Positions 1-64,000 of a DNA stretch of 64,000 nucleotides are shown in pieces. Both the position numbers and the translations under genes were made by a program. Below the pieces are notes generated by a model that was given only the letters and a program-made list of their open reading frames with translations, ran no database searches and was not told the DNA's origin. The stretch is from a virus. The first letter of the stretch is position 1; the number at the start of each line of letters is the position of its first letter. The stretch covers positions 62,001 to 126,000 of IMG/VR virus record IMGVR_UViG_3300035070_002626; one strand, 5' to 3'.

Positions 1-110
1 ATGCCATTGTTGCCGACAAGCCCTTTGCGTTTAGCACAGTTATAACAGTATCTATACTTTGAATTAGTTCGATTACTGCAAAAAAACGCAGCACAAGTTT
101 TTTGACTCAT
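1..110 (-). CDS. Small Cys-rich protein, 3' end outside window
   Basis: The first 36 codons of a minus-strand gene are visible, starting at ATG 110 behind a good AGGAG site. The peptide has four cysteines (C6, C11, C22, C25) in a CX4C...CX2C arrangement followed by a basic AKRKG stretch, which suggests a small zinc-ribbon-like protein. The C-terminus lies beyond base 1, so neither length nor family can be judged. It is the last visible gene of the operon coming from the radical SAM gene. Confidence 0.6.
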   Translation of the reverse strand, partial: MSQKTCAAFFCSNRTNSKYRYCYNCAKRKGLVGNNG

Positions 111-124
111 TAAAAACTCCTATT

Positions 125-1186
125 TTATAATCCGGCAAACCATGTATCAGAAAAGTCTCTAACTTTAGCAAGTTCGATTTGTGCTGGTTCGTATTCAGGG
201 TGCACAGGACTAAACACATGATGGAAGTTGTATTCCTCAAGCGACCAAGAGCCCCACATTTGCAATTTAGAATATTCCACTATGTCTACATCAAATTCCT
301 TGCAAAAATAGTAAAATGGTTCTATTTCTTGATAATTTTGCTGTTGTAAAATCATCCTGGTATGTAATTTAAAACCTAATTCATGTTTCTTGTTTTGTAA
401 AAAATGCATTGCTTGTAGTAACTTTGGCCATTTCCCACCGCGGCGTATTTTTTCGTATGTGTCGGCTTGTGATGCATCAATACTTACAGTTATTTTGTTA
501 ATGTTATTAACTTTGTTTCCGAATCGATGCCAGTTTTGTTCGCACAGCAACCCATTTGTACCAAAGTCAAATTCTACATTGGGAAATTTATCAATATCAA
601 TTGAGTTTACAAAATCCATTAACATAGGACTAGCAAACACTTCACCTGCCCCGCCAAGTTCTATTTTTATTTTTTTATCTGTTGCGTCAGCAAACAAGTT
701 GTTAGAAAGAGTTTCGCCTAGCTTGCGCTGTTCTTCTTGTTTTGATAATGGAGTTTTTATAATATGACGTCGGCAGCTAGGACAACTTAGATTACAAGTT
801 TGGTCCCCATTGAAACTAATATGATGAGGCATTTCAAATTTTGATGGATCGTCGAATAGTTCTCTTATGTTCGGCGGCACTGACTTGATCTTGTTTAGCC
901 CGTTGTTAGCAATTACAGCACACCAATCTGCATCACAATAAACATAAGATCCATCAATGATACTTTGTCTAATTTTTTGTGCCAGTTCAGACGACAACAA
1001 TTCCTTTAGTGTGTTTTCTTTTAAATTTCCAATGGTAGTTGGCATCCATCGGTTACATCCACACATTCGAACATCGCCCTCTAGGGTAACCTCGATCATA
1101 ACAAATGGTGACAAACAGTACTTCCCTTGGTACTGTTTAGCCGGAAACATTTCAATCATACTTAACAGCCCGTACTGTGTTGGCAT
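125..1186 (-). CDS. Radical SAM protein with an N-terminal SPASM-like half
   Basis: A 353-residue radical SAM enzyme. The CxxxCxxC motif that binds the [4Fe-4S]/SAM cluster is C131, C135, C138 in NGDQTCNLSCPSC. Before it, residues 24-90 look like a SPASM auxiliary-cluster region: C24, a dG-V--C-C strand (C42, C44), the IGNLKENTLKELL stretch, then C84 and C89. SPASM normally follows the radical SAM core, so the order looks permuted. SPASM enzymes usually modify peptides or make cofactors; the substrate here is unknown. Start is uncertain: ATG 1186 gives the longest form, but ATG 1150 sits one base after the stop of the upstream 55-codon gene and would be translationally coupled. Phage radical SAM genes are common in marine myoviruses. 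Confidence 0.85.
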   Translation of the reverse strand: MPTQYGLLSMIEMFPAKQYQGKYCLSPFVMIEVTLEGDVRMCGCNRWMPTTIGNLKENTLKELLSSELAQKIRQSIIDGSYVYCDADWCAVIANNGLNKIKSVPPNIRELFDDPSKFEMPHHISFNGDQTCNLSCPSCRRHIIKTPLSKQEEQRKLGETLSNNLFADATDKKIKIELGGAGEVFASPMLMDFVNSIDIDKFPNVEFDFGTNGLLCEQNWHRFGNKVNNINKITVSIDASQADTYEKIRRGGKWPKLLQAMHFLQNKKHELGFKLHTRMILQQQNYQEIEPFYYFCKEFDVDIVEYSKLQMWGSWSLEEYNFHHVFSPVHPEYEPAQIELAKVRDFSDTWFAGL

Positions 1187-1319
1187 ATTTTCGTTTAATC
1201 TTTTTCACAGTGGGCTTGCTGCGAGAAATAACTGAACCTAATGGTGCCGAAACTGTGGCAATACTACCACTTGCTGTTCCGCCTGTACTTACATCTTCTA
1301 GTAACTCTCGAATCTTCAT
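1152..1319 (-). CDS. 55-aa protein with capsid-targeting-like N-terminus
   Basis: Starts at ATG 1319, overlapping the upstream stop as ATGA, and ends with TGA just before an in-frame ATG (1150) of the radical SAM gene. The N-terminus MKIRELLED resembles the T4 capsid targeting sequence (MK, hydrophobic run, then LxE). The rest is Ser/Gly/Thr-rich, then basic (KPTVKKIKRKY). No known domain is recognised. One of several genes in this cluster with this start; inferred to be a small head-packaged protein. Confidence 0.6.
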   Translation of the reverse strand: MKIRELLEDVSTGGTASGSIATVSAPLGSVISRSKPTVKKIKRKYANTVRAVKYD

Positions 1320-1603
1320 GATGCTAATATCTCAAATGTTTCATTATCTATTATAGATACCAGTCCTTCGGTGCACTTTAATCCACGTATTTTAAATTTG
1401 CCTTTGTCAAGTTTTTTTATGCGTATCTTGTAAATACCAGCAGGGGCATCAAGTTGCAACATCTCTGTTAAGTATTGCGGCCCACTCCATATATAATTGC
1501 GCTCGGTAAACATCTCGTCATTGACATATACTCTATATGCAGGCGGATTGGTTTGCCAATCACAATATAAATCAAATTCAATTTTAGTAAAATCTGTTGT
1601 CAT
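1316..1603 (-). CDS. Predicted beta-rich phage protein, unknown function
   Basis: 95 residues from ATG 1603, directly after the stop of the preceding gene (1605). The sequence alternates strands typical of a beta-sandwich (YRVYVNDEMFTERNYIW, IYKIRIKKLDKGKFKIRG) and resembles small ligand-binding or virion accessory proteins, but no family is assigned. A longer in-frame reading to 1756 would overlap the upstream gene by 150 bases and is disfavoured. Stop and next start overlap as ATGA. Confidence 0.6.
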   Translation of the reverse strand: MTTDFTKIEFDLYCDWQTNPPAYRVYVNDEMFTERNYIWSGPQYLTEMLQLDAPAGIYKIRIKKLDKGKFKIRGLKCTEGLVSIIDNETFEILAS

Positions 1604-1604
1604 A

Positions 1605-1952
1605 TTAGTAACGTGATTTTCTAGGGTATTTGTCTGCAAGTTTATCACGTTTGAGATTGGCAGAACTAAATGGATCATCCCAAGACGGAGGAAAAAAAGT
1701 ATCAACAAAATTATCAAATACATCTTGTGCACTTGCTGGTCTAGTCCGAGTATCAAATTGTTTGATAAGCAATCCAGCTGCTTTGCCTACACCTGCTTGT
1801 CCCTCACGAGACAGTTTTGCAGCTTGGGCAATAACTTCATCAGATACTTCGCCTTGTGGATCAATCTTTTTAAGATCTTTAATAGCTCTTGCAATAGCAG
1901 GCATTATATCTTCGGGGCCTCGATCTTCGTTGATTACTTCAAACATTTTCAT
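1605..1952 (-). CDS. 115-aa protein with capsid-targeting-like N-terminus
   Basis: Start ATG 1952 is preceded by AAGGAA and gives MKMFEVINEDRGPED. The first nine residues fit the pattern M-K-x-x-x-hydrophobic-I-N-E seen in neighbouring genes and in T4 internal proteins, with a possible prohead protease site after INE. The body is helical and charged (IARAIKDLKKID, VIAQAAKLSREGQAG), ending in an acidic and aromatic tail. No known domain. Likely a virion internal or core protein by context. Confidence 0.65.
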   Translation of the reverse strand: MKMFEVINEDRGPEDIMPAIARAIKDLKKIDPQGEVSDEVIAQAAKLSREGQAGVGKAAGLLIKQFDTRTRPASAQDVFDNFVDTFFPPSWDDPFSSANLKRDKLADKYPRKSRY

Positions 1953-1963
1953 ACTGTATTCCT

Positions 1964-2152
1964 TTATCTGCCTTGTGCGTAACTGTAACAGCCTTCGGTA
2001 AAACTGTTTGATGCACCAATTGGGCATTCTGATGTTGACTGTATGTTACGAGCTGCTGCCCATGCATATCCAGCTTTGTGGCCTGAACAATCTATTGTAC
2101 AACGATATCCTTTGTATGTCAAGTCTTCATTTACTATGTCATTTATTTTCAT
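1964..2152 (-). CDS. 62-aa Cys-containing protein with capsid-targeting-like N-terminus
   Basis: Starts MKINDIVNED at ATG 2152 with an upstream AGAGG. After the VNE motif comes a compact region with four cysteines and the segment CSGHKAGYAWA, then a serine- and glycine-rich tail (CYSYAQGR). Nearly the same N-terminus (MKINDVLNES) occurs at 3499, so the leader is shared while the bodies differ. No functional family recognised. Confidence 0.6.
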   Translation of the reverse strand: MKINDIVNEDLTYKGYRCTIDCSGHKAGYAWAAARNIQSTSECPIGASNSFTEGCYSYAQGR

Positions 2153-2261
2153 ATTTTTTAGCCTCTTGGTATTCTTTCCAATATGTATTACGCTCGTTAG
2201 TCGTTGCTCTACGTACTTCGTGTTCAAGCAGTTTTTTTACATAATGTTGTATGTCTACCAT
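2139..2261 (-). CDS. 40-aa basic helical peptide
   Basis: A short gene starting at ATG 2261 and overlapping the next start by 14 bases. The product is highly charged and helical (VKKLLEHEVRRATTNERN, WKEYQEAKKYEN). AGAAG lies upstream, and a T4-late-type box (AATAAATA, 2288-2295) is placed to give a leader of about 20 nt. Small size limits confidence; no family known. Confidence 0.45.
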   Translation of the reverse strand: MVDIQHYVKKLLEHEVRRATTNERNTYWKEYQEAKKYENK

Positions 2262-2287
2262 TTTTATTCACTTTTCTTCTATGTACG

Positions 2288-2295
2288 TATTTATT
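2288..2295 (-). promoter_or_regulatory. T4-like late promoter box AATAAATA
   Basis: Minus-strand AATAAATA followed by C. Predicted +1 near 2282, about 20 nt ahead of ATG 2261 with AGAAG between, so a normal leadered transcript for the 2261-110 gene cluster. Confidence 0.45.
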
Positions 2296-2896
2296 TAACC
2301 CAAGCACCTATACGTCCGTGAACATCTGGATAGTCACGATAAGTGTACCCTTCGGGCGGTGTTGTATCCTCGCCTTCCCAAACAGGGATAAAATGATTGA
2401 TATTACCGTCAAAGTCTTCGTTGCGTCTTAGGTGTACTTCAATTAGCTTGTTGCCTATAAACTCACAGTTCACCCATGGGTGATGTTCTACTAGTTCAGT
2501 TAGCAGTGTAGGAAATGCAAATGATTTGTCGTCTCTGCGCCAGTCGATCCACTTGGTAAATGTATCTTCAGGCTTGCGTCCTTGTACACACAACATTTGC
2601 TTGCTTTCAAAATAGTCTATACTATAATGATCGCCTTCGAAAAACTCACACCAAAAATGTCCCACTGGGAGATGCATTGTTTCTTGATCAAGCCAGATTT
2701 TTTGTGTACCTAGTCCAAGTCCTTGCATGTTAACACAAGGGCGCACAATATAAAAACCCGGATGCGGAACATCAAGTCCGACCGGGCCACAGTTATAATT
2801 TAGTTTACGTGCTAGTATAAGTTTATCCATTGCCCATATGTGATCTGGATTTATGTTTTGCCAAACAAAATCTTCTGCACTGTTTGGCGTGTACAT
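2291..2896 (-). CDS. Marine-phage conserved protein, possible ATP-grasp-like fold
   Basis: 201 residues from ATG 2896 behind AAAGGAAAAT. The segment PGFYIVRPCVNMQGLGLG resembles an ATP-grasp nucleotide-binding strand and glycine loop, and NKLIEVHLRRNEDF resembles the C-terminal metal/ATP-binding E-x-N/R strand of that fold. The conserved WCEFFEGDHYSIDYF lies between. This type of protein is frequent in T4-like marine phages without an assigned role. The ATP-grasp suggestion is a motif reading only. Confidence 0.7.
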   Translation of the reverse strand: MYTPNSAEDFVWQNINPDHIWAMDKLILARKLNYNCGPVGLDVPHPGFYIVRPCVNMQGLGLGTQKIWLDQETMHLPVGHFWCEFFEGDHYSIDYFESKQMLCVQGRKPEDTFTKWIDWRRDDKSFAFPTLLTELVEHHPWVNCEFIGNKLIEVHLRRNEDFDGNINHFIPVWEGEDTTPPEGYTYRDYPDVHGRIGAWVK

Positions 2897-2898
2897 TA

Positions 2899-3297
2899 TT
2901 ATTTTCCTTTGGTATTGCTTACATTCTTTGCTTTGCCTTTACGGTCTTTGTCAGGATCTTGCCTACGTTTTTTATTAACCGCGGTAGCTATAGCTTTCTT
3001 GCCGCCTTTAGCTCTTAGGCTTGCAGCTTTACTTTTACTGAGACACTTAGGCTTGCCCTCGCCTTCGCTGCTATCACCACATTTGCCAATACGTTCGCCT
3101 TTAGTATTGTAACGATCCCATCCGCCGCCTCCGGCTCCGCCTTTTTTACCTTTGCCAAACCACGCTTTGAGATCTTCTTCTACTTCTACTTCTTCGTTCT
3201 TAACACAGTTGGGCACACGTTTTCCAAACATGGTTTTCATACCATCTTTTTTGTAGCCTTTCCAACACTTCTCTGTGACAATTTCTTCTATAAGCAT
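2899..3297 (-). CDS. DUF5872-like basic protein with capsid-targeting-like N-terminus
   Basis: Start ATG 3297 gives MLIEEIVTEKCWKGYKKDG; a longer form to 3333 is unlikely. Residues 1-9 fit the targeting pattern with a VTE site. The C-terminal part, with WDRYNTKGERIGKCGD, KPKCLSKSKAA and the closing DPDKDRKGKAKNV, matches the DUF5872-type domain found in phages and giant viruses. It is strongly basic and Cys-containing, compatible with DNA contact. The 716-aa protein (3680-5830) has a related C-terminal module. Confidence 0.75.
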   Translation of the reverse strand: MLIEEIVTEKCWKGYKKDGMKTMFGKRVPNCVKNEEVEVEEDLKAWFGKGKKGGAGGGGWDRYNTKGERIGKCGDSSEGEGKPKCLSKSKAASLRAKGGKKAIATAVNKKRRQDPDKDRKGKAKNVSNTKGK

Positions 3298-3298
3298 G

Positions 3299-3499
3299 TT
3301 ACTTCTTCTTACTATTACCCCAATTAGCGGCACCCTTTTTGCGGCACTGTACTAACGCACCCGATGCATATGCACTTGGCCATACTTTATAACGTGATTT
3401 TACTTTGTGATAGCAAGCATCTTTCTCGCCAGCGGCTTCATCAAACTGTGCTTCTGTCATCATTTCTGTTGATTCATTTAAAACGTCATTGATTTTCAT
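3299..3499 (-). CDS. 66-aa DUF5872-related protein with capsid-targeting-like N-terminus
   Basis: Start ATG 3499 behind GAAGG. MKINDVLNES carries the LNE prohead-protease-like site. The remainder, CYHKVKSRYKVWPSAYASG followed by CRKKGAANWG, is a recurrent basic module in phage and giant-virus proteins, often next to DUF5872. Function unknown; inferred DNA-associated. It ends two bases before the ATG of the downstream DUF5872-like gene. Confidence 0.75.
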   Translation of the reverse strand: MKINDVLNESTEMMTEAQFDEAAGEKDACYHKVKSRYKVWPSAYASGALVQCRKKGAANWGNSKKK

Positions 3500-3680
3500 T
3501 TAGTATATCCTTCATTACGCTGGTTGCTGTATCAGTAAAGAGGCGGGGCGCAACTGCATGTATAACAAGAGCGGGTACTAACAACTGTAGTCTTACAGCA
3601 ATTTTGAGTGCATGGCCCATATGTTCTAAGCCAGTTTTGCCTGTTTCTTCTAAATGTAGTTTGCATTGTTTACTAAACAT
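3486..3680 (-). CDS. DUF6356-like membrane protein
   Basis: 64 residues from ATG 3680, which overlaps the stop of the 716-aa gene (TAATG). HLEETGKTGLEHMGHALKIA followed by a hydrophobic stretch (VRLQLLVPALVIHAVAPRLF) matches the small DUF6356 type, with one membrane-embedded helix pair. Its C-terminus MKDILNENQ mimics the targeting motif only because it overlaps the next gene in another frame. Confidence 0.65.
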   Translation of the reverse strand: MFSKQCKLHLEETGKTGLEHMGHALKIAVRLQLLVPALVIHAVAPRLFTDTATSVMKDILNENQ

Positions 3681-5830
3681 TATTTCTTTTTTCCACTCTT
3701 CATATTGGCACACCAGTGATACATCTTAGCTCGCTCGCCTGAATATTTCTTTGCACGAGCACGTAAATCAGTTACACTACCGTTGCAACTTGCACCTGCT
3801 GCTTTTACACGACCCGGTTTGCTTTTGCCTTTTACTTTACCGTCTGCAAAGTTTTCATCCATTTTGGCTAATTTTGCAGCAATAGCCATTTGTCTACGCT
3901 TTGCTTTACTTTTACCTTTGAATTGCGGAGCATCACTTTGGTAGAAATCATCAATAACATCACCCATTGGGGTACGCTTTGTAATCTTCTCATTAATGCT
4001 TTCTGTGAAAAATGGGCCACTAAGTTCTTGGTCATCCTGGCTTAACATTGCTTTGTTAATATCAGCAATAATGTCTGGAGTTAAATGTCTTGCACGGTTA
4101 ACAGTGTTACTGTTAAAAAATAAATGTACTTCAACAGGAATGTCGCCAAATACTTGTTGTATGGCAATCATTCTGCTGCGACCTTCATGCCCAATGATTT
4201 CTGCTGTACTGCCTTCTGTGTAACTAATAATAAGAAAAGGTGCTCCAATTGCACCACCATTTTTGATATGATCAACTACTTTATCAACTGCCGGAACACC
4301 ACGTCTGCTTTCTGCTAATTTCAAAAACACACTTGGTTTCATCTTAACACGCATGCCAAAATAGTCAACTTCTTGGTTGTTAGGAACAGCACCCCAACCT
4401 TCTTTGTTGTCTATATTTACATCTTCGTTAAATGCTGTATCTGTTGCAGTCTTTGCACTCTTACCGTCAGGATGCTTAGGATTGATACCTACAACTTCGC
4501 CATTGATTAAGTCTGAGATGTTTGATGCTTTGCCAATTCTATCTAATAGCTGATGTAGTTTGTCATTCGCATCGTAGTTACCACTTTCATAGCCACTCTT
4601 ACCACGAACTTCTGTACGCTTGCCAGTTGCGGTATCAGTAATGTTTAACACCATCATATCAGCATCACGTTCTAGTTGTAGCTTGTAACCTTCGTTAACA
4701 CTTTCATTAAGTTTGTATTCGTATGTATCAGTGCCTGTTTTTTCTAACCATTCAAACTTGTCGAAAAACTTCCGGTTAGTTACTTTATATACTGTCAACG
4801 GTAATTTGTTTTGATCTGCATATGATTTTATTGCATTCATAACTTTACCGCCTATGCCCGCACCTCGTTCTGACGTTGAGATTTGTGACATTAAGATTTT
4901 TTCTGGGCGATAACTCTTTGCTGCATCTAATAGTATATGTCCAAAGTCCCCTTTAAGCATATACGTGCCACCACCACCGATCATTTCTGTTGTTGACCAT
5001 GGGACCCCAACTTTACCCCAACTAGTCCAACTAGTTGCACCAATAGCTTTACCGATATGTTTGATTAATGGGTAATCATTATTTAATGGCCACCATTTCT
5101 TATCAAATTCGATATCTACGTATCCATTTCGGATAGCGTCAAATTCTTCTTTAGATACTTCGTTGACACTTTCATTAATGCTTTCTTCGTTTACGTTGCT
5201 AGATCTAATTGCATCATACTTTGCTTGTAAACTTTCTACTAACCCTAGATTATACGCCTTGTTAGCACTGGTGTTTTTAGCTGCTGTTGCATGCAGTAGT
5301 GGAGGACTGCCCTTTTTGTCAATCTTCATACCTAGTTTAGCAGCCTGGCGCTGTGTTTCACCTGGCTTAACGTCAACAGTGAGTGCACTACTAAATCGAG
5401 GATCTTTTGCTTGTGCTTTAGTTGGAATGTAGCCACTTGCTTCTTCAACTTTAGCTTTGGGAATATCGTTGCGATGTTCAAGTTCGCTAGCATCTACTAC
5501 AATTGCTGGCAAACTTTCAAGCCCAGCTTTTTTTGCAGCGGCAAATCTGTGGTGACCGTCAAGAATCATATAACCATCAGTGGTACGGGTTACAACAATA
5601 GGATCACCGTTCCACATGTTTGCTTTCATTTTAACAGCAATGCTTAAAACTTGATCTCCATGCTCTTTGGCATTCAACTTGTCTGTGGATTCAAATCCGT
5701 ATAACTGAGACAATGGTATATCTTTGTCAGCAGAACGCTTCATAAATTCATCAGGTATGTCGGCACCCCTGTAACCAGGGTTGTGCCATAATGTTATTTT
5801 TTCTTTAGATTCAAACCATGATGCTCGCAT
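3680..5830 (-). CDS. Multi-module protein: ParB-like, GNAT-like, second ParB-like and basic modules with protease-site linkers
   Basis: 716 residues in modules. About 1-125: ParB/sulfiredoxin-like nuclease fold (DPIVVTRTTDGYMILDGHHR, motif 90-98). About 131-200: a marine-phage module with TKAQAKDPRFSSALTVDVKP. About 225-365: GNAT-like acetyltransferase with the acetyl-CoA loop ERGAGIGGKVMNAI (321-334) and a C-terminal NRKFFDKF. About 480-580: second ParB-like domain (GHEGRSRMIAIQQVFGDIPV). About 611-716: basic KITKRTPMGDVIDDFY module and a DUF5872-related Cys/Lys tail. The modules are separated by short (I/L/V)NE-rich linkers (213-224, 374-380, 467-472, 611-614) that look like T4 gp21-type cleavage sites. 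A late box (CATAAATA) ends 5 nt before this ATG with no Shine-Dalgarno. Inferred: a head-packaged polyprotein cut into separate effectors. Confidence 0.8.
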   Translation of the reverse strand: MRASWFESKEKITLWHNPGYRGADIPDEFMKRSADKDIPLSQLYGFESTDKLNAKEHGDQVLSIAVKMKANMWNGDPIVVTRTTDGYMILDGHHRFAAAKKAGLESLPAIVVDASELEHRNDIPKAKVEEASGYIPTKAQAKDPRFSSALTVDVKPGETQRQAAKLGMKIDKKGSPPLLHATAAKNTSANKAYNLGLVESLQAKYDAIRSSNVNEESINESVNEVSKEEFDAIRNGYVDIEFDKKWWPLNNDYPLIKHIGKAIGATSWTSWGKVGVPWSTTEMIGGGGTYMLKGDFGHILLDAAKSYRPEKILMSQISTSERGAGIGGKVMNAIKSYADQNKLPLTVYKVTNRKFFDKFEWLEKTGTDTYEYKLNESVNEGYKLQLERDADMMVLNITDTATGKRTEVRGKSGYESGNYDANDKLHQLLDRIGKASNISDLINGEVVGINPKHPDGKSAKTATDTAFNEDVNIDNKEGWGAVPNNQEVDYFGMRVKMKPSVFLKLAESRRGVPAVDKVVDHIKNGGAIGAPFLIISYTEGSTAEIIGHEGRSRMIAIQQVFGDIPVEVHLFFNSNTVNRARHLTPDIIADINKAMLSQDDQELSGPFFTESINEKITKRTPMGDVIDDFYQSDAPQFKGKSKAKRRQMAIAAKLAKMDENFADGKVKGKSKPGRVKAAGASCNGSVTDLRARAKKYSGERAKMYHWCANMKSGKKK
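3989..4000 (-). other. Prohead-protease-like linker site (SINE, residues 611-614)
   Basis: TESINEK at the junction between the second ParB-like module and the basic C-terminal module matches the (L/I)xE rule of T4 gp21 protease. Confidence 0.45.
4415..4432 (-). other. Linker AFNEDVN (residues 467-472) before the second ParB-like module
   Basis: Short NE-containing linker at a predicted domain boundary. Weaker match to (L/I/V)xE than the other linkers because phenylalanine precedes NE. Confidence 0.3.
4691..4711 (-). other. Prohead-protease-like linker LNESVNE (residues 374-380)
   Basis: Two overlapping NE sites (LNE and VNE) at the end of the GNAT-like module, followed by a new beta-rich module. 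Confidence 0.45.
5159..5194 (-). other. Triple protease-like linker VNEESINESVNE (residues 213-224)
   Basis: Three (V/I)NE sites in twelve residues separate the N-terminal ParB-like region from the GNAT-like module. The same LNE/INE/VNE tripeptides end the N-terminal targeting sequences of neighbouring genes. Confidence 0.5.
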
Positions 5831-5835
5831 GTCAG

Positions 5836-5843
5836 TATTTATG
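5836..5843 (-). promoter_or_regulatory. Late promoter box CATAAATA, 5 nt before ATG
   Basis: CATAAATA-CTGAC-ATG(5830). With T4 geometry (box at -13 to -6) transcription would start at the A of the ATG. No Shine-Dalgarno is present. Confidence 0.55.
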
Positions 5844-5845
5844 CT

Positions 5846-6757
5846 TTAGCTAGCTTTCTTTTTTTGTTGGTTTTTAGCAAGAAGTCTAGCACCATTTGGT
5901 GCTGTTGGAGCTTGGCCTGGCAATTCGATAGTGCCTACGTCAGTAGCTTGTGCTTCCAATGGGCCATTGCGTTCTATCTCGGCTTGCAGTGCTTTAAAAA
6001 TGTTGCCTTGCTCGTTATGATCAAAAACAAAACTACCACTGTGTTGCAACAGCACACGCTTGTCGACCCACACTTCACCACCTAGATCACGCCAGTTTTC
6101 GCAGAATGTCCAGTCTTCGCTGTAGTAACGTCCTTCGCGAACATCAGTGTCAAAATAGGTTTTCATGTGTTTGTTTAGTGCAGGATCGAGGCCAATGTCA
6201 TTTTGAAAAGGAACAACTGACGGATGGTTGTCGAGTTTTTCAAACACATGACGCTTGATCAACAAAAAGCCTGTTCCTGTTTTACTTACTTCCTGAAGTC
6301 TTCCGTCATCTTCTGTTTTTGCACCTTCGAATCCATTCACGCACCATTTAACTGGTAGAGATTTAAGAGGATACATACCGCCAATAACATCTTTGTCTTG
6401 ATGCAACAACAGCAATAAGTGCCAAGGTTGCCAGCCAATGTCAGCATCAATAAACATCAAGTGTGTTGACTTTTCTGTATTGAGAAACTTTGCTGTCATG
6501 GTATTTCTGGCACGACTAATCAAACTTTCGTTTGTAAGTGTTTCAACAGTCCAATCTAGTCCAAGTTGCCTTGCTGTATTACTAAATCGAATAAAACTCA
6601 TAAAAGTAGATTCAGTTAGCATACCTCCATAACATGGCATACATATATGTACTTTTTGCTGCCGTAAAAAATCAATATTTACTTGCACTTTGTTGGGATC
6701 GACTGTTTCAACTTGAATATCGGTGTTGTTGTCTTCTACGTTGTTATCTTCGGCCAT
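5846..6757 (-). CDS. GT-A type glycosyltransferase-like protein
   Basis: 303 residues from ATG 6757 with GAGGAA upstream. The N-terminal 30 residues are acidic and Asn-rich. From residue 34 there is a GT-A-type fold: KVHICMPCYGGMLTES, the DAD metal/nucleotide-sugar motif (D104-D106 in MFIDADIGW), GTGFLLIKR, and SEDWTFCENW supplying the catalytic acidic pair. The sugar donor and acceptor are unknown; glycosylation of virion proteins or host surface is typical for such phage genes. The Lys/Ala-rich tail may be disordered. Homologues occur widely in T4-like cyanophages and pelagiphages. Confidence 0.8.
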   Translation of the reverse strand: MAEDNNVEDNNTDIQVETVDPNKVQVNIDFLRQQKVHICMPCYGGMLTESTFMSFIRFSNTARQLGLDWTVETLTNESLISRARNTMTAKFLNTEKSTHLMFIDADIGWQPWHLLLLLHQDKDVIGGMYPLKSLPVKWCVNGFEGAKTEDDGRLQEVSKTGTGFLLIKRHVFEKLDNHPSVVPFQNDIGLDPALNKHMKTYFDTDVREGRYYSEDWTFCENWRDLGGEVWVDKRVLLQHSGSFVFDHNEQGNIFKALQAEIERNGPLEAQATDVGTIELPGQAPTAPNGARLLAKNQQKKKAS

Positions 6758-6774
6758 TGGTTCCTCATGGGTTA

Positions 6775-6793
6775 TATTATATAGGTATTTAAC
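6775..6793 (-). promoter_or_regulatory. Late-type promoter, shared 17-mer with the endolysin promoter
   Basis: Minus-strand GTTAAATA (6786-6793) continues into CCTATATAATA. The 17 bases TAAATACCTATATAATA (6775-6791) are identical to those ahead of the endolysin gene (14226-14242). Predicted +1 near 6780, giving a 23-nt leader with GAGGAA. Confidence 0.5.
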
Positions 6794-6816
6794 GGAAGGT
6801 TGTAGGCAGTACTAAA

Positions 6817-8244
6817 TTAATCTTTGACAACAAGAGTAGTCTTAGGTCCATCTTTCATCAACATGTTAAACGTTTTAAGAAAGTGACGCTTTTGAGTAAT
6901 TCTTTTGTCAATGTCTTGTTGCACCTCTGGGCTTTGTCTAAGGAACAATGACATAAATTTTTCAGCGACTTTTGGAGTTACTTCAACTGTAGTACCATCA
7001 TCAAATTTAATTGGAAACGCTTGTTTGTCTTTTCTACTCGAAATGTTGTCTAGTACACGCAGCGGTTTGCTTTGATATACGTACTCTACGAGTTCTTCTT
7101 CTGGTAGATAATCTTCTACTGCCATTGCATCTAGTGCGTTTTTCTCATCGCCGGGAGAAACATATCCACTACCTGTTCTTGCAGATCCCACAGTGTGGCT
7201 TGATGATGGTGACTTGTCTGCTCCTGCGGCTTTCGCTATACCAGCTGCTACACCACTTAGTGCTGATCCAACCATGCCCGTGTTAGCAGGATTCATCTTA
7301 GATGCTATATGACCTGCGCCACGCAGAGCTGCATATGCAAGTGGATTTTCATCAACCTGCTGTTCTTCGTTTGAAATATCAATTTCAACATCTTGCTTAA
7401 CAGGGCGATTGCCTCTTTTGTCTTTAAAACGCTTGTACTGAGCAAGTGCTTCAATCATTGATTGCATTACACCACTTTGATAAATGTGATATTCAAGTTC
7501 TTCGTACTTGCCTGAATCCAACATGTCAGCTAGACTGCGTAGCTTGTTACCGAGATTATTTTGTAAACTAGTTTCACTGTGTGTACCCATCCCGCCTTTT
7601 GGCAAGATATCAACAGTGTCGCCTTTGTTAACAATAATTGTCTCGTCGACTGTTGCCAGCGTTTTATCGCCGAGTACTGTTGAAAAAATTTCTTTGGCTT
7701 TATTAACAATTGCTGGGCTTGAATCTCCATACAAGCTTTTAACAAGATTGGTTCTCTCACCGTCGCTCATAGTTGGCCATTTAGCACGTATCTCAGTAGC
7801 ACTACTCATGCCTGGGCCAAAGCTTACAGTTGGCAAGTAAGTCATAAACCCGTGTTGTGTCATTGGTTCTGGATTGCGTCTATTAAGTGGTTGCAAATAA
7901 GATCTGCTACCATCTTTCTTTACACCACCCGGGAGAGGTGTTACGCCGCTGTCTTTATCAGATCTAACAAAAATAAGTTGTGTATCTGCTGGATCATAAT
8001 GTTGTGTAATTTCTTGAGGACGAAAGGGCGATTTAACTTGAATAAATCTATGCTTTGGTATTCCAGCAATTTGCGCTAGCTGCTGTTTTAGCCTAAACGG
8101 AAAAGGTCTTGCAGCTTGATCATCAGTTGCAGCAATATACACATCAGCACGGGGAAACGCTTCAACGGCTGCATCGTACAGTGCTTTGTGCCCTGCGTGG
8201 AACGGATGAAACCCTCCTGGAATGACGACTAATTTTTTTAACAT
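6817..8244 (-). CDS. Nucleotidyltransferase (HxGH cytidylyltransferase-like) with long C-terminal extension
   Basis: 475 residues. Residues 1-190 form an HxGH-type nucleotidylyltransferase: GGFHPFHAGHKAL (H16 to H19) and SSATEIR (147-153), equivalent to the ISSTxIR motif of NMN/pantetheine-phosphate adenylyltransferases. That chemistry transfers AMP or CMP to a phosphorylated substrate; the substrate is unknown. About residues 200-475 are phage-specific: helical segments, a Gly/Ala-rich stretch (GMVGSALSGVAAGIAKAAG) and a C-terminal SYV-like basic helix. Usual family members are 160-220 residues, so over half the protein is extra. Role could be NAD/cofactor salvage or an injected or structural enzyme. 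Confidence 0.8.
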   Translation of the reverse strand: MLKKLVVIPGGFHPFHAGHKALYDAAVEAFPRADVYIAATDDQAARPFPFRLKQQLAQIAGIPKHRFIQVKSPFRPQEITQHYDPADTQLIFVRSDKDSGVTPLPGGVKKDGSRSYLQPLNRRNPEPMTQHGFMTYLPTVSFGPGMSSATEIRAKWPTMSDGERTNLVKSLYGDSSPAIVNKAKEIFSTVLGDKTLATVDETIIVNKGDTVDILPKGGMGTHSETSLQNNLGNKLRSLADMLDSGKYEELEYHIYQSGVMQSMIEALAQYKRFKDKRGNRPVKQDVEIDISNEEQQVDENPLAYAALRGAGHIASKMNPANTGMVGSALSGVAAGIAKAAGADKSPSSSHTVGSARTGSGYVSPGDEKNALDAMAVEDYLPEEELVEYVYQSKPLRVLDNISSRKDKQAFPIKFDDGTTVEVTPKVAEKFMSLFLRQSPEVQQDIDKRITQKRHFLKTFNMLMKDGPKTTLVVKD

Positions 8245-8260
8245 AGTATTCTTATTCTTC

Positions 8261-8620
8261 CTAATAACTTAGCGTGATAGGCCCAATTTCGCCATCAGTA
8301 AACTGACTAACAATTGCACGTAACCAAGTAAACTTCCCGTAAATTGTAATACTGTAATCTGTAGTAATCGCAGTTGATCCGTCAACAGCACTATCGCCGG
8401 GAAAGGTATACACATTAAACCATTCACTGTCCACCGTTGGGTCTGTGTCTAAACTTGCTTGTATAGTCACCAACCCAGGAAAATCGTCAGCAATAAATCT
8501 TACACTCTGACTGTTACCTTGTCCTTGATAATAGCCCACTGCTTTTTGTCGCTCTCCAGTTATAACTGAAGTGCCACTGTGGACTGTTTCTGGAATTAGT
8601 ACAAGGTTACTGGATTTCAT
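8261..8620 (-). CDS. Beta-rich virion-associated protein, unknown
   Basis: 119 residues from ATG 8620, two bases after the stop of the preceding small gene. Alternating strands (VRFIADDFPGLVTIQASLDT, EWFNVYTF, TWLRAIVSQFT) suggest a beta-sandwich like those in tail or neck decoration proteins. Part of a late operon starting at the 8807 box. No specific family. Confidence 0.65.
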   Translation of the reverse strand: MKSSNLVLIPETVHSGTSVITGERQKAVGYYQGQGNSQSVRFIADDFPGLVTIQASLDTDPTVDSEWFNVYTFPGDSAVDGSTAITTDYSITIYGKFTWLRAIVSQFTDGEIGPITLSY

Positions 8621-8621
8621 T

Positions 8622-8801
8622 TTATTCTGCTTTGATTACTTCTACTAGCACACCACTCTGCGAGTTTTCGTTTGCTAGTTGCGAAATTACTGCCTCGAGT
8701 TGTGCAATAATTTCATCATTGAGAAGTTCCGTAGCAGGTGAATCATCCTTGACTAGTTCGCTTACTGTGATTGCTATAGATGTTGAGTTTATCTTTGCCA
8801 T
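8622..8801 (-). CDS. 59-aa helical protein
   Basis: ATG 8801 follows a late box (GATAAATA) by exactly 5 nt with no Shine-Dalgarno. The product has a polar N-terminus and a helix (LLNDEIIAQLEAVISQLANE), then a strand-like tail. It is followed after two bases by the beta-rich 119-aa gene. Function unknown. Confidence 0.6.
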   Translation of the reverse strand: MAKINSTSIAITVSELVKDDSPATELLNDEIIAQLEAVISQLANENSQSGVLVEVIKAE

Positions 8802-8806
8802 AATGT

Positions 8807-8814
8807 TATTTATC
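8807..8814 (-). promoter_or_regulatory. Late promoter box GATAAATA, 5 nt before ATG
   Basis: GATAAATA-ACATT-ATG(8801). Predicted leaderless transcript for the 8801-6817 operon. Confidence 0.55.
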
Positions 8815-9487
8815 GCTTGATTAACATTAGAGGTTCATTCAATATAGCTGGGCAAATCATTTGTATCATAGTCAACAATCCTATGTTGTTGTGATCTATA
8901 AAATAGTTTGATTGTACATAACGATAATTTGGCATTTGTGTGATAAAATGCAGCAACCCCGGGCCTATTCGTATATCACTTTGATTGAGAAGAAATTTAG
9001 TTAGTTGTTCTTTTTCATCATTGCTTATACGCTTGTTTTTAAAATAAGTTCTGTAGTCATGTTTTGGATTTTTTAATTCAAGGGTCCCTGCGGGTCTTGG
9101 GTCAACTTTATTGTAACTTGTTATTCTAAGATATTCTAGTGCACTAACTTCTTGGAAAAGATTTGTGTCGTTTGTATACAAGTGCCCGTGATGGCGCTGT
9201 GTTATTATTTTATACTCTGTGTTTATATTTTCAATAAAGTATAGGAATTCGTGTAGTTGATAAATGTCGCCAGTGGGTCCGTACAAATCTAAACCGGCAC
9301 TGTACAACGACTTCCAGGAACGAAAATCTGTCCTGTATTCTCTGTCTTCTCGATTCTTAAAAATTGAATCAATTTGATTGTGAGATTTGTGGCGTACCAT
9401 ATGAACATCGGGCATATAAAACCCTATTGCATACTCATATTTACTGTAGTATAAACTAGAACGAGGAACTAAGTTAGATTCAAGCAT
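8810..9487 (-). CDS. Phage protein of unknown function
   Basis: 225 residues. ATG 9487 is chosen because AAAGG lies 6 nt upstream; ATG 9493 would be too close. It overlaps the clpA stop. The sequence contains FYMPDVHMVRHKS, a polar middle with many Asp/Tyr, and a C-terminal hydrophobic segment (GLLTMIQMICPAIL). No catalytic motif could be recognised. Co-transcribed with clpA. Confidence 0.65.
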   Translation of the reverse strand: MLESNLVPRSSLYYSKYEYAIGFYMPDVHMVRHKSHNQIDSIFKNREDREYRTDFRSWKSLYSAGLDLYGPTGDIYQLHEFLYFIENINTEYKIITQRHHGHLYTNDTNLFQEVSALEYLRITSYNKVDPRPAGTLELKNPKHDYRTYFKNKRISNDEKEQLTKFLLNQSDIRIGPGLLHFITQMPNYRYVQSNYFIDHNNIGLLTMIQMICPAILNEPLMLIKR

Positions 9488-11765
9488 CGTCATCCTTTAC
9501 AACTACTACACCGTTCTCATTTACTTCAGCACTGACATTAGTTTTAGGTTTGCTGGTAAGAACAACCTTGCCGTCAAGTAAATCAGCTGTGACATGACAA
9601 TTTTTTAGTTTTTGAAACAAAATTTTCTTACTCAATGGTACTTTGATCAGTTCATCTATTTTACGCCCTAGTGGACGAGCACCCATTAATGGATCGTAAC
9701 CAACTTCTACCAAGTGATTGGTTAATTGTTCAGATAGTATGAGGTTGATGTTTTTATCATTAAGGCTAACTCGCAACTCGTTGGCAAACTTGGTAACAAT
9801 TTTCTTGATTGCTAGTTTTTCCAATGGCTTGAATTTAACAATAAGATCCAACCTATTTCTTAGTTCTGGCTTGAAATAGTCCTTGACTGCTTTATCTTCA
9901 CTGCCTGTTTTGTTTAAGTCTTGCCCAAACCCAATGTTGTTGTTTTCGTTATCACGTGCACCCAAGTTCGAAGTCATAATGATAATGCAGTTTTTAATAT
10001 CAATAGTTTTACCATTAGCGCCTGAAATTTTACCTTCGTCCATCATTTGCAAGAAGATGTTTGACACATCTGGGTGTGCCTTTTCGATTTCATCAAACAA
10101 CAACACACTGTATGGATTCTTACTCACATCACTAATGAGCTTTCCGCCACCAAGATTGCTGTCATCATACCCAACGAAGCCAGGAGGTGCACCAAGTAAA
10201 CTACTAACTGTGTGCTTGTCTTGGTATTCACTCATATCGTAACGCAACAATTCCATGTCTAGGTTGTTACTAATTAATTTAGCAAACTCAGTTTTACCTG
10301 TGCCGGTTGGGCCTAGAAACAAATATGCTCCCATTGGACGATTAAGTGCACCGATTCCGGCATAGTTAACATAAAGCCTGTCTAATACTTCATCAACTAC
10401 ATGGTCTTGGCCAAATAGTTTTTGTTTAATATGCGAATTAAGTTCGAGAATTTTATTACTCATATCGCCAGCAATTTTAGTTTCTGGTATATTAGCAACT
10501 CTTGCTACCTGCGTTTCGATTGATGATTCGGTTACTACAAGTCCTGATATGTCTTTTACACGTTCAACTGCACATGCAGCATCAATCAAGTCAATGCTTT
10601 TGTCAGGATTTTTCTTATCATTCATGTAGCGAGTAGCCAAATCAACAGCTTTAATAATTGCGTCTGGGTGTATTGCTACGTTGTGAAAGTCTTCAAACCT
10701 TGACTGCAACCCTTGTAAGATTTTAATTGTTGTTTTTGTGTCTGGCTCGTCGATGCTGACTCTATAGAATCTTCGCATCAGTGCACGATCTTGCTCAAAG
10801 CTTTCGTAGAATTCTTCCCAGGTAGTACTTGCAATCACTTTAATATTACCTTTAGTAATTGCTGGCTTGATCATATTAGCAAAGTCGAGACTGCTACCGC
10901 TGCCGCTACCAGCACCTTTCATAGTGTGTGCTTCGTCGATAAACAAAATACAGTTTTTCTTTGATTCAAGTGCAGCAATAACATCTTTCAGCTTTTCTTC
11001 AAAGTCTCCTCGATACTTCGAACCAGCAAGCAAACTACCAATTTCCAATCCCCATACTTCAAATCCTTGAAGAAATTCAGGTGTTCTATTGTCTTTGATC
11101 ATAGTGGCTAGTCCTTCGGCAATTGCAGTCTTGCCTACACCTGGATCGCCTACCATCAACACATTACTTTTAAATTTCTTGGCTAATACTGTGATTATAT
11201 CGTTTAATTCTGTGTCACGTCCAATTACTGGTTCAAGCTTGTCATTGTTCGCTAATTCAGTAATGTTAGTACAGTGTTCTTTAAGGATAGTATTGGCTTG
11301 TTCGTGCGCCATGCCACTTTCCCCTTTTCCTTGGTAATGTTCTTGCCAAAAATTTACAAAGTCTTTTTTAAGTACACCGTGCTTGAGCATGAAGTAATGT
11401 GCATGGCTGTTGTTTTCTCCCATGATAGAAAGCCACAAGTCAATTGTAGTCATAGTGCGCCGACCGCCGAACATTACCTGTGTTGATGCACGATTAAACA
11501 CTCGTTCTAATGCATTGGTTTTTTTAGGTTCGCTGCCCTTGGACACAACTGGGTGTTTCAATGACTCAAGACTGTCTAGATGAAACTCCAGATCTTCATC
11601 AAGTCCCTCAGGACTCACACCAAACTTATCAATACATTTCCAAAAAGGAGGATGACGCAATAGTGACAGGCACAAGTGTTCAATTGTTACATATGCATGA
11701 TCTTTGTTGTGTGCAAGTTTAGTTGCATCAATGAGAATTGACTCAATTTCTGGATTTAATTGCAT
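9480..11765 (-). CDS. clpA: ClpA-type AAA+ unfoldase with ClpP-docking IGF loop
   Basis: 761 residues, the normal ClpA length. An N-domain (1-150) with Clp-N helices precedes two AAA+ modules: Walker A1 GDPGVGKT (206-213) with CILFIDEAHT, and Walker A2 GPTGTGKT near residue 485 with SVLLFDEIEKAHPD. The sensor and arginine-finger segments (MTSNLGA, PELRNRLD) are intact. The tripeptide I611-G-F613 sits where ClpA/ClpX carry the IGL/IGF loop that docks on ClpP, so the product should feed host ClpP. No phage clpP is in the window. Adjacent to a DnaJ-like gene. The start is preceded by AAAGGAATATT and a late box (11790). Confidence 0.93.
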   Translation of the reverse strand: MQLNPEIESILIDATKLAHNKDHAYVTIEHLCLSLLRHPPFWKCIDKFGVSPEGLDEDLEFHLDSLESLKHPVVSKGSEPKKTNALERVFNRASTQVMFGGRRTMTTIDLWLSIMGENNSHAHYFMLKHGVLKKDFVNFWQEHYQGKGESGMAHEQANTILKEHCTNITELANNDKLEPVIGRDTELNDIITVLAKKFKSNVLMVGDPGVGKTAIAEGLATMIKDNRTPEFLQGFEVWGLEIGSLLAGSKYRGDFEEKLKDVIAALESKKNCILFIDEAHTMKGAGSGSGSSLDFANMIKPAITKGNIKVIASTTWEEFYESFEQDRALMRRFYRVSIDEPDTKTTIKILQGLQSRFEDFHNVAIHPDAIIKAVDLATRYMNDKKNPDKSIDLIDAACAVERVKDISGLVVTESSIETQVARVANIPETKIAGDMSNKILELNSHIKQKLFGQDHVVDEVLDRLYVNYAGIGALNRPMGAYLFLGPTGTGKTEFAKLISNNLDMELLRYDMSEYQDKHTVSSLLGAPPGFVGYDDSNLGGGKLISDVSKNPYSVLLFDEIEKAHPDVSNIFLQMMDEGKISGANGKTIDIKNCIIIMTSNLGARDNENNNIGFGQDLNKTGSEDKAVKDYFKPELRNRLDLIVKFKPLEKLAIKKIVTKFANELRVSLNDKNINLILSEQLTNHLVEVGYDPLMGARPLGRKIDELIKVPLSKKILFQKLKNCHVTADLLDGKVVLTSKPKTNVSAEVNENGVVVVKDDDA

Positions 11766-11788
11766 AATATTCCTTTAGTTTTATACTG

Positions 11789-12604
11789 TTATTTATTTTG
11801 GTTGTTTTTTATTATTCTTATTACTTCGTCAGGTATGTTGTCCGGTAGTGTTGCTTTTAATTTCACAAAGATATCACCTGTGTTGTGACCTTCTCTTTCG
11901 ATACCTTTGTTGTGCATTCGCATAACACATCCTGGTTTGGTTTTAGGCGGAACAGTTAACCCATATGTGCGCCCTAGTATATCTGTAATAGTCAACGTGC
12001 ATCCTAATATCAGCTGCCAAAAATCAACAGGCTGTTCAATGTGCAAGTCAAGCCCGTCACGATGCCATTTTTTATGTCCAAGAACTCTAAAAGTCATAAC
12101 CAAGTCTAAGCCATTAGGCCCTAACTTGGGATACCGTACATGTTCGTTATCGACTACGCCTTTGGGTATGCTAATTTCGATACTATGCGGTCCTGTGTGT
12201 GTTTGCACAGCAAATATCTTTTTTCCACCTGCTACAGCGGTTGGCAAATCAATGGTTATACTCATTCGTGCATCCATTGGTCTTTGCGTGTTTTGTTGCC
12301 TGGCTCCAAAGCCGCCCATACGTTGTCCAAATATTTCAAAAATACTATCAAAATCAAACGGCGTACTTTGCTGCCTGAATCCTTGCGGTCTTTGTTGTTG
12401 TGGATCAACAGTGCCGTAACGATCATATGCTGCACGTTTTTGAGGATCTTTTAATGTTTCGTAAGCATTATTAATTTGTGCAAATTTATCAGCATCACCT
12501 CCTTTGTCTGGGTGATGTTCCATCGCAAGTTTACGATAAGCTTTTTTAAGCTCAGCTTCATTGGTGTTTTTAGTTACACCTAATGTTTTGTAAAGATCCG
12601 ACAT
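11789..12604 (-). CDS. DnaJ/CbpA-type J-domain co-chaperone
   Basis: 271 residues. J domain at 1-65 with the HPD motif (H31-P32-D33) that stimulates DnaK ATPase, then a Gly/Phe/Gln-rich linker and two C-terminal beta domains (about 105-260; HTGPHSIEISIPKGVV, GLDLHIEQPVDFWQLILGCT). There is no CxxCxGxG zinc finger, so it is a type II (CbpA-like) protein. Expected to recruit host DnaK during phage assembly. A possible -35/-10 pair (12611-12639) and a late-like box both place +1 at or next to the ATG. Confidence 0.9.
   Translation of the reverse strand: MSDLYKTLGVTKNTNEAELKKAYRKLAMEHHPDKGGDADKFAQINNAYETLKDPQKRAAYDRYGTVDPQQQRPQGFRQQSTPFDFDSIFEIFGQRMGGFGARQQNTQRPMDARMSITIDLPTAVAGGKKIFAVQTHTGPHSIEISIPKGVVDNEHVRYPKLGPNGLDLVMTFRVLGHKKWHRDGLDLHIEQPVDFWQLILGCTLTITDILGRTYGLTVPPKTKPGCVMRMHNKGIEREGHNTGDIFVKLKATLPDNIPDEVIRIIKNNQNK
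11790..11797 (-). promoter_or_regulatory. Late promoter box AATAAATA upstream of clpA
   Basis: AATAAATA located 24 nt before ATG 11765. Predicted +1 near 11784, leaving a 19-nt leader that holds AAAGGAA. Confidence 0.45.
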
Positions 12605-12609
12605 TATGT

Positions 12610-12617
12610 TATTTTAC
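12610..12617 (-). promoter_or_regulatory. Late-like box GTAAAATA, 5 nt before dnaJ-like ATG
   Basis: GTAAAATA-ACATA-ATG(12604). Deviates from ATAAATA at one position but shows the same 5-nt spacing and lack of Shine-Dalgarno. Confidence 0.4.
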
Positions 12618-12639
12618 GTTAAAGTTTGGACAATGTCAA
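12611..12639 (-). promoter_or_regulatory. Sigma70-type promoter TTGACA-17-TAAAAT
   Basis: Minus strand -35 at 12634-12639 and -10 at 12611-12616. Predicted start near base 12604, the A of the DnaJ-like ATG. Overlaps a late-like box. Confidence 0.5.
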
Positions 12640-12643
12640 GTGA

Positions 12644-13012
12644 TTAGTCCACAGTTAACTCTGGATCGGCATAAAATTCTTCGTAGTAAATAATAATTTG
12701 TTTTTGCTGTTCAATGTAGCGTTTTAGTTCTGCAAAATTTAGACCAATGTTTTCGTAATCCTTGACACTTAGTGCCACATACACAAGGTCACCATTCTTT
12801 TCTTTAAACTTTTCAACAAACTCGTCATAGTTTTCTGCTGTAACAACATAGATTTTCACATCACTGATTTGTGTAGATTTTGGGCGAGCTACAATCGGCG
12901 CTGTGGTTCGCACAGTATTAGTTACTGTTACTATCTCCGGTTCTGGTCTCAAACTGCAACCCATCAGGGTCAGTAATAATGCGGAAATCATTCCATAATT
13001 CATCAGTTGCAT
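12644..13012 (-). CDS. o-spanin-like outer-membrane lipoprotein
   Basis: 122 residues with a lipoprotein signal ending in LTLMGC, so the mature form would be a lipidated protein starting at Cys19. Its 5' end overlaps the i-spanin gene by 95 bases in another frame, the classic Rz/Rz1 arrangement. The C-terminal half is charged and helical (FAELKRYIEQQKQIIIYYEE). It is longer than typical o-spanins, so it may contribute a periplasmic domain. Start could be ATG 13012, 13003 or 12991. Confidence 0.7.
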   Translation of the reverse strand: MQLMNYGMISALLLTLMGCSLRPEPEIVTVTNTVRTTAPIVARPKSTQISDVKIYVVTAENYDEFVEKFKEKNGDLVYVALSVKDYENIGLNFAELKRYIEQQKQIIIYYEEFYADPELTVD

Positions 13013-13337
13013 TTTGCATCCTCAATTCAATTGGCCCAGGTTTCCTTGCTGCCAATGCTGTTAAGTCGTGTTTTCTAAGAGTTGCACGAAGTTCATCTCC
13101 GTACTGTTCTGCTGATTGTAAATTCTTTTGTAGTGTTGCATTAAGCTCTGCGTTGCGCACAGCTTCGGCTTGTAAAGTAGCAATACTATCTTCGCTAATT
13201 TGTATTGCTACTTCCATTTTTGCAACATTTTCTTGTGCTGTTTGTAAATCGTTTTGTAGTTTTTGTATGTAGAGATAGCCTACACCAATTCCTGCAATCA
13301 AACTTATTACCAAACCTATGCGAACAGCACTAAACAT
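12918..13337 (-). CDS. i-spanin-like membrane-anchored coiled-coil protein
   Basis: 139 residues from ATG 13337, with AGGAT upstream; a longer reading to 13412 would run into the endolysin gene. One N-terminal membrane segment (IGLVISLIAGIGVGYLYI) is followed by a long periplasmic coiled coil (LQNDLQTAQENVAKMEVAIQ and on). This is the Rz architecture. It follows the endolysin by 2 bases and overlaps the lipoprotein gene, forming a lysis cassette for outer-membrane disruption. Confidence 0.75.
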   Translation of the reverse strand: MFSAVRIGLVISLIAGIGVGYLYIQKLQNDLQTAQENVAKMEVAIQISEDSIATLQAEAVRNAELNATLQKNLQSAEQYGDELRATLRKHDLTALAARKPGPIELRMQNATDELWNDFRIITDPDGLQFETRTGDSNSN

Positions 13338-13339
13338 GC

Positions 13340-14209
13340 CTATCCTAGTAGTTTCTCTAGTGTTGCAGGTCCTGCAATACCATCTGCTACTAGACTGTTT
13401 GCTGTTTGCCATGCTTTAAGTGCACGTTCTGTACCTGGTCCAAATGCACCATCAGCTCCAATGCCCAATGCTTCTTGCATCATTTTAACACCTTGGCCTT
13501 TGCAACCTTTGCGTAATACACCGATGTCATCTACGTCAAAATCATCATCGCCAGCATCTTCTGATAGCGATACTGGGCTACCAAATACTTGCATTGCTTT
13601 TGCATAACGCTGTTGTCTGTCTGCAAGCCCAATGTTACCACCGTTGATTTTCTTGGTCATCTTTACAACATCATCTGTGTCAGCAATAGTGTTTAGTTTG
13701 TTTGCATCCCAGAACCAGCAAGCACTTTCAACGGCACCTTTTGGAGTTGCAACATATATTGCTGCTTCTTCTGCACTAATATTAATAGAATTACCAAAAC
13801 GTGTGTAGTTTTCACGTCCTGTTAATTGCTTTAGTCCACGCCCGCGGAACAACCAACCGTCACCTTCATTTACGTTGCCCATCTTGTACTTACGGAACTC
13901 GTCCATATACACATAGTTTGCAATCTTCTCTGGGTTACGAGCATATTCTGCTGCATTACGCTTAGGTGCTGCACCAAAGTAACGACCAAACACTGCATTG
14001 AGTGCTTTTTCACTGTAGTTTAAATTCTCCGATAAACTACGGAAGTTGTTTGATTCGTGCGCACATTGGCTAATAAAATGTGCTGCTCTTCTGGCAGTGT
14101 TGATACCATACTTAGGCATTACTGCAACCAGAGCTTCATGCCATGCATCTACATCTTTATTACCAGGTATTAATTTAGCTAGATGATCTTTCTGTAGTTC
14201 AAAACTCAT
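13340..14209 (-). CDS. GH19-type endolysin with C-terminal peptidoglycan-binding domain
   Basis: 289 residues. Residues 1-200 match GH19 chitinase/lysozyme-like endolysins: CAHESNNFRSLSENLNY supplies the catalytic glutamates (E52, E61), and WLFRGRGLKQLTGRENY is the conserved substrate loop. After an acidic linker (EDAGDDDFDVDD), residues about 220-289 form a PG_binding_1 domain (LRKGCKGQGVKMMQEALGI, GAFGPGTERALKAWQ). No signal peptide, so a holin is needed. Behind a perfect T4 late box and GAGGT. Confidence 0.9.
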   Translation of the reverse strand: MSFELQKDHLAKLIPGNKDVDAWHEALVAVMPKYGINTARRAAHFISQCAHESNNFRSLSENLNYSEKALNAVFGRYFGAAPKRNAAEYARNPEKIANYVYMDEFRKYKMGNVNEGDGWLFRGRGLKQLTGRENYTRFGNSINISAEEAAIYVATPKGAVESACWFWDANKLNTIADTDDVVKMTKKINGGNIGLADRQQRYAKAMQVFGSPVSLSEDAGDDDFDVDDIGVLRKGCKGQGVKMMQEALGIGADGAFGPGTERALKAWQTANSLVADGIAGPATLEKLLG

Positions 14210-14225
14210 TTTTTTTATGTACCTC

Positions 14226-14244
14226 TATTATATAGGTATTTATA
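14226..14244 (-). promoter_or_regulatory. T4 late promoter TATAAATA of the lysis cassette
   Basis: A perfect TATAAATA (14237-14244) followed by CCTATATAATAGAGG. Predicted +1 near 14231, with GAGGTAC serving the endolysin start. Shares a 17-mer with the promoter at 6775-6791. Confidence 0.7.
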
Positions 14245-14707
14245 TGTTTCGTTTGCACCGAAACAAGTTATCGCTGTCGCTCAAACTTCTTGTTTTAAAA
14301 TAATAGAAGATAATAATATTGTTTTATTTCATGTAGATCATTTCAGTCAGACGGAACCTGTTACGGCCCCATCATCTCAAAGATAAACTTCATGTGAGTC
14401 TTATCCAGCCGAGAACTTGGAAGTAGGTGTTTATTATACTGCTACACACTGGGCTCTGACCTTTCCCAACCTACATCGACATCGCTGTTTCCAGCTACCT
14501 CTTGCTTCGTTCCTGTGCAAAGAGTTTTTGTGTGTAATGTGCAGTTTTTCGACAGCCAACATGCTATCTACGTCAACCAGTGAGCCCAATTTGTTTGATG
14601 GCTTCCACACTCTGGTGTGTTGATCAACGTGTTACGTGTGCTCCTATACGGTAGCCTTTTCCACAGCGGAATTACTAACTGGCCCGCTAACCTTGTGTGT
14701 TGGATTA
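14245..14707 (-). ncRNA. Candidate structured non-coding RNA
   Basis: A 460-base stretch without a convincing gene, in a genome that is otherwise densely packed. Read on the minus strand, 14582-14588 pairs with 14450-14456 (GGGCTC/GAGCCC core) and closes a domain of about 140 nt. Inside it are a GCTG-GAAA-CAGC GNRA hairpin (14484-14495) and a hairpin with a single bulge (14499-14505 with 14517-14524). Outside it, CACAC-CAGA-GTGTG (14606-14619) and AGCGG/CCGCT (14665-14688) can also form. The GAAA tetraloop favours the minus strand. No tRNA, tmRNA, RNase P or 6S consensus was recognised. A group I-like or phage-specific RNA is possible. Confidence 0.45.
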
Positions 14708-15412
14708 TTAAAGATGTAATTTGTTTTTTATTATATAATCTGCTGCGGCTGCATGTGCATCTTCTAATGGGTGCCCATTTGGGCCGCATTTGAAATTGTT
14801 AGAATGGCTCCATTCGAGAAACGTCTGACCTTCAAAATCTAATATATGTGGAACTACTTGGCCGTGCAACCGGTCAACTGCTGGGTCCCAAGCCTCTAAG
14901 CCCGGTGGCCGAGGGTATGGATGAGGGCGTATATCAAGAACTTTAGTAGTATATTCTGGATCTAAGCATGTCATGATAAATTTAATATTATGTTGCTTTA
15001 GTAGTTGGATGGTACTGTGCATTTGTTGTAAATTTCTAAATAAATTCCAAATATCGTTGTCAATATTTTTATAAAAATAATGATCTAGTTTATTTTCGTG
15101 CCGTGGGTGAGTTGTTTCCCAAATATCAGTTTCGGTGCCAACATAGTCAAATCTTTCAAACCAAGTCCAGTTTATGATAAAAATATTATCTTGTTTGATG
15201 TTTCCATTAGTTGTAAAACTTATCCATTGGTTTCCTTTGCCACCAATGGCTTCGGCATTATAATCAATATTTAATGACTTTGCAATTAATGCCGGCCAAG
15301 TGCTTTGACTAAAACTACTTTGGTATGGACTTACTTGTTGTTCCGGGCAATCTGCTAATTCGTCGCCACGAGTGAAGCTATCACCGACAGCAAAAATACC
15401 TTTATAAAGCAT
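14708..15412 (-). CDS. SGNH/GDSL-type hydrolase-like protein (copy 1 of 3)
   Basis: 234 residues. Block I is FAVGDSFTRGDEL (nucleophile Ser12), block III-like AIGGKGNQ, and the C-terminal GHPLEDAHAAAA supplies the Asp/His pair. SGNH enzymes remove acyl groups from carbohydrates or lipids; substrate unknown. A shared insertion with INWTWFERFD is also present in the copy at 37818. Homologues occur in T4-like marine phages. Confidence 0.8.
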   Translation of the reverse strand: MLYKGIFAVGDSFTRGDELADCPEQQVSPYQSSFSQSTWPALIAKSLNIDYNAEAIGGKGNQWISFTTNGNIKQDNIFIINWTWFERFDYVGTETDIWETTHPRHENKLDHYFYKNIDNDIWNLFRNLQQMHSTIQLLKQHNIKFIMTCLDPEYTTKVLDIRPHPYPRPPGLEAWDPAVDRLHGQVVPHILDFEGQTFLEWSHSNNFKCGPNGHPLEDAHAAAADYIIKNKLHL

Positions 15413-15958
15413 TTAAATTCCAGCGTTGTTTAAGAGGTTTCTAATATCGTTTGCTTTGCGTTTGTTGTATATAGTCTTAGGAGGAAGCCCTGATGCAATT
15501 CTCATTTCATTGAGCTCAAATTGCTCACGTTCTCTATATACTTGCGGACTCTGGGGCACTAAGTTGTTGTAGGTTTCAATTGTAAAAGGATATTCTTCGC
15601 CTTTGTATCCTAAAGTCCAATTGTCACCTTCGTATTCAGTTAGTGTGTTAAAATCAGACAACAACGTTTCTAAGTTGTCGCCTGTGTAACTTCTGCGTTT
15701 CATTTCGATATACACTAAATAACGGTTTGGTTTAACTTCGCCTGGACTCATATCGGCATCTAGCACAAAATCATATCCTTTTTCAAACCAGTTGACCAAG
15801 TCCATAGCCGCTTGACGATCTCTTACATAAAAACTAGCAACAACAATCTCGTCATCGTCGCCCATCTTAGATGAAAATTCGTCGATGTAAACTGTGTTTT
15901 TCATCAAGCCACATAAATCTTTGTATCCTAACCCCTCATTGAGATTAAATTTAGACAT
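15413..15958 (-). CDS. Marine-phage conserved protein with N-terminal LNE motif
   Basis: 181 residues from ATG 15958 behind GGAGCAAGATAA. MSKFNLNEGLGYKDL begins with an LNE tripeptide at position 6-8. The fold looks alpha/beta with DDDEIVVASFYVRDRQAAMD and RYLVYIEMKRR. The C-terminal part is basic (TIYNKRKANDIRNLL). Conserved in T4-like marine phages without a known role; possibly a virion component. Confidence 0.7.
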   Translation of the reverse strand: MSKFNLNEGLGYKDLCGLMKNTVYIDEFSSKMGDDDEIVVASFYVRDRQAAMDLVNWFEKGYDFVLDADMSPGEVKPNRYLVYIEMKRRSYTGDNLETLLSDFNTLTEYEGDNWTLGYKGEEYPFTIETYNNLVPQSPQVYREREQFELNEMRIASGLPPKTIYNKRKANDIRNLLNNAGI

Positions 15959-16517
15959 TATCTTGCTCCATCTCTTCTTGTGAATCTTGATCCATGACTT
16001 GCTGCTGATCAAGATCTTGAGAGTACGCATCGTCGAGATCCTGCAAGTCTACAGTTTCATCTTCAATTTCAACAGATCCAGTTTTAATATCAGACATTAG
16101 GCTTCTGGGCATGATAACTTCTACTAGCCACACAGGCTTCTCAACGAGTTTGGCAACTTTTGTACCAGGTTTAAAATCACTGGCACTTTTCATCTTCGCT
16201 GGAACTTTCATTGTAGTTTTCTTCCAGTATACTTCGCAATCAAACGGCAGCAAACGCATTGCGCCACGTGGATCAGGCATTAGTGCTAATGGCCACAAAA
16301 ATGTACATGAAGTTTTATAAGGACCCTGGTTTGGTCCAGCAACTAGTTCACCTAACTCCCAATTACGAAAAGCAAAAATATCAAGTTCATTGAGAACTCT
16401 TTCAAAGTCTAGCAGTATGTTCATACTGCCGTCACTCATGTAAATGCTTTTAATATTATCAGCAATCATCCAGTAGTCCTGGTCGTTTTTAAAAATATCT
16501 GAATCTAGTGTTTTCAT
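15951..16517 (-). CDS. Phage protein of unknown function with acidic Gln-rich tail
   Basis: 188 residues from ATG 16517, which follows a late-type box by 5 nt. Contains NILLDFERVLNELDIFAF, a proline-rich core (SCTFLWPLALMPDPRGAMRL) and a low-complexity acidic C-terminus rich in Asp/Gln (QDLDQQQVMDQDSQEEMEQD). Overlaps the next gene by 8 bases. Found in T4-like marine phages; structural role suspected. Confidence 0.7.
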   Translation of the reverse strand: MKTLDSDIFKNDQDYWMIADNIKSIYMSDGSMNILLDFERVLNELDIFAFRNWELGELVAGPNQGPYKTSCTFLWPLALMPDPRGAMRLLPFDCEVYWKKTTMKVPAKMKSASDFKPGTKVAKLVEKPVWLVEVIMPRSLMSDIKTGSVEIEDETVDLQDLDDAYSQDLDQQQVMDQDSQEEMEQDNV

Positions 16518-16522
16518 AACTG

Positions 16523-16530
16523 TATTTAGC
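16523..16530 (-). promoter_or_regulatory. Late promoter box GCTAAATA, 5 nt before ATG
   Basis: GCTAAATA-CAGTT-ATG(16517). Same leaderless geometry as 5836, 8807 and 37801. Confidence 0.5.
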
Positions 16531-16678
16531 ACAATTGGCAGTATGTGGAAATTTGTGGATTGCTTTTGTCCGTCTTTTATTTAGTGTCGCAGCATTTGTT
16601 ATCAGTCCTGTTATATTGTAGTGGCACACGGGTTTAAGTATTAGTAAGGGTAGCAAACATTGAGACAAAGGAGATACA

Positions 16679-17392
16679 ATGTCGAGAGCCAAACGCAAAG
16701 CAAAATATCAGCCGCGGGAAGACAACACTATAAACTTTAATCAAGCGATTAAAAATCGCAACATTGAGCTCAGACCTAAGTCACTCAATCAAGAAAAACT
16801 CATCTTAAATCTACTAGACGAATCACAGTCAATTGTGGTTGCAACTGGCCCAGCTGGCACAGGTAAAACTTATCTGGCTATGTTAGCAGCAATCAAAGCT
16901 TTTAAAGCAAAAGAGTGTGAGCGTATTATACTAACACGCCCGGCAGTAGGTGTTGATGATGAAAAACACGGGTTCCTTCCAGGAGATCTAAACAGTAAAA
17001 TGGAACCGTGGACACGCCCATTATTTGATGTGTTACGTGAATACTACACGACCAAAGACATTGAACGCATGCTCGAGTCCCAAACTATTGAAATTTCGCC
17101 ACTAGCATTTATGAGAGGACGAACGTTTAAAAATGCATACATTGTTGCAGATGAAATGCAAAACGCAACGCCTAGTCAAACAAAAATGTTGATGACACGC
17201 ATAGGAGAAAACAGTAAAATTGTAATCACCGGTGATGTTGAACAAGCAGATCGCAAAACATCAGACAACGGATTAATTGACTTGTGTTCAAAGTTAAACG
17301 CAAAACCTAGCCCAGGGCTAGCTGTGTGTTATATGACTAAAACAGATATACAGCGCCATCCAATTATTGACACTGTACTATCTTTGTACTAA
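16679..17392 (+). CDS. phoH: PhoH-like P-loop ATPase
   Basis: 237 residues. Walker A GPAGTGKT (57-64), Walker B with IVADEMQNATPSQ, and the PhoH signatures RPAVGVDDEKHGFLPGD and VITGDVEQADR. PhoH-like proteins are ATPases, some with RNA helicase/RNase partners, and are among the commonest auxiliary genes of marine phages. It is the only plus-strand gene in the first 45 kb, behind AAAGGAG, and ends at a hairpin shared with the convergent gene. Confidence 0.93.
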   Translation: MSRAKRKAKYQPREDNTINFNQAIKNRNIELRPKSLNQEKLILNLLDESQSIVVATGPAGTGKTYLAMLAAIKAFKAKECERIILTRPAVGVDDEKHGFLPGDLNSKMEPWTRPLFDVLREYYTTKDIERMLESQTIEISPLAFMRGRTFKNAYIVADEMQNATPSQTKMLMTRIGENSKIVITGDVEQADRKTSDNGLIDLCSKLNAKPSPGLAVCYMTKTDIQRHPIIDTVLSLY

Positions 17393-17405
17393 ACTTAACG
17401 AAAGG

Positions 17406-17432
17406 GAAAGGGTGTAGTAATTACACCCTTTC
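17406..17432. terminator. Bidirectional hairpin between phoH and the convergent early gene
   Basis: GAAAGGGTGTA (17406-17416) pairs perfectly with 17422-17432 around a 5-nt loop. It lies between two converging stop codons. The following U-run is weak, so termination efficiency is uncertain. Confidence 0.6.
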
Positions 17433-17439
17433 ATAACTC

Positions 17440-17838
17440 TTAGCTCCCAGTGGATAGTTCGAGTGTACCGTCTTCGCCGAATACAAAGTCTTCGATGTAA
17501 CGGTGATGTGTGCCGCTTTGCTTAATGCAGCTGTCAGCAGCCAACCAAAGCGACTTAACTGTGCCGTCGATTGCCCACGAGCTAACTTGCATCATTGTGT
17601 TGTTAGTACCGTCACGCATGTCGGCCATCAACTCTTCACTTGTTGCGTCAGGGCGTACAAATTCGTAAGTTACTTTACGCATCTTTTTAACAAACACTTC
17701 AAAATCCAAACCCTTTGTGCCAAAATCCCACATGCTCCAAACTGAATCAACACCCAGCTCAGTTTGCAAATCAGCAAAGTGCTCACATACTAGTGTGTCA
17801 GTGTCAACATTTTCGAATTTTACAGTTTGATCTAACAT
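17440..17838 (-). CDS. Early-region protein, unknown
   Basis: 132 residues, ATG 17838 behind AAAGGTAG and a sigma70 promoter (17871-17899). Contains LGVDSVWSMWDFGTKGLDF, then an alpha/beta region with TVKSLWLAADSCIKQSG. Last gene of the early block before phoH. No family recognised; early position suggests host takeover or DNA metabolism. Confidence 0.65.
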   Translation of the reverse strand: MLDQTVKFENVDTDTLVCEHFADLQTELGVDSVWSMWDFGTKGLDFEVFVKKMRKVTYEFVRPDATSEELMADMRDGTNNTMMQVSSWAIDGTVKSLWLAADSCIKQSGTHHRYIEDFVFGEDGTLELSTGS

Positions 17839-17870
17839 TGTTTACTACCTTTGTTGCTTGCTATACATAC

Positions 17871-17899
17871 TTTATAGCATATAAGAAATCAGTTGTCAA
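17871..17899 (-). promoter_or_regulatory. Early sigma70 promoter TTGACA-17-TATAAA
   Basis: -35 at 17894-17899, -10 at 17871-17876, preceded by GG. Drives the gene at 17838. Confidence 0.75.
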
Positions 17900-17916
17900 C
17901 CCCTAATTTAGATTTT

Positions 17917-18111
17917 TTAATCTAAATCACAAACCCATTCGTTATTTTCGAACTGTGCTACAAGAACATCTCCTGGAAAGAACGGGCTTTGGATTGCTGC
18001 TATTGGCTTAGAAGTAACAGGATGGATATCAAGCTTAACGAGCTTTACAGATTTAATGCCGTCATCTGTACTATATCCGCGGTTTACAAAGTGTACATTC
18101 AATTCTTGCAT
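17917..18111 (-). CDS. 64-aa early protein, unknown
   Basis: Starts at ATG 18111 downstream of a strong early promoter. Beta-rich (SVKLVKLDIHPVTSKPIAAI, DVLVAQFENNEWVCDLD), suggestive of an SH3- or OB-like barrel. No family known. Confidence 0.6.
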   Translation of the reverse strand: MQELNVHFVNRGYSTDDGIKSVKLVKLDIHPVTSKPIAAIQSPFFPGDVLVAQFENNEWVCDLD

Positions 18112-18144
18112 TTTCTAGCCCTCGTTTGCTTAACTTATGCATAC

Positions 18145-18173
18145 TTTATAGCATATAAGAAATCAGTTGTCAA
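18145..18173 (-). promoter_or_regulatory. Early sigma70 promoter TTGACA-17-TATAAA
   Basis: -35 at 18168-18173, -10 at 18145-18150. The region from -35 to beyond -10 is nearly identical to the 17871 promoter, probably a duplicated control region. Confidence 0.75.
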
Positions 18174-18194
18174 CCGGTATTTTACAAAATTACA

Positions 18195-18350
18195 CTATTT
18201 ATTTTTACGAGATCGACGTGCTTTGGCGTATTCGTTTTCGAGCTTGGTAGTAACAGTTTCTTTTACTGCCTTACGTTTTGCACGGGCTGCTTCGCTCTTA
18301 CGAATACGTTCGGCTGCGGCTGCACTAGTTTCATTGGCTAAATTGCTCAT
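18195..18350 (-). CDS. 51-aa basic Ala/Lys/Arg-rich protein
   Basis: ATG 18350 with AAGGAA upstream. MSNLANETSAAAAERIRKSE followed by AARAKRKAVKETV and a basic tail. Histone-like composition, predicted helical; possible nucleic-acid binding. Ends just upstream of the 18145-18173 promoter. Confidence 0.6.
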   Translation of the reverse strand: MSNLANETSAAAAERIRKSEAARAKRKAVKETVTTKLENEYAKARRSRKNK

Positions 18351-18359
18351 AATAATTCC

Positions 18360-18749
18360 TTACAAGTTAAACATTGGGTGCAATATCAAGTCTTCTACAC
18401 GATCAAACTGCAATGTACCATTACTCACAATCCATTCATTGCCGTTCCACAAGTAGAATAATTCACAGTTTTGTTCTGACATCCTGGTAACAAATTCGTC
18501 GACATCGTCAAACGTTTTAGGTTCAATATCAGTTTCGCCGGTATCACGACCATAGTATACACTACTATCAATTTCTTTTCCTAAGCTACTCACGTCACCG
18601 AGTGCAATTAGTGCTTTGATCTTTTCAATGCTTTGATAGTTGAAAAACAAGATTTTACCGTTGTGTGCCAACCCACCGTCCCAGTGGCAATAGATAGCGT
18701 TAACTTCGCCTGATGCTGTTTTATAACCAATTGCTGAACGTGTTGCCAT
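18360..18749 (-). CDS. Phage-conserved MATRSAIG-family protein
   Basis: 129 residues from ATG 18749 (TAATG overlap with the gene upstream). The start MATRSAIGYKTASGEVNAIY then CHWDGGLAHNG is the signature of a small phage family with a conserved ...AIYCHxDG...NG core, common in myoviruses and siphoviruses, function unknown. A longer reading to 18782 adds nothing recognisable. Confidence 0.7.
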   Translation of the reverse strand: MATRSAIGYKTASGEVNAIYCHWDGGLAHNGKILFFNYQSIEKIKALIALGDVSSLGKEIDSSVYYGRDTGETDIEPKTFDDVDEFVTRMSEQNCELFYLWNGNEWIVSNGTLQFDRVEDLILHPMFNL

Positions 18750-19027
18750 TATACATACTCCTTGTGATTGCGGATAAACCATTTCTCTATTACAGGCAAT
18801 CCATATTCGTCCTCGTCTACTACAATAGCTGCTACAGTTTTTCGAACATTAGCAAATCTCCAACCATTGTCATTAATCTGTGCTCCACCGACCCAGACCT
18901 TGTGCGGAAAGTCCTCGCCTAAGTGACTGTTCAAAGGTTCATCATTCACACTATATTCAAATGTGTTGCCTGCGCTTTTTTCAACAAACGCCCCGATTGG
19001 ATTTTTAGTGTAGGTGTAATATGCCAT
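18749..19027 (-). CDS. 92-aa early protein, unknown
   Basis: ATG 19027 with GAGGT. Contains KVWVGGAQINDNGWRFANV and a tail IEKWFIRNHKEYV. Stop overlaps the next ATG. Part of a four-gene early operon from 19363 to 18195. No family recognised. Confidence 0.65.
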   Translation of the reverse strand: MAYYTYTKNPIGAFVEKSAGNTFEYSVNDEPLNSHLGEDFPHKVWVGGAQINDNGWRFANVRKTVAAIVVDEDEYGLPVIEKWFIRNHKEYV

Positions 19028-19030
19028 ACC

Positions 19031-19363
19031 TCACATGCTCCAATAAGTTTCGCTTGCAGGGCTCATATGAGCTGGAGTATTTACTGGTTGTGAGAACTTC
19101 TCACCGTTCATCATACTCTTTACTGTGCGTGACTTTTCAATGTCCTTGTGAAAGTATCCTGCTTCTGCAATACCATAACGGTACAATGGATCATTTACTG
19201 ACTCTAGCATGTCTGCACGATAACGTTTGCTCATACGTGTGAGCGCAGCTTTTGCAGCTGCCATAGTCTTGTATGAATGGTTATAATCTGGACGAACCAT
19301 ACCAGTCTCTTTATTAAGCTTGCCCATGATGTAAGTTGATGAACGTTCGTAAATGTAAAACAT
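19031..19363 (-). CDS. Early-region protein conserved in T4-like marine phages
   Basis: 110 residues. MFYIYERSSTYIMGKLNKET, then a helix-rich basic part (AAAKAALTRMSKRYRADML) and YGIAEAGYFHKDIEKSRTV. The AP2-like lysine/alanine helix suggests nucleic-acid or protein binding, but no domain is assigned. First gene behind the promoter at 19396. Confidence 0.65.
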   Translation of the reverse strand: MFYIYERSSTYIMGKLNKETGMVRPDYNHSYKTMAAAKAALTRMSKRYRADMLESVNDPLYRYGIAEAGYFHKDIEKSRTVKSMMNGEKFSQPVNTPAHMSPASETYWSM

Positions 19364-19395
19364 TGTAGCTCTCCGTTTGCTTAACTGTTACATAT

Positions 19396-19424
19396 ACTAT
19401 AACATCAGAGATTACTGTTGTCAA
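19396..19424 (-). promoter_or_regulatory. Early sigma70 promoter TTGACA-17-TATAGT
   Basis: -35 at 19419-19424, -10 at 19396-19401. Heads the 19363-18195 operon. Confidence 0.7.
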
Positions 19425-19729
19425 CCGAATTCTGTGTTTTGGTGTAAATTAATTTGAACAGGAGCTTGTTTGGTGATATAGTACAGCTTTTTGATTACTG
19501 AATTAACTTCAACTGAAGTCATGTAAGGCCTAACATCATCCTCAGTGATCCCCGGGAGTCTTACAAATCCTCCAGGGTTCTCTAGTATTGCAATTTCAAA
19601 AAAATTGCGATCGCCACTAGCCATACATTCATTGTTGATTACGCTCAACTGGTATTTGCCAAAATCTAGTAAGATTTGCCCGTGAGTCCCAACTGTAGGT
19701 GGTACCATTGTAAAATTTTCAATTTTCAT
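19421..19729 (-). CDS. Early-region protein, unknown
   Basis: 102 residues from ATG 19729 (a GTG start at 19738 is also possible). Beta-rich middle (GQILLDFGKYQLSVINNE, FFEIAILENPGGFVRLPG) and a helical C-terminus. Overlaps the upstream gene by 11 bases, and its stop lies within the -35 of the next promoter. Confidence 0.6.
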   Translation of the reverse strand: MKIENFTMVPPTVGTHGQILLDFGKYQLSVINNECMASGDRNFFEIAILENPGGFVRLPGITEDDVRPYMTSVEVNSVIKKLYYITKQAPVQINLHQNTEFG

Positions 19730-19991
19730 AGCAGTCACTTGTTTCGATTACTTCCATGCCACTAAAGCCTTCTTGGTACCAGCCACGAGCTTGCGCATAA
19801 GATTCAACTATGTCAAACCAATCTACAAACTTGTGATCGCTGCTGTCCCAAATATCGTTATCCAGCGCCCAATCTCGCATATCTGATTGAACCATAGTAG
19901 ATTGTTCACCTTGTACAGTATCAGCATTGATGCGATCGACTTCTTTTTCAACAAAGATTACATCGTTCATTGTATCTATTAGATTCATCAT
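19719..19991 (-). CDS. 90-aa acidic early protein, unknown
   Basis: ATG 19991/19988 behind AGAGGT. Acidic and Trp-rich (DMRDWALDNDIWDSSDHKFV). DNA-mimic-like composition is worth noting but no family is recognised. Second gene of the 20305-19421 operon. Confidence 0.6.
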   Translation of the reverse strand: MMNLIDTMNDVIFVEKEVDRINADTVQGEQSTMVQSDMRDWALDNDIWDSSDHKFVDWFDIVESYAQARGWYQEGFSGMEVIETSDCYEN

Positions 19992-20002
19992 AATTTTACC
20001 TC

Positions 20003-20305
20003 TTACATTCCCAAGAAATCTGTTTTCAAAACTTCTACTTGCTCTACAGCATTTGGATAACGAGCAAGCAAATCGAAGTCCATCTCGAGTTGTGTTGCAG
20101 TTGACTTAGGAGTCATTTCTTTTGCAACTTGATCTGCAATTTCGTCAAATGCTTCGTAAAACTGCTCTTCGTCTTTCCAGAGATTGAAATTGGATGCATA
20201 CACCTCAGCATCTACAAAATTCCAATTAATAGTACCGTCTGTATTCATGTTTTCGGCTTTGAAAACTGCATCACGGATATCAATTTCAAGCATTGAGTAA
20301 ATCAT
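20003..20305 (-). CDS. 100-aa acidic early protein, unknown
   Basis: ATG 20305 with AAGG upstream and an early promoter at 20339. Acidic, aromatic (NLWKDEEQFYEAFDEIADQV). No recognised domain. First gene of its operon. Confidence 0.6.
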   Translation of the reverse strand: MIYSMLEIDIRDAVFKAENMNTDGTINWNFVDAEVYASNFNLWKDEEQFYEAFDEIADQVAKEMTPKSTATQLEMDFDLLARYPNAVEQVEVLKTDFLGM

Positions 20306-20338
20306 GTTGTGTACCTTCTTTGTTACTACCTATACATG

Positions 20339-20367
20339 TTTATAGCATGTAGTAATTTAAATGTCAA
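20339..20367 (-). promoter_or_regulatory. Early sigma70 promoter TTGACA-17-TATAAA
   Basis: -35 at 20362-20367, -10 at 20339-20344, GG before the -35. Confidence 0.72.
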
Positions 20368-20378
20368 CCACTATTTTA

Positions 20379-20789
20379 CTATTTTTGAAATTTAAGTGAA
20401 TATTTTTTGCCATCTGCATAAAATGTTACCACACTGTGGCTGTACACTTCACGACGGCGTTCTTCGTAACGTGTTTCGGTTTGGCATTGACGTTGTACAC
20501 CGGCTTGTTTGTTGGAATTGTTAGTAACAGCTTCGGCACCAACAATTGCACCAAGAACAGTCATTGCATCTTTTCCGCTGCCATTGCCGAGTTGATTGCC
20601 AATTGTTCCGCCAATAATTGCACCAAACAGCGTATCTGCTGCACTGGCACCGTTGCGCCTTACATCTTTGCACACCTCGACGCTGTAAGGAGTTTGATCG
20701 ATAACAGTTTTATAATGATCTCTAACTGTTTCTGCAAACGATGCATTTGCAAATAATGTAATTAGTGCTGTTACTGCTATAAGTTTCAT
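20379..20789 (-). CDS. Secreted glycine-zipper (17 kDa antigen-like) protein
   Basis: 136 residues from ATG 20789 (or 20795). A signal peptide (LIAVTALITLFANASFAE) is followed by a glycine-zipper 2TM region (LFGAIIGGTIGNQLGNGSG, VLGAIVGAEAV) typical of SlyB/Rickettsia 17 kDa-type envelope proteins. Three cysteines flank it. A cell-envelope protein in a phage early region suggests envelope remodelling or superinfection control. Stop lies just upstream of an early promoter. Confidence 0.8.
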   Translation of the reverse strand: MKLIAVTALITLFANASFAETVRDHYKTVIDQTPYSVEVCKDVRRNGASAADTLFGAIIGGTIGNQLGNGSGKDAMTVLGAIVGAEAVTNNSNKQAGVQRQCQTETRYEERRREVYSHSVVTFYADGKKYSLKFQK

Positions 20790-21589
20790 TGGCATGCTTC
20801 CTTTATCACCCTGATGTTGTTACTTATCTGGGTGTTAAATTCTTCAGTGGTTTGATGTGCGTACAACCCTTCTGACAATGCTCTACTAAAACTAGCAGTT
20901 ACATTGTCATTGAGGCCAAGCTTATTACATGCTTCTGCTGTGCTGTATCCGCCACTTAGGAACACAACACGTTCTACATTAGGAAATACTGTAAGGTTAT
21001 GATACAAGTTGGGTACTTCCGGTGGTGTTAGTTTGAGAATACATTTGCCTGGAAACTCGTCTAAGAAATCTTGTAGATGAAACATAAGAGCATCTTCAAC
21101 TTCGCCTTTGATGGGATGGTCAATAGGCACTTCAGGTTCAATAATTGGTACAAGGCCATAGTCCCAAATAGTACGAGCAAGTGTAAATTGTTGTTTAAGC
21201 ACAGGATGAATCATACCTGTACCATGTACAATGCTACGCATCTTAGTGCCGTAGATTCGAGGACCAATACCATTTGTAGCAAACTCTAACATCTGCTTTA
21301 CTGGAAACTGTTTGAGTGTCCCGTCAGCATCGCAGCCACTGTCAATCTTTAGGAACGTGTCGATACCTTTTTCATCCAAGATGTTAACCATGCCACGTGT
21401 GACTGTGTCTTGGTAGAGGATTGCTGCCCAGATGTTTTTGTCGTTGAAGTCAGGACTGTTGACCATTCTAAGACGCATAGCATGCACTGTTTCCATTTTG
21501 TTGTGTTCGTTCCAAGGTGCCTTGTAGCGATCTAGTACACCTCCGGTTGAACCACCACTGTGATCCATTGCTGCAATAAATCTACTCAT
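20786..21589 (-). CDS. Class I fructose-bisphosphate aldolase-like enzyme
   Basis: 267 residues from ATG 21589, chosen because the fold begins MSRFIAAMDHSGGSTGGVL; a reading to 21664 would overlap the membrane gene. The family motif AxDxSGGS, the middle FLKIDSGC, IIEPEVP, the Lys strand CILKLTPPEVP (Schiff-base lysine) and the C-terminal FLSGGYS phosphate loop are all present. It would cleave or form fructose 1,6-bisphosphate through a lysine imine without metal. It is shorter than the approximately 290-residue norm. Phage aldolases of this class are unusual; it may redirect host carbon during infection. Confidence 0.85.
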   Translation of the reverse strand: MSRFIAAMDHSGGSTGGVLDRYKAPWNEHNKMETVHAMRLRMVNSPDFNDKNIWAAILYQDTVTRGMVNILDEKGIDTFLKIDSGCDADGTLKQFPVKQMLEFATNGIGPRIYGTKMRSIVHGTGMIHPVLKQQFTLARTIWDYGLVPIIEPEVPIDHPIKGEVEDALMFHLQDFLDEFPGKCILKLTPPEVPNLYHNLTVFPNVERVVFLSGGYSTAEACNKLGLNDNVTASFSRALSEGLYAHQTTEEFNTQISNNIRVIKEACQ

Positions 21590-21878
21590 GTTCGCCGCCG
21601 GCGGCACGCCCGTTGTATTTGTTAAACAAATTTGGCTTACGTTTTGCTGTTTCGAATACTGCAACAGTTACTACAATTCCGGTAATCAAGGCTGTGTGTA
21701 CAATTGCATTAAGTCCTGCATATGCCCATGTGCCACTTGCAATAGTGAATACAATTACCCACATCCAGGCAAGAACTTGCATAATCATATGACGTACTGG
21801 CAGTGACGGAATGTTGCGCAACGGATTTCTAGTGTGATCCATAATCAAGTTCCATTGTTCTACAATAAATTCACTCAT
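21582..21878 (-). CDS. Two-helix membrane protein conserved in marine phages
   Basis: 98 residues. The polar N-terminus (VEQWNLIMDHTRNPLRNIPS) is followed by two hydrophobic helices (MIMQVLAWMWVIVFTIASGT and IVHTALITGIVVTVAVF) and a basic tail. Topology suggests an inner-membrane protein. No function known; overlaps the aldolase start by 8 bases. Confidence 0.7.
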   Translation of the reverse strand: MSEFIVEQWNLIMDHTRNPLRNIPSLPVRHMIMQVLAWMWVIVFTIASGTWAYAGLNAIVHTALITGIVVTVAVFETAKRKPNLFNKYNGRAAGGEHE

Positions 21879-21881
21879 TTT

Positions 21882-22382
21882 TTACTCGCTTAAATCGTAT
21901 TTAAAGTTTTGTGTTGTGCTGTTAATAGCAATTTGTTTAGCACCATTTCGAATGTGAAAGTGTGTGGCCATTGGAGTCAATGGCGATAGTGTCACTAGTG
22001 TCTTAATGTTGATAGAGTTTTTCATCATATCACCCACCTTGCCAATGATTTCCTTGCCTGCACCACGCTTGCGGCTCCACACTGTGTATGCTACTGCGGT
22101 ATCTGCATTTTTTTGTAAATGTGCATTTTGGCTCATCAAGTCTAGTTCTTTTAAACTTGAAGGAACATCATTGGTGTAAGCAATACAGATAATGCCTTCA
22201 ATCTCGTCTTCGTACTTTAATCCGTAGATTTTGCGTCCGTAACTTGTGCGCCATTCTACATCAAGTTCGGGACGCACAGGATCTTCGCTTACATCAATAT
22301 TGTCAAGTTCAACTAATTCAGTAACTTTAACCCAACCAAAAAAGTTGTCAATTTTACTCTTGAACTTTTGTACTTTACTCAT
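21882..22382 (-). CDS. GNAT-family N-acetyltransferase-like protein
   Basis: 166 residues. The acetyl-CoA pyrophosphate loop is VWSRKRGAGKEIIGKV, preceded by the beta strand DTAVAYTV and followed by LVTLSPLTPMATHFHIRNGA, as in phage GNAT proteins. Substrate unknown. Belongs to the operon 22867-20379. Confidence 0.7.
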   Translation of the reverse strand: MSKVQKFKSKIDNFFGWVKVTELVELDNIDVSEDPVRPELDVEWRTSYGRKIYGLKYEDEIEGIICIAYTNDVPSSLKELDLMSQNAHLQKNADTAVAYTVWSRKRGAGKEIIGKVGDMMKNSINIKTLVTLSPLTPMATHFHIRNGAKQIAINSTTQNFKYDLSE

Positions 22383-22383
22383 T

Positions 22384-22536
22384 TTATTCTAAGCCTAGGC
22401 AAGGAATAATAATAGATTGAGCACAATTATCTGGCCAAGCAATAGCTGCGGCTAAAATAGGAATACCCACCATGCCAATTGTAATGACAAGAAATGCAAC
22501 TGACAAATATTTAAAATCTTTATTCAACCTACTCAT
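22384..22536 (-). CDS. 50-aa single-pass membrane peptide
   Basis: ATG 22536 behind AGGAG and overlapping the HAD gene stop. MSRLNKDFKYLSVAFLVITI then GMVGIPILAAAIAWPDNC: one long hydrophobic segment and a short Cys-containing tail. Small phage membrane protein of unknown role. Confidence 0.6.
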   Translation of the reverse strand: MSRLNKDFKYLSVAFLVITIGMVGIPILAAAIAWPDNCAQSIIIPCLGLE

Positions 22537-22867
22537 AACTTTCTCCTGTTTCTCTAAAGAAGTTTTCACTCCAAAATGCTTTGTCGTCAATCCAAATGTC
22601 GTAGTTTTCTTTTTCACCAACACTTAGTTCGTGATACTTGCATCCCCAAAAGTCTAATTGATTTTTGGTAAGGTCGTAATAATCCACGCCGCTAACACAC
22701 CCACGTGCTGTCATATATTTAATTGTATGCCCTGCATTATATAATGCATTTACTTTCGCAATGCGAGCTGGCAGTGGGATATGGTTGGCATAGTCTTTCT
22801 TTCCGCCGCTGTTGGGTATGATTACTTCTTGGCAGATAGTACCGTCAATGTCGATTACATATTTCAT
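22529..22867 (-). CDS. HAD-superfamily phosphatase-like protein
   Basis: 112 residues. Motif I is VIDIDGTICQ (D6, D8), motif II MTARG, motif III in KENYDIWIDDKAFW. This is a compact HAD without cap, like polynucleotide 3'-phosphatase-type or nucleotide phosphatases of T4-like phages. Substrate unknown. Good AAAGGA site before ATG 22867. Confidence 0.8.
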   Translation of the reverse strand: MKYVIDIDGTICQEVIIPNSGGKKDYANHIPLPARIAKVNALYNAGHTIKYMTARGCVSGVDYYDLTKNQLDFWGCKYHELSVGEKENYDIWIDDKAFWSENFFRETGESYE

Positions 22868-22885
22868 ATTCAGTTCCTTTGTTGA

Positions 22886-23101
22886 TTATCCACCGGGCAC
22901 AAACCCCTTGGGACGATACCAAACTTTTTGTTCATGTATGCGTCCTAGGAGTTCTTGTATCTCTCTCATCTCCTCGTGGAGTTGTGTTGATACAGTGCCT
23001 TCGGCAATGGCTAGACCTCTACGACCGGCCTTTGCTCTTAGTGCCGATTCGATGATTTCAACGTCTCTTATAGTGAGTTCAAAGTTATTATTAGGTTTCA
23101 T
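22886..23101 (-). CDS. 71-aa helical protein, unknown
   Basis: LTIRDVEIIESALRAKAG and LHEEMREIQELLGRIHEQ form two amphipathic helices with a proline-rich tail (YRPKGFVPGG). Similar helix pairs occur in many marine bacterial and phage small proteins. No known function. Confidence 0.6.
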   Translation of the reverse strand: MKPNNNFELTIRDVEIIESALRAKAGRRGLAIAEGTVSTQLHEEMREIQELLGRIHEQKVWYRPKGFVPGG

Positions 23102-23105
23102 TTTG

Positions 23106-23339
23106 TTACGACCATTTCAACAACATTATTAAGTATTCTTGTTTGGTATAAGTTAGCGGCCAACTTGACCCTTTGATAGGAGGCTTCCCGGTGTCATCGT
23201 ATAGTATGTGCACAATGTGATACTTTTTTAGCCATATACGTTTCTTGCTAAATGTGCTGTACACTGGAAGCCAAGCAAATTTTTCTTCATGTTTTTCTTG
23301 ATCGGCTAGTTTTGTACCGTAGTATCCATGCCCCATCAT
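23106..23339 (-). CDS. 77-aa protein, unknown
   Basis: Two adjacent ATG codons (23339, 23336). Basic and aromatic (FSKKRIWLKKYHIVHILYD). Located between two other small genes with 4-5 base gaps. No family recognised. Confidence 0.5.
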   Translation of the reverse strand: MMGHGYYGTKLADQEKHEEKFAWLPVYSTFSKKRIWLKKYHIVHILYDDTGKPPIKGSSWPLTYTKQEYLIMLLKWS

Positions 23340-23343
23340 GTGT

Positions 23344-23553
23344 TTAAGTGTTTACTCCGTTGATAATATCACGTCTACCTTCTGGACCAATTTGACCGTC
23401 GAGCATGGTTTTTACTCTATCCAACATGACACACGCCATCATTAGTACGTCTTCTCGACTGTCGCACATTAAAATTTGTTGTTCAATTGGTGCACACAAT
23501 TCCAACATACGTGCGTGTATTTTATCATTATCCACCAATATATTCACCCACAA
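23344..23553 (-). CDS. Small helical protein, unknown; start uncertain
   Basis: The longest reading starts with TTG at 23553, overlapping the HAD gene by 26 bases; ATG 23508 (MLELCAPIEQQILMCDSRED) is a likely alternative. Helical with three cysteines. Same operon as the HAD-like gene upstream. Confidence 0.5.
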   Translation of the reverse strand: MWVNILVDNDKIHARMLELCAPIEQQILMCDSREDVLMMACVMLDRVKTMLDGQIGPEGRRDIINGVNT

Positions 23554-24136
23554 TATGTTTGTATATTTCTTTCCAGTTGACTACTTTCTTCATACCATCT
23601 GGCACAACTTCGTTCATGTTCCAACCGTGTTCGATTAAGATTGGACGCATACCTACTTTCTGTCCTGCAACTGCATTTGAAAATTTGTCTTCGATCCAGT
23701 AGTAACCGGTATCGCGGTATTTCTCGAGTGCTTGTTCTTTGTCTGCACCTGTGTCTAGACACTCTAGTACTGGAAATGCTGTTGGACCAAACAACTTGTC
23801 CAAGTTCATTTGGCGCAGCTTCTTGGCATTAGGATCAAGACTCATACTAGTAACACAATGGAACACATAACCATGTTCTTCGTGTAAACGTTTGACATAA
23901 TAACGTGCATCACGCAGTGCTGGCAAGAACGCCATTGCTGCACTTTCGTTGAATATCACAACTTGCTTAACAGCTTCTTCTAATGTAACACCAAACCGTT
24001 TACCGATGTTGTATTCTTTATTGCCATTTTCAATTTCAGTGTAGCCATGTTGTGTCATCCAAGCACAAAATGCGTACTCCCAATTCAACAAAACGCCATC
24101 GCAGTCTGTTACAATAATTTTTTCATGGTTGGTCAA
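23528..24136 (-). CDS. HAD-superfamily hydrolase with helical cap
   Basis: 202 residues starting with TTG at 24136, with AGGAG ten bases upstream. Motif I VTDCDGVLLNW (D11, D13), motif II HCVTSMS, and motif III WIEDKFSNAVAGQ. A helical cap insert sits between motifs I and II (IENGNKEYNIGKRFGVTLEE). Typical of phage HAD hydrolases, possibly nucleotide-directed. First gene of the 24136-22886 unit under an early promoter. Confidence 0.8.
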   Translation of the reverse strand: MTNHEKIIVTDCDGVLLNWEYAFCAWMTQHGYTEIENGNKEYNIGKRFGVTLEEAVKQVVIFNESAAMAFLPALRDARYYVKRLHEEHGYVFHCVTSMSLDPNAKKLRQMNLDKLFGPTAFPVLECLDTGADKEQALEKYRDTGYYWIEDKFSNAVAGQKVGMRPILIEHGWNMNEVVPDGMKKVVNWKEIYKHIVGEYIGG

Positions 24137-24167
24137 CTAATATGCTCCTATATTATTATTACGCTTT

Positions 24168-24196
24168 AATATAGCACAGGAAATAAAATAAGTCAA
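24168..24196 (-). promoter_or_regulatory. Early sigma70 promoter TTGACT-17-TATATT
   Basis: -35 at 24191-24196, -10 at 24168-24173, GG before the -35. Upstream of the HAD-like gene. Confidence 0.65.
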
Positions 24197-24199
24197 CCG

Positions 24200-24289
24200 T
24201 TATATTATACCTATCCAATGTGTACAATCGTCGCAAGGGTCGTCGATCCATGTGGTTTGCCACTGGTGAATATCATCTAAGTCTTCCAT
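24200..24289 (-). CDS. Possible 29-aa acidic Trp-rich peptide
   Basis: ATG 24289 about 20 bases after the clamp-loader stop, ending within the spacing before the next promoter. The peptide (MEDLDDIHQWQTTWIDDPCD then DCTHW) has a CxxC pair. Weak ribosome site; tentative. Confidence 0.3.
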   Translation of the reverse strand: MEDLDDIHQWQTTWIDDPCDDCTHWIGII

Positions 24290-24309
24290 TGATTACTTAT
24301 CAAAGAAAA

Positions 24310-25230
24310 CTATGAAATCTGCGCTAGTTCTACCATTGTTGCACTCAAATTAATTTCAGGATCTGCGACAAAACTATGGTTAACCAAGCCATTCTTGATA
24401 ATCACAATAGCACTATCTTGCCCTTGTACACTGTCGCTAAACAGTTCTAAATTGTCGTACATCCAACGGAATACATCTTCCATTTCTTCTGCTCGTACTG
24501 TGCTGCACATCAGCTTTCGTGCTTCGTGTATCTTACCTGCTTTAAACAATTCCACAGCATTAATACGCCACTCCTTAGTTGTGCCTTCATCGCCATTGGG
24601 ACTTGTAAGTTTACCATCCGAGCTGTTCATTTGACAAACGTTTAAGCACTTGCGCAAATCTGGATATGTGCTTCTCACATAAGTGTCCAGCGTGTCAAGA
24701 TCAAATTCAACGTCCTCTGTTACTAATACAGTTGCAACACGGGCAGTAAATTCAGTTAAATCTACTTTTTCAATGTGAAATCCTTGGCAACGACTATGTA
24801 GTGCCGGAATAACTCTGTTGGGATAGTTACAAGTTAAGATGAACCTTGCGCTTGCATGATATGTTTCCATTACGCCACGCAGTGCTGCTTGGCCATTTGG
24901 CGAAATATAATCAGCTTCATCTAACAACACTACTTTAAAGTCACCAAACGGCATAGTCTGTACAAATCCAGTGATCTTGTCTCGGATGGTATCAATACTG
25001 TTTTCGCGACTAGCGTTGATTTCTAGCACATCATACTCGTTAACATCTAGTTGGGCAATTAAGATCTTTGCTAATGTAGTTTTGCCAACACCTGGCGCAC
25101 CTGAAAACAGCAAATGCGGAATAGCTCCATCTTTGATCCAACTTTTCACTTGTGCTTTTTGGTCGTTGTCTCGGAACACATAGCCGTCAACATCTGCTGG
25201 CCGGTACTTTTCAGTCCATAGTTGCTTCAT
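24310..25230 (-). CDS. 44: Sliding-clamp loader large subunit (T4 gp44/RFC-like)
   Basis: 306 residues. AAA+ ATPase: MKQLWTEKYRPADVDGYVF box, Walker A GAPGVGKT (44-51), Walker B VVLLDEAD, sensor 1 ILTCN, and the SRC motif (LHSRCQGF) carrying the arginine finger. It would load the gp45-type clamp for the phage polymerase with gp62. ATG 25230 overlaps the stop of a small upstream gene as ATGA. Early promoter at 25347. Confidence 0.92.
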   Translation of the reverse strand: MKQLWTEKYRPADVDGYVFRDNDQKAQVKSWIKDGAIPHLLFSGAPGVGKTTLAKILIAQLDVNEYDVLEINASRENSIDTIRDKITGFVQTMPFGDFKVVLLDEADYISPNGQAALRGVMETYHASARFILTCNYPNRVIPALHSRCQGFHIEKVDLTEFTARVATVLVTEDVEFDLDTLDTYVRSTYPDLRKCLNVCQMNSSDGKLTSPNGDEGTTKEWRINAVELFKAGKIHEARKLMCSTVRAEEMEDVFRWMYDNLELFSDSVQGQDSAIVIIKNGLVNHSFVADPEINLSATMVELAQIS

Positions 25231-25340
25231 TTATAATTTCCATCTATGTCATAATGATTGTTGTTATAATAGGCCCATGCCAAACTGTTCCACCAAGGGT
25301 GTCCTTGCTTTCTTAGTTTGCGATACCATGCCCAATACAT
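25227..25340 (-). CDS. 37-aa aromatic basic peptide
   Basis: MYWAWYRKLRKQGHPWWNSL, then AWAYYNNNHYDIDGNYK; the TGA overlaps the clamp-loader ATG (ATGA), suggesting translational coupling. The early promoter's predicted +1 falls on or beside this ATG, so it would be leaderless. Similar short WYR/H..WW peptides precede replication genes in other phages. Confidence 0.5.
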   Translation of the reverse strand: MYWAWYRKLRKQGHPWWNSLAWAYYNNNHYDIDGNYK

Positions 25341-25346
25341 ATCTAT

Positions 25347-25375
25347 AGTATACACGACTATATTTGATTTGTAAA
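25347..25375 (-). promoter_or_regulatory. Early promoter TTTACA-17-TATACT
   Basis: -35 at 25370-25375, -10 at 25347-25352. Drives the small peptide and the clamp loader. Its start site is predicted near 25340, the A of the ATG. Confidence 0.6.
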
Positions 25376-25383
25376 GAAGTTAA

Positions 25384-25797
25384 TTAGCCTTTGTAGAATT
25401 TACTTGATTCAGGCATTGCATTTTCGGCAATGCTAGTAGCCATACTTTGAGTATCATCTTTTGGTTTTTCGTTGCTAACTAGTAGCATATCTTTGGGGTC
25501 AACCTTGCGGATTGTAGTTTGTTCTCCGTTAGCGTCCTCAATTAGATACCCACGACTCCAGCGCCCGTGGTCTACCATAATCCATTGTCCTTCTTCAACA
25601 TCAAGTTGCTTTGGGCCAACTGCGTAAATTTTCCCCCAACGTGGGCGGATGCCGTAACCTTTGCCATCATCATTGATTAGGATCAACCCGCCGCTTAGAC
25701 TACGTTCACCGAACTCCATTTCTTCTACTAGGACATCGTCGTGTAGTGCTTTAATTTTTTGGGCGACCTTGATTGCGTTAATATTTTGAGTGGCCAT
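25384..25797 (-). CDS. 31: GroES/T4 gp31-like co-chaperonin
   Basis: 137 residues. Residues about 15-95 fit the Cpn10 fold: IKALHDDVLVEEMEFGER, a flexible mobile loop RSLSGGLIL, GKIYAVGPKQLDVEEGQW (dome and hinge) and WIMVDHGRWSRGYLI. The C-terminal 40 residues are polar and extra. T4 gp31 replaces GroES in folding the major capsid protein; this likely does the same with host GroEL. Overlaps the upstream gene by one base. Confidence 0.85.
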   Translation of the reverse strand: MATQNINAIKVAQKIKALHDDVLVEEMEFGERSLSGGLILINDDGKGYGIRPRWGKIYAVGPKQLDVEEGQWIMVDHGRWSRGYLIEDANGEQTTIRKVDPKDMLLVSNEKPKDDTQSMATSIAENAMPESSKFYKG

Positions 25798-26417
25798 TAT
25801 ATTTTCCTTACTCCGGCTTTTTCTTGTGCAAGTTGACGTGGGGTTTTTGCTTGTTCTTGTTTAATAGATCTTGCACGTGCAATAGCATCTGCAAGTCCTC
25901 GAGGTGCAACCGGTGCAGGCTCAGCTTCTGCTACTGGTTCTGGCGTATCAACAGTTTCCTTAACTTCTATGTCAAGTACTGTTGGCGATACTTCCCTAAT
26001 CTTTGGTTCGGCTTTTTTAGCTGCTGGTTTTTTAGCTGCTGGTTTTTTAGCTGCTGGTTTTTTCTTGGTACTTGCTTTGGCTACTTTTGTAGCCTCTTTT
26101 TCGGCACTGCTTTTACGTGGTTTTGCTGTCTTTGCTGTTACAGGCACTTCTTCATTGACCACTGGATCAGGAACCAAGTCAGCAGCCGCTCGACGACTTG
26201 CAACCGGTAAATCATCAACAGGGCCAATTTGTTTATTATATTGCCTATTGGTTTGTTTTACTTTGCTATCAACAACTCCGCCGCGATTATCGATTCGATC
26301 TCCACGAGCATTTACACCCATGTTACCAACTGCTCTGGTGTTTTCGTTTTGCAATAACAAAGCACCTAAATCTACTGCCTTGCCTTGCGATGACCTGTAT
26401 GTACGTTTTCCTGCCAT
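25797..26417 (-). CDS. Basic KKPAA-repeat protein, putative virion/core protein
   Basis: 206 residues. The conserved N-terminus MAGKRTYRSSQGKAVDLGAL then LLQNENTRAVGN is found in many T4-like marine phages. The middle has tandem KKPAA repeats (encoded by a 15-bp DNA repeat at 26013-26057) and the end is Ala/Glu/Pro-rich. Such Lys/Ala repeats resemble H1-like histone tails or prohead core proteins. Preceded by TAGGAG and a late box (26443), so expressed late. Confidence 0.75.
   Translation of the reverse strand: MAGKRTYRSSQGKAVDLGALLLQNENTRAVGNMGVNARGDRIDNRGGVVDSKVKQTNRQYNKQIGPVDDLPVASRRAAADLVPDPVVNEEVPVTAKTAKPRKSSAEKEATKVAKASTKKKPAAKKPAAKKPAAKKAEPKIREVSPTVLDIEVKETVDTPEPVAEAEPAPVAPRGLADAIARARSIKQEQAKTPRQLAQEKAGVRKI
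26013..26057. repeat. Three tandem 15-bp repeats (TTTTTTAGCTGCTGG on plus)
   Basis: Perfect units at 26013, 26028 and 26043. On the coding (minus) strand they encode (KPAAK)n. Slippage could change the copy number without shifting frame. Confidence 0.85.
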
Positions 26418-26442
26418 TGGTGGCTCCTATTAACTACGTATA

Positions 26443-26450
26443 TATTTATC
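26443..26450 (-). promoter_or_regulatory. Late promoter box GATAAATA
   Basis: GATAAATA 25 nt before ATG 26417; predicted +1 near 26437 leaves a 20-nt leader with AGGAG. Lies over the stop of the upstream gene. Confidence 0.55.
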
Positions 26451-26928
26451 TTAGAAATTCTTCAGGCGACAAATCATAGTACATACTGTTGACTCTATGC
26501 ACACCTAATAGGTATAGAACATAGCTAGCAACACTGGATCCACGGCCGACGCCCCATATGATATTATTGTCTTTTAATGTATCAACAAGATACTTGAGAT
26601 ATTTTAACAAATTAAACAAGTCACGTTCTTGATACAGCAATAATTCATGCCCAACTCTTTGTAACTCTTCGGGTGTTTTACAACACTCAATAACATGTTT
26701 TGCAATGTCTAAGTCGTGGTATTCATCTGGCATTAGCCATTTTTGTTGATTTGCACGATCGTATTCTTCAACGGTAATAGAGTTGTCAGTTGCATTTACA
26801 AACTCAACATCATCAGGATGATCCACAGTGTGGTCCACAGTAATACCTGAGATGTTTTGTTCACTCATAACAAGATCTACTACATCATCGATGTTATATA
26901 CCAGTTCACCAAATTTATTTTTTATCAT
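26446..26928 (-). CDS. DnaE-like fragment lacking catalytic aspartates
   Basis: 160 residues. The C-terminal segment WGVGRGSSVASYVLYLLGV, then YYDLSPEEFLR, matches the palm entry of bacterial DNA polymerase III alpha (GPGRGSGAGSLVAYALGI...YDLLFERFLNP). In DnaE the catalytic PDIDIDF follows this, but here the protein stops at EEFLR. So it has the GRGS phosphate-binding element but no polymerase catalytic triad. Known from T4-like marine phages as small DnaE-like proteins; role unknown. Confidence 0.75.
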   Translation of the reverse strand: MIKNKFGELVYNIDDVVDLVMSEQNISGITVDHTVDHPDDVEFVNATDNSITVEEYDRANQQKWLMPDEYHDLDIAKHVIECCKTPEELQRVGHELLLYQERDLFNLLKYLKYLVDTLKDNNIIWGVGRGSSVASYVLYLLGVHRVNSMYYDLSPEEFLR

Positions 26929-27568
26929 TGGGTTTAAATTCTACAACATTTTCGTTTGAAGGTGCAAGGTGTGTTACTTCTAGTACTTCGCCTTCGAATT
27001 CAATTTCGAACTCGTCGTCATCTTCATAATCTTCTTCTTCGTCTTCCCACTCCAGACCAAGTTTCTTCCATGTGGGTACCTTGAGGGTAACAACTTTGCT
27101 GTTAACTCCTAACGAGTGGCAGCTAGGATCATCATTATGCCACCAACCCTCATATTCACTCAGAGGCGATTCCTCTTCCTCGTTGTGTAAATAATTAACA
27201 CCGCCAACATCGCTGTGTATGTTAACATCGAGAATTTGTACAACAGGATCGACTACATTGTTTAATTTGTGGAATATCGAAAGACCAACTACTTGATCAA
27301 TTGGGTTTGTTGGGAATGTAATGCACTTAAAACCTGCTGTCTCTAATAATTCTTTTGCTTCTGTTTCTTTTTCGTTGATTAAAATGCTACTGTCAAATTC
27401 ATCATTTGCTATATACCTAATTCGTTCTACTGCAATATTATGGTCAAAAGAACTGTTGGTCATTGTCATCATCTGTATATCCACATAGTACCGATTCATT
27501 ACAATCCCGTGTGGTGTGTGTATGCCTGCATAAAATTGCGGACTAAGGCTTAAACGTGAGTAACTCAT
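26915..27568 (-). CDS. Phage-conserved protein with acidic linker
   Basis: 217 residues from ATG 27568 with GAGG 13 bases upstream. N-terminus MSYSRLSLSPQFYAGIHTPH, then a PIDQVVGLSIFHKLNNVVD core and a very acidic stretch (WEDEEEDYEDDDEFEIEFEG). Co-occurs with the DnaE-like gene downstream (14-base overlap) in marine myoviruses. Function unknown. Confidence 0.65.
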   Translation of the reverse strand: MSYSRLSLSPQFYAGIHTPHGIVMNRYYVDIQMMTMTNSSFDHNIAVERIRYIANDEFDSSILINEKETEAKELLETAGFKCITFPTNPIDQVVGLSIFHKLNNVVDPVVQILDVNIHSDVGGVNYLHNEEEESPLSEYEGWWHNDDPSCHSLGVNSKVVTLKVPTWKKLGLEWEDEEEDYEDDDEFEIEFEGEVLEVTHLAPSNENVVEFKPNDKK

Positions 27569-27789
27569 GATATATCTATTTTATCCTCAAAATTATTGTC
27601 AGGGTTCTGTTTTGTTTGTTTTTGTATTAGTTTGTTTCGATAGGTTTCAATCGCCATGCCAATTTGGTTGGTTAATTGGAAATTTCCCATGCTTGAACTA
27701 GCATAATATTTTTTGTTTAGTTCGGTAATTTTTTCAATTAACTCTGCTTCGGTTAGATGATCAATATTACTAATTAATGGATGTTCCAT
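27565..27789 (-). CDS. 74-aa helical protein conserved in cyanophage-type viruses
   Basis: LTEAELIEKITELNKKYYAS then GNFQLTNQIGMAIETYRNKL: a helical pair typical of a small T4-like cyanophage family. Starts behind GAGGAG and an early promoter (27810). Overlaps the next gene by 4 bases. Confidence 0.7.
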   Translation of the reverse strand: MEHPLISNIDHLTEAELIEKITELNKKYYASSSMGNFQLTNQIGMAIETYRNKLIQKQTKQNPDNNFEDKIDIS

Positions 27790-27809
27790 TGAAAACTCCT
27801 CTACACTTA

Positions 27810-27838
27810 ATTATAGCGCAGAGGAGTTGATATGTCAA
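27810..27838 (-). promoter_or_regulatory. Early sigma70 promoter TTGACA-17-TATAAT
   Basis: Exact consensus: -35 at 27833-27838, -10 at 27810-27815. Heads the 27789-26446 operon. Confidence 0.8.
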
Positions 27839-27853
27839 TTAATTGTTTGCCTA

Positions 27854-28762
27854 TTAGGCAAATGTTACGCCATTGATTCCAACTGCAAACCATTTGTCGT
27901 TTACATATTGCAAGGTGCATGCGTCACCAACATCATTAAATGTAATTGTGCCGTCGCCACTTGCTTTCCAACCGCAGTTAGTAACAGTTACTACCATATC
28001 GCCGCTGTCGGCTACCATCATAAGTGTTTTAATTTGGCCTTCGACACCAGCTGCAAGAGTTGCTGTTTCTGCACCACCTGTTGAGAAATAACTTGCAGTT
28101 ACTGCCAAACTAATTGCTGCTGCATCTGCTACGTCTTCGTTACCTGCTAAAATTAACGGGTTCATAAGTCTGTTGCGTGGGCGTGTTAGTTCACTTAGGT
28201 AAATTGTTGTACCACCATCATCTGTGTGGAACTCGAACTCATATGTGCCAGTTTCAGCGAATGTAATAACATTCGAACTAATTCCCTGGATGCCTGCTAC
28301 GCTTTGTGCTGAACCAGCTGAACCAACGGCTGCCGGAAGTGTTACGGTGTGTGCAACATTGGCAACAGTAATTCGTACATTAAACCAACTTGCATTACCG
28401 CTTGCTGGGATGTTAGTAAATGCTAATGAAATGCTGCCACTGGTTGTAACAGTATACCATTGTCCTGCGCTATAATCAATGGTTGCTGTACCAGTTGTTG
28501 CAGGTAATGCAATACGAGTGCCACGGAATGCTTGTGTCTTCATATTTTCTACTAGCGCACCGGCCATGTCGTTGTCTAGTGTAGTGCCTGTTAGTGCACT
28601 TTTGAAGATACCTTTTGCTTGTAAATCATCAATTTCAGTCTCTGCATATTCAAAGTTTGTTTTGATGTTTGTAAAGTTATCACGAAAGCCCTGACTGTCG
28701 TTATCCTGCCCAGCAATAGGGTAGGTGGTATCTATATTGTTGGGATTGATATTGCTTGTCAT
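27854..28762 (-). CDS. Virion fibre-type structural protein
   Basis: 302 residues. The N-terminus MTSNINPNNIDTTYPIAGQD then SQGFRDNFTNIKTNF is a conserved virion-attachment motif of T4-like cyanophage fibre proteins. The rest is Thr/Ala/Gly/Val-rich beta, with EFEFHTDDGGTTIYLSEL at mid-length. ATG 28762 with AAGAAGAG. Last gene of the fibre block transcribed from 36312. Confidence 0.75.
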   Translation of the reverse strand: MTSNINPNNIDTTYPIAGQDNDSQGFRDNFTNIKTNFEYAETEIDDLQAKGIFKSALTGTTLDNDMAGALVENMKTQAFRGTRIALPATTGTATIDYSAGQWYTVTTSGSISLAFTNIPASGNASWFNVRITVANVAHTVTLPAAVGSAGSAQSVAGIQGISSNVITFAETGTYEFEFHTDDGGTTIYLSELTRPRNRLMNPLILAGNEDVADAAAISLAVTASYFSTGGAETATLAAGVEGQIKTLMMVADSGDMVVTVTNCGWKASGDGTITFNDVGDACTLQYVNDKWFAVGINGVTFA

Positions 28763-28772
28763 TTTTCTCTTC

Positions 28773-31700
28773 TTATCCTAAAATAGTTGTCTTCGGAAAT
28801 ACAAGATATTTATCGTATTTGTCCGTCTTACCGTACATATCTACGGGTGTAGTAAACCTCAAACTATTGCCATCGAATGTGGTTGCATTGTTAACTGCAC
28901 TAGTTGCAACATAACCTGCTTCTCCCTGATCGTTGTCTTGGAAGATGCTATTCAATGTAGCAAAGTTTGGTTTGCTCAGTACAGGTGCAAAGTACTTCTC
29001 AAACAGTGCATGCCCTAATGGGTTGTTTGCTAATATGCCAGATGGTGTTCTCATTAGATCGTTCCATTCCGGTGCTAGACTTTCGCCAGCCCAAAAAACA
29101 CTCATCTCCCACATGCCCCAATTTAGCAAATACATGTACTCTTTCATTAGTACACCTGCTTCCTGTGGGTCGTACGGGTCACTTGCGCCAGCATCATACA
29201 TACCATTGTCAATTGCTTGTTCCATTGCTTTAAATAACTCAGTGCCTGTGTATGTTCCTGGGTTATTTTCACTGTCCCAGTTGAGTTCAGTAACTGATCC
29301 TTGAACACCGCCACGTACACCATATAGATGTATTGTATGCATAATGTGTTCAAACACTTCTTCAATGTCTTTAGTTCCAGTGCCGTTCCAGCCGTTGTTG
29401 TTTTTATACCATACCATGTCGTTAACTGCATGCTGGTCTAAAAAATCTGTGTAACCAGCATAAGATGCTGCACCTATATCGGTTAGCCAGTTTGGAGAAT
29501 AAGAACTGCCGCCGCCATACCCAATTCGTTGTGCAGTTTGGTAGCCAGCATGCCAAGTTCCAGCTGCACCATTTAGTGTGCGGATCATTTGTTGTTGTGC
29601 TGTAGTATTGATTCCCGTTGCATCTTTGTCCATTAACAGTTGATAACTTCTACCAACCTTTTTGACCCAGGCATCAGGTACAGCCTCTTGCCCGCCAACT
29701 GCTCCTGCTGCAACAACTAGTATGCCGTTAACCGTTAAGCTTCTGTCAAAGATTTCACTATTAGTAGCGTCAGCAACCAACGATGTTGAAACATACAAAC
29801 CACTTATATTAAATTCAACATCAAACGTAGTGCCAAGTGGCGGTGATGGGTTCCATGCTCCACCGTCTGTTGAATCTTCGTTTGGTATCCAGTTTGCAGT
29901 AAGTTGGTTGTCTAGTATATATCTATCACTGATAAAGTCCACGCGATTTAGTATTTCACCAAACTGTGTGCGTATGTTATAACTAATTCTATCACTTTCA
30001 CCTGGATTGGTATAACAAATCACCCACGCTTTAGTAAAGCCTAATACTCTACCATCTGTTTGTTTTGTGGTCATCCACAATGGCAACACTGTGTTTTCTT
30101 GTCCAACAACATCGACAACTTGATTTCGCATGTTAACCAAACTATTCGGATACACAGTGCTAATGGTTTGATCAACTTCGCCTGTGGTTGGGTCGTATAC
30201 AAAAGAACTGTAATACAATATCAAGTTGTCAAAGTGTTGATCAATTGGCGCATAATAATTAGTTGGCCCAACAGGAAACTCACACTGATTCTCCACACCA
30301 TCTTCGTTTTTATTATTGTATGGATTCTGGGGATGTCTAAGTGCATACGAGTAACAACAACAGATTGAATGATTCTTTGATATGTCTTTTTTACCATTAG
30401 AGTCTGTATACAATGTATCAAACAAAACTTCTTGAGCAACTGGAATAAATCCCAATAATGGCCCAGGAAGTGTTGGTACGAGATCATTTTTATTTGTAAG
30501 CCTGTAAAAGTTATTGCCCAGCGTGTTACCGTCTTTGTCTTCAAGAGCATTAAAGTAATCAGCGTATATTTGGTTACCCACTGTTGGTGATGCGCTCACA
30601 TAACCTTCGACGCGGTTAAATTTGTTCAAACTTTGAGCATAGTTGGCAATCAATGTACTGATCGAACTTCCAAGACTGTGTCCTCCAATTTTGATTTTTG
30701 TTTTAGTGGTGTCGTTTAACACAGTGTACAAACTCTTACCTGGAACATCTGCTGCTCGAACTTCAAGAGGGTCAGGACCAAGACCTTTGTATGCCATAGT
30801 AAATCCATTTTGTGTTTTACCTTTACCAAAGCCGGCAATTGGATTTATAACTTTTCCACTCATAAAGTCTAACGTAAAATCATATGAAGTTTGTGTGCCA
30901 CGCATTGTGATGTATGCAGTATCACCTACTTCTATTAAAAAGCCAAACGGTGCAACACTGCGAACTACCTTAGGCGGATCTAGTTTTTGACCATTGGGAT
31001 CCTTGTTGATGGTTACTGTATAGTCACACCATATAATATCATCTGCTGTGAGTGCTTCGAGTGCTGACCTAAATTTCTCATATCGTAACGGTTCGTTGAT
31101 GTTTACCGGACATTGGTTACTTGGTGCTGGAGTAAAAGTATCGTTTGCTTTAGGATTTGGAATATATTTGTTACCATCCCAACGTTCTGCAGGATCTCCT
31201 GGTTGTCCTTGCCCAACCCAATCTCTAGCTAGTTGACTCATGACATTGGTTAGAAGGTTTAGATCTCTTGCTTCTTCTAAATATGCTTCGCTTACTTGAT
31301 TAAGTGCAGTTACATTCGGATCTCCAATGCTGCCATTGCTAAAGTTTTCATCAACTAATTCTCGAGCTTCGGTGGCTGCTTGATTCGGCACTGTAACAGG
31401 ATACGGCAGATTAATACTTTGCGGCGGCGATTCTCCGAGTTTGTTTACGCCAGTGTCAATTACGTCACTGTACACAACTTCGTATGCAACTGTTCCGTCA
31501 CTGTTTAATGCTTGTGCTGTTTTTATGTTGCCAAGTATTAACTTCTTTCGAAAGTGATTTTTGCTCAGTGCAACCAAATATTCGTCAAGTGTAGCAGTAT
31601 CCAAGCTATATGCATGTGTGTAAGTTACATTTTTTGCAATACCAAAATATGGGTCATCGGCTCTATACACTCTACTAGGCGGAATGATATCAGTATCTTG

Positions 31701-33266
31701 TAACAAACTGTCTACAAGATTCCTGTCTGCATGGTCAGGCATTGCTTTGATATACAATCCTTGGTATGGGCTGTTGTATTCTCTGTCAACAGTGATCCGA
31801 AAAGTCCTACTAACACTAATCAATCCATCTGAGCTGTATGCTACTACTGTGAAATCAAAATTCTTATCCCATGTAGTTTCGGTTGTTGTTAATCTAGTGC
31901 TTGCTTCTTTGTCAAACGTGGTTGTACCGCCGTCAAACGTAAATGTATTAAAGCTAACACGACCTGCAATATGCCCACTTTCAAGTAAACTTAATCCTTG
32001 CGGTAGCAAGTTGTACTGTCCTGGCGTTGAAGGATATGTACCTTGTTTTAACTTAAATTGCAACGACCTGTCACTTGGGTTGCTTGCCAAAACGGAAAAC
32101 ATACTGATTGCACCGTTGCTGATTTCGCCTAAACTGTATATAGGATCGTTAACATCTCTGCCTGGAATCAATGTACCAGTTAACCATGTGACACTACTTT
32201 CGATGTTACCGATGACAGTCATTGTGTATTCGTAAGGTTCACTTACAATGCTGTTGTTGTCTTTCTTGTAAATAGTAATAGCAAATGTGTATTGAAGTTC
32301 TGTTGCACCCTGATCTGGGAAGAATCCAGTTAACCATCCTGTGAATCGATCAAACGTTATGCCCGGGGGAATATCACTACTGTCGCCTTGTTCAATTTCA
32401 AACTCGAATAAATCACCGTCGAGATCCAATCCTTCGATTTGATATGCAAAGAAATTGTCGTGCCTAAACGTTCCTATAATGCCGTTATCCGGATAGTTAA
32501 TAATAAGAGGAGTACGGAATGGCGAAAGATCTGCTGTAAGTACATCAGAATCAGCTGTAAAGTCTGTTGTGTCTGCTGTTAAACTATCTCGGCTAACAAC
32601 ATACATCGAGAATGTTCTTAGGTTTTGATCTTTCCCATCGGTAATTTTTACTGTAAATTCGTATGTTTGGTTAATACTGCGAGTACTAAACGCAAATGGG
32701 TACAAATCAAATTCACTAGCATCGTACCCAACTTGGGCATCATTTGGCAAGTTACTAATTGGCAAAATGTATCCAGTGATGGCACCTGTGAGTGGATTTA
32801 AACTCAAGCCTGGCGGAAGAGTTCCAATGTCAACACTAATAGTCGCAACATCGCCTGGATCTTGATCATTAAAACCAATGGTAATGTTAACTGTATCTCC
32901 ATCAAAGAATGTGCCCAATGAACCAGATGGTGTAGTAAACTGTGGAATATCTTGGCCTGTAACAGTTAATGAAAATGTTCGATCATTAATCTGTCCATCA
33001 GTGCTTGTTGCACGAATTGCAAAAGTTGATGTTACATTTTCGGCAACTTCACTTGGTACACCTTTAACCATTGCTTGTGCTGTTGGCACACCTTCAACAA
33101 TTCCATTTGTTGTTACTTGTACACCTGCAGGCAATTGTCCAGCAATTAGTGAGTAAGTTACAGCACCGCCATCGGGATCAGTTGCCACAATTGGCTGGTG
33201 GAAAAATAGACTCTCGGCTATGGTTCCAAGATTGCCGGCAGGTGTTACCCAGACTGGTTGTGCCAT
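28773..33266 (-). CDS. Large adhesin/tail fibre with Ig-like repeats, embedded lipase and His-rich domain
   Basis: 1,497 residues. Residues 1-about 520: repeated He_PIG/cadherin-like domains (DPDGGAVTYSLIAGQLPAGV; LPPGLSLNPLTGAITG; ITFDRFTGWLTGFF). Residues about 700-980: a class 3 lipase-like alpha/beta hydrolase with GHSLG (862-866, Ser864) and later NKNDLVPTLPGP, which could supply the Asp. Residues about 1180-1420: a second globular domain with E1306-H-I-M-H-T-I-H1313, a metal-site-like cluster. The protein thus combines binding repeats with one or two predicted hydrolase activities, probably for digesting host surface lipid or glycan. ATG 33266 with AGGAAGG. Confidence 0.85.
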   Translation of the reverse strand: MAQPVWVTPAGNLGTIAESLFFHQPIVATDPDGGAVTYSLIAGQLPAGVQVTTNGIVEGVPTAQAMVKGVPSEVAENVTSTFAIRATSTDGQINDRTFSLTVTGQDIPQFTTPSGSLGTFFDGDTVNITIGFNDQDPGDVATISVDIGTLPPGLSLNPLTGAITGYILPISNLPNDAQVGYDASEFDLYPFAFSTRSINQTYEFTVKITDGKDQNLRTFSMYVVSRDSLTADTTDFTADSDVLTADLSPFRTPLIINYPDNGIIGTFRHDNFFAYQIEGLDLDGDLFEFEIEQGDSSDIPPGITFDRFTGWLTGFFPDQGATELQYTFAITIYKKDNNSIVSEPYEYTMTVIGNIESSVTWLTGTLIPGRDVNDPIYSLGEISNGAISMFSVLASNPSDRSLQFKLKQGTYPSTPGQYNLLPQGLSLLESGHIAGRVSFNTFTFDGGTTTFDKEASTRLTTTETTWDKNFDFTVVAYSSDGLISVSRTFRITVDREYNSPYQGLYIKAMPDHADRNLVDSLLQDTDIIPPSRVYRADDPYFGIAKNVTYTHAYSLDTATLDEYLVALSKNHFRKKLILGNIKTAQALNSDGTVAYEVVYSDVIDTGVNKLGESPPQSINLPYPVTVPNQAATEARELVDENFSNGSIGDPNVTALNQVSEAYLEEARDLNLLTNVMSQLARDWVGQGQPGDPAERWDGNKYIPNPKANDTFTPAPSNQCPVNINEPLRYEKFRSALEALTADDIIWCDYTVTINKDPNGQKLDPPKVVRSVAPFGFLIEVGDTAYITMRGTQTSYDFTLDFMSGKVINPIAGFGKGKTQNGFTMAYKGLGPDPLEVRAADVPGKSLYTVLNDTTKTKIKIGGHSLGSSISTLIANYAQSLNKFNRVEGYVSASPTVGNQIYADYFNALEDKDGNTLGNNFYRLTNKNDLVPTLPGPLLGFIPVAQEVLFDTLYTDSNGKKDISKNHSICCCYSYALRHPQNPYNNKNEDGVENQCEFPVGPTNYYAPIDQHFDNLILYYSSFVYDPTTGEVDQTISTVYPNSLVNMRNQVVDVVGQENTVLPLWMTTKQTDGRVLGFTKAWVICYTNPGESDRISYNIRTQFGEILNRVDFISDRYILDNQLTANWIPNEDSTDGGAWNPSPPLGTTFDVEFNISGLYVSTSLVADATNSEIFDRSLTVNGILVVAAGAVGGQEAVPDAWVKKVGRSYQLLMDKDATGINTTAQQQMIRTLNGAAGTWHAGYQTAQRIGYGGGSSYSPNWLTDIGAASYAGYTDFLDQHAVNDMVWYKNNNGWNGTGTKDIEEVFEHIMHTIHLYGVRGGVQGSVTELNWDSENNPGTYTGTELFKAMEQAIDNGMYDAGASDPYDPQEAGVLMKEYMYLLNWGMWEMSVFWAGESLAPEWNDLMRTPSGILANNPLGHALFEKYFAPVLSKPNFATLNSIFQDNDQGEAGYVATSAVNNATTFDGNSLRFTTPVDMYGKTDKYDKYLVFPKTTILG

Positions 33267-35780
33267 TTAGAGCCTTCCTACTACTACTTCGATCGTTCCG
33301 TGAGTTCCGTCAAAATCTTCTAACGCTTTACCAATCACTGTGCCCATTGCTGGGTTAGCTTCGGCCCTTGCTTTACCAGTTGCAGTGGAAACCATCATGT
33401 CTCCTTTGCGAACTGGCCCAACAACATGAGTTGGTACTCTGCCTGTTAATGCAACAGCAACACCTATTGCATCACTGTTCATTAAATGTGCAGGATTAGT
33501 ACTAACTACACCTGCTACTCTCGGACTAGCGTCTTCGTTGCTTACTGTTACTTCAGCATCACCGCCAAACATCAAAACTGTACCCGGTTTATAATCTTCA
33601 TCACTTGAATACATTTCTGCTAAGTCGGCGTATTGGGCTGATGTAGCTTGTGCTGTCATTGTACTGGCACTAAAGTTACCGCTGCCATCACGTAATACGA
33701 TTGTGTTAAACGTGTTCGCACTTGCTGCTGCAATAGTTGCACTGTTTGACTGGCTTGTAATATTAGCAGCGGTAATTGAATATGTTCCACTTAGTCTAGC
33801 ACTTGGTACTGTGCCGCTTGCTAAGTTGCTTGCGTTTAGATTGGTGATTCCAGCGCCTGTGGCTGTAATTGCCCCTGCGCTAAATGCACCACTTCCGTCC
33901 CTTAGCACGATCTGGTTAGCAGTGTTTGTACTTGCTGCGGTAATAGTTGCACTATTTGATTGACTTGTAACGTTGGCCGCAGTGATCGAGTATGTCCCGC
34001 TTAGTCTAGCACTTGGTACTGTCCCTGTGGTTAATTGAGTTGCATTTAATGCAGTCAGGCTTGTACCTGAACCAGCTATTGAGTTAAATGTTGCGTCATA
34101 TGTGCTGTCTAATGAGAAGGTAACACCGGTTAAGTCAATACCGTTGCCTGCACTATAAATCTGTGCACTTGAAATTTGTACAAAAGTTATATCAGTAGTA
34201 CCGAATGTAATTGTACCTACTGTGTTCATTACATATGTTTCACCGGCACCCGCAGCACCTTCTTGCACAAAGAAAGCATCACCTTGTCCTAGTGAATCAG
34301 GATCACTTGGCGAATATGAATCAGCGTCTGCGGCACGTGTTAATACCCAGTTTGTACTAACACTACCAATATCGGTAACAGTGTACACACCGTTTTGACT
34401 AGCATCTGTTTGTTCATATACTAATACTCTGTCAGCAACAACCATTGTAACGCCATCAATAACAAGAGCTGCCTGTGTACCGGCATTGGTTAGTGTAGCA
34501 CCTACACCACTTGCGCCATTGTTGTACGTAGCATTTAAGTTGCCTTCTTGTTCAACTCTAACTGGATCGTGGTAGTGAATGCCTGCGGCTGCAATTGTGT
34601 CAACGTAGGTTTTAGTAGCAGCGTCTTGCGCAGCCGAAGGATCAGCGAGACCTGTAATGTAGTTGCTGCCCATTGCAATATTAGCAGATAATTCTAGTCC
34701 CGTACTTGCAACATTAAAGATTGTAGCACCACCTACATTGCCTTCGATGTTGCCACCGCTTGTAGTAACTTCGATACTGCTAGTGCCGTTTTGAATCTGT
34801 GTAGCATCAATGCCTGTTAGCTGACTACCATCGCCAAGAAGTGGAACTTGGAAATCTATAGTTGTGCCATTTGTTTCAAATACAAGTACACCGCCAGATG
34901 TTAGTTCAACATTACCGCCAGAACTACTAATACCGACAACACTTGTTCCATTTGCAATCTGTGTAACAGCAACGTTGGACGCAGCCGTTACGTTTGAAAG
35001 AAATCCGCCATCGCCAATAAAATACGCTCCAGTAATGTTTCCAGTAGCAGTAACATCAGAACTTGCTGATAATCCGCCAATTGTTAGGTTACCACCTTGT
35101 ATATTGCCGGTTGCTGTAATATTACCGGTTGCATCAATGTATCCTGTGATATTAGCACCAGCATCGCTTACTGTGAGTGTGTTTATTGCATTTGCAGTTA
35201 TTTGCACATCACCGTCAGTTGCTGGGATGGCAATCGACGATGTTCCATTGCTAATAGTAGGATTAATACTGCCGGGTGTAGTACCATCTGCGCCAAACAC
35301 ACTGAGCACATTGCCAGCACTTGCTTTTAATACAATGTCTCCGAGTACAATACTGCTACCACTTAGATATATGTCTTTCCATCTTGCACTGCTCGACCCT
35401 AAGTCTCTAGTGCTGTTGCCGTCTGGGATAAGATTACTACCTAGTGTTCCGTTGATAACAAGCTGGTCACCAACTGTTACATCTTGCGTAATTGTGAAAC
35501 TGTTACCAACTGCTAAATCGCCTGAGATATTAGCGTTCCCAGTAAACTCAGTTAAAGATCCTGAAAAGTTGACAACATTGGCACTGCCGGCAATACTAAT
35601 TGTAACATTAGCATTTTCAGCAACAGCTATATTTGATGTGCCGTTGATAATTTCAGTAGGTGTGGTTGTAGTGTTGTACAGTTCTTGAAAGTTATCATTA
35701 CACTTGATATAGGCGTTTCTAAGACCATCGCCTGTTCCATCATTGGCTGTTGCGCCTACATTGATAATCTGTCTTGCCAT
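33267..35780 (-). CDS. Tail fibre with C-terminal Peptidase_G2-like domain
   Basis: 837 residues. N-terminal MARQIINVGATANDGTGDGL is the virion-attachment motif shared with the 36288 gene. The shaft is Gly/Thr/Asn/Ala-rich with repeats (SGTYSITAANVTSQSNSATI occurs twice, 210 bp apart). The C-terminal about 110 residues (YADLAEMYSSDEDYKPGTV, VAGVVSTNPAHLM, GRVPTHVVGPVRKGD) resemble the autoproteolytic Peptidase_G2 (IMC) domain that folds trimeric fibres. Starts behind GAGGA and a late box at 35808. Confidence 0.85.
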   Translation of the reverse strand: MARQIINVGATANDGTGDGLRNAYIKCNDNFQELYNTTTTPTEIINGTSNIAVAENANVTISIAGSANVVNFSGSLTEFTGNANISGDLAVGNSFTITQDVTVGDQLVINGTLGSNLIPDGNSTRDLGSSSARWKDIYLSGSSIVLGDIVLKASAGNVLSVFGADGTTPGSINPTISNGTSSIAIPATDGDVQITANAINTLTVSDAGANITGYIDATGNITATGNIQGGNLTIGGLSASSDVTATGNITGAYFIGDGGFLSNVTAASNVAVTQIANGTSVVGISSSGGNVELTSGGVLVFETNGTTIDFQVPLLGDGSQLTGIDATQIQNGTSSIEVTTSGGNIEGNVGGATIFNVASTGLELSANIAMGSNYITGLADPSAAQDAATKTYVDTIAAAGIHYHDPVRVEQEGNLNATYNNGASGVGATLTNAGTQAALVIDGVTMVVADRVLVYEQTDASQNGVYTVTDIGSVSTNWVLTRAADADSYSPSDPDSLGQGDAFFVQEGAAGAGETYVMNTVGTITFGTTDITFVQISSAQIYSAGNGIDLTGVTFSLDSTYDATFNSIAGSGTSLTALNATQLTTGTVPSARLSGTYSITAANVTSQSNSATITAASTNTANQIVLRDGSGAFSAGAITATGAGITNLNASNLASGTVPSARLSGTYSITAANITSQSNSATIAAASANTFNTIVLRDGSGNFSASTMTAQATSAQYADLAEMYSSDEDYKPGTVLMFGGDAEVTVSNEDASPRVAGVVSTNPAHLMNSDAIGVAVALTGRVPTHVVGPVRKGDMMVSTATGKARAEANPAMGTVIGKALEDFDGTHGTIEVVVGRL
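33676..34050. repeat. Two imperfect 165-bp repeats, 210 bp apart, in the fibre gene
   Basis: Units about 33676-33840 and 33886-34050 encode near-identical residues (GTVPSARLSGTYSITAAN, SQSNSATI, IVLRDGSG). In-frame duplication of a 70-residue shaft unit, with many synonymous differences. Confidence 0.75.
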
Positions 35781-35807
35781 TGTAATCCTCTAACTTGCTG
35801 TTATGAG

Positions 35808-35815
35808 TATTTATG
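35808..35815 (-). promoter_or_regulatory. Late promoter box CATAAATA
   Basis: CATAAATA-CTCAT; +1 predicted near 35802, then 21 nt of leader with GAGGA before ATG 35780. Confidence 0.6.
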
Positions 35816-35832
35816 GCTTGGAGTAAGTTATA

Positions 35833-36288
35833 TTAGCTTATGTTGACCCAGGCACTGCCGTTGTAACCTTGAAATGTTGTTCCGGTAAGCACAATCATGC
35901 CTGCTGCAGGCGTAGTAATTGCTGCATCTCTTGCTGCGGTATCGGCATAAACAGGAAGTGTTAGTGGACCAGAACTAATAATGCCAGCACTGCCTGCATA
36001 TATGCCACGTGGGCGATTGGTTGCACTGCCGATGTAACGTAGATCGTTGGTATCGGGGATAACGTTATTAGTAATTTGAATAACACCGGTGCCATCTGTG
36101 GCTAGTGATATATTACCATTTGTGTTTGTGCTTGTGATTGAGTTGTTTGCGATGGTGATGTTTGATCCAACAGGACCAGCAGTGTAAACTTCTGTGAAGT
36201 TGTCGTTGGTTTTATCCATTGCGCTGCGAAGATTATCACCATCGCCTGCGTTTGCTGAAGTTCCTAAATTGATTATTTGTTGTGCCAT
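35833..36288 (-). CDS. Short tail-fibre-like structural protein
   Basis: 151 residues. MAQQIINLGTSANAGDGDNL then MDKTNDNFTEVYT is the same attachment motif as the large fibre. The C-terminus (GMIVLTGTTFQGYNGSAWVN) resembles fibre tips. AAAGGA and a late box precede ATG 36288. Confidence 0.8.
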   Translation of the reverse strand: MAQQIINLGTSANAGDGDNLRSAMDKTNDNFTEVYTAGPVGSNITIANNSITSTNTNGNISLATDGTGVIQITNNVIPDTNDLRYIGSATNRPRGIYAGSAGIISSGPLTLPVYADTAARDAAITTPAAGMIVLTGTTFQGYNGSAWVNIS

Positions 36289-36311
36289 CTAACGATCCTT
36301 TAATACTAGTG

Positions 36312-36319
36312 TATTTATG
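36312..36319 (-). promoter_or_regulatory. Late promoter box CATAAATA
   Basis: CATAAATA-CACTAG, +1 near 36306, leader 17 nt with AAAGGA before ATG 36288. Confidence 0.6.
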
Positions 36320-36321
36320 GA

Positions 36322-36606
36322 TCAAGCAGCAAAGCTTTCCCCGCAGCCGCAACTGGCTGTTGCATTTGGATTAGATACTTTTAAATAACTACCACCTAGT
36401 TCTTCAACATAATCTACTGTACAACCAAACACAAACATTTCTGCCATTGGGTCTAGCCATAGATGATCCACTGTTGCTTCCTTGTTAGTTACACCCCATT
36501 CGTATTGAAAGCCACTGCACCCACCACCTTTCACAGACAGCGATACATTTGGTTTGCCAACTTTTTTCATGTATTGTTTAGCGGATTCAGTAAGAGTTAT
36601 CACCAT
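36322..36606 (-). CDS. A-type Fe-S carrier (IscA/HesB-like)
   Basis: 94 residues. The three conserved ligands are C30 (GGGCSGF), C86 and C88 (CGCGE). Such proteins hold and hand over [Fe-S] clusters. HesB-like genes are known in T4-like cyanophages. Its neighbour SOD and the phage ferredoxin and SufE suggest a Fe-S supply theme. A late-type box TTTAAATA lies 5 nt before the ATG. Confidence 0.88.
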   Translation of the reverse strand: MVITLTESAKQYMKKVGKPNVSLSVKGGGCSGFQYEWGVTNKEATVDHLWLDPMAEMFVFGCTVDYVEELGGSYLKVSNPNATASCGCGESFAA

Positions 36607-36610
36607 GTTG

Positions 36611-37069
36611 TTATTTAAACTCCCAATTTGGTTCTAAAATAGTAATTTCATCTTCCCCGTATGGTAGGATGAATGTATCGATTAATACAGCATCTTCTTC
36701 GCCTAAGTTTGCCGCTGCCATTGGTGTATCTGCTGGCATATAATAACAAGTACCTGCTGGGTAATGCGATGGTTCACTACCTTCTACAAAATCAGTCATG
36801 ATTCCGCTAAGAACACAAGTATGACCTCCATACTTGTGTACATGGATACCAACTCTTGTTCCTGCTTTGCGTGTGCCTTTTATAACATGTAATCTATTGC
36901 CGTCGCTTGTTTTTGTTTCAAGCATTGTTACAGTATCTTGTAAAGGTAATAGTTCACCCGGAGGCACTTTGCTGTTAATTGTAGTAATTGGATCTGTCCA
37001 TTTAGGTTTAGCACTCAAACACCCGCTTAATAGTAAACTAATAGTTGCTGCTATTAATACTTTTTTCAT
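36611..37069 (-). CDS. Cupin-fold periplasmic lipoprotein
   Basis: 152 residues from ATG 37069 with AAGAAG. Lipoprotein signal VLIAATISLLLSGC, then a cupin barrel (GTRVGIHVHKYGGHTCVLSG with metal-binding HxH...H, and YPAGTCYYMPADTPMAAANLG). Enzyme activity or ligand is unknown. An alternative longer start at 37120 is unlikely. Unusual in a phage; probably host-derived. Confidence 0.8.
   Translation of the reverse strand: MKKVLIAATISLLLSGCLSAKPKWTDPITTINSKVPPGELLPLQDTVTMLETKTSDGNRLHVIKGTRKAGTRVGIHVHKYGGHTCVLSGIMTDFVEGSEPSHYPAGTCYYMPADTPMAAANLGEEDAVLIDTFILPYGEDEITILEPNWEFK
36612..36619 (-). promoter_or_regulatory. Late-type box TTTAAATA, 5 nt before ATG
   Basis: TTTAAATA-ACAAC-ATG(36606). It overlaps the stop of the cupin gene, so it could be chance; the only Shine-Dalgarno candidate (GGGAG) is 12-13 nt away. 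Confidence 0.35.
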
Positions 37070-37070
37070 A

Positions 37071-37238
37071 TTAGTCTTCTTTCTGCCAAATAGCCCAAGC
37101 ACCGTATGCAATAGCAGCATATGCAGCTAATTTAGCAAATGGCCCTGCAATCAAAATGACCAAGCCGACTCCGATTAGTACAGCACCATCCCAAGAAGTA
37201 CGCTCATCTACTCTACTTTTAATCCATCGTCTAATCAT
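37071..37238 (-). CDS. 55-aa single/double-pass membrane protein
   Basis: ATG 37238 behind GGGAG. MIRRWIKSRVDERTSWDGAV, then LIGVGLVILIAGPFAKLAAY and AAIAYGAWAIWQKED: basic N-terminus and two close hydrophobic segments. Conserved among T4-like marine phages; role unknown. Overlaps the SOD stop. Confidence 0.7.
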   Translation of the reverse strand: MIRRWIKSRVDERTSWDGAVLIGVGLVILIAGPFAKLAAYAAIAYGAWAIWQKED

Positions 37239-37795
37239 TATAATCTCCCGTTGATTGCATTCCAATTGATGATCTTCATCATATTGTTTATATACTTTTT
37301 CTTAGCGTCTTTGGCAGGCACATAATCCATAAACGAATGCTCCCACATGTCGATTGGTAATAGTATATCTGTTTTGTATGATTGGTTAGGCGTAGTTTTA
37401 ATCTTGCCATTCTTAGCAAGGTACACCCAGCCGCTGCCTTGAAGTGTCATTGCAACACGCAACATTTCTTTTTTAAAATTGTCGTAGTCTTCGTGGTGTG
37501 CGTCGATAAATTCTTTAATTGTCCCGGTAGGTCTGTTTGCGCCTTTGGGTGCTTGTAACTGTTGCCAAAATAAGTTGTGAAGTTTTGCTCCACCGTAATT
37601 AAATTTAGGATCGCCTTCGTTGTTGTTGTAACGATTTACATATCCTTTGGTCAACACATTGTAATGGTAGTCAACATTTTCTTTAGAAAGCACAGGAGCT
37701 AATGCACCACTGTCGTACGGCAGTGCATCGGCTGCTAATTTCTCTTCTTGTTTGTCTTCGGTTAGTTGAATGTATTTTCTAATTTCTTGTTGCAT
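37238..37795 (-). CDS. Fe/Mn superoxide dismutase-like protein with targeting-like N-terminus
   Basis: 185 residues from ATG 37795. All four SOD metal ligands are visible: H44 (VDYHYN), H73 (GAKLHNLFW), D149 and H153 (PIDMWEH). Also present are GSGWVYL and LPYDSGALAP. The Asn-rich insert is longer than in bacterial SODs. The first 13 residues MQQEIRKYIQLTE resemble the T4 capsid-targeting leader ending in an LTE protease site. ATG follows an AATAAATA late box by 5 nt. It would convert superoxide to peroxide, possibly delivered in the virion. Confidence 0.85.
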   Translation of the reverse strand: MQQEIRKYIQLTEDKQEEKLAADALPYDSGALAPVLSKENVDYHYNVLTKGYVNRYNNNEGDPKFNYGGAKLHNLFWQQLQAPKGANRPTGTIKEFIDAHHEDYDNFKKEMLRVAMTLQGSGWVYLAKNGKIKTTPNQSYKTDILLPIDMWEHSFMDYVPAKDAKKKYINNMMKIINWNAINGRL

Positions 37796-37800
37796 GTACA

Positions 37801-37808
37801 TATTTATT
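37801..37808 (-). promoter_or_regulatory. Late promoter box AATAAATA, 5 nt before ATG
   Basis: AATAAATA-TGTAC-ATG(37795). No Shine-Dalgarno; predicted leaderless. Confidence 0.5.
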
Positions 37809-37817
37809 GATATTGTG

Positions 37818-38528
37818 TTATGAAGGCATGTTTGCTAGAGCCTGTCTATAAACATCAATCCATAAGTCGCATGCAGCATTATGAGCATCTTCAAGAGGAT
37901 GTAACCATGGTTGGGTAACTTCAAATTTATTGGTGTAACTCCAATCTAAGAAACTTTCACCTTCAAATGTTTGTAATGGTTCTTTGGTAAGGTCTTGCAG
38001 TGTACGAATATAGTCCGGTGCATGCCATTTTGTATCCCAAATTTCAGAGTCCATGTATGTTTGCACACTAGGTATGTTGTGTAATTTTAGAAATTGTTGA
38101 GTTGAATGAATAGTTTGCAGTGATCTAAACTTGTCCCATAGTGTGCTATGTCCTGGATACTTGTTGTAAAACTCGAGTATCTTTGTTGCTTCTTCGAGTC
38201 CTACTAATGGTGCTAGTTTACTAGGCACACACGATAAACCTAATGTGGTCCATTGTTCTTTCCCTGGAACATAAAAATCCCATCGAGCTCCCCACGTCCA
38301 GTTAATAACTGCCAGAGTGTTCTTTTTTGGGTTATTTGCAAAATATGTTAATATTTGCATCGAAATGTTTTCGTTGCCGCAGCCAGGTACACTGGTTGTT
38401 TCGTAACCTACTTCGAGTTTTTCTGCACATTGTGAAACCCAGCTATGACCTTCACGCTGTAATTCAGAACCATACACAAAGCTATCGCCGAATCCTACTA
38501 TTTTTTTCATGTTTGTAATTTGTTGCAT
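37818..38528 (-). CDS. SGNH/GDSL-type hydrolase-like protein (copy 2 of 3)
   Basis: 236 residues. Starts at ATG 38528, supported by a box 5 nt upstream (AGTAAATA); ATG at residue 7 is an alternative. Block I KKIVGFGDSFVYGSEL, VPGCGNEN for the Gly/Asn blocks, LAVINWTWGARWDF shared with copy 1, and HPLEDAHNAACD near the end. Substrate unknown. Confidence 0.8.
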   Translation of the reverse strand: MQQITNMKKIVGFGDSFVYGSELQREGHSWVSQCAEKLEVGYETTSVPGCGNENISMQILTYFANNPKKNTLAVINWTWGARWDFYVPGKEQWTTLGLSCVPSKLAPLVGLEEATKILEFYNKYPGHSTLWDKFRSLQTIHSTQQFLKLHNIPSVQTYMDSEIWDTKWHAPDYIRTLQDLTKEPLQTFEGESFLDWSYTNKFEVTQPWLHPLEDAHNAACDLWIDVYRQALANMPS

Positions 38529-38533
38529 AGCAG

Positions 38534-38541
38534 TATTTACT
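38534..38541 (-). promoter_or_regulatory. Late promoter box AGTAAATA, 5 nt before ATG
   Basis: AGTAAATA-CTGCT-ATG(38528). Same geometry as 5836 and 37801. Confidence 0.45.
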
Positions 38542-38749
38542 CTGATTGTTTCTGCACACTATTAATAATATCATCTAGTGCAGCAATAGTAACTATGTGG
38601 TGTAAAGTTTCTTCTCCCCATGTTTTGCAGTATTCTTTACCTGCTATGTCGGCAAGTTCTTTACTACTGTACACGCCGTGAAACCGATTGCAACCTTGTT
38701 TAATTTTGTTATATGTATGCACGATATACATGTTGGTTGTGGTATTCAT
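38537..38749 (-). CDS. 70-aa protein, unknown
   Basis: ATG 38749 overlapping the upstream gene by 4 bases. MNTTTNMYIVHTYNKIKQGC, then FHGVYSSKELADIAGKEYC: alpha/beta, maybe a small phage early protein. Longer readings overlap the DUF2693-like gene. Confidence 0.55.
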   Translation of the reverse strand: MNTTTNMYIVHTYNKIKQGCNRFHGVYSSKELADIAGKEYCKTWGEETLHHIVTIAALDDIINSVQKQSE

Positions 38750-39024
38750 GTGGTTGTTGATATCTCTTGCAGCCGGTCCCATCGAAAGCTTCTCCAACCC
38801 GCAGCGTCAACATCCCATATTACGCAAACTTCTGGATTGACTTTGCGCACTGCCTTGGTACTAAGTGGATCTTCTTTGTTTGCTTTAGGAACAACGTTTT
38901 CATTTAATGTTGCATTCATCTTGCGAGTTGTGCCATCTGATTTAAGAAAGTTGATTTCTACAATTCCATCAACTAGTTGAGCTTTTACGCTGTCTTGTAC
39001 AGTTTGTTCTAAATACTTGGTCAT
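38746..39024 (-). CDS. DUF2693-like SH3-fold phage protein
   Basis: 92 residues behind GAGGAG. VEINFLKSDGTTRKMNATLN and VIWDVDAAGWRSFRWDRL are the paired strands of a family (DUF2693-like) common in T4-like phages. Thought to be a small beta-barrel; no assigned activity. Confidence 0.7.
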   Translation of the reverse strand: MTKYLEQTVQDSVKAQLVDGIVEINFLKSDGTTRKMNATLNENVVPKANKEDPLSTKAVRKVNPEVCVIWDVDAAGWRSFRWDRLQEISTTT

Positions 39025-39027
39025 ATT

Positions 39028-39411
39028 TTATCTCCTCATACTTGCAATATCTTTAGCATCTTCTTTTTTATCAGCAAAAATAGGTACCATATTACTTTTG
39101 TGCATAGTTGCAATACCTAACAGTTGGCGCTCGCCGCTGTATGTGTGACTTTCTTTGCGCACGCCATGCCCTGCAATTTTATCACTTGTCATACGTGGGC
39201 CGGTATCGTAGTCTGGCCGCTCATTAACACTCTTGCGTTTGCCATACTTGTCATACAGCTTTCCCTCAAGTTGTTCTTGGCTTACCCCCATCTTACGCAT
39301 AAACTTTTCGTGCTCAGCTTCTGCCTGAAGCAACTTTTGTGTTTTCTTTTTAGCTTTACGCTTCTTGTAGTTTGTTGTGGTCATATAAGGACCAACAAGT
39401 TGCATAGTCAT
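39028..39411 (-). CDS. Basic protein conserved in T4-like marine phages
   Basis: 127 residues. MTMQLVGPYMTTTNYKKRKA opens a highly basic region, then a coiled segment (LLQAEAEHEKFMRKMGVS). The end RQLLGIATMHKSNMVPIF then KKEDAKDIASMRR is conserved across marine myoviruses. ATG 39411 follows AGGAG and the promoter at 39443. Unknown role. Confidence 0.7.
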   Translation of the reverse strand: MTMQLVGPYMTTTNYKKRKAKKKTQKLLQAEAEHEKFMRKMGVSQEQLEGKLYDKYGKRKSVNERPDYDTGPRMTSDKIAGHGVRKESHTYSGERQLLGIATMHKSNMVPIFADKKEDAKDIASMRR

Positions 39412-39442
39412 TAAAAAACTCCTGCTTGGTTAACTTAAAACA

Positions 39443-39471
39443 AGTATAGCAGGAGTTTCAATGAATGTCAA
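39443..39471 (-). promoter_or_regulatory. Early sigma70 promoter TTGACA-17-TATACT
   Basis: -35 at 39466-39471, -10 at 39443-39448. Heads the 39411-38537 unit. Confidence 0.72.
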
Positions 39472-39483
39472 GTATTTTTTATA

Positions 39484-39840
39484 TTATTTTACAAACTGTG
39501 CAAGTTCTGGAGCCTTCCATCCTTCTGGTTTTAATACTTTGCCGTCTTCACGTTTGCGTACTTTGCCTGTGACTGGATCAATCTTAGCAAAGTTTGTGTC
39601 CATTACTTCTTTCCAAGCCGCTTCGCCATCCCAGCCTGCGGCACGAATAGCACCCATAGTAACAACCAGAATGTCTACTAGTGCATCGAGTTGTTCTACT
39701 TTGTCTTGTGCTACTACAGCATCTAACAGTTCATCATATTCTTCGTCAATGAGACTAAGATACATTTTGTAGTTTTCTTCACTAGGTTCTTGATCACACG
39801 CTGTACCAAATTCATCAATGTCTTTGAATGGGTTTGTCAT
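39484..39840 (-). CDS. mazG: MazG-like nucleotide pyrophosphohydrolase
   Basis: 118 residues from ATG 39840 behind AAGGAA. SLIDEEYDELLDAVV supplies the EExxE metal site and EQLDALVDILVVTMGA the second acidic helix, as in phage MazG. It hydrolyses (d)NTPs to monophosphates; in marine phages it was proposed to affect ppGpp or recycle host nucleotides. Start at 39897 is possible but lacks a ribosome site. Confidence 0.85.
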   Translation of the reverse strand: MTNPFKDIDEFGTACDQEPSEENYKMYLSLIDEEYDELLDAVVAQDKVEQLDALVDILVVTMGAIRAAGWDGEAAWKEVMDTNFAKIDPVTGKVRKREDGKVLKPEGWKAPELAQFVK

Positions 39841-39899
39841 TCTATATTCCTTAATTCTTCGTAACATATATTCATGATAACGTTCTTGCATTTTCAACT

Positions 39900-40061
39900 T
39901 TATACTCTATATTCTTGGTTTAATCTATAGTTACAATACGCACTCCATCCATATTCGTATGCAGCATATGCAACTATGAATCCAACATAAGGCAGAAACA
40001 GCACAGTCCATATCAAATCTGCAAACGCAAATGCTATAGCATAATCATACCAGCGTATCAT
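39900..40061 (-). CDS. 53-aa membrane protein
   Basis: ATG 40061 overlaps the ferredoxin stop (ATGA). [20 protein letters not shown] then [15 protein letters not shown] form one or two membrane passes. Coupled to the ferredoxin, but no family known. Confidence 0.6.
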
Positions 40062-40378
40062 CGTATTAGTAGCTCAATCTTATTTGGAACGCCTTTCCAT
40101 TCAGCAGCGTCTGCTGGCGATTCTCCAACTTCGGTAATCTGATTGTCTTTCCATGCTTCTGCAAGTTCGGCATTTAAATTGATCCAGAATGGTGTGCTTT
40201 CGTCGTCGGCTACAATCGCATCAACTGGGCACTCAGGTACGCACACTGCACAATCAATGCACTCATCAGGATTAATTACCAGCATGTTTTCGCCTTCGTA
40301 AAAACAGTCTACTGGGCATACTGCTACACAATCTTGGTGTTTGCATTTGATACATTCTTCTTCTACAACATATGTCAT
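40058..40378 (-). CDS. fdxA: 7Fe (3Fe-4S/4Fe-4S) ferredoxin, FdxA type
   Basis: 106 residues, same length as Azotobacter vinelandii ferredoxin I and alphaproteobacterial FdxA. N-terminal [17 protein letters not shown] (C9, C12, C17, C21) is the 3Fe-4S region, and [12 protein letters not shown] (C40, C43, C46, C50) the 4Fe-4S site. The C-terminal extension ([15 protein letters not shown]) is the family hallmark. It carries electrons; likely partners are host reductases. Very host-like; an unusual phage auxiliary gene. Confidence 0.92.
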
Positions 40379-40617
40379 TTGTTTAGTAATTCCCAGGCTA
40401 GTTTTTTTTCGATTAACTGCTTTTCCAGCTTTATGTACTCACGCCGAATAGCAGCCAGTTCCGCACTTTCTTGTTCCAATGCTGGATTGGGCACAAGTAT
40501 AGCTAGTTTTTCGTTGATAGCAGCGAGTGTGTCGCTGAGGCTAACGCCATTAATTTCGATGTCTGCATGATCGCCGGTTAGTGAAAGTCTACCGTCAATC
40601 CCTGTTTGATTCATCAT
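40375..40617 (-). CDS. 80-aa coiled-coil phage protein
   Basis: ATG 40617/40614. ISLRET-type motif [20 protein letters not shown], then [15 protein letters not shown] and a coiled coil. Conserved in T4-like marine phages, where it is often near small early genes. Overlaps the ferredoxin start. Confidence 0.65.
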
Positions 40618-40774
40618 TTTTTGTTAGTGTCCAGGCACCGTTGACTGTTTCGTTCCATTGTAGTGTATCGCCGACCTTCCAATCTTGTGATTCGAGTAGT
40701 GAATCAGGCAATTGCAGTAACAACTCATCTGGGTTGTTGGGGTCGGCGATAACAGAAAGTTCAACAGTTGGCAT
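40595..40774 (-). CDS. AbrB-like small DNA-binding-fold protein
   Basis: 59 residues from ATG 40774. ADPNNPDELLLQLPDSLLES and WKVGDTLQWNETVNGAWTL match the swapped-hairpin AbrB-like fold (L.LP..L.....W..GD.L.W). May bind DNA or act as an antitoxin-like regulator. Longer start (40852) overlaps the histone-like gene. Confidence 0.7.
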   Translation of the reverse strand: MPTVELSVIADPNNPDELLLQLPDSLLESQDWKVGDTLQWNETVNGAWTLTKNDESNRD

Positions 40775-40775
40775 A

Positions 40776-40952
40776 TTAAAGTGAATTTTTCTTTTCAATG
40801 ATTTCTTTGCGGCGCTCTTTGACTGCTCCACCAATTGCTTGTAGTGCAGCACGAGCTCGTGTTGCAGAGGCTTTTACACCCTTTTCTTCAAATTTAGCAT
40901 GTTCTAACAAGTATGTTTCAAATTGTTCAACAAGTGTATCATGGGCTGACAT
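40776..40952 (-). CDS. Small histone H1-like basic protein
   Basis: 58 residues from ATG 40952 with AGGAG. MSAHDTLVEQFETYLLEHAK followed by EEKGVKASATRARAALQAIG and a basic tail (KERRKEIIEKK). This composition and the TRAR-AL motif are typical of small H1-like proteins in marine bacteria and their phages. Probably DNA-binding. Confidence 0.75.
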   Translation of the reverse strand: MSAHDTLVEQFETYLLEHAKFEEKGVKASATRARAALQAIGGAVKERRKEIIEKKNSL

Positions 40953-40968
40953 AAATTTTATCTCCTAA

Positions 40969-41238
40969 TTAATGTACGGTAGCTGAAGCAGGCACAAAGC
41001 TTTCTAACTCTGTTTCCATTTCTTCTAATTGTTCGTAAAAGTTATCTGGTAACTCTATTGCTTCTTCGTCATGTTCGCAAGCCACATCATTGGGTACTCC
41101 CAGCATTCTCATGAGCCCACCAATGTGTACTAGTTTCACACCGTTGTCAAACATTGCTGCACACAACGACAGTACCATTCCAGCAACTGCGTCATCTTTG
41201 CCAAATATCTCTTCGAGTTTATCGTAGCTTTTAAACAT
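40969..41238 (-). CDS. 89-aa acidic protein, unknown
   Basis: MFKSYDKLEEIFGKDDAVAG then MVLSLCAAMFDNGVKLVHIG form a helical pair; the C-terminus is acidic (YEQLEEMETELESF). A box GCTAAATA (41247) lies 8 nt before the ATG. No family recognised. Confidence 0.6.
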   Translation of the reverse strand: MFKSYDKLEEIFGKDDAVAGMVLSLCAAMFDNGVKLVHIGGLMRMLGVPNDVACEHDEEAIELPDNFYEQLEEMETELESFVPASATVH

Positions 41239-41246
41239 TACAGTGA

Positions 41247-41254
41247 TATTTAGC
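41247..41254 (-). promoter_or_regulatory. Late-type box GCTAAATA, 8 nt before ATG
   Basis: GCTAAATA-TCACTGTA-ATG(41238); predicted 3-nt leader, close to leaderless. Confidence 0.35.
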
Positions 41255-41276
41255 CACAGATTGTCCTAGTACGAAG

Positions 41277-41888
41277 TTATTCATTTTTTTTGTACCTTAC
41301 TACAGCTCTGTTTGTTCTGATATATACTTCACTTTCGATGGTATATTCTTTTCCTAAGAAATTGTTAATATCTGCTAGTGAGATCTCATGGTCGGTGTGT
41401 GTGTCTATCACCAAGTGAGTACAGTTAAGATTTTTGTATATTTCAAATTGATCGTCCACATAATGATTCACACTTAACAAAAATATTGTTTCAGCAGTTA
41501 GATCAAAATCTTCTGCTCTAGAGGTTGCACAATGAGTTTTGGTTGTTGTTGTTCTGCCAATTAGGTCACTAACATAATTTGCAATAGTAAAGTGTGATTT
41601 GTCTGGATCTATACATATCAACTCGCTTGGTTGCAGTTTAGCAAACCAAGGTATTTTAGTGCCGTATTCGCAGCCAATGTCTAGGACTTTTTTATTATTA
41701 ATAATGTCTTTGTTATCAACAAAAATAGTTTTGAACATCAATTCTAGTTCTTGAGGAAATTCCCAAGGTGTGTACACCGGTCGTTGGATATATTCTTCCC
41801 ACGGTAAGTTTGCAGGATCTATATCTTCAAAGTGTAGATGATTGATATACTCAAACATTCTTTTGTCGAGTTCAGACAGTGTTGTCAT
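41277..41888 (-). CDS. Class I SAM-dependent methyltransferase-like protein
   Basis: 203 residues. Motif I KKVLDIGCEYGTKIPWFAK, acidic loop LICIDPDKSHFTIAN, and later IFLLSVNHYVDD. Substrate unknown (small molecule or DNA base possible). It lacks a clear DNA-methyltransferase DPPY motif. A second methyltransferase-like gene is at 46340. Confidence 0.75.
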   Translation of the reverse strand: MTTLSELDKRMFEYINHLHFEDIDPANLPWEEYIQRPVYTPWEFPQELELMFKTIFVDNKDIINNKKVLDIGCEYGTKIPWFAKLQPSELICIDPDKSHFTIANYVSDLIGRTTTTKTHCATSRAEDFDLTAETIFLLSVNHYVDDQFEIYKNLNCTHLVIDTHTDHEISLADINNFLGKEYTIESEVYIRTNRAVVRYKKNE

Positions 41889-42262
41889 TCCAATTCAAGC
41901 TCCGAAACATCAACGTCCATGAATCCAGTTTGTTGCAAAATCTCAATAGGAGATACATCTACTTTACGTGAACGAATTTCACTTAGTGAAAACTCTTTTT
42001 TGAATTCGCCTTTTTTGGCTTCCTTCATAATTTCATAAAGCTTGCTGGTAACAGCATAGCCGTCATCACCAGGCCAGTCGAGGCTTTCCAAATGCTTTAG
42101 TGCTTCAAGTTTAGTCATTGGCTCTGGCAGCTCAATCAAATTAATTGGATCACAGCCGTTTTTTAGAAGAATTTTATATCGGCTTACAAAATCATTGGCA
42201 AAGCGAACTTTAGTAATACCGTGCTGTGTTGCTGTACCAGCAACTGTGAATGTTTTTTCCAT
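41885..42262 (-). CDS. Phage-conserved protein, unknown
   Basis: 125 residues. VRFANDFVSRYKILLKNGCD and LPEPMTKLEALKHLESLD are conserved in marine T4-like phages. Alpha/beta with an acidic end (DVDVSELELE). Overlaps the methyltransferase start by 4 bases. Confidence 0.65.
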   Translation of the reverse strand: MEKTFTVAGTATQHGITKVRFANDFVSRYKILLKNGCDPINLIELPEPMTKLEALKHLESLDWPGDDGYAVTSKLYEIMKEAKKGEFKKEFSLSEIRSRKVDVSPIEILQQTGFMDVDVSELELE

Positions 42263-42921
42263 TACATTGTTTCCTTGATCTTTACTCTATTTAAAATAGT
42301 TACGTTTTCCGCATGTTTTTTAACAGTGCCGCGGATTTCCACTGTAGTACCCGGTGTGTATTCTTTGCTGTTATAAAAGCTGGTTTTGTGTCCTTCTTTT
42401 GTAATAGCAACATACCGAAACTTTTCATACTGTTGGATATAGTAGCAGGATGCTACTGTGACTTGTGTGTCAACACGCATGCCAACTTCGCTAACATAGC
42501 CCCACACAGAATGTTGTGTTAATGACTCTTCTTGAACTTGGCGTTGATAACTTGCAATTTGGCTGTTAACAACACCAATTTTACTTCTGTCCTGTGGCAC
42601 AATAAACTCTTCCAAAGATATTGTACTAGCCAGCACACTTTCAAAGTCTGACAATCGACCAGACAATGCTTTCATTGCCAAGCGACTGGACAAGTATTGT
42701 TGTGCTTCTTTGCCTGTTTGGCGATCTTGCTCAGTAACAACACCATCAGCAAGAGCTTGTTTTGCAACATCTCGATTGGGTATTTTAACCACAATATGCG
42801 TATCATTTTCGTCAATTGCATATTGTGGCATTTTAATATAGCCGCCATTAACATTGGTTGCATGCACTGCGGCGCCCCATATGTCAGCTGCTGAATACGC
42901 CACTGGATCTGTTTTAGGCAT
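42262..42921 (-). CDS. Phage-conserved protein, unknown
   Basis: 219 residues from ATG 42921 (a reading to 42972 overlaps the upstream gene further). Contains DPVAYSAADIWGAAVHATNV, a charged middle, and TPGTTVEIRGTVKKHAENVT, an OB-like strand set. Shared by T4-like marine phages; possibly DNA-related. Confidence 0.65.
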   Translation of the reverse strand: MPKTDPVAYSAADIWGAAVHATNVNGGYIKMPQYAIDENDTHIVVKIPNRDVAKQALADGVVTEQDRQTGKEAQQYLSSRLAMKALSGRLSDFESVLASTISLEEFIVPQDRSKIGVVNSQIASYQRQVQEESLTQHSVWGYVSEVGMRVDTQVTVASCYYIQQYEKFRYVAITKEGHKTSFYNSKEYTPGTTVEIRGTVKKHAENVTILNRVKIKETM

Positions 42922-43273
42922 TTTCACGCTCCACGACTTTAAAGCCAAACACTGCACATTTGTAAACAACACCGTCTACAACAAAGCGGTCACCCATCAT
43001 GCTTGAACGTTGACCCATTCCATCTGGGCGTGTGTAAAGCACAGTAACGTCTTCGTTGTAGTCACCGTTTTCCAGACCGTCTTCGAAAGTTTTTTGTTTA
43101 ATACTCCAGGAGCCCAATACATTGTTTGTCCAACGATAAGCATACTCAAGGCAATCAGTTGTAGTACCAAATGCCGAAATTTCTTCCGGAACACTAACTA
43201 TTGCTACATCACGGAAGCCTTCTACATTACCTGTGTTACGATCTGTTTTTGCGTGTTGTACAAGAATTTGCAT
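42914..43273 (-). CDS. Early protein, unknown
   Basis: 119 residues from ATG 43273 behind AGGAGA. MQILVQHAKTDRNTGNVEGF then DCLEYAYRWTNNVLGSWSI; beta-rich. First gene after the promoter at 43299. Confidence 0.6.
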   Translation of the reverse strand: MQILVQHAKTDRNTGNVEGFRDVAIVSVPEEISAFGTTTDCLEYAYRWTNNVLGSWSIKQKTFEDGLENGDYNEDVTVLYTRPDGMGQRSSMMGDRFVVDGVVYKCAVFGFKVVERENA

Positions 43274-43298
43274 GGTATTTCTCCTAACTGTTACATAC

Positions 43299-43327
43299 AG
43301 TATAACCGAAATGTAATAAAAGGTCAA
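43299..43327 (-). promoter_or_regulatory. Early sigma70 promoter TTGACC-17-TATACT
   Basis: -35 at 43322-43327, -10 at 43299-43304, GG before the -35. Heads the 43273-38.5 kb run. Confidence 0.68.
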
Positions 43328-43350
43328 CCTTTATTTTGCATATTTGAGAA

Positions 43351-43548
43351 TTAATTTAGTCCTAACGTAGCAATGTATATTTTTGCTTTTGTCAGCTCAT
43401 TAACTTGTTGTGTTACAGTGTGTGCCGCCGAACCAGTTGAACCAAACATAGTATCGTGTTGTATTGTTTGAACAGCATAGTATCCCAGTACTATGCTTAT
43501 GATTGTGATCATTACAAGACCAATAGTGTTATCTGTTGTATCGTGCAT
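43351..43548 (-). CDS. 65-aa membrane-anchored protein
   Basis: NTIGLVMITIISIVLGYYAV is one membrane helix after a short polar N-terminus; the rest is polar and helical. Behind an early promoter at 43596. No family. Confidence 0.55.
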   Translation of the reverse strand: MHDTTDNTIGLVMITIISIVLGYYAVQTIQHDTMFGSTGSAAHTVTQQVNELTKAKIYIATLGLN

Positions 43549-43595
43549 TATATTTCTCCGATGATAAGGCAGTGGATTGCCGTTCTAGTATATAC

Positions 43596-43624
43596 AGTAT
43601 AGCCGATCTTGATAAAAAGGTCAA
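43596..43624 (-). promoter_or_regulatory. Early sigma70 promoter TTGACC-17-TATACT
   Basis: -35 at 43619-43624, -10 at 43596-43601. Confidence 0.66.
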
Positions 43625-43639
43625 CCTAAATCGTATCAA

Positions 43640-43819
43640 TTAATCAAAAAAGTTTCCTTCAATCCAGCAGAATTTCGTTGGGCCATCACTCCAGGCGCCC
43701 TGTTTGTATTGCTTATTTCCCCATAGTAATTCACGATTTGCATCTTCCATTACAGACAGTGCAGTCTTGCCTTGTACTTTAAAAGTTTTACCATACGCTT
43801 CAAAAGTAAATGTTTGCAT
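43640..43819 (-). CDS. 59-aa protein, unknown
   Basis: ATG 43819 with AGGAG, and the stop lies just before the next promoter. MQTFTFEAYGKTFKVQGKTA, then VMEDANRELLWGNKQYKQG: a mixed alpha/beta small protein. No family. Confidence 0.6.
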   Translation of the reverse strand: MQTFTFEAYGKTFKVQGKTALSVMEDANRELLWGNKQYKQGAWSDGPTKFCWIEGNFFD

Positions 43820-44001
43820 TACACTGTCTCCTGCATGTTGCTTTCGATGCGGGCTTCATTTTTAATAAGATCTTCGATGATCATATCAAGTTCAACTTGG
43901 ATGTCTGACTTGGACATATCAAATGTGTTGGAGCGACGAAGCAACCCAGACAGTTTGTTTTTCATTGTAATTGTGTCTTGGATGTCATTTACGATAAGCA
44001 T
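43819..44001 (-). CDS. 60-aa helical protein, unknown
   Basis: MLIVNDIQDTITMKNKLSGL then LRRSNTFDMSKSDIQVELDM; strongly helical and acidic/basic alternating. Shares its last base with the next gene's ATG. Promoter at 44026. Confidence 0.55.
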   Translation of the reverse strand: MLIVNDIQDTITMKNKLSGLLRRSNTFDMSKSDIQVELDMIIEDLIKNEARIESNMQETV

Positions 44002-44025
44002 GTTTTTCTCCTAGCTGTTACATAT

Positions 44026-44054
44026 AGTATAGCCTAAAACAATAAAAAGGTCAA
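44026..44054 (-). promoter_or_regulatory. Early sigma70 promoter TTGACC-17-TATACT
   Basis: -35 at 44049-44054, -10 at 44026-44031. Drives the 44001-43640 pair. Confidence 0.68.
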
Positions 44055-44075
44055 CCTGTATTTTGCATTAATCGT

Positions 44076-44100
44076 AAAAAAAAGCCACCCTAGGGCAGCT
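44076..44100 (-). terminator. Rho-independent terminator after the winged-helix gene
   Basis: Read on the minus strand: AGCTGCCC-TA-GGGTGGCT (two wobble pairs) followed by eight T. It lies between the 44131 stop and the next promoter. Confidence 0.75.
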
Positions 44101-44130
44101 TTTTTAGTTGTAAATTTAAACTGTTAAAGT

Positions 44131-44409
44131 TTAGGCTGCGGCACGTGATGCAGCCGCAAGTGCTTTGTAACCAGCAGCAACAACAGCACGAGATGGGCGA
44201 CCCAAGCGATACTTGATTTTCACACGACCCTTAGTGTCTGTTGACTCGTTAGCATAGATAGCAAAGCCTTTCATGCGCAATGCTGATACAGTTGCACGAG
44301 CATTACCTACGCCGAAGCGTGCTGAAATTTGCTTGCCTGTGAGTTGCTCACCAGCCATAAGTGCATTAAGTACTTTATCTTGCTTTGTTGTGGTAGTTGT
44401 GGTTGTCAT
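44131..44409 (-). CDS. Winged-helix DNA-binding protein
   Basis: 92 residues. TKQDKVLNALMAGEQLTGKQ, then ISARFGVGNARATVSALRMK is a helix-turn-helix, followed by the wing (KGFAIYANESTDTKGRVKI). The C-terminus RPSRAVVAAGYKALAAASR is basic. Conserved in many marine phages; probable early transcription regulator. Threonine-run start (MTTTTTTTK). Confidence 0.8.
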   Translation of the reverse strand: MTTTTTTTKQDKVLNALMAGEQLTGKQISARFGVGNARATVSALRMKGFAIYANESTDTKGRVKIKYRLGRPSRAVVAAGYKALAAASRAAA

Positions 44410-44463
44410 ATTAATTTGTCTCCAATTGTGATTTCGCTGTTAGTTTTCTAACAACATGCAAAC

Positions 44464-44492
44464 AGTGTAGCATCAAACGACCAAGTTGTCAA
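44464..44492 (-). promoter_or_regulatory. Early sigma70 promoter TTGACA-17-TACACT
   Basis: -35 at 44487-44492, -10 at 44464-44469. Heads the winged-helix gene alone, which ends at the 44076 terminator. Confidence 0.62.
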
Positions 44493-44522
44493 ACCCAACA
44501 TTGTCCGTTTTGATGATTTCGG

Positions 44523-45212
44523 TTAGAACAATAATTTAAAACCAAACTCGGTGGTAGTGTTTTGCGGTTCATACAATCCGTTGTTAACAGATGAATCGGC
44601 AATGTTCCAGTGCGTGGCAAACACACCATAGTTGTGATTGGGCAACCATTCTAATTCAACTCCATAGCCACTGTCTTGGGTATTAGTTGTTTGAGAATAG
44701 CCTGCTTGGGTTATGTAACTAGTTTGGTTACCACTGATTAGATAGTTAACTTGATATTTGAAATACCCACCACGGTTGTTGTATATTATATTGCCAAGCG
44801 GTGCGTATAGATACTGCGACCTTCTGTTGTATGTGAAGTGTCCAGTAGATGATTGTTTGCCGCCCCAACGATCATTTAGCTGCCGAAAGCCTAGCCCGAT
44901 ATAAAAAGAATTATATTTGTATGATATTTCGCCCGACAGACCTGTTGTGAGGTCATTTTTAGTTTTGCCAGTATTACTCGACGTATAGTCTGTTGTGCCG
45001 ACAAAATACTTTGCATTGCCAACAAATCCGTTTTGATATCGAGACTTGTAATCTTGATATCCAATGCCAGCAAATCCGTATGACGAAGCCTTGGACATTA
45101 AACCCGGCTCGGTATACTTGTAATCGTATAGTTCAACAAAGTACTGCGAAGTATCAGCCGCGGTACTCGGTGTGCCAAACGCTAGTGCAACGGCTGTTAA
45201 GTGCGATTTCAT
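44523..45212 (-). CDS. Outer-membrane beta-barrel protein
   Basis: 229 residues. A signal peptide (HLTAVALAFGTPSTAAD) is followed by repeated amphipathic strands rich in Tyr/Gly/Asn (FYIGLGFRQLNDRW, YLYAPLGNIIYNN, YFKYQVNYLIS). It ends in FGFKLLF, a C-terminal aromatic signature recognised by BamA. Such a barrel in a phage would be put in the host outer membrane, maybe to block superinfection or alter a receptor. Overlaps the SleB gene by 4 bases. Confidence 0.75.
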   Translation of the reverse strand: MKSHLTAVALAFGTPSTAADTSQYFVELYDYKYTEPGLMSKASSYGFAGIGYQDYKSRYQNGFVGNAKYFVGTTDYTSSNTGKTKNDLTTGLSGEISYKYNSFYIGLGFRQLNDRWGGKQSSTGHFTYNRRSQYLYAPLGNIIYNNRGGYFKYQVNYLISGNQTSYITQAGYSQTTNTQDSGYGVELEWLPNHNYGVFATHWNIADSSVNNGLYEPQNTTTEFGFKLLF

Positions 45213-45676
45213 TTGCGTTTTTTCTCTCTATAAAACAAGTGGTCATCAATTTGCCCAACAAAGTTAAAGTCTGGGCGCCAGTTTGGTTTGACATTCTTGG
45301 CATGATACCACATGGACCCATCTGTGCCATCGTATCCTTGCTGGTGTAATACCAATGCTTCTGATGCCAACACTTGTGCAGCTTCCCATGCTTCTTGATC
45401 TTTAGGAGCATCACTAAGTCCATCGCAATACCAACTAAACTGGCACATATGGCGTTTCATTGATCCGTCTTTGTTTTTTACACCTTGGTACACCACGCCG
45501 CAAATTGTATCTGGAAAACGCTTGCTGTTGACACGATTAAACACCACATGTGATACTGCTACTTTTCCTGCCACGCTTTGGTTACGTGCTTCAAAGTAAA
45601 TATTCTTGGCAAGACACTCGTGCTCTGCTGGGCTGCTAAAGGCTACTGTTAAACTTATGATTGCTTCTGCTAACAT
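45209..45676 (-). CDS. SleB-type cell wall hydrolase
   Basis: 155 residues. CLAKNIYFEARNQSVAGKVA and SHVVFNRV are the Hydrolase_2 (SleB) core with the catalytic Glu; CQFSWYCDG and MWYHAKNVKPNW follow. These enzymes cleave peptidoglycan glycan strands. A signal-like hydrophobic N-terminus (LAEAIISLTVAFSSPAE) suggests export. Common in marine phages. Together with the barrel it forms a two-gene envelope operon under the 45712 promoter. Confidence 0.85.
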   Translation of the reverse strand: MLAEAIISLTVAFSSPAEHECLAKNIYFEARNQSVAGKVAVSHVVFNRVNSKRFPDTICGVVYQGVKNKDGSMKRHMCQFSWYCDGLSDAPKDQEAWEAAQVLASEALVLHQQGYDGTDGSMWYHAKNVKPNWRPDFNFVGQIDDHLFYREKKRK

Positions 45677-45711
45677 TGTTTGCTCCTGTTTTTTATTCTC
45701 TTTGTAGTTAT

Positions 45712-45740
45712 ACTATAACCGAAACTAAAGAAAAGGTCAA
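45712..45740 (-). promoter_or_regulatory. Early sigma70 promoter TTGACC-17-TATAGT
   Basis: -35 at 45735-45740, -10 at 45712-45717. Drives the SleB/barrel operon, divergent from the plus-strand block. Confidence 0.68.
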
Positions 45741-45797
45741 CCTCTAAATGCCAAAAAGTTTATTTTTCTTGAGTATATTTTACAGATAATTAAATGT

Positions 45798-46343
45798 ATG
45801 ACAACATCTTTACCCAAGTATGAGTTTTTCACAGGTGTGCCCGGCAGTCGCTGGAGTGGAATAGCACAAGAAATCAAACTAAATCCAGAATACAACACAT
45901 CAGACAGGGCACCACATCGTGTGTACACACATGGTGACTTTTCTGGACACAAGGATGCATACTTTGGCACGGGCATGGAATTCAATACCGACTTAGATGA
46001 GTATAACTTGGATGCACCATTTTCAAAAGCCGGCGGCATTAAGTTATTAATGAGCCACGAATGGCCTTATTATTTCGACGAGATTGTTGAACGCTACCCG
46101 GATGCTTGGATAACACTTGTGTATCGGCCAGGTCCTGCTAGCATGCAATGGTGGTTACAAGCCGGCGGATTTGATATCACATACCCAAACTATGATTGGT
46201 ACCAAAATGAATCAACTATGGCTGTTCAGATTCATCAACAGAACAAATTAATACTTGACTTTGCTCGCCAACATAAGTTACAATGGGCACAACATAAAAA
46301 ACACAGCGACATCCTCATGACCACGCTAAAAGGCATTCAATGA
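45798..46343 (+). CDS. Sulfotransferase-like P-loop protein
   Basis: 181 residues. FFTGVPGSRWSGIAQEI is a phosphosulfate-binding P-loop like those of sulfotransferases (GxPGSxW). The later DAWITLVYRPGPASMQWW corresponds to the 3'-phosphate strand. Conserved in pelagiphage-type viruses, function unproven. No Shine-Dalgarno; a degenerate box GATAATTA lies 5 nt before the ATG. Overlaps the next ATG by 4 bases. Confidence 0.65.
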   Translation: MTTSLPKYEFFTGVPGSRWSGIAQEIKLNPEYNTSDRAPHRVYTHGDFSGHKDAYFGTGMEFNTDLDEYNLDAPFSKAGGIKLLMSHEWPYYFDEIVERYPDAWITLVYRPGPASMQWWLQAGGFDITYPNYDWYQNESTMAVQIHQQNKLILDFARQHKLQWAQHKKHSDILMTTLKGIQ

Positions 46344-47020
46344 ATCATAAAATCTTAAATAAACTGGAGCAAATGCTGCATACTAGTCCGCAGTTGTTGC
46401 GCAACAAAAACACACTGCATCAGGCTATCCAGGGTACATTCAATGTTTCACTCGACAGTGTAGATTATAATAATATCGGCGAGCTGGTTGATCGAATTGA
46501 CGACAAAGTGCTGGACGAATACTTTAGAAATCACTGGCAAGGCGAAATGTCAAAATATAAGTACAGCGGCCCAGCATTAATTGACGAAGTTAACAAACTA
46601 AAACCACGCAAAGTACTAGACATCGGATGTGGCTATCACGAGTTCAAACACAAGATTGATAATATTATAGGTATTGACCCCTACAATGATGCTGCTGATT
46701 TGACTGTTAAATTGCTGGATCATCACCCGCAAGAAAAATATGATGTAGTGCTAGCACTGGGATCAATCAACTTTGGCAGCACAGATAAAGTTTTTGCAGA
46801 ACTAGAACATGCAGTAAACTTGTGCAACCCAGGTGCGATTATGTTCTTTAGAGCAAACCCTGGCTTGCCGCACCACAAGGATGAATCAAACTGGATATCA
46901 TTTTATCCATGGGATAGCAACTTTGTAGTTAACTGTGCTACACAATTAAACGTTGATATTCTTGATTTAAGAACCGATAGTCATAAAAATCGACTGTACT
47001 TTGTCTGGCGTACTAAATAA
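46340..47020 (+). CDS. SAM-dependent methyltransferase-like protein
   Basis: 226 residues. N-terminal 85 residues are helical. Motif I KVLDIGCGYHEFKHKI, then IIGIDPYNDAADL and KYDVVLALGSINFGS are a class I methyltransferase core. Its pairing with the P-loop gene upstream suggests a two-step modification. AAAAGG precedes the ATG. Confidence 0.7.
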   Translation: MNHKILNKLEQMLHTSPQLLRNKNTLHQAIQGTFNVSLDSVDYNNIGELVDRIDDKVLDEYFRNHWQGEMSKYKYSGPALIDEVNKLKPRKVLDIGCGYHEFKHKIDNIIGIDPYNDAADLTVKLLDHHPQEKYDVVLALGSINFGSTDKVFAELEHAVNLCNPGAIMFFRANPGLPHHKDESNWISFYPWDSNFVVNCATQLNVDILDLRTDSHKNRLYFVWRTK

Positions 47021-47028
47021 ATTTAACA

Positions 47029-47070
47029 AGAAAAGCTAACGCTCGAATGTAAAGAAGTTCAGCTTTTTCT
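47029..47070 (+). terminator. Hairpin terminator after the methyltransferase gene
   Basis: AGAAAAGCT (47029-47037) pairs with AGCTTTTTCT (47061-47070) with one bulged T. Lies directly after the 47020 stop. Confidence 0.45.
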
Positions 47071-47160
47071 ATCCCAATAATTTTTAACTCGGGCGAGTAA
47101 TCGTCTGTCTCTGACTAGTCTCATTGAGATTAGCCAGATTTTTCCTATGAAGGCTGCACT
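47071..47160 (+). promoter_or_regulatory. Leader region of tctA with an 8-bp hairpin
   Basis: CTAGTCTC-ATT-GAGATTAG forms a tight hairpin, with GAAGG before ATG 47161. No clear promoter motif was recognised. It may be a regulatory leader. Confidence 0.35.
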
Positions 47161-48699
47161 ATGTATTTTCTTGACTTATATATTATAGTATTAATGTTAG
47201 GAGTGTTCTATGGATTTTTTGTAGGATTAATACCAGTTGCTGGTGCAACCACAGGGCTGATTGCTGTGTACAGTTTTGTTACGTATTTCCATGATCCTTA
47301 CATGCTAGTAGTGTTTACAACCGCAGTAGTTGTTACTAGCAGCATCGGTGATACATTTTGCGGTGTTGTAATGAACGTTCCGGGAGCAGGTGGCGCAGCG
47401 GCTACTATGGTGGATGGATTTCCAATGAGTAGACGGGGACAAGCGGCACGAGCACTTAGTGCAGCAATTAGTACAAGTTGGGTAAACGGTTTGATTTGGG
47501 GATTGCTGGTATTTTTGTTTCTACCATATTATACTAAAATTGTACTGTATTTTGGCACTACTGAAATGTTTGCATTTTTGTTGTTTGCAATGACATGTGT
47601 TATTTTTATTAGCAGCAAATACTGGATCCGTGGCATCTTTGCGCTTGTAGCGGGGGTTGTGTTAGGACTAGTGGGTATGGACCCAGACACCGCAGCACAG
47701 CGTTGGATTACAGTAATACCAAACTTTGACTTTGACACATGGCGTGTTTACTTTACTGACTGGGACTATATCGAAAATGGAATTCAAATGATTCCAGTGA
47801 TGGCAGGTGTACTAGCATTTCCAGAACTAGTAAGTGCATACAGAATGAAAGCCACAAAGGTTAGTTTAACTAAAGGTGATATTCTCAACCAGTTGTGGCA
47901 AGGTATCAAGGACACTTGGAAATATCGTTGGGACGGACTGCGTGGTGGATTCATCGGCGGTTTTGTAGGACTAGTGCCTGGCATCGGCGGCAACATTGCA
48001 GATTGGTTTGCATATAGTCAAACAGTTGCACTGTCACGCAAAAAAACAAAAGGTGAGGTTGACGATTACAATGGCGAAGGGTACCCAGTAGGACAAGGTA
48101 ATGTACAAGGTGTAATTGGATGCGAAGGTGCCAACAATGCACAAAAGGCTACCAGTTATGTTCCTACTATTTTGTTTGGTATTCCGGGTGCACCGTTTGA
48201 AGTTATTGTAATGGGCTTGCTTATGTATGTTGGGCTTGAATTAGGTAGCCCAGCAGTGCTAGCAGACGGCGTGTTCTTTGACCACTTACTGAGCAGTTAT
48301 CTGTGGAGCTTGATAATTATTCTGCCAATTAGTTACGGATTCATTCGTTATGCAGTTTACATTACCAATATTCCATTCAAATATTACTTCTGGCCTATTA
48401 TGGCAAGTCTAGTATGGACTACATCACAGTACACAGGATTCATTGATGATTATCTTATGTTTGCTATGTGTTGCGTGGCTGGACTAGGTATGAAGTATTT
48501 TAAATTCAGTCGTATAAGTTTCCTAATTGGATTTATCTTATCACATAGACTTGAAGCAAGTTGGGTACAATTCAACACATTCGGTTACGGATGGGAAGAT
48601 TTATTACTTGAACCCTTCCCAGCAGCATTTATTGCACTAGCAATAGCGGCTGCAATATGGGGAATATTTTTTAACAAAGCAAAAATTGATTTCGTATAG
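47161..48699 (+). CDS. tctA: Tripartite tricarboxylate transporter large membrane subunit
   Basis: 512 residues, near the usual 500. About twelve hydrophobic segments and conserved TctA signatures: VGLIPVAGATTGLIAVYSF, MNVPGAGGAAATMVDGFPMS, GFVGLVPGIGGNIADWFAYS, and FGIPGAPFEVIVMG. It moves carboxylates such as citrate or tartrate with a TctC binding protein, driven by an ion gradient. The TctB small subunit is missing here, so it may use the host's or be reduced. Followed 9 bases later by tctC. Confidence 0.9.
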   Translation: MYFLDLYIIVLMLGVFYGFFVGLIPVAGATTGLIAVYSFVTYFHDPYMLVVFTTAVVVTSSIGDTFCGVVMNVPGAGGAAATMVDGFPMSRRGQAARALSAAISTSWVNGLIWGLLVFLFLPYYTKIVLYFGTTEMFAFLLFAMTCVIFISSKYWIRGIFALVAGVVLGLVGMDPDTAAQRWITVIPNFDFDTWRVYFTDWDYIENGIQMIPVMAGVLAFPELVSAYRMKATKVSLTKGDILNQLWQGIKDTWKYRWDGLRGGFIGGFVGLVPGIGGNIADWFAYSQTVALSRKKTKGEVDDYNGEGYPVGQGNVQGVIGCEGANNAQKATSYVPTILFGIPGAPFEVIVMGLLMYVGLELGSPAVLADGVFFDHLLSSYLWSLIIILPISYGFIRYAVYITNIPFKYYFWPIMASLVWTTSQYTGFIDDYLMFAMCCVAGLGMKYFKFSRISFLIGFILSHRLEASWVQFNTFGYGWEDLLLEPFPAAFIALAIAAAIWGIFFNKAKIDFV

Positions 48700-48708
48700 G
48701 AGAAAAAC

Positions 48709-49761
48709 ATGCCAATTAAAACACTACTAGCAGGCGCAGTATTTGCACTTGCAGCAACCACAGCAACAGCTGATATTACAGTGGTAAACCCGCAAAAACC
48801 AGGCGGTGGCACAACTGTTTGGACTGAAATCATTATGAAAGAGCTTTCAAAGCATCTAGGTGAGCGTATTGTTCTTCGCAACATTCCGGGCGCACGAGAC
48901 ATTCCGGGTATCAATGCTTGGCATAACGATCTACGTTTTGACGAAAACACAATTGTTGTTACGCATGGCGGTAACGGTGTAAGCTTCTTGCAAGAAGAAG
49001 TTGACTACAACTATGCCGACTATGATTCAATTGGTCTTATGAACTTGAACATTATCATGGGCAAAGTTAAAGGCGCAGACATGGATAAAGCAATCTTTGC
49101 TGGCACAAGTGGTGCTGTCCCAGAAGCATTTGCTATGGCAATGATGACATGTGGCCCAGATAAATCCGTTGATGAGTATATTACTTGCTTTGGTGAAAAC
49201 TTTAAATGGGTTAAAGGTATGAGTGGCGGAGAACGCCGTCTTGCATTTAAACGTGGCGACTTAACAGGTTCACGTGAAAATCCGGCTACATACCAAATCC
49301 ACATTGCACCAGACGAAAATGCAGAACTTTGGTTTCACCATGGTTTGCTTGATCCAGCTACAGGCAAGCACGTAGATGATCCAAACTTCCCAGGTTACCA
49401 ATTTGAAATCAAGTTTAAAGAGCGTTGGGGCGTAGAAGCAAGCGGCGAGTTTTACGATGCGTATGTATTAGTTAAATCATTCCGTGATGGTCTACAAAAA
49501 GCAATTTGGGTCAACAAAGGTAATCCAGAATTGCGTGATCGCTTGGTAGCAGCAATGAACAAAATGGCAAACGACCCAGAGTCAATGGCAGTTATTGAAG
49601 CTAAAAACGGCAAGTACGAATGGTTTATTGGTGAGCGTGGCGACCAAATGCGTGACACACTAATGACATTTATCACAGAAGATGCACTACGCAACTTGGT
49701 AAAATTCAACAAAGAAGCATTGGGACTTAACTCAATACTCAAAGAAAATCTATTTCCGTAA
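48709..49761 (+). CDS. tctC: Tripartite tricarboxylate transporter binding protein
   Basis: 350 residues. Signal peptide (LLAGAVFALAATTATAD), then the TctC/Bug fold: ITVVNPQKPGGGTTVWTEII, VVTHGGNGVSFLQEE, and NIIMGKVKGAD. Periplasmic receptor capturing the carboxylate for TctA. AGGAG site. Codon and length look intact, slightly longer than usual. Ligand is unknown. Confidence 0.88.
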   Translation: MPIKTLLAGAVFALAATTATADITVVNPQKPGGGTTVWTEIIMKELSKHLGERIVLRNIPGARDIPGINAWHNDLRFDENTIVVTHGGNGVSFLQEEVDYNYADYDSIGLMNLNIIMGKVKGADMDKAIFAGTSGAVPEAFAMAMMTCGPDKSVDEYITCFGENFKWVKGMSGGERRLAFKRGDLTGSRENPATYQIHIAPDENAELWFHHGLLDPATGKHVDDPNFPGYQFEIKFKERWGVEASGEFYDAYVLVKSFRDGLQKAIWVNKGNPELRDRLVAAMNKMANDPESMAVIEAKNGKYEWFIGERGDQMRDTLMTFITEDALRNLVKFNKEALGLNSILKENLFP

Positions 49762-49785
49762 AGCTATTAATAAGTAGATGACTAA

Positions 49786-49829
49786 TGTGTGGAAGGGTAT
49801 TTGGCTCTTCCACACACACACACATTTTT
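49786..49829 (+). terminator. Hairpin between tctC and the 2OG oxygenase
   Basis: TGTGTGGAAG (49786-49795) pairs with CTTCCACACA (49807-49816), followed after CACACACA by TTTTT. Could terminate or attenuate transcription from tctAC. Confidence 0.6.
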
Positions 49830-49846
49830 AAAAGGAATAAACAGCA

Positions 49847-50518
49847 ATGGAAAGCAATTGGGAAAAAACTGCTCCACGCAACAACTATCACTATGATGCA
49901 TTTAAGCATGACCCTGCTTATGACAGTATGCGCTATGTGGGCAAGTTCACAGGTGATTGGAAAGAAGCACTGGATAGAACAGTTGAAAAAAGTAACGACA
50001 TTACTTGGCGCACACGCAATCCAATTGATAATCCAAACGGCAGTGAAGACATTGAAGCAGAAGAACTAGATTTGATCAATACTGGTGCGCCTGCTGACTT
50101 GGTTTTAACCAAACTAGACTATGCAATTGAACCTGTTTTCCAGCGTATGACTGATGCGCTACACTTACTACCAGGCGATGATAGAGATGTACAGCGCCGA
50201 GTCCATGTGCAGATGCCCGGACAAGTGTGGAACTTGCATGTTGATAAATTAGAAAAATGGAATAAAGCAGATCCTAAGAGTGTTTATCGATTTATGGTTA
50301 TGTTAAACGATTGGGAACCCGGTCACTTCTTACAGTACGGCAACCAAGTTCACACAGGGTATCGTGCAGGCGAGATTTACAGTTTTGATTGGTTTAATTC
50401 GCCACATTGTACAGCAAACGCAGGCAGAAGTCCACGTTGTACCTTACTAGTAACAGGTGTAGCAACAACAGAAATGCACATGCTGTTCTCGCACTATGAT
50501 CTTCAAATTGAGGTATGA
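49847..50518 (+). CDS. 2-oxoglutarate/Fe(II) oxygenase (aspartyl hydroxylase-like)
   Basis: 223 residues. The metal triad is H131-x-D133 and H187, with R197 for 2-oxoglutarate; FDWFNSPHCTANAGRSPR is the second motif. The fold is like aspartyl/asparaginyl beta-hydroxylases. Frequent in T4-like marine phages; the substrate may be protein or nucleic acid. AAAGGAAT precedes ATG 49847. ATGA overlap with a degenerate gene follows. Confidence 0.85.
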   Translation: MESNWEKTAPRNNYHYDAFKHDPAYDSMRYVGKFTGDWKEALDRTVEKSNDITWRTRNPIDNPNGSEDIEAEELDLINTGAPADLVLTKLDYAIEPVFQRMTDALHLLPGDDRDVQRRVHVQMPGQVWNLHVDKLEKWNKADPKSVYRFMVMLNDWEPGHFLQYGNQVHTGYRAGEIYSFDWFNSPHCTANAGRSPRCTLLVTGVATTEMHMLFSHYDLQIEV

Positions 50519-50622
50519 AACAACTAACAATAGCAGTTGGGCCACAGGGTAGCGGCAACCACTTATATGCTAAAATATTTGGAAGCAATCCAAATGTATA
50601 TGCATTATGTAGAGCACACTGA
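50515..50622 (+). pseudogene. Truncated P-loop (sulfotransferase-like) gene remnant
   Basis: The 35 codons MKQLTIAVGPQGSGNHLYAK then IFGSN... form a P-loop start as in full-length phage proteins of about 200 residues. A stop follows at 50620-50622. In another frame the sequence continues as EHTELDDLIKLASSHRGAL, resembling a C-terminal piece, so an internal deletion or frameshift is likely. Overlaps the oxygenase stop. Confidence 0.55.
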
Positions 50623-50667
50623 GTTAGATGATCTTATTAAACTAGCTAGCTCACACAGGGGTGCACT

Positions 50668-50892
50668 ATGAATCATATAGTTTTTGTAAAGTATGCTAGC
50701 GCCGTAACTATATTGTGTGCTATGGTGTTGCATGTAGCAGGCATCACGCCTTGGAACAGTTTATTACAGATGGTGGGTGCCACAGGATGGATCTATGTTG
50801 GATATAGATGGAAGGAGAAAGCTCTTATACTGAACTTTCTCCCTCAATTTGCAATTATAATACCGATGCTAGTTGCTATGTATTGGTTGTAA
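50668..50892 (+). CDS. Small membrane protein, paralogue of 53697-53939
   Basis: 74 residues with two to three membrane passes. GWIYVGYRWKEKALILNFLP aligns with VWLIVAVRWQERALIITNGV of the minus-strand gene at 53.7 kb. Conserved motif RW-KA/RALI. Convergent with, and overlapping, the gene at 50876. Confidence 0.65.
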   Translation: MNHIVFVKYASAVTILCAMVLHVAGITPWNSLLQMVGATGWIYVGYRWKEKALILNFLPQFAIIIPMLVAMYWL

Positions 50893-51208
50893 CATCAACT
50901 TCATTTATAACATTTTCGTAAGTGTTGTCAACTTCCCATTCTAACCATTGTATTATTTGATCAGTGTTGATGTCTTCACGTATCCATTCGTACTTGCCAG
51001 TGGTAGTGTAGAACAAGTGATCCCAAAATTCGCTTTTAATACGATCTTCTAAGTCTTCGATGTGATTGCTAGGACCTGCATATAGTTTTGTCCAGTTAAC
51101 TTCAAAGCCTGTGTGCCCTTCGTACTTGCGTTTGCGATTGTCGGGATTACTTGTAATACCAAAACACGTGCGTCCCAAATGATTTGACCATATGTACAAG
51201 TAACGCAT
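50876..51208 (-). CDS. GIY-YIG-like small nuclease-fold protein
   Basis: 110 residues from ATG 51208. MRYLYIWSNHLGRTCFGITS then NPDNRKRKYEGHTGF resembles the start of GIY-YIG nucleases (YLY-W/x...FGIT...R...Y). The rest is acidic and helical. The Glu near residue 60 could act as metal ligand. Overlaps the ParB-like stop. Assignment tentative. Confidence 0.55.
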   Translation of the reverse strand: MRYLYIWSNHLGRTCFGITSNPDNRKRKYEGHTGFEVNWTKLYAGPSNHIEDLEDRIKSEFWDHLFYTTTGKYEWIREDINTDQIIQWLEWEVDNTYENVINEVDVTTNT

Positions 51209-51209
51209 C

Positions 51210-52376
51210 TTAAATACCGTTGTACTTGTTGATGTGTTGATCTGGCAAGATTGGAAAGTCCAAGTCGTTTGCATCACAGTACGCATAGAAGTCTAAGATC
51301 AAAATGCTCAACAAACAATTGTCACTCCAACCACCTGGCAAGTCATGTGAACGATTAAACTTTTCCAAACGATTCTTTGCTTGTTTATGAAACTTGCTTG
51401 GACTTGCATATGTAGTTTTAAAGAACTGCATCAGTGCATCCTGCCACTCACGTGTGATAGTTGTTTTGTTTTTACGTGCAAGTTTAGCATAGCGACCTAG
51501 TGCTAGGATAAAGCCACCGTCGACACCTTTTTCATTTGCAAAATAACGATCGTGCAAGCTCAATGCAAATTCAAGATCGTGGATTGCGCTATCAAAGTTC
51601 TCACCTTCCATTTCGGCAACTCGGTTGAGACCTGAAATGTATGTCACCATGCCTGGCTTTGCGCCGTGCCCACGTGCTTCGACTGCTGGGCGTGTGTACA
51701 TATTTGCCTGTTCAACCACAGCCTGGATACGCTCGGCGTGCAAGTCTTCTGTAAGTGTGCTACCATAATTGCGTACACCACTTACACGGCTTTTGTGCAT
51801 AAAGTAAGGTTCAACAGCTTTACGACCTTTATAGTTGATCAAACGGAACAAGAAGTTGCCAAATGCTTCGCCCTTGGTATTGCTGCCCGGAACTACTGCA
51901 AGAGCATCAATTACCTTACATGCAACTGTGAAATCTTTTTCAATCATGCCGGCTTTCCACAGGATGTACAGTGCCACGGCTGTGTGCTGACCCTCTGGGA
52001 TACTGTAACGCCCATTGGGCAACTTGATGGTGTTTACAACTTGCACTGCTCGAGGATCAAACGATTCAATGATGTGTGCTACGTGATCCCAATCAACATC
52101 ACGTTGGTTGTCAATGTTGATATCCAGCAATTCAAATGCTACAAACTCAACGCCGCCAAAGTCTTTAGTTGCATAAGTGCCATTGCAACGATTACGCAGA
52201 CTATTGATTGCATCTGAGATAAGTTTTTGTGTTGGAAGGGTTTTTGTTGGATCAATGCGTGTTTCAAGATCTTCATACAAATCTTTATCTTGGCTACGTT
52301 CCATCAAGTTTTGAATTTTGGCAACGCTAAAAGGGTTGCGCTTGGGCATTGCCCGTGTTTCAAGTTTAACTGTCAT
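51210..52376 (-). CDS. ParB/sulfiredoxin-like DGQHR-type protein
   Basis: 388 residues. NINIDNQRDVDWDHVAHII, then QVVNTIKLPNGRYSIPEGQH (E128-T132) is the ParB-like nuclease box with a GQHT variant. The remaining 250 residues are helical and phage-specific. Similar proteins are common in marine myoviruses; role in DNA or protein binding unknown. Behind GGAGAA and an early promoter (52439). Confidence 0.75.
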   Translation of the reverse strand: MTVKLETRAMPKRNPFSVAKIQNLMERSQDKDLYEDLETRIDPTKTLPTQKLISDAINSLRNRCNGTYATKDFGGVEFVAFELLDINIDNQRDVDWDHVAHIIESFDPRAVQVVNTIKLPNGRYSIPEGQHTAVALYILWKAGMIEKDFTVACKVIDALAVVPGSNTKGEAFGNFLFRLINYKGRKAVEPYFMHKSRVSGVRNYGSTLTEDLHAERIQAVVEQANMYTRPAVEARGHGAKPGMVTYISGLNRVAEMEGENFDSAIHDLEFALSLHDRYFANEKGVDGGFILALGRYAKLARKNKTTITREWQDALMQFFKTTYASPSKFHKQAKNRLEKFNRSHDLPGGWSDNCLLSILILDFYAYCDANDLDFPILPDQHINKYNGI

Positions 52377-52438
52377 TTTGTTTCTCCATTTTGATTCAGT
52401 TAAGAATAGTGTAGGGCTGTTATGCTTCCTACTATTAA

Positions 52439-52467
52439 GTTATAGCATAGTTAAATGCTGTTGTCAA
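52439..52467 (-). promoter_or_regulatory. Early sigma70 promoter TTGACA-17-TATAAC
   Basis: -35 at 52462-52467, -10 at 52439-52444. Heads the ParB-like/GIY-YIG-like operon. Confidence 0.68.
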
Positions 52468-52676
52468 CCATATTTTAACACAAATGCCATATAATCAGCA
52501 TTATTATTTAGAAAAAAAGTATAGCTTCCAGGAGTAGTTGGGGTACTAAAACAATTGATATGCCAGCGCCAGCCGTCTTCAAAGTTCAGCTTGCACCATT
52601 GAACTATACCATCAATGTCGCCAGCTGGTCGTTCAATGTTAACACTGTAATTAAAGGTGGTGGCCAATTCGTGCAT
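52464..52676 (-). CDS. Small Trp/Cys phage protein, paralogue of 53461-53697
   Basis: 70 residues. IDGIVQWCKLNFEDGWRWHI ... SYTFFLNNNADYMAFVLKYG shares the W-C...W-W...F-F---DA--F pattern with the gene at 53461. This small family is common in T4-like marine phages. Function unknown. Confidence 0.65.
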   Translation of the reverse strand: MHELATTFNYSVNIERPAGDIDGIVQWCKLNFEDGWRWHINCFSTPTTPGSYTFFLNNNADYMAFVLKYG

Positions 52677-52678
52677 CT

Positions 52679-53308
52679 TTACAATATATCTTTAATTTGT
52701 TTATACATGTGTTCGGCAACTTGTTTGTGCCCTTGTTCTAAGAAGTGCCCGTTTGGTCCAAGAGGAGAACCGTGGCTCCACTTAATAAAATCATCTCCGG
52801 GCCAACCAATAAAACAATCTGTGTTTAAAAAACCCAACATTTTTTTAAAATGAGGACTATTTTTGTTTTTATCTATTATATCATTGATACCCGACGAAAA
52901 GGCATGCACAAATCGATACGGAATTCTTTGGTTTTCTAAAAAATTTTGCAGTAGTATTGCTTGACATATCCATTCTAAGAATTTTCCAGTGGAGTTGTGA
53001 TACTCGCTGTATAACTGTTTTACAAAAGGATTATTGGTACTATCATTAATATTAATACACAAGCTATTATTATTTTCATCAAAGAATTCGTAGCGGTCTG
53101 GTGTAGTCCAAGCAATAATGGCCAATTCTGGCTTGTGTTCTAAACATTTTTGTATTACTTTGTTGCATACCCAGCTGTTGCTAGCACCTGGTTTAGCAAT
53201 GCTAACTACAATATGGTCAGTCATTTGATTTAGCACACCCGGCCATGCATCGTTCCGGTCTGCAAGCTCGTCACCAAACGTAAAACTGTCACCAAAACAA
53301 TAAATCAT
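52679..53308 (-). CDS. SGNH/GDSL-type hydrolase-like protein (copy 3 of 3)
   Basis: 209 residues. MIYCFGDSFTFGDELADRND is block I, SIAKPGASNSWVCNKVIQ corresponds to the Gly/Asn blocks, LAIIAWTTPDRYEFFD parallels the other copies, and PNGHFLEQGHKQVAEH supplies a His with Glu in place of the usual Asp. Divergent copy; activity less certain. Confidence 0.75.
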   Translation of the reverse strand: MIYCFGDSFTFGDELADRNDAWPGVLNQMTDHIVVSIAKPGASNSWVCNKVIQKCLEHKPELAIIAWTTPDRYEFFDENNNSLCININDSTNNPFVKQLYSEYHNSTGKFLEWICQAILLQNFLENQRIPYRFVHAFSSGINDIIDKNKNSPHFKKMLGFLNTDCFIGWPGDDFIKWSHGSPLGPNGHFLEQGHKQVAEHMYKQIKDIL

Positions 53309-53311
53309 ATA

Positions 53312-53464
53312 TTAGTTCTCGATTGACTTAATAAACTGTTCTATTTTTGCAACCTTCTTTTCTAACATGGCAATACGGTCTTCAGATTGCTCTGCAAGTT
53401 TAGCATCCTCTTCTCGCAATTTGCGACCTATGTAGTTGTGGTAACGTTCTTGATGTTCTTTCAT
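53312..53464 (-). CDS. 50-aa coiled-coil protein
   Basis: ATG 53464. MKEHQERYHNYIGRKLREED then RIAMLEKKVAKIEQFIKSIE, a clear heptad coiled coil. Sits between the SGNH gene and its upstream partner with 3-base gaps. Confidence 0.65.
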   Translation of the reverse strand: MKEHQERYHNYIGRKLREEDAKLAEQSEDRIAMLEKKVAKIEQFIKSIEN

Positions 53465-53697
53465 TGATTTACAAACTCCGGCCATTGCTGTGCAAATAGA
53501 TCAGCATGTTCGTTCAATTCAAAAAAGAATGTATGTTCATACACATCAGTCCACGTATCCATCTTCCATTGGTGCCGCTCTAAGTTACGTCTACACCATG
53601 TTTTACCTTGTGTGTCAAGATCGCTGTGTAGACGAACTGAATGAGGATTGTTACTCATCCATCGCATTTTGTATTCACTTATTTCTAAAGGTGTCAT
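53461..53697 (-). CDS. Small Trp/Cys phage protein, paralogue of 52464-52676
   Basis: 78 residues. TWCRRNLERHQWKMDTWTDV then YEHTFFFELNEHADLFAQQW fits the W-C...F-FE---DA--F family. Overlaps the coiled-coil gene by 4 bases. Confidence 0.65.
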   Translation of the reverse strand: MTPLEISEYKMRWMSNNPHSVRLHSDLDTQGKTWCRRNLERHQWKMDTWTDVYEHTFFFELNEHADLFAQQWPEFVNQ

Positions 53698-53939
53698 TAA
53701 ATATACTCGTAAAATCTAAGTAAGCCAACAACAGTAATGAGGCACATAACACCGTTGGTAATAATTAGTGCACGTTCCTGCCACCGAACCGCAACTATCA
53801 ACCAGACAAATCCGCCACAAAACAGCACCAGTGGGCCAAGCGGATATGACATTGGGTGTGCACTCACAATGTAGCTACCTACACATAATATCGATGTTGC
53901 AATCCATTTTAAAATAGTATCAACTGTTTGAGATGTCAT
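53697..53939 (-). CDS. Small membrane protein, paralogue of 50668-50892
   Basis: 80 residues from ATG 53939, which follows a GTTAAATA box by 5 nt. Two hydrophobic passes and VWLIVAVRWQERALIITNGV shared with the plus-strand copy. Unknown role. Confidence 0.65.
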   Translation of the reverse strand: MTSQTVDTILKWIATSILCVGSYIVSAHPMSYPLGPLVLFCGGFVWLIVAVRWQERALIITNGVMCLITVVGLLRFYEYI

Positions 53940-53944
53940 ATGCA

Positions 53945-53952
53945 TATTTAAC
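53945..53952 (-). promoter_or_regulatory. Late-type box GTTAAATA, 5 nt before ATG
   Basis: GTTAAATA-TGCAT-ATG(53939). The box includes the stop of the upstream lipoprotein gene. Predicted leaderless. Confidence 0.45.
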
Positions 53953-54109
53953 ATCCGGATCCTCTATTGTTGCGTGTGTCCAACATGTCTCTCAGACAGT
54001 TGTTAAACAATTCTTTTGCACCGTGTGCATTTTGTACACCGTGATACCCTGGCACGTTGGAACAAGCACCTAATAATAGCACCATTGTAACAATCAATAC
54101 TGGTTTCAT
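53948..54109 (-). CDS. 53-aa putative lipoprotein
   Basis: ATG 54109. Signal VLIVTMVLLLGACSNVPGY with lipobox LLGAC, then a short Asn/Gly-rich mature part with two Cys. Could be an entry-exclusion type lipoprotein or an o-spanin-like peptide. Tentative. Confidence 0.55.
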   Translation of the reverse strand: MKPVLIVTMVLLLGACSNVPGYHGVQNAHGAKELFNNCLRDMLDTRNNRGSGC

Positions 54110-54360
54110 TCTTCGTCTCCGTCGTTTTTAATCAGCAAATTTTTATTGTTTGCTATCAAGTTATCCTGGACATCGTACACTTGTTCGTGCTTAATCATCT
54201 TGATAATTGTATTAGTGAGATCAACTTCTGTGCGCAAGTATCCAATCTTTCGATTTAATTCTTCAAGCTCTTTGAGGTAATACTCAAGTTCTTGCTCTTT
54301 GCGTAGACGTTGCTCAATAAAGTCTGTGATTAAGATAAGCCTTTTCTCTGCGTCACTCAT
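54106..54360 (-). CDS. 84-aa coiled-coil phage protein
   Basis: ATG 54360. MSDAEKRLILITDFIEQRLR then KEQELEYYLKELEELNRKIG is a long coiled coil, conserved in T4-like cyanophages. Longer start would overlap the next gene. Confidence 0.65.
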   Translation of the reverse strand: MSDAEKRLILITDFIEQRLRKEQELEYYLKELEELNRKIGYLRTEVDLTNTIIKMIKHEQVYDVQDNLIANNKNLLIKNDGDEE

Positions 54361-54586
54361 AATCGGTACATTCGACTCCAACTCGTTGATCTTGAAAGTC
54401 AATGATTTTTAGTTCTTTTCCTGTAAAGTGAAGGCATGCAGCATTGTATTCAGCAAAGTCAACAATCGGAATAACTGCACGAATTGGATCTTTCCAATTT
54501 TTTAAATCGTATGTTAAGTCATTAAACAACTGTTTTTTCATGCTACAATTGAGTGTAGTATTGTTGTCAATCAACATTTCTTTCAT
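54353..54586 (-). CDS. 77-aa early protein, unknown
   Basis: ATG 54586 behind AGGAG. FNDLTYDLKNWKDPIRAVIP then IVDFAEYNAACLHFTGKELK. Conserved small phage protein. First gene under the promoter at 54616. Confidence 0.6.
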   Translation of the reverse strand: MKEMLIDNNTTLNCSMKKQLFNDLTYDLKNWKDPIRAVIPIVDFAEYNAACLHFTGKELKIIDFQDQRVGVECTDYE

Positions 54587-54615
54587 CGTTGCTCTCCTAA
54601 TTAACTTATAATACT

Positions 54616-54643
54616 ATTATAACATCAACTGCACACTTGTCAA
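54616..54643 (-). promoter_or_regulatory. Early sigma70 promoter TTGACA-16-TATAAT
   Basis: -35 at 54638-54643, -10 at 54616-54621; 16-bp spacing. Heads the minus-strand run 54586-52464. Confidence 0.68.
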
Positions 54644-54730
54644 CCTGAAAAGATCTAAAAGCATTGCATGTATTGCATATCGAGTATGCGCTATAAACAG
54701 TTGTTTTTAGCAAATTTCTGTATTATACTT

Positions 54731-54738
54731 TATAAATA
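54731..54738 (+). promoter_or_regulatory. T4 late promoter TATAAATA (plus strand)
   Basis: Perfect TATAAATA; predicted +1 near 54744, a 70-nt leader before the DUF1127-like ATG 54814. Should drive the DUF1127 to glyA block. Confidence 0.6.
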
Positions 54739-54813
54739 AATGTGTTGCAACGCAGCATAGGGTTGGTTGCAATATACATTTTTTAACACATACACATACT
54801 TGAGGATACGAAC

Positions 54814-55069
54814 AATGACTACAGTAGTAGCAAACACATTTAACCAGGCTGGCATTGCTAGCGTTTTTAACTGGATCAAAAAAGCAATCAATGAGCATCA
54901 AAGACGCAAATTGATCCGTTTCACAATCAAAGAACTTAATCAACTATCAAATCGCGAACTAAACGACATTGGTCTCACTCGCTGCGACATTTGGCACATT
55001 GCTAATTCGTCATATCCAAAAGGCACAACAGTTTCTAGCGTTACACGCAATGTGAGAGGTTGGGCATAA
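54814..55069 (+). CDS. DUF1127 (YjiS-like) protein
   Basis: 84 residues from ATG 54814 with GAGG. INEHQRRKLIRFTIKELNQL and SNRELNDIGLTRCDI are the DUF1127 arginine/leucine motif (R-L-R-L---EL-DIGL). This family is expanded in Alphaproteobacteria and linked to phosphate/carbon uptake regulation and RNA binding. Unusual in a phage and points to the host group. Confidence 0.85.
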
Positions 55070-55257
55070 TGGAAGTAGTAGGAAACCTACCAGTACAAGC
55101 GCCCAAGTTTATCAAAACACTTGGCAAGTATGCAGTAGCATTTGCAATGGGCGTATGGGCCATTGGTGAATCAGCAGGCAGAGCAAGAGCAGCTGCTGAA
55201 CTACACCGTTTGGGTTACACAGAAGAAGCAAAAGCACTTATGTTGGAGAGCAAATAA
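55069..55257 (+). CDS. 62-aa small protein of the DUF1127 cluster
   Basis: ATG 55069 overlaps the previous stop (TAATG). VGNLPVQAPKFIKTLGKYAV (membrane-like helix) then GRARAAAELHRLGYTEEAKA, similar to C-terminal segments of alphaproteobacterial small proteins. TAATG coupling again to the next gene. Confidence 0.65.
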   Translation: MEVVGNLPVQAPKFIKTLGKYAVAFAMGVWAIGESAGRARAAAELHRLGYTEEAKALMLESK

Positions 55258-55391
55258 TGTTTAAACGTTTTATCAAAGCAATGGAATATCGCTCATACTG
55301 CATGGCAATTAGAGAACTACGCAACAAAGGTTTGTACAGCGAAGCAAACCGTATCAGCGAATACAAACATGCAATGTACCCAACTTTCTAA
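55257..55391 (+). CDS. 44-aa small protein of the DUF1127 cluster
   Basis: ATG 55257 overlaps the stop of the previous gene. MFKRFIKAMEYRSYCMAIRE then LRNKGLYSEANRISEYKHAM; helical and basic, related in pattern to the RxLRxxGLYxEA tail of DUF1127-associated peptides. Three genes in tandem coupling. Confidence 0.6.
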   Translation: MFKRFIKAMEYRSYCMAIRELRNKGLYSEANRISEYKHAMYPTF

Positions 55392-55485
55392 TCAAGTAGC
55401 ATACATAATAAGAATATCCTAGCACCACAAATTTCTGTTAAATACTATAAATTACCAGTTTGTACATTATAAAATAGGAAAACAA

Positions 55486-55848
55486 ATGAAAAACGTATTA
55501 TTAACACTTGCAATCGCAGCAACATTTTCTACACCTGCTATAGCCGACAAGGCATTTAAAAAATGTGTCTCTTGTCACAGTATCGAAGAAGGTGGCAAAA
55601 ATAAAGTTGGGCCAAACCTTTGGAATATCATGAATCGCGGCACCGGAACTGCTGACTTTAAATACAGCAAAAAGTTTGCTACCTGGGCCGAAGAGAATCC
55701 ACAGTGGACCCCGGAGCTCATGGATGCGTGGCTAACTAACTCTAAGAAATTAGTTAAAGGCACCAAGATGAACTTCAAGGAGCGCAAAGAAGCCAAACGT
55801 GCTGACATTATTGATTATCTGACATCTATGGGTGAACAAGTTGATTAA
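55486..55848 (+). CDS. Periplasmic class I cytochrome c
   Basis: 120 residues. Signal peptide (LLTLAIAATFSTPAIAD), the haem site CVSCH (C27, C30, H31) and the distal ligand M95 (KGTKMNFKE). About 100 mature residues as in cytochrome c2-type proteins. It would accept host Ccm-attached haem and shuttle electrons to a terminal oxidase. Start behind AGGA. A phage-encoded cytochrome c is rare. Confidence 0.9.
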   Translation: MKNVLLTLAIAATFSTPAIADKAFKKCVSCHSIEEGGKNKVGPNLWNIMNRGTGTADFKYSKKFATWAEENPQWTPELMDAWLTNSKKLVKGTKMNFKERKEAKRADIIDYLTSMGEQVD

Positions 55849-56245
55849 AACACTTGTCAATAAAATCCCAGAGTTCTGTATGTCACATTGGTTGCTGAGG
55901 ATCCCCTTGGCAATCATTTTTATTCAACAAGGCTTAGACAAGATCCCAGTTGACATAGAAGTAGCAGAAGCATACGACCTACCTTATCTTGTGTGGTGGA
56001 CTGTTGCCTATGGTGAACTCGGTGCTGGAGTAGGGTTACTTGTTAGCGGAGCACTTATAAAGTATCTTAAAGAAATCAGCGATCTGTTAACACGATTTGC
56101 TGGCATCACTATTGCTAGTATTATGACTGGTGTTATTTGGATGGCAGAACCCGAAAGCGTGTCGGAAGTGCTACTAAATGACCATTTCCACGTTCTACTT
56201 TGGGTAGGTGGTATGTTCTTTGCACTTAGAGGCAACAGAACTTGA
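55832..56245 (+). CDS. DoxX-like membrane protein
   Basis: 137 residues with four membrane helices (LLRIPLAIIFIQQGLDKIP, LVWWTVAYGELGAGVGLLVS, FAGITIASIMTGVIWM). Starts with GTG, overlapping the cytochrome stop by 17 bases. DoxX relatives act in quinone, thiosulfate or redox functions. Pairing with cytochrome c suggests an electron-transfer module. Confidence 0.75.
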   Translation: MNKLIKTLVNKIPEFCMSHWLLRIPLAIIFIQQGLDKIPVDIEVAEAYDLPYLVWWTVAYGELGAGVGLLVSGALIKYLKEISDLLTRFAGITIASIMTGVIWMAEPESVSEVLLNDHFHVLLWVGGMFFALRGNRT

Positions 56246-56640
56246 ACAAAATTCAACAATGGGCAGACGAGTTGTCAATCTTCGACGATGTAATGGATCA
56301 GTATCAGTTGTTGATTGACATGGCCAAAAAACCTACATCACTGCCTGCGGAACTGAGAACAGATGATAAACTTGTAAGCGGGTGTATCAGCAGTATTTGG
56401 GTAGATGTAGGCACAGTTGATAATAAAACTAAAATTTATTACGACAGTGATGCTATGATTACAAAAGGTGTGACACATGTTGTCTGTGATTGTTTCAATG
56501 ATTTGCCACTAGACGAAGCCAAAAAGATTCAGCGTGGTGACTTTGAAGCATTATCATTAGAAGGCATCCTAAGCAGCAACAGACGCAACGGACTTGCAAG
56601 TTTGATTAGCACATTACAAACAAAGGTAGCAGCATTATAA
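56242..56640 (+). CDS. sufE: SufE Fe-S sulfur-acceptor protein
   Basis: 132 residues starting with TTG at 56242 and overlapping the DoxX-like stop. The active Cys48 lies in LVSGCISSIWV, with GDFEALSLEGILSSNRRNGL at the end, both SufE hallmarks. SufE takes sulfur from SufS cysteine desulfurase and passes it to SufB. Together with the phage IscA-type gene and ferredoxin this suggests boosted Fe-S assembly. Confidence 0.88.
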   Translation: MNKIQQWADELSIFDDVMDQYQLLIDMAKKPTSLPAELRTDDKLVSGCISSIWVDVGTVDNKTKIYYDSDAMITKGVTHVVCDCFNDLPLDEAKKIQRGDFEALSLEGILSSNRRNGLASLISTLQTKVAAL

Positions 56641-57779
56641 TGAATGACAAAATTTATCAAATCTTAAATAGAGAAGCAGCACGACAAGAATCGACAATAG
56701 AACTTATTGCAAGTGAAAACTTTGCTAGTCAAGCAGTTATGGATTTAGCAGGCAGTGTATTTACAAACAAGTATGCAGAAGGATATCCAGGCAAGCGTTA
56801 CTACAACGGTTGCGAGCATATGGATGAGATTGAAACACTTGCGATTGACACATTGTGTAACCTGTACGGAGCAAAGTTTGCAAACGTACAGCCACACTCA
56901 GGTGCTAATGCTAACACAGCAGTATATCAAGCACTAATGAAACCAGGTGATAAGATCCTTGGTATGGACCTAGCAAGCGGCGGCCATTTGTCGCACGGTG
57001 CTCCTGTTAATATTTCAGGTAAAGTTTATGAAGCTCATTCGTATGGCGTAAACAAAGAAGGTTGGTTAGATTATGAAAATATTCGTGATATAGCCGAGCG
57101 TGTTAAACCAAAAATGATTGTTGCCGGTGCTAGTGCTTATCCACGTGAAGTTGACTGGGCACAAATGCGCTATATTGCAAACGCTGTGGGTGCTTATCTA
57201 TTGGTTGACATGGCACATTATTCAGGATTGATTGCAGGCGGAGTGTATCCAAATCCAGTGCCCTATGCTGATGTAGTGACTAGTACAACACATAAAACAC
57301 TGCGTGGTCCACGTGGCGGTATTATCTTATGGAACAACGAAGAACTTACACGTAAGATTAATAGTGCTATCTTCCCTGGCACACAAGGTGGCCCGCTTAT
57401 GCACATCATTGCTGCCAAGGCACAGTGCTTTATTGAAGCAGACACACAAGACTATAAAAACTACGCACAGGCGGTTGTACGCAATGCTAAGGCTATGTGT
57501 GATGTGTTTAGACAGCGTGATTTGCCAGTACAAACAGGCGGCACTGACAGTCATATTATTCTTATGGATCTAAGTAACAGCAAGTATAGTGGCAGACAAG
57601 CCGCAGACTTACTAGAAGAAAATGGTATCACAGTAAACAAGAACGGTATACCAAATGATCCACGTAGCTTTGTAGAAACAAGTGGCATTCGTATTGGCAC
57701 AGCTGCCGAAACTACTCGTGGGCATGATGAAACGTGGTTTAGAAAATTAGCACATAAGATTGCAGATATACTAGAATGA
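56640..57779 (+). CDS. glyA: Serine hydroxymethyltransferase
   Basis: 379 residues. Conserved ESTIELIASENFAS start, YAEGYPGKRYYNGCEHMDEIE, PLP lysine K219 in VTSTTHKTLRGPRGG, and ETSGIRIGTAAETTRG. Makes glycine and 5,10-methylene-THF from serine for dTMP synthesis and methylation. About 40 residues shorter than bacterial GlyA (420), missing parts of the C-terminal domain and some loops but with intact active-site motifs. TAATG coupling to sufE. Confidence 0.92.
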   Translation: MNDKIYQILNREAARQESTIELIASENFASQAVMDLAGSVFTNKYAEGYPGKRYYNGCEHMDEIETLAIDTLCNLYGAKFANVQPHSGANANTAVYQALMKPGDKILGMDLASGGHLSHGAPVNISGKVYEAHSYGVNKEGWLDYENIRDIAERVKPKMIVAGASAYPREVDWAQMRYIANAVGAYLLVDMAHYSGLIAGGVYPNPVPYADVVTSTTHKTLRGPRGGIILWNNEELTRKINSAIFPGTQGGPLMHIIAAKAQCFIEADTQDYKNYAQAVVRNAKAMCDVFRQRDLPVQTGGTDSHIILMDLSNSKYSGRQAADLLEENGITVNKNGIPNDPRSFVETSGIRIGTAAETTRGHDETWFRKLAHKIADILE

Positions 57780-57853
57780 GCAAAACACAAAAAGACACCA
57801 AGCCCGACGATGAATTTAACGGCTGGCCGTTTAAAGGCCGTGAAAGTAAATGA
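57776..57853 (+). CDS. 25-aa peptide
   Basis: ATG 57776 overlaps the glyA stop (ATGA) and its TGA overlaps the next ATG (57850). MSKTQKDTKPDDEFNGWPFK then GRESK. Possible small coupling peptide; tentative. Confidence 0.4.
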   Translation: MSKTQKDTKPDDEFNGWPFKGRESK

Positions 57854-58059
57854 GCGGGCAACGGCGTTTTTTAAAAATGTGGGCAAGAACAGTCGGAATG
57901 CCAATAGGCATAACCGATGATGATAAACCAGAGTTTTTGCCTATTACACAAACTGATGTAAGGCGTGCATTAGCATTTAGAACCTTTTGGATTGTGTTAC
58001 ATGTTGTTACTTGTTGTGCTATTATAGCAGGTAATGGCCGAGCATTAGGATTGTGGTAG
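57850..58059 (+). CDS. Membrane protein conserved in marine phages
   Basis: 69 residues. FLKMWARTVGMPIGITDDDK then one membrane helix (FRTFWIVLHVVTCCAIIAGN). Conserved among cyanophage-type myoviruses; role unknown. Followed directly by a terminator hairpin. Confidence 0.7.
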   Translation: MSGQRRFLKMWARTVGMPIGITDDDKPEFLPITQTDVRRALAFRTFWIVLHVVTCCAIIAGNGRALGLW

Positions 58060-58098
58060 TGACGGAGCTGATCTGAACAAAAGCTCCGTCACTTTCTT
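58058..58098 (+). terminator. Strong terminator hairpin after the glyA block
   Basis: AGTGACGGAGCT (58058-58069) pairs perfectly with AGCTCCGTCACT (58082-58093), then TTCTTA. Separates convergent genes. Confidence 0.75.
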
Positions 58099-58104
58099 AT
58101 AGTA

Positions 58105-58338
58105 TTATCGCTTAGTATAGATTGAGTAAAGTACCCACACAGCAACTAGACCAACTAGTCCTTGCGCAGAAAATCCTGCTATGATACTTTGAACGTTTCC
58201 GATAACGTTGATATCTGGCCAGAACGGTACATTTGCGCCGCCTACTAGTACTTCAAGTACAATGCCTAGTGCAAGCAAGCTCACCGCTGCTTCAGTTAAG
58301 CCATTTGCCCAGCCTTTTACTTTATTTAAGATATCCAA
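58105..58338 (-). CDS. Two-helix membrane protein (holin candidate)
   Basis: 77 residues. VKGWANGLTEAAVSLLALGI then VLEVLVGG and a second pass (QGLVGLVAVWVLYSIYTKR) with a short basic tail. Widely conserved in T4-like marine phages and its topology fits a small holin, but this is not proven. No other holin was seen near the lysis cassette. Single gene read against its neighbours. Confidence 0.65.
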   Translation of the reverse strand: MDILNKVKGWANGLTEAAVSLLALGIVLEVLVGGANVPFWPDINVIGNVQSIIAGFSAQGLVGLVAVWVLYSIYTKR

Positions 58339-58478
58339 TGTTTATCTCCTTTCTGTTTATACTAACTAACCATACTTGTATAACTTTTTTTTGATTAGCA
58401 AGCTATTTAGGTCCGAAAATATGTACATTATAACGAGTATTTGATAAGTAATACAAAGCTAACAGAATTGGACATTTT

Positions 58479-60017
58479 ATGCGAGAATATTTAGATATTA
58501 TCACCGAAGGGGTGGGCCTAGCGAACCGTAAACCGGGAGAAAAATTTGCAAATCCTCAGGGAGATATATTAACGTTCCAAAGTTTAGACTTTTTTCCTGG
58601 AAAAGACTCATATGAGGATGAAGAAACAACCAACACTGCACTACTAGATTTGGGCGCACAGTTGGGAATTGACCCTCAAGAAATACAATGGGCAAATGCA
58701 CAAGGATCAAACAAAGCGTTTGGTATAGCAAGGTTTGTAGACGGTGCAGGCAAGGACTACTTAGTAGGTAGATGGTTTCAAAAAATTAATGCTAACAAAA
58801 CATTAAACAGATTTCCAAATGATTTGCCAGGCGGTTTTAAATATCAAAGTAAAGCGGCTGTTAAAGAAAATTCTGGATACAAACCTACCGAAATTCTTAC
58901 ACAATTACAGAATCAGACACCTGCTAGCATCGTAAAACAAATTGTTGCAAAATTTGGCGCAGACTCAGACGAAGTACGTGCTACTAATGCATTCATGGAA
59001 CAAGATTTTCCAATGAACATTCCACGTGGCGAAATGAATGCCGAAGCATTTACAAATTACTTTTGTGAAATACTACAGCCAATGGCACTTATTATGGGCA
59101 AAAATGTAGGCGGAAATGCAGACGAAGCAGAACAGATTTTCTTTGGTGGATCTGGATACAGTGATTGCACAATTAGTTTTAATGCAGGAACCACAGATGG
59201 ATTATTTGATAGCTTGTTAGTCAACCCTCAAGGCAAACAAATTAAGATATCAAGTAAAGCCGCTGCCGGGGCAAATGCTAGTATTGTTAACTTGCTGAAA
59301 AGTGTACAAGACATGCGCACTGCACCTGCTGGACAGAAATTGTTAAAACAATATGCTGAAGCAGTTAGTATTATGGAAATTATCAAGAACGGCGGACACA
59401 CAGATGGATGCCTAAATCTTGCCATTGCACTAGACTTTATCTCGCCAGAAGAAAAGCAACAAGTAAAATCATTAGCCGGTATGGGACCAGATGACGATGT
59501 AATGAGTGTGATTACCAGCGATAAACTACAAGGTCTATACAATGGTCGTAATGCTCGCGACATGAGCCGCATTATTCCAATCGAACACATGTTGGCTTCT
59601 ATTGCATACCCAATTGCTGAAATTGTAAACACCGAAACAGACTTTGGCGAAGCAGCAAGTGCAATATTAAATCATAGTGCATTGGTACAGATGTACACAC
59701 TGAGTAGTAATAGCGACGACACTATTAACGTCAATGATTTCCAATGTGTGTATCCAAGTAACACAGTTACTGGTGTGCTTATGAGAGCTGATAAAACATA
59801 TATGAGTACACAAGGCAAGGGAAACTTTGTGTTTAAAATTCTCAAAAATGGTGCCAGTGATGCTGAAACAGAAATTGCTGATGTTAGCACAGATATTCCA
59901 AATACACAGCCAGTAAAGAAAAAGGCTGCGCCTGGACAAACTACTAGTAATGTCAAAGCACAGCCTCGGGGAGGGGACCTGGATAACAAGTCCCTAGGGC
60001 GTGAACGTAGAACTTAG
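58479..60017 (+). CDS. Large protein with capsid-targeting-like N-terminus
   Basis: 512 residues. MREYLDIITEGVG lines up with the T4 internal-protein leader MKTYQEFIAEA: aromatic at 4, hydrophobic at 7-8, Glu at 10, and an ITE cleavage rule. No known domain was identified; there are helix-rich segments, several Asn/Gly loops (SKAAAGANASIVNLL), and a Lys/Gln-rich disordered tail (from about 480). T4 proteins with this leader are packaged in the head and injected, e.g. IPI, an anti-restriction protein. Inferred injected factor. Confidence 0.7.
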   Translation: MREYLDIITEGVGLANRKPGEKFANPQGDILTFQSLDFFPGKDSYEDEETTNTALLDLGAQLGIDPQEIQWANAQGSNKAFGIARFVDGAGKDYLVGRWFQKINANKTLNRFPNDLPGGFKYQSKAAVKENSGYKPTEILTQLQNQTPASIVKQIVAKFGADSDEVRATNAFMEQDFPMNIPRGEMNAEAFTNYFCEILQPMALIMGKNVGGNADEAEQIFFGGSGYSDCTISFNAGTTDGLFDSLLVNPQGKQIKISSKAAAGANASIVNLLKSVQDMRTAPAGQKLLKQYAEAVSIMEIIKNGGHTDGCLNLAIALDFISPEEKQQVKSLAGMGPDDDVMSVITSDKLQGLYNGRNARDMSRIIPIEHMLASIAYPIAEIVNTETDFGEAASAILNHSALVQMYTLSSNSDDTINVNDFQCVYPSNTVTGVLMRADKTYMSTQGKGNFVFKILKNGASDAETEIADVSTDIPNTQPVKKKAAPGQTTSNVKAQPRGGDLDNKSLGRERRT

Positions 60018-61072
60018 AGGCATTGTTTCTGGTTCACAACCTGTAGTTTTGGATTTCCTAAATTGTTGAGTTGATCGGCACTAACTGTGACAGCAATGCT
60101 AGATTGTAATTCTAGCCAACTGTTGATTACAACTCCTTGGCCAGTTGGCTGAATCATTTTAGTAGCGGGCATATTGGTACCTTGGGTGAGTCCACTCAAT
60201 TCGGGTATGTTGTAACACCCAGCAGTAAGATTTCCAAATGTTAGCAACAATTGTGGCCCTGGCGATGTTAACCCTTGCACAAGACGCTGACCACGTATGT
60301 TGTCAAATCTATGATAAGTTCCGTTTTTGTTGCTGGATCTAGTTTTTAACTGTGCCCAGTATGTTGCATTTGTTGTATTTCTACCGGTGGTTTCTAATAC
60401 TTCTGCGATAGCAGCAACATAGTCTTTGTTCCACTTAACAGAAAAATTTACATTTAATATCATATTTCGATCAGCATCAACATTGTAGCCTGCTTTGCCT
60501 ATTGCAACATCAAATGCTCGTTGAGGATATGCTCTTAATATCAGATCGATTAACTTGTCACCGGCTGCATTTTCTTCTTGATAACTTTCAAACATAGTAG
60601 AAATTCGATTGCCGTCAAGCTCTCCAGTGCTGCGAGATTTTCCAAACGCACGATCAGCAACAGCATTACCTTGTACACTAACATTCATAGTCAGTTGTGT
60701 GCTGTTTGTTGTATTTTCTTTGCTTGTTATCTCATAGTCGTGTATCCAACCTGAGCTGTAATTAAGCAGTTCATGATAGCTAAGATCTCTATCTTTGCCA
60801 GTGCCAGATGTTTCGCTATCACTGACAACAATTGATCCAACTGCGTCATTGATTGCTTTTGCAAAACAATTGTTACGAGCAGCTTGTTCGTCAACACCAG
60901 TGCATTGCACACGCACCTTGTATACTTTTTCACGTTTTGTTGTTAGCCATCTACCTGCAACAAGTATAATTGCAGCAGGGCTTGGTTGCAGCAGGATTGA
61001 AACACTATTAGCAGTCACTGGGGTGGTAAAAATACACCCCAGTAATGCCATTGTGGTTAACACACGTTGCAC
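60014..61072 (-). CDS. Secreted FlgT-like/LPP20-associated protein
   Basis: 352 residues from GTG 61072 coupled to the upstream stop. Signal peptide (LTTMALLGCIFTTPVTANS), then VRVQCTGVDEQAARNNCFAK and AINDAVGSIVVSDSE, which resemble the N-terminal SHS2-like domain of FlgT/LPP20 periplasmic proteins. A later Thr/Asn-rich region. Pairs with the LPP20-like gene. Phage role unknown. Confidence 0.7.
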   Translation of the reverse strand: MQRVLTTMALLGCIFTTPVTANSVSILLQPSPAAIILVAGRWLTTKREKVYKVRVQCTGVDEQAARNNCFAKAINDAVGSIVVSDSETSGTGKDRDLSYHELLNYSSGWIHDYEITSKENTTNSTQLTMNVSVQGNAVADRAFGKSRSTGELDGNRISTMFESYQEENAAGDKLIDLILRAYPQRAFDVAIGKAGYNVDADRNMILNVNFSVKWNKDYVAAIAEVLETTGRNTTNATYWAQLKTRSSNKNGTYHRFDNIRGQRLVQGLTSPGPQLLLTFGNLTAGCYNIPELSGLTQGTNMPATKMIQPTGQGVVINSWLELQSSIAVTVSADQLNNLGNPKLQVVNQKQCL

Positions 61073-61710
61073 TAGTACAATGCCATAGTTTTACGAATGT
61101 CCGCTGCTATTTCAGCGTCATCTTCACTCCAAACATACTTGGCAACATACAAGCGCCCATCGTCGATGACTTTATCACTTTTTTTGCGTACACCAACTAA
61201 ACGTCCAGATGCTACAATAGTAGTAATTGTATCAGCAACAGTTTCATCTAGTCGTGTAGCAATACGTCGACTTGTGTTGTCTTCTTTAGTGCCGTGTGCT
61301 TCATCATCTTGTACTTCGGCTGTTAGTTGTTCGCTGGTAAAATTATTTTCGATACCATTAAGTGCATTGTCTCGAGAGTTTTCAATACTCTTAGCAAGAA
61401 TCTTTACACTTCGATTGCTGTCAATTTGTTCGCCAAACACAAACTTAACCAACTTTTCTTTAGCATCTGCTTCAGCAAGTACAGCTGGATTTGATTTCCA
61501 AGCCGCTGCGACTCCATACACTTCGATGCTTTTTAAATTGCCGAATACTGTGTAGTTCAACACAACACCCTGGTCTTTGTATTCTGTTGTGATCACTTGA
61601 TCTGCAACAGGTGTTTCGTTGCCTTGAGCTTGTCTCATGCCCAATGGACTTGATGAACAGGCACTTAACAATGTACCTGCCAACATCATAGTAATTAATG
61701 TGCGCTTCAT
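61072..61710 (-). CDS. LPP20-like outer-membrane lipoprotein
   Basis: 212 residues. Lipobox LAGTLLSAC, then a domain with IEVYGVAAAWKSNPAVLAEA and DAKEKLVKFVFGEQI, the pattern of LPP20-type lipoproteins. ATGA overlap with the small gene upstream and TAGTG coupling to the FlgT-like gene. Periplasmic/outer-membrane complex inferred. Confidence 0.72.
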   Translation of the reverse strand: MKRTLITMMLAGTLLSACSSSPLGMRQAQGNETPVADQVITTEYKDQGVVLNYTVFGNLKSIEVYGVAAAWKSNPAVLAEADAKEKLVKFVFGEQIDSNRSVKILAKSIENSRDNALNGIENNFTSEQLTAEVQDDEAHGTKEDNTSRRIATRLDETVADTITTIVASGRLVGVRKKSDKVIDDGRLYVAKYVWSEDDAEIAADIRKTMALY

Positions 61711-61874
61711 GATTTGCCTCCAAATTCTTGACGCTTATCCCAACTGCGCACTAAAGCCCACTCGCCACTGTTACTAAGTTTAGCGTGGCGAGCACGTGAC
61801 TCTTCTTCTGTCAATCCTGACATGTAAAAGTAGTCTTTGTTCTCACCGTAGTTTCTTGCTTCAATTGCCCACAT
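61707..61874 (-). CDS. 55-aa early protein
   Basis: ATG 61874 with AAGGA. MWAIEARNYGENKDYFYMSG then EESRARHAKLSNSGEWALVR. A small mixed protein leading the LPP20/FlgT-like operon. Unknown. Confidence 0.65.
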   Translation of the reverse strand: MWAIEARNYGENKDYFYMSGLTEEESRARHAKLSNSGEWALVRSWDKRQEFGGKS

Positions 61875-61903
61875 GGGATATCCTTTCGTTTAACTTACAA
61901 TAC

Positions 61904-61932
61904 AATATAACACAACTGTATTCAAGTGTCAA
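61904..61932 (-). promoter_or_regulatory. Early sigma70 promoter TTGACA-17-TATATT
   Basis: -35 at 61927-61932, -10 at 61904-61909. Heads the 61874-60014 operon. Confidence 0.7.
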
Positions 61933-62177
61933 CCGTTTTTATCGATCTGGCTGCATGACACGCTGTTTAGTTCAACTGTATACTCATCTTTGAGCATGCC
62001 TTGAAATGTGCGCAGACCTTTTCCTCGAATCAATGCTCCATAGTTTTTAAGGAAACGGTTGCATTTTGCTTCAGTTGAGAAGCTCCTACTGTATACGTTA
62101 ACGACTTCGTCGAGCTGTGCTCCGTCGGGTGCTGTAATAGAAAGACTAAACAACAACATGAATGTAGCGGTTGACAT
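61929..62177 (-). CDS. Small secreted Cys protein
   Basis: 82 residues behind a strong AGGAGGT. MSTATFMLLFSLSITAPDGA is a signal-like N-terminus; mature part has three cysteines and a helix (STEAKCNRFLKNYGALI). Likely periplasmic. Unknown function. Confidence 0.65.
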   Translation of the reverse strand: MSTATFMLLFSLSITAPDGAQLDEVVNVYSRSFSTEAKCNRFLKNYGALIRGKGLRTFQGMLKDEYTVELNSVSCSQIDKNG

Positions 62178-62209
62178 GATTACCTCCTGATTATATTAAC
62201 TACACCACT

Positions 62210-62237
62210 AATATAGCATATATCAAAATATTGTCAA
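62210..62237 (-). promoter_or_regulatory. Early sigma70 promoter TTGACA-16-TATATT
   Basis: -35 at 62232-62237, -10 at 62210-62215. Drives the secreted protein at 62177. Confidence 0.65.
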
Positions 62238-62274
62238 CCGAATTATGTCTTATGGATGTTACTGAAAGGTATAC

Positions 62275-62282
62275 GATAAATA
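62275..62282 (+). promoter_or_regulatory. Late promoter box GATAAATA (plus strand)
   Basis: Predicted +1 near 62288, then 22 nt of leader with AGGAG before the TTG start of the lipase gene. Confidence 0.55.
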
Positions 62283-62309
62283 ATATAATAACAATATAGG
62301 AGTTTTATT

Positions 62310-63104
62310 TTGAGTACCCCATCGAGTATTAATGCATTGCATTGCAAACAACGTAGTTTGTTAATGGCTAAGTTGTCTCGTATTTCTTACTTTGATGTAA
62401 AAACAGCAACCAAGGAAGCAAGAAAATTGGGGTTTACTACAGTAGAGTTTTACGATAAAGACGGAGCACAAGCATATCGCTTTATGAATAAAACGGACCT
62501 GGTTATTGCATGCCGAGGTACACAACCCAGCGAGTTTAATGATATCAAAGCAGACTTAAAAGCAATGCCGGTTCTTGCAGAAACAGTTAGCAGGGTGCAC
62601 AGAGGATTTAAAAAGGAAGTCGACGACCTTTGGCCAATGATACAAGAAGATTTGTTGCGCAAAACAAATTTAGACAAAACTCTTTGGTTCTGTGGACATA
62701 GTTTGGGAGCAGCAATGGCTACTATCATGGCTAGCCGTTGTGTGCACAATATAGAACTAAATGATCCAGCCGAACTACACACATTTGGTAGCCCGCGAGT
62801 AGGCTGGCGCAAGTATGTTAAGAGTCTAGGTGTAGTACATCATCGCTGGAAGAACAATAATGACATTGTCACTACTGTTCCTCTTGCTATTATGGGATAT
62901 GTGCATCATGGTAATCTATATTATCTCAATGCCTACGGACGAGTGCGTACACCCACTGGATGGCAATTAATCAAAGACAAATGGCGTGGCATTTGCATGG
63001 GTCTAAAACAAGGTAAAATAGACAACTTTAGTGATCATTCGATTGATGAGTACGTCAAATACATACAACGCCATATTGAATGGTTACCAAATAAAAATGA
63101 TTAA
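62310..63104 (+). CDS. Class 3 lipase-like alpha/beta hydrolase
   Basis: 264 residues starting with TTG at 62310. Nucleophile Ser131 in GHSLGAAMA (G129 to G133), acid in NNDIVTTVP and His in FSDHSIDEY form the triad. No signal peptide, so it would act in the cytoplasm or from the virion. The tail adhesin at 28.8 kb carries a related GHSLG module. Substrate is probably a phospholipid or glyceride ester. Confidence 0.85.
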   Translation: MSTPSSINALHCKQRSLLMAKLSRISYFDVKTATKEARKLGFTTVEFYDKDGAQAYRFMNKTDLVIACRGTQPSEFNDIKADLKAMPVLAETVSRVHRGFKKEVDDLWPMIQEDLLRKTNLDKTLWFCGHSLGAAMATIMASRCVHNIELNDPAELHTFGSPRVGWRKYVKSLGVVHHRWKNNNDIVTTVPLAIMGYVHHGNLYYLNAYGRVRTPTGWQLIKDKWRGICMGLKQGKIDNFSDHSIDEYVKYIQRHIEWLPNKND

Positions 63105-63280
63105 GATTCAGCTTTAACTGCTAACTTTGCAATTCTGTAACTCAGTCTAGCAGCATTACGGCGAGCAGATCGATATTCTTCTGCAGGACGGATACCACCT
63201 TTTGACCGTGCATACCCGTGCATAAAATCTCCTACTTTAGTAAATTTATCTTTGTGAATGTGTCCAGTACCTTTGTACAT
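63101..63280 (-). CDS. 59-aa basic protein
   Basis: ATG 63280 with AAAGGAG. MYKGTGHIHKDKFTKVGDFM then YRSARRNAARLSYRIAKLAV. Arg/Lys-rich helix suggests nucleic-acid binding. Its stop overlaps the end of the convergent lipase gene by 3 bases. Confidence 0.6.
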   Translation of the reverse strand: MYKGTGHIHKDKFTKVGDFMHGYARSKGGIRPAEEYRSARRNAARLSYRIAKLAVKAES

Positions 63281-63302
63281 GTTAGTCTCCTTTGATTAAA
63301 TT

Positions 63303-64000
63303 TTAAGCAACTAGTTTTTCTTCGTTGTTGCTGTAATAATGTTGTAACAACATTGCGCTTGCTAGATTTTTGCACTTTGCTTCTACCATAATGTCTGCCC
63401 AGTGCCAGTGTGACAATACATAATCATTCAATGCATCATTAGGAAGGTAATCACTATGTGCTCGTAGCTTACCTCGGGCAATACCACTTTCCATCAGTGC
63501 TGCACGATCAGGGCGTGTGTGGGTATCAAGTGGCAGTAAGATTTGTTCTTGGCTTTGGCTGTAATGCATGGCTGGTCGCTCGCCACGCCAGCTGTCTACA
63601 ATGCGTTTAATACGGTCATCGTTGGCTTCAATGTACGAACCTTCACGTACCCAATGGTGATGTACATCTAGCACCAAAGCGAGATCGTTTGCAAGCTCAA
63701 GACTGTCGTCGATTCCCCATCTGTTTTCGTCGTTTTCGATTGTAATAGTGTTTCTGGCTTCCGGCGTGAAGCGTTTAATTGCGTCTTTGATACCGGCTGG
63801 ACCTTGTCGGCCTGAGATGTGTACGTTGCACTTGAAGTCTTGGAACTTCTTGCCGTAACCCATCCACCGTATGAGAGTGGCGTGATATTCAAATTCTTCT
63901 ATGCTCCGTTCTACAATTTCAGGATTATCACTTGCAAGCACAACAAATTGTCCTGGGTGCATGGATAGTCTAACATCAAGTGCTCGTGCTGTGTCACCTA
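63303..64000 (-). CDS. UV damage endonuclease UvdE-like, 5' end outside window
   Basis: At least 231 residues; the frame stays open to the window edge (ALDVRLSMHPGQFVVLAS), so the N-terminus is missing. The UvdE TIM barrel is recognised from RLSMHPGQF, NVHISGRQGPAG, TIENDENRWGIDDSLEL, VLDVHHHW and a metal-binding HSDYL. It nicks 5' of UV photoproducts without photolyase. Fits phage DNA repair. Confidence 0.85.
   Translation of the reverse strand, partial: GDTARALDVRLSMHPGQFVVLASDNPEIVERSIEEFEYHATLIRWMGYGKKFQDFKCNVHISGRQGPAGIKDAIKRFTPEARNTITIENDENRWGIDDSLELANDLALVLDVHHHWVREGSYIEANDDRIKRIVDSWRGERPAMHYSQSQEQILLPLDTHTRPDRAALMESGIARGKLRAHSDYLPNDALNDYVLSHWHWADIMVEAKCKNLASAMLLQHYYSNNEEKLVA

Follow-up and report, generated by a model that had tools for sequence, protein, structure and literature searches.

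A phage superoxide dismutase with a putative T4-type capsid-targeting leader

The superoxide dismutase (SOD) encoded in the window, which is the whole 64000-nucleotide stretch of DNA analysed here (bases 62001–126000 of a 299910-base virus record), probably travels inside the virus particle, judging from its sequence and those of its relatives. The best explanation, and one that we consider quite likely, is that the enzyme is packaged into the phage head by a T4-type targeting leader. SOD would then be head cargo of a T4-like jumbo phage, transcribed late and probably as a leaderless mRNA. Its residues 1–13 would fold as an amphipathic helix and attach the protein to the prohead core, in the manner of the capsid-targeting sequence (CTS) of the T4 internal proteins. 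A gp21-type protease of the phage would then cut after Glu13 (LTE/D, where the slash marks the predicted cut), so that the DNA-filled head would contain Mn/Fe-SOD in free form. The more speculative part of the proposal is that SOD may be ejected with the DNA and remove superoxide in the newly infected cell, or do so in the virion. We infer the core binding, cleavage and packaging of SOD, and its injection with protection of the entering genome is plausible; SOD dimers are stable, and for this reason the passage of the enzyme through the tail tube is not assured. As a tentative generalization, to which we give somewhat less than an even chance, a widespread family of T4-like jumbo phages may load active SOD into its heads via a cleavable leader, inject it with the genome and so disarm superoxide before phage genes are expressed.

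The SOD gene and its enzyme

The minus-strand ORF 37801..37238 of the window encodes an Fe/Mn superoxide dismutase. It contains two in-frame ATG codons 6 nt apart, at 37801 and 37795, the outer of which would add MY to the protein. The second is the better start, as the relatives align from 37795 and the promoter spacing points there, and the ligand numbering below counts from it. The features of the locus are:

37238..37795, minus strand: SOD coding sequence, 185 amino acids plus stop, from the preferred ATG at 37795 (from relatives and promoter spacing)
37757..37795, minus strand: proposed capsid-targeting leader MQQEIRKYIQLTE, residues 1–13, predicted cut E13/D14 (phi-x-E in relatives; low-confidence helix outside the core in AlphaFold2)
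37241..37723, minus strand: SOD core, L25 (LPY) to the C-terminus, Mn/Fe-SOD fold with a shortened alpha-hairpin (sequence match, Pfam, AlphaFold2 and Foldseek)
37664..37666, minus strand: metal ligand H44
37577..37579, minus strand: metal ligand H73
37349..37351, minus strand: metal ligand D149
37337..37339, minus strand: metal ligand H153
37801..37808, minus strand: T4-type late promoter octamer AATAAATA, 5 nt before ATG 37795 (spacing peak; kept in relatives)

The two Pfam matches (Sod_Fe_C, 1.5e-19; Sod_Fe_N, 1.6e-9) were both over the cut-offs, and the sequence matches solved Fe/Mn-SODs. The AlphaFold2 model had a mean pLDDT of 90 and a pTM of 0.84, and a Foldseek comparison with solved Mn/Fe-SODs gave TM values of 0.76–0.80. 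All four metal ligands, described as intact in the initial annotation, are indeed invariant in an alignment of 16 relatives. The Gly four residues before H73 and Gln119 resemble those of Mn-type enzymes. The alpha-hairpin is short, with a distance of 29 residues between the first and second ligands, compared with approximately 47 in E. coli FeSOD.

At the position of the HXXXHH motif described for SodFM enzymes (PMC10172142), the window SOD reads HYNVLT, with Leu in place of the second His, and the same Leu was present in every one of the 53 sequences from the second set of relatives (see below) in which the position could be read. Because the last His of the motif is missing from SodFM4 too (PMC10172142), the loss marks a variant rather than exclusion from the Fe/Mn SODs. 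Seven cellular SODs were fetched; six of them keep the His and none has an N-terminal leader of this kind. The phage enzyme is like cellular SodFM in its fold, its four ligands and its C-terminal Gln (Q119), but differs in the HXXXHH position, in an alpha-hairpin approximately 18 residues shorter and in the added leader. These three differences suggest that the phage SOD is a lineage of its own and not a recent capture.

The N-terminal leader and its conservation

The leader, M1 to E13, ends in LTE, and its junction reads MQQEIRKYIQLTE/D with Asp at P1'. In the AlphaFold2 model the pLDDT was 54–60 for the leader, below 50 for residues 10–16 and mostly above 90 for the core, with the drop in confidence extending over residues 1–20. 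The initial annotation had named a leader forming part of the enzyme core as evidence against its reading; the model places the leader outside the core, suggesting that it is a separate module.

Profile scans of IMG/VR gave 491 phage SOD relatives in a first scan and at least 579 in a second, the two sets overlapping to some degree so that the counts are not additive. In the best loci of both scans we read 122 distinct leaders whose start could be resolved, and 119 of them carry phi-x-E at the expected place (63/65 in the first set and 56/57 in the second). For a further 17 loci of the second set the script resolved no start, and most of these visibly carry such a leader. The leaders are 8–16 residues long and their bodies vary widely, as in MKLEQITE/S, MYNFIKYVSLNE/G, MQKTLLDLKQLIIE/A, MRATEFLTE/S and MDLDYLKKLAGIGE/T. 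Among 94 unique anchored leaders, P3 was Leu or Ile in 88 and P1' was Ala, Ser, Gly or Thr in 84 (about 89%); P1 and P3 are fixed by the anchoring on phi-x-E, whereas the bias at P1' is not. When the residues of the first 65 leaders were shuffled (2000 rounds), phi-x-E was found in a mean of 29.6 and a maximum of 41 leaders, compared with 63 observed, a comparison that does not amount to a formal P value because related sequences are not independent. A conserved phi-x-E followed by a small residue, with a changing helix body, resembles the pattern of a protease site more than that of a binding surface. The case for a capsid-targeting leader rests on the SOD family itself.

One relative, the SOD of Vibrio phage 2.275.O, has no N-terminal leader although the phage encodes an S77 protease. 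The C-terminal tail of this SOD (L040:3968-4537), MLDESVNIRHLINFISK, resembles a leader with an LDE/S site. Its relatives were sought in IMG/VR to see whether such a tail replaces the leader, and none were found there.

A homologue in Pseudomonas phage PA5oct

Pseudomonas phage PA5oct encodes an SOD homologue, EST35_0261, which is 33% identical with the window SOD and has the leader MNDSIKKYISIAE/A. The annotated sodB products of two other Pseudomonas phages, MIJ3 and Callisto, are likewise about 33% identical. EST35_0261 has the same kind of leader (IAE/A) as the window SOD and, in addition, its GenBank record combines the label ‘hypothetical protein’ with the note ‘ESI-MS/MS’. Structural proteomics of PA5oct is reported to have been carried out, in a study cited in PMC6950013, and the note most likely stems from that work. 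The same note is found on 93 of the 386 PA5oct CDSs compared, which are mostly structural but include ribonucleotide reductase, FtsH and DNA ligase, and carry-over from the lysate is a possible source of the noted proteins. Because so many CDSs are noted, enzymes such as ribonucleotide reductase and FtsH among them, the note on EST35_0261 is suggestive only as virion evidence. Within PA5oct, a position matrix (PSSM) of the SOD leaders did not separate the MS-noted proteins from the others, and broad phi-x-E regular expressions showed no enrichment in the MS-noted proteins. We found no study of EST35_0261 itself.

The source phage and its prohead protease

The whole record encodes a Gp23 major capsid protein (2.8e-100) and, at 245293–245730 of the record, a gp21-type prohead protease (Peptidase_S77, PF03420; E-value 8.4e-27). 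With a T4-type prohead protease and a Gp23 capsid protein encoded, the source virus is, by gene content, a T4-like jumbo phage. An S77 protease was also present in all five of the SOD-bearing records above 240 kb that were tested.

A strict form of the leader motif, chosen after examples had been seen, occurred at 8/38 N-termini versus 9/171 internal sites of the whole record (P=0.004), and the N-terminal enrichment of this post hoc motif in PA5oct gave P=0.006 for the MS-noted and P=0.047 for the other proteins. The stricter motif is thus only moderately enriched at N-termini, and these genome-wide leader tests are weak. Loose phi-x-E motifs are common in N-termini by chance, and the IscA-like neighbour of the window SOD, an ordinary protein, also begins MVITLTES. 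Three SOD-bearing records have a leader of the type MDLERLKxLAGI, and in none of them did it recur on another protein; in other contigs it is also found on an unrelated short protein.

A late promoter next to the start codon

The octamer AATAAATA differs by a single base from the T4 late consensus TATAAATA, and the 5-nt gap between it and the SOD ATG contains no Shine–Dalgarno sequence. In the whole record, 33 NATAAATA sites lie 0–39 nt before the ATG of an ORF, and eight of these are at exactly 5 nt, well above an even spread. These sites fall into two spacing classes, the eight at 5 nt and most of the others at 14–36 nt before the ATG; the 5-nt class is predicted to represent leaderless mRNAs. 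Most relatives have a late-promoter-like site 3–8 nt before the SOD ATG. With the geometry of T4 late promoters, transcription would start at or beside the SOD ATG. Given this geometry and the position of AATAAATA, SOD mRNA is predicted to be late and leaderless, and the late, possibly leaderless promoter proposed earlier is consistent with the 5-nt distance, the spacing peak and the retention of the site in most relatives. Among neighbouring genes, leaderless late promoters were not associated with leaders (2/15 versus 8/128, P=0.28).

Taken together, the length of the leader, its phi-x-E site and variable body, the protease and capsid protein, the promoter, the structural model and the MS note on the tagged PA5oct homologue fit the earlier claim that the first 13 residues mimic the leader of an internal protein, and the capsid-targeting reading is well supported by comparison.

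Alternative explanations

SOD may instead be a cytoplasmic late enzyme that remains in the infected cell, where it protects replication or assembly, with its N-terminal helix used for stability or for docking to a phage or host protein. The late promoter, the intact fold and ligands and the leaderless SOD of Vibrio phage 2.275.O are all compatible with this, and packaging is itself a prediction for this phage. However, the retention of Glu, of Leu/Ile at P3 and of a small P1' while the helix body changes, together with the MS note on the PA5oct homologue, speaks against a purely cytoplasmic role, which we consider improbable. A functionless chance extension at the N-terminus would be in line with the frequency of phi-x-E in N-termini and with the start of the IscA-like neighbour, but such an extension would hardly retain phi-x-E, with a bias at P1', in all but three of the 122 distinct leaders resolved, while being absent from all seven cellular SODs fetched. 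It is disfavoured by this family-wide conservation and seems very improbable indeed.

Packaging by the leader, our preferred explanation, includes a sub-case in which SOD is not ejected and acts inside the capsid, protecting the stored genome or the capsid against superoxide in sunlit water. The leader and the protease argue for it as they do for packaging in general, and the family occurs in many IMG/VR records. On the other hand, IPI* of T4, an internal protein with a tag of this kind, enters the cell by injection and works there (PMC3012670), and a role confined to the capsid is possible but doubtful.

Comparison with known systems

The CTSs of T4 are propeptides of 10–20 residues that are removed after Glu and can carry foreign proteins into heads (PMC5694885; PMC3012670), and the window leader, with 13 residues ending in LTE, is of this size and ending. 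T4 ipII and ipIII begin MKTYQEFIAE/A. The window SOD resembles IPI, IPII, IPIII and Alt of T4 in having a short N-terminal leader that ends in Glu, usually with a small P1' residue, and a gp21-type protease in the genome. It differs from them in that a metalloenzyme from an ancient family of cellular proteins is the cargo, in that the leader body is not that of T4 and in that packaging is a prediction.

Chlorovirus PBCV-1 packages a Cu/Zn SOD in its virion (PMC7019647). This enzyme (A245R) is, like the phage SOD, virus-encoded and the product of a late gene, the packaging of the phage SOD being a prediction; unlike the phage SOD, it is a Cu/Zn enzyme of a eukaryotic algal virus. The initial annotation had held virion-packaged phage SOD to be undescribed. 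For phages this stands in so far as no description of an SOD with a capsid-targeting leader was found in the open-access literature; viral packaging of an SOD is already known from PBCV-1, however, and the MS note on the PA5oct homologue was already in GenBank.

T4-type targeting leaders are known mainly on small anti-restriction proteins and Alt. If the proposal is true, the conservation of such a tagged antioxidant enzyme would imply that phages bring general metabolic protection with them at entry, and that oxidative conditions, whether in the cell just infected or in the water, are a real selective force. The combination of a phi-x-E/A, S, G or T leader with a prohead protease may also serve as a sequence-based guide to other packaged enzymes.

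Other genes of the phage and its relatives

A 716-residue protein with a ParB_N match (window 3680–5830, minus strand; MRASWFESKE...) contains several internal sites of the N-E-S type, has an ATG that follows a late promoter at a distance of 5 nt, and is possibly another packaged and processed protein. At window 58479–60014 (plus strand), a 512-residue protein with no Pfam match starts with a CTS-like leader, MREYLDIITE/G. In a relative (L094:1872 and L094:3004), a protein near SOD begins MHLRQIFEA and the SOD itself MKIRQLFEA, nearly the same leader; the former protein has a nucleotidyltransferase-like motif and no Pfam match.

Redox and iron genes are present at window 36325–36606, 40058–40378 and 55486–56637 and at 61446–61886 of the whole record, and comprise an IscA-like Fe–S protein, ferredoxin, cytochrome c, DoxX and SufE; immediately beyond the window there is a gene with a ferritin domain (Dps-like). 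The phage also encodes a TctA tricarboxylate transporter and a serine hydroxymethyltransferase (window 47161–48696 and 56640–57776 respectively, both on the plus strand).
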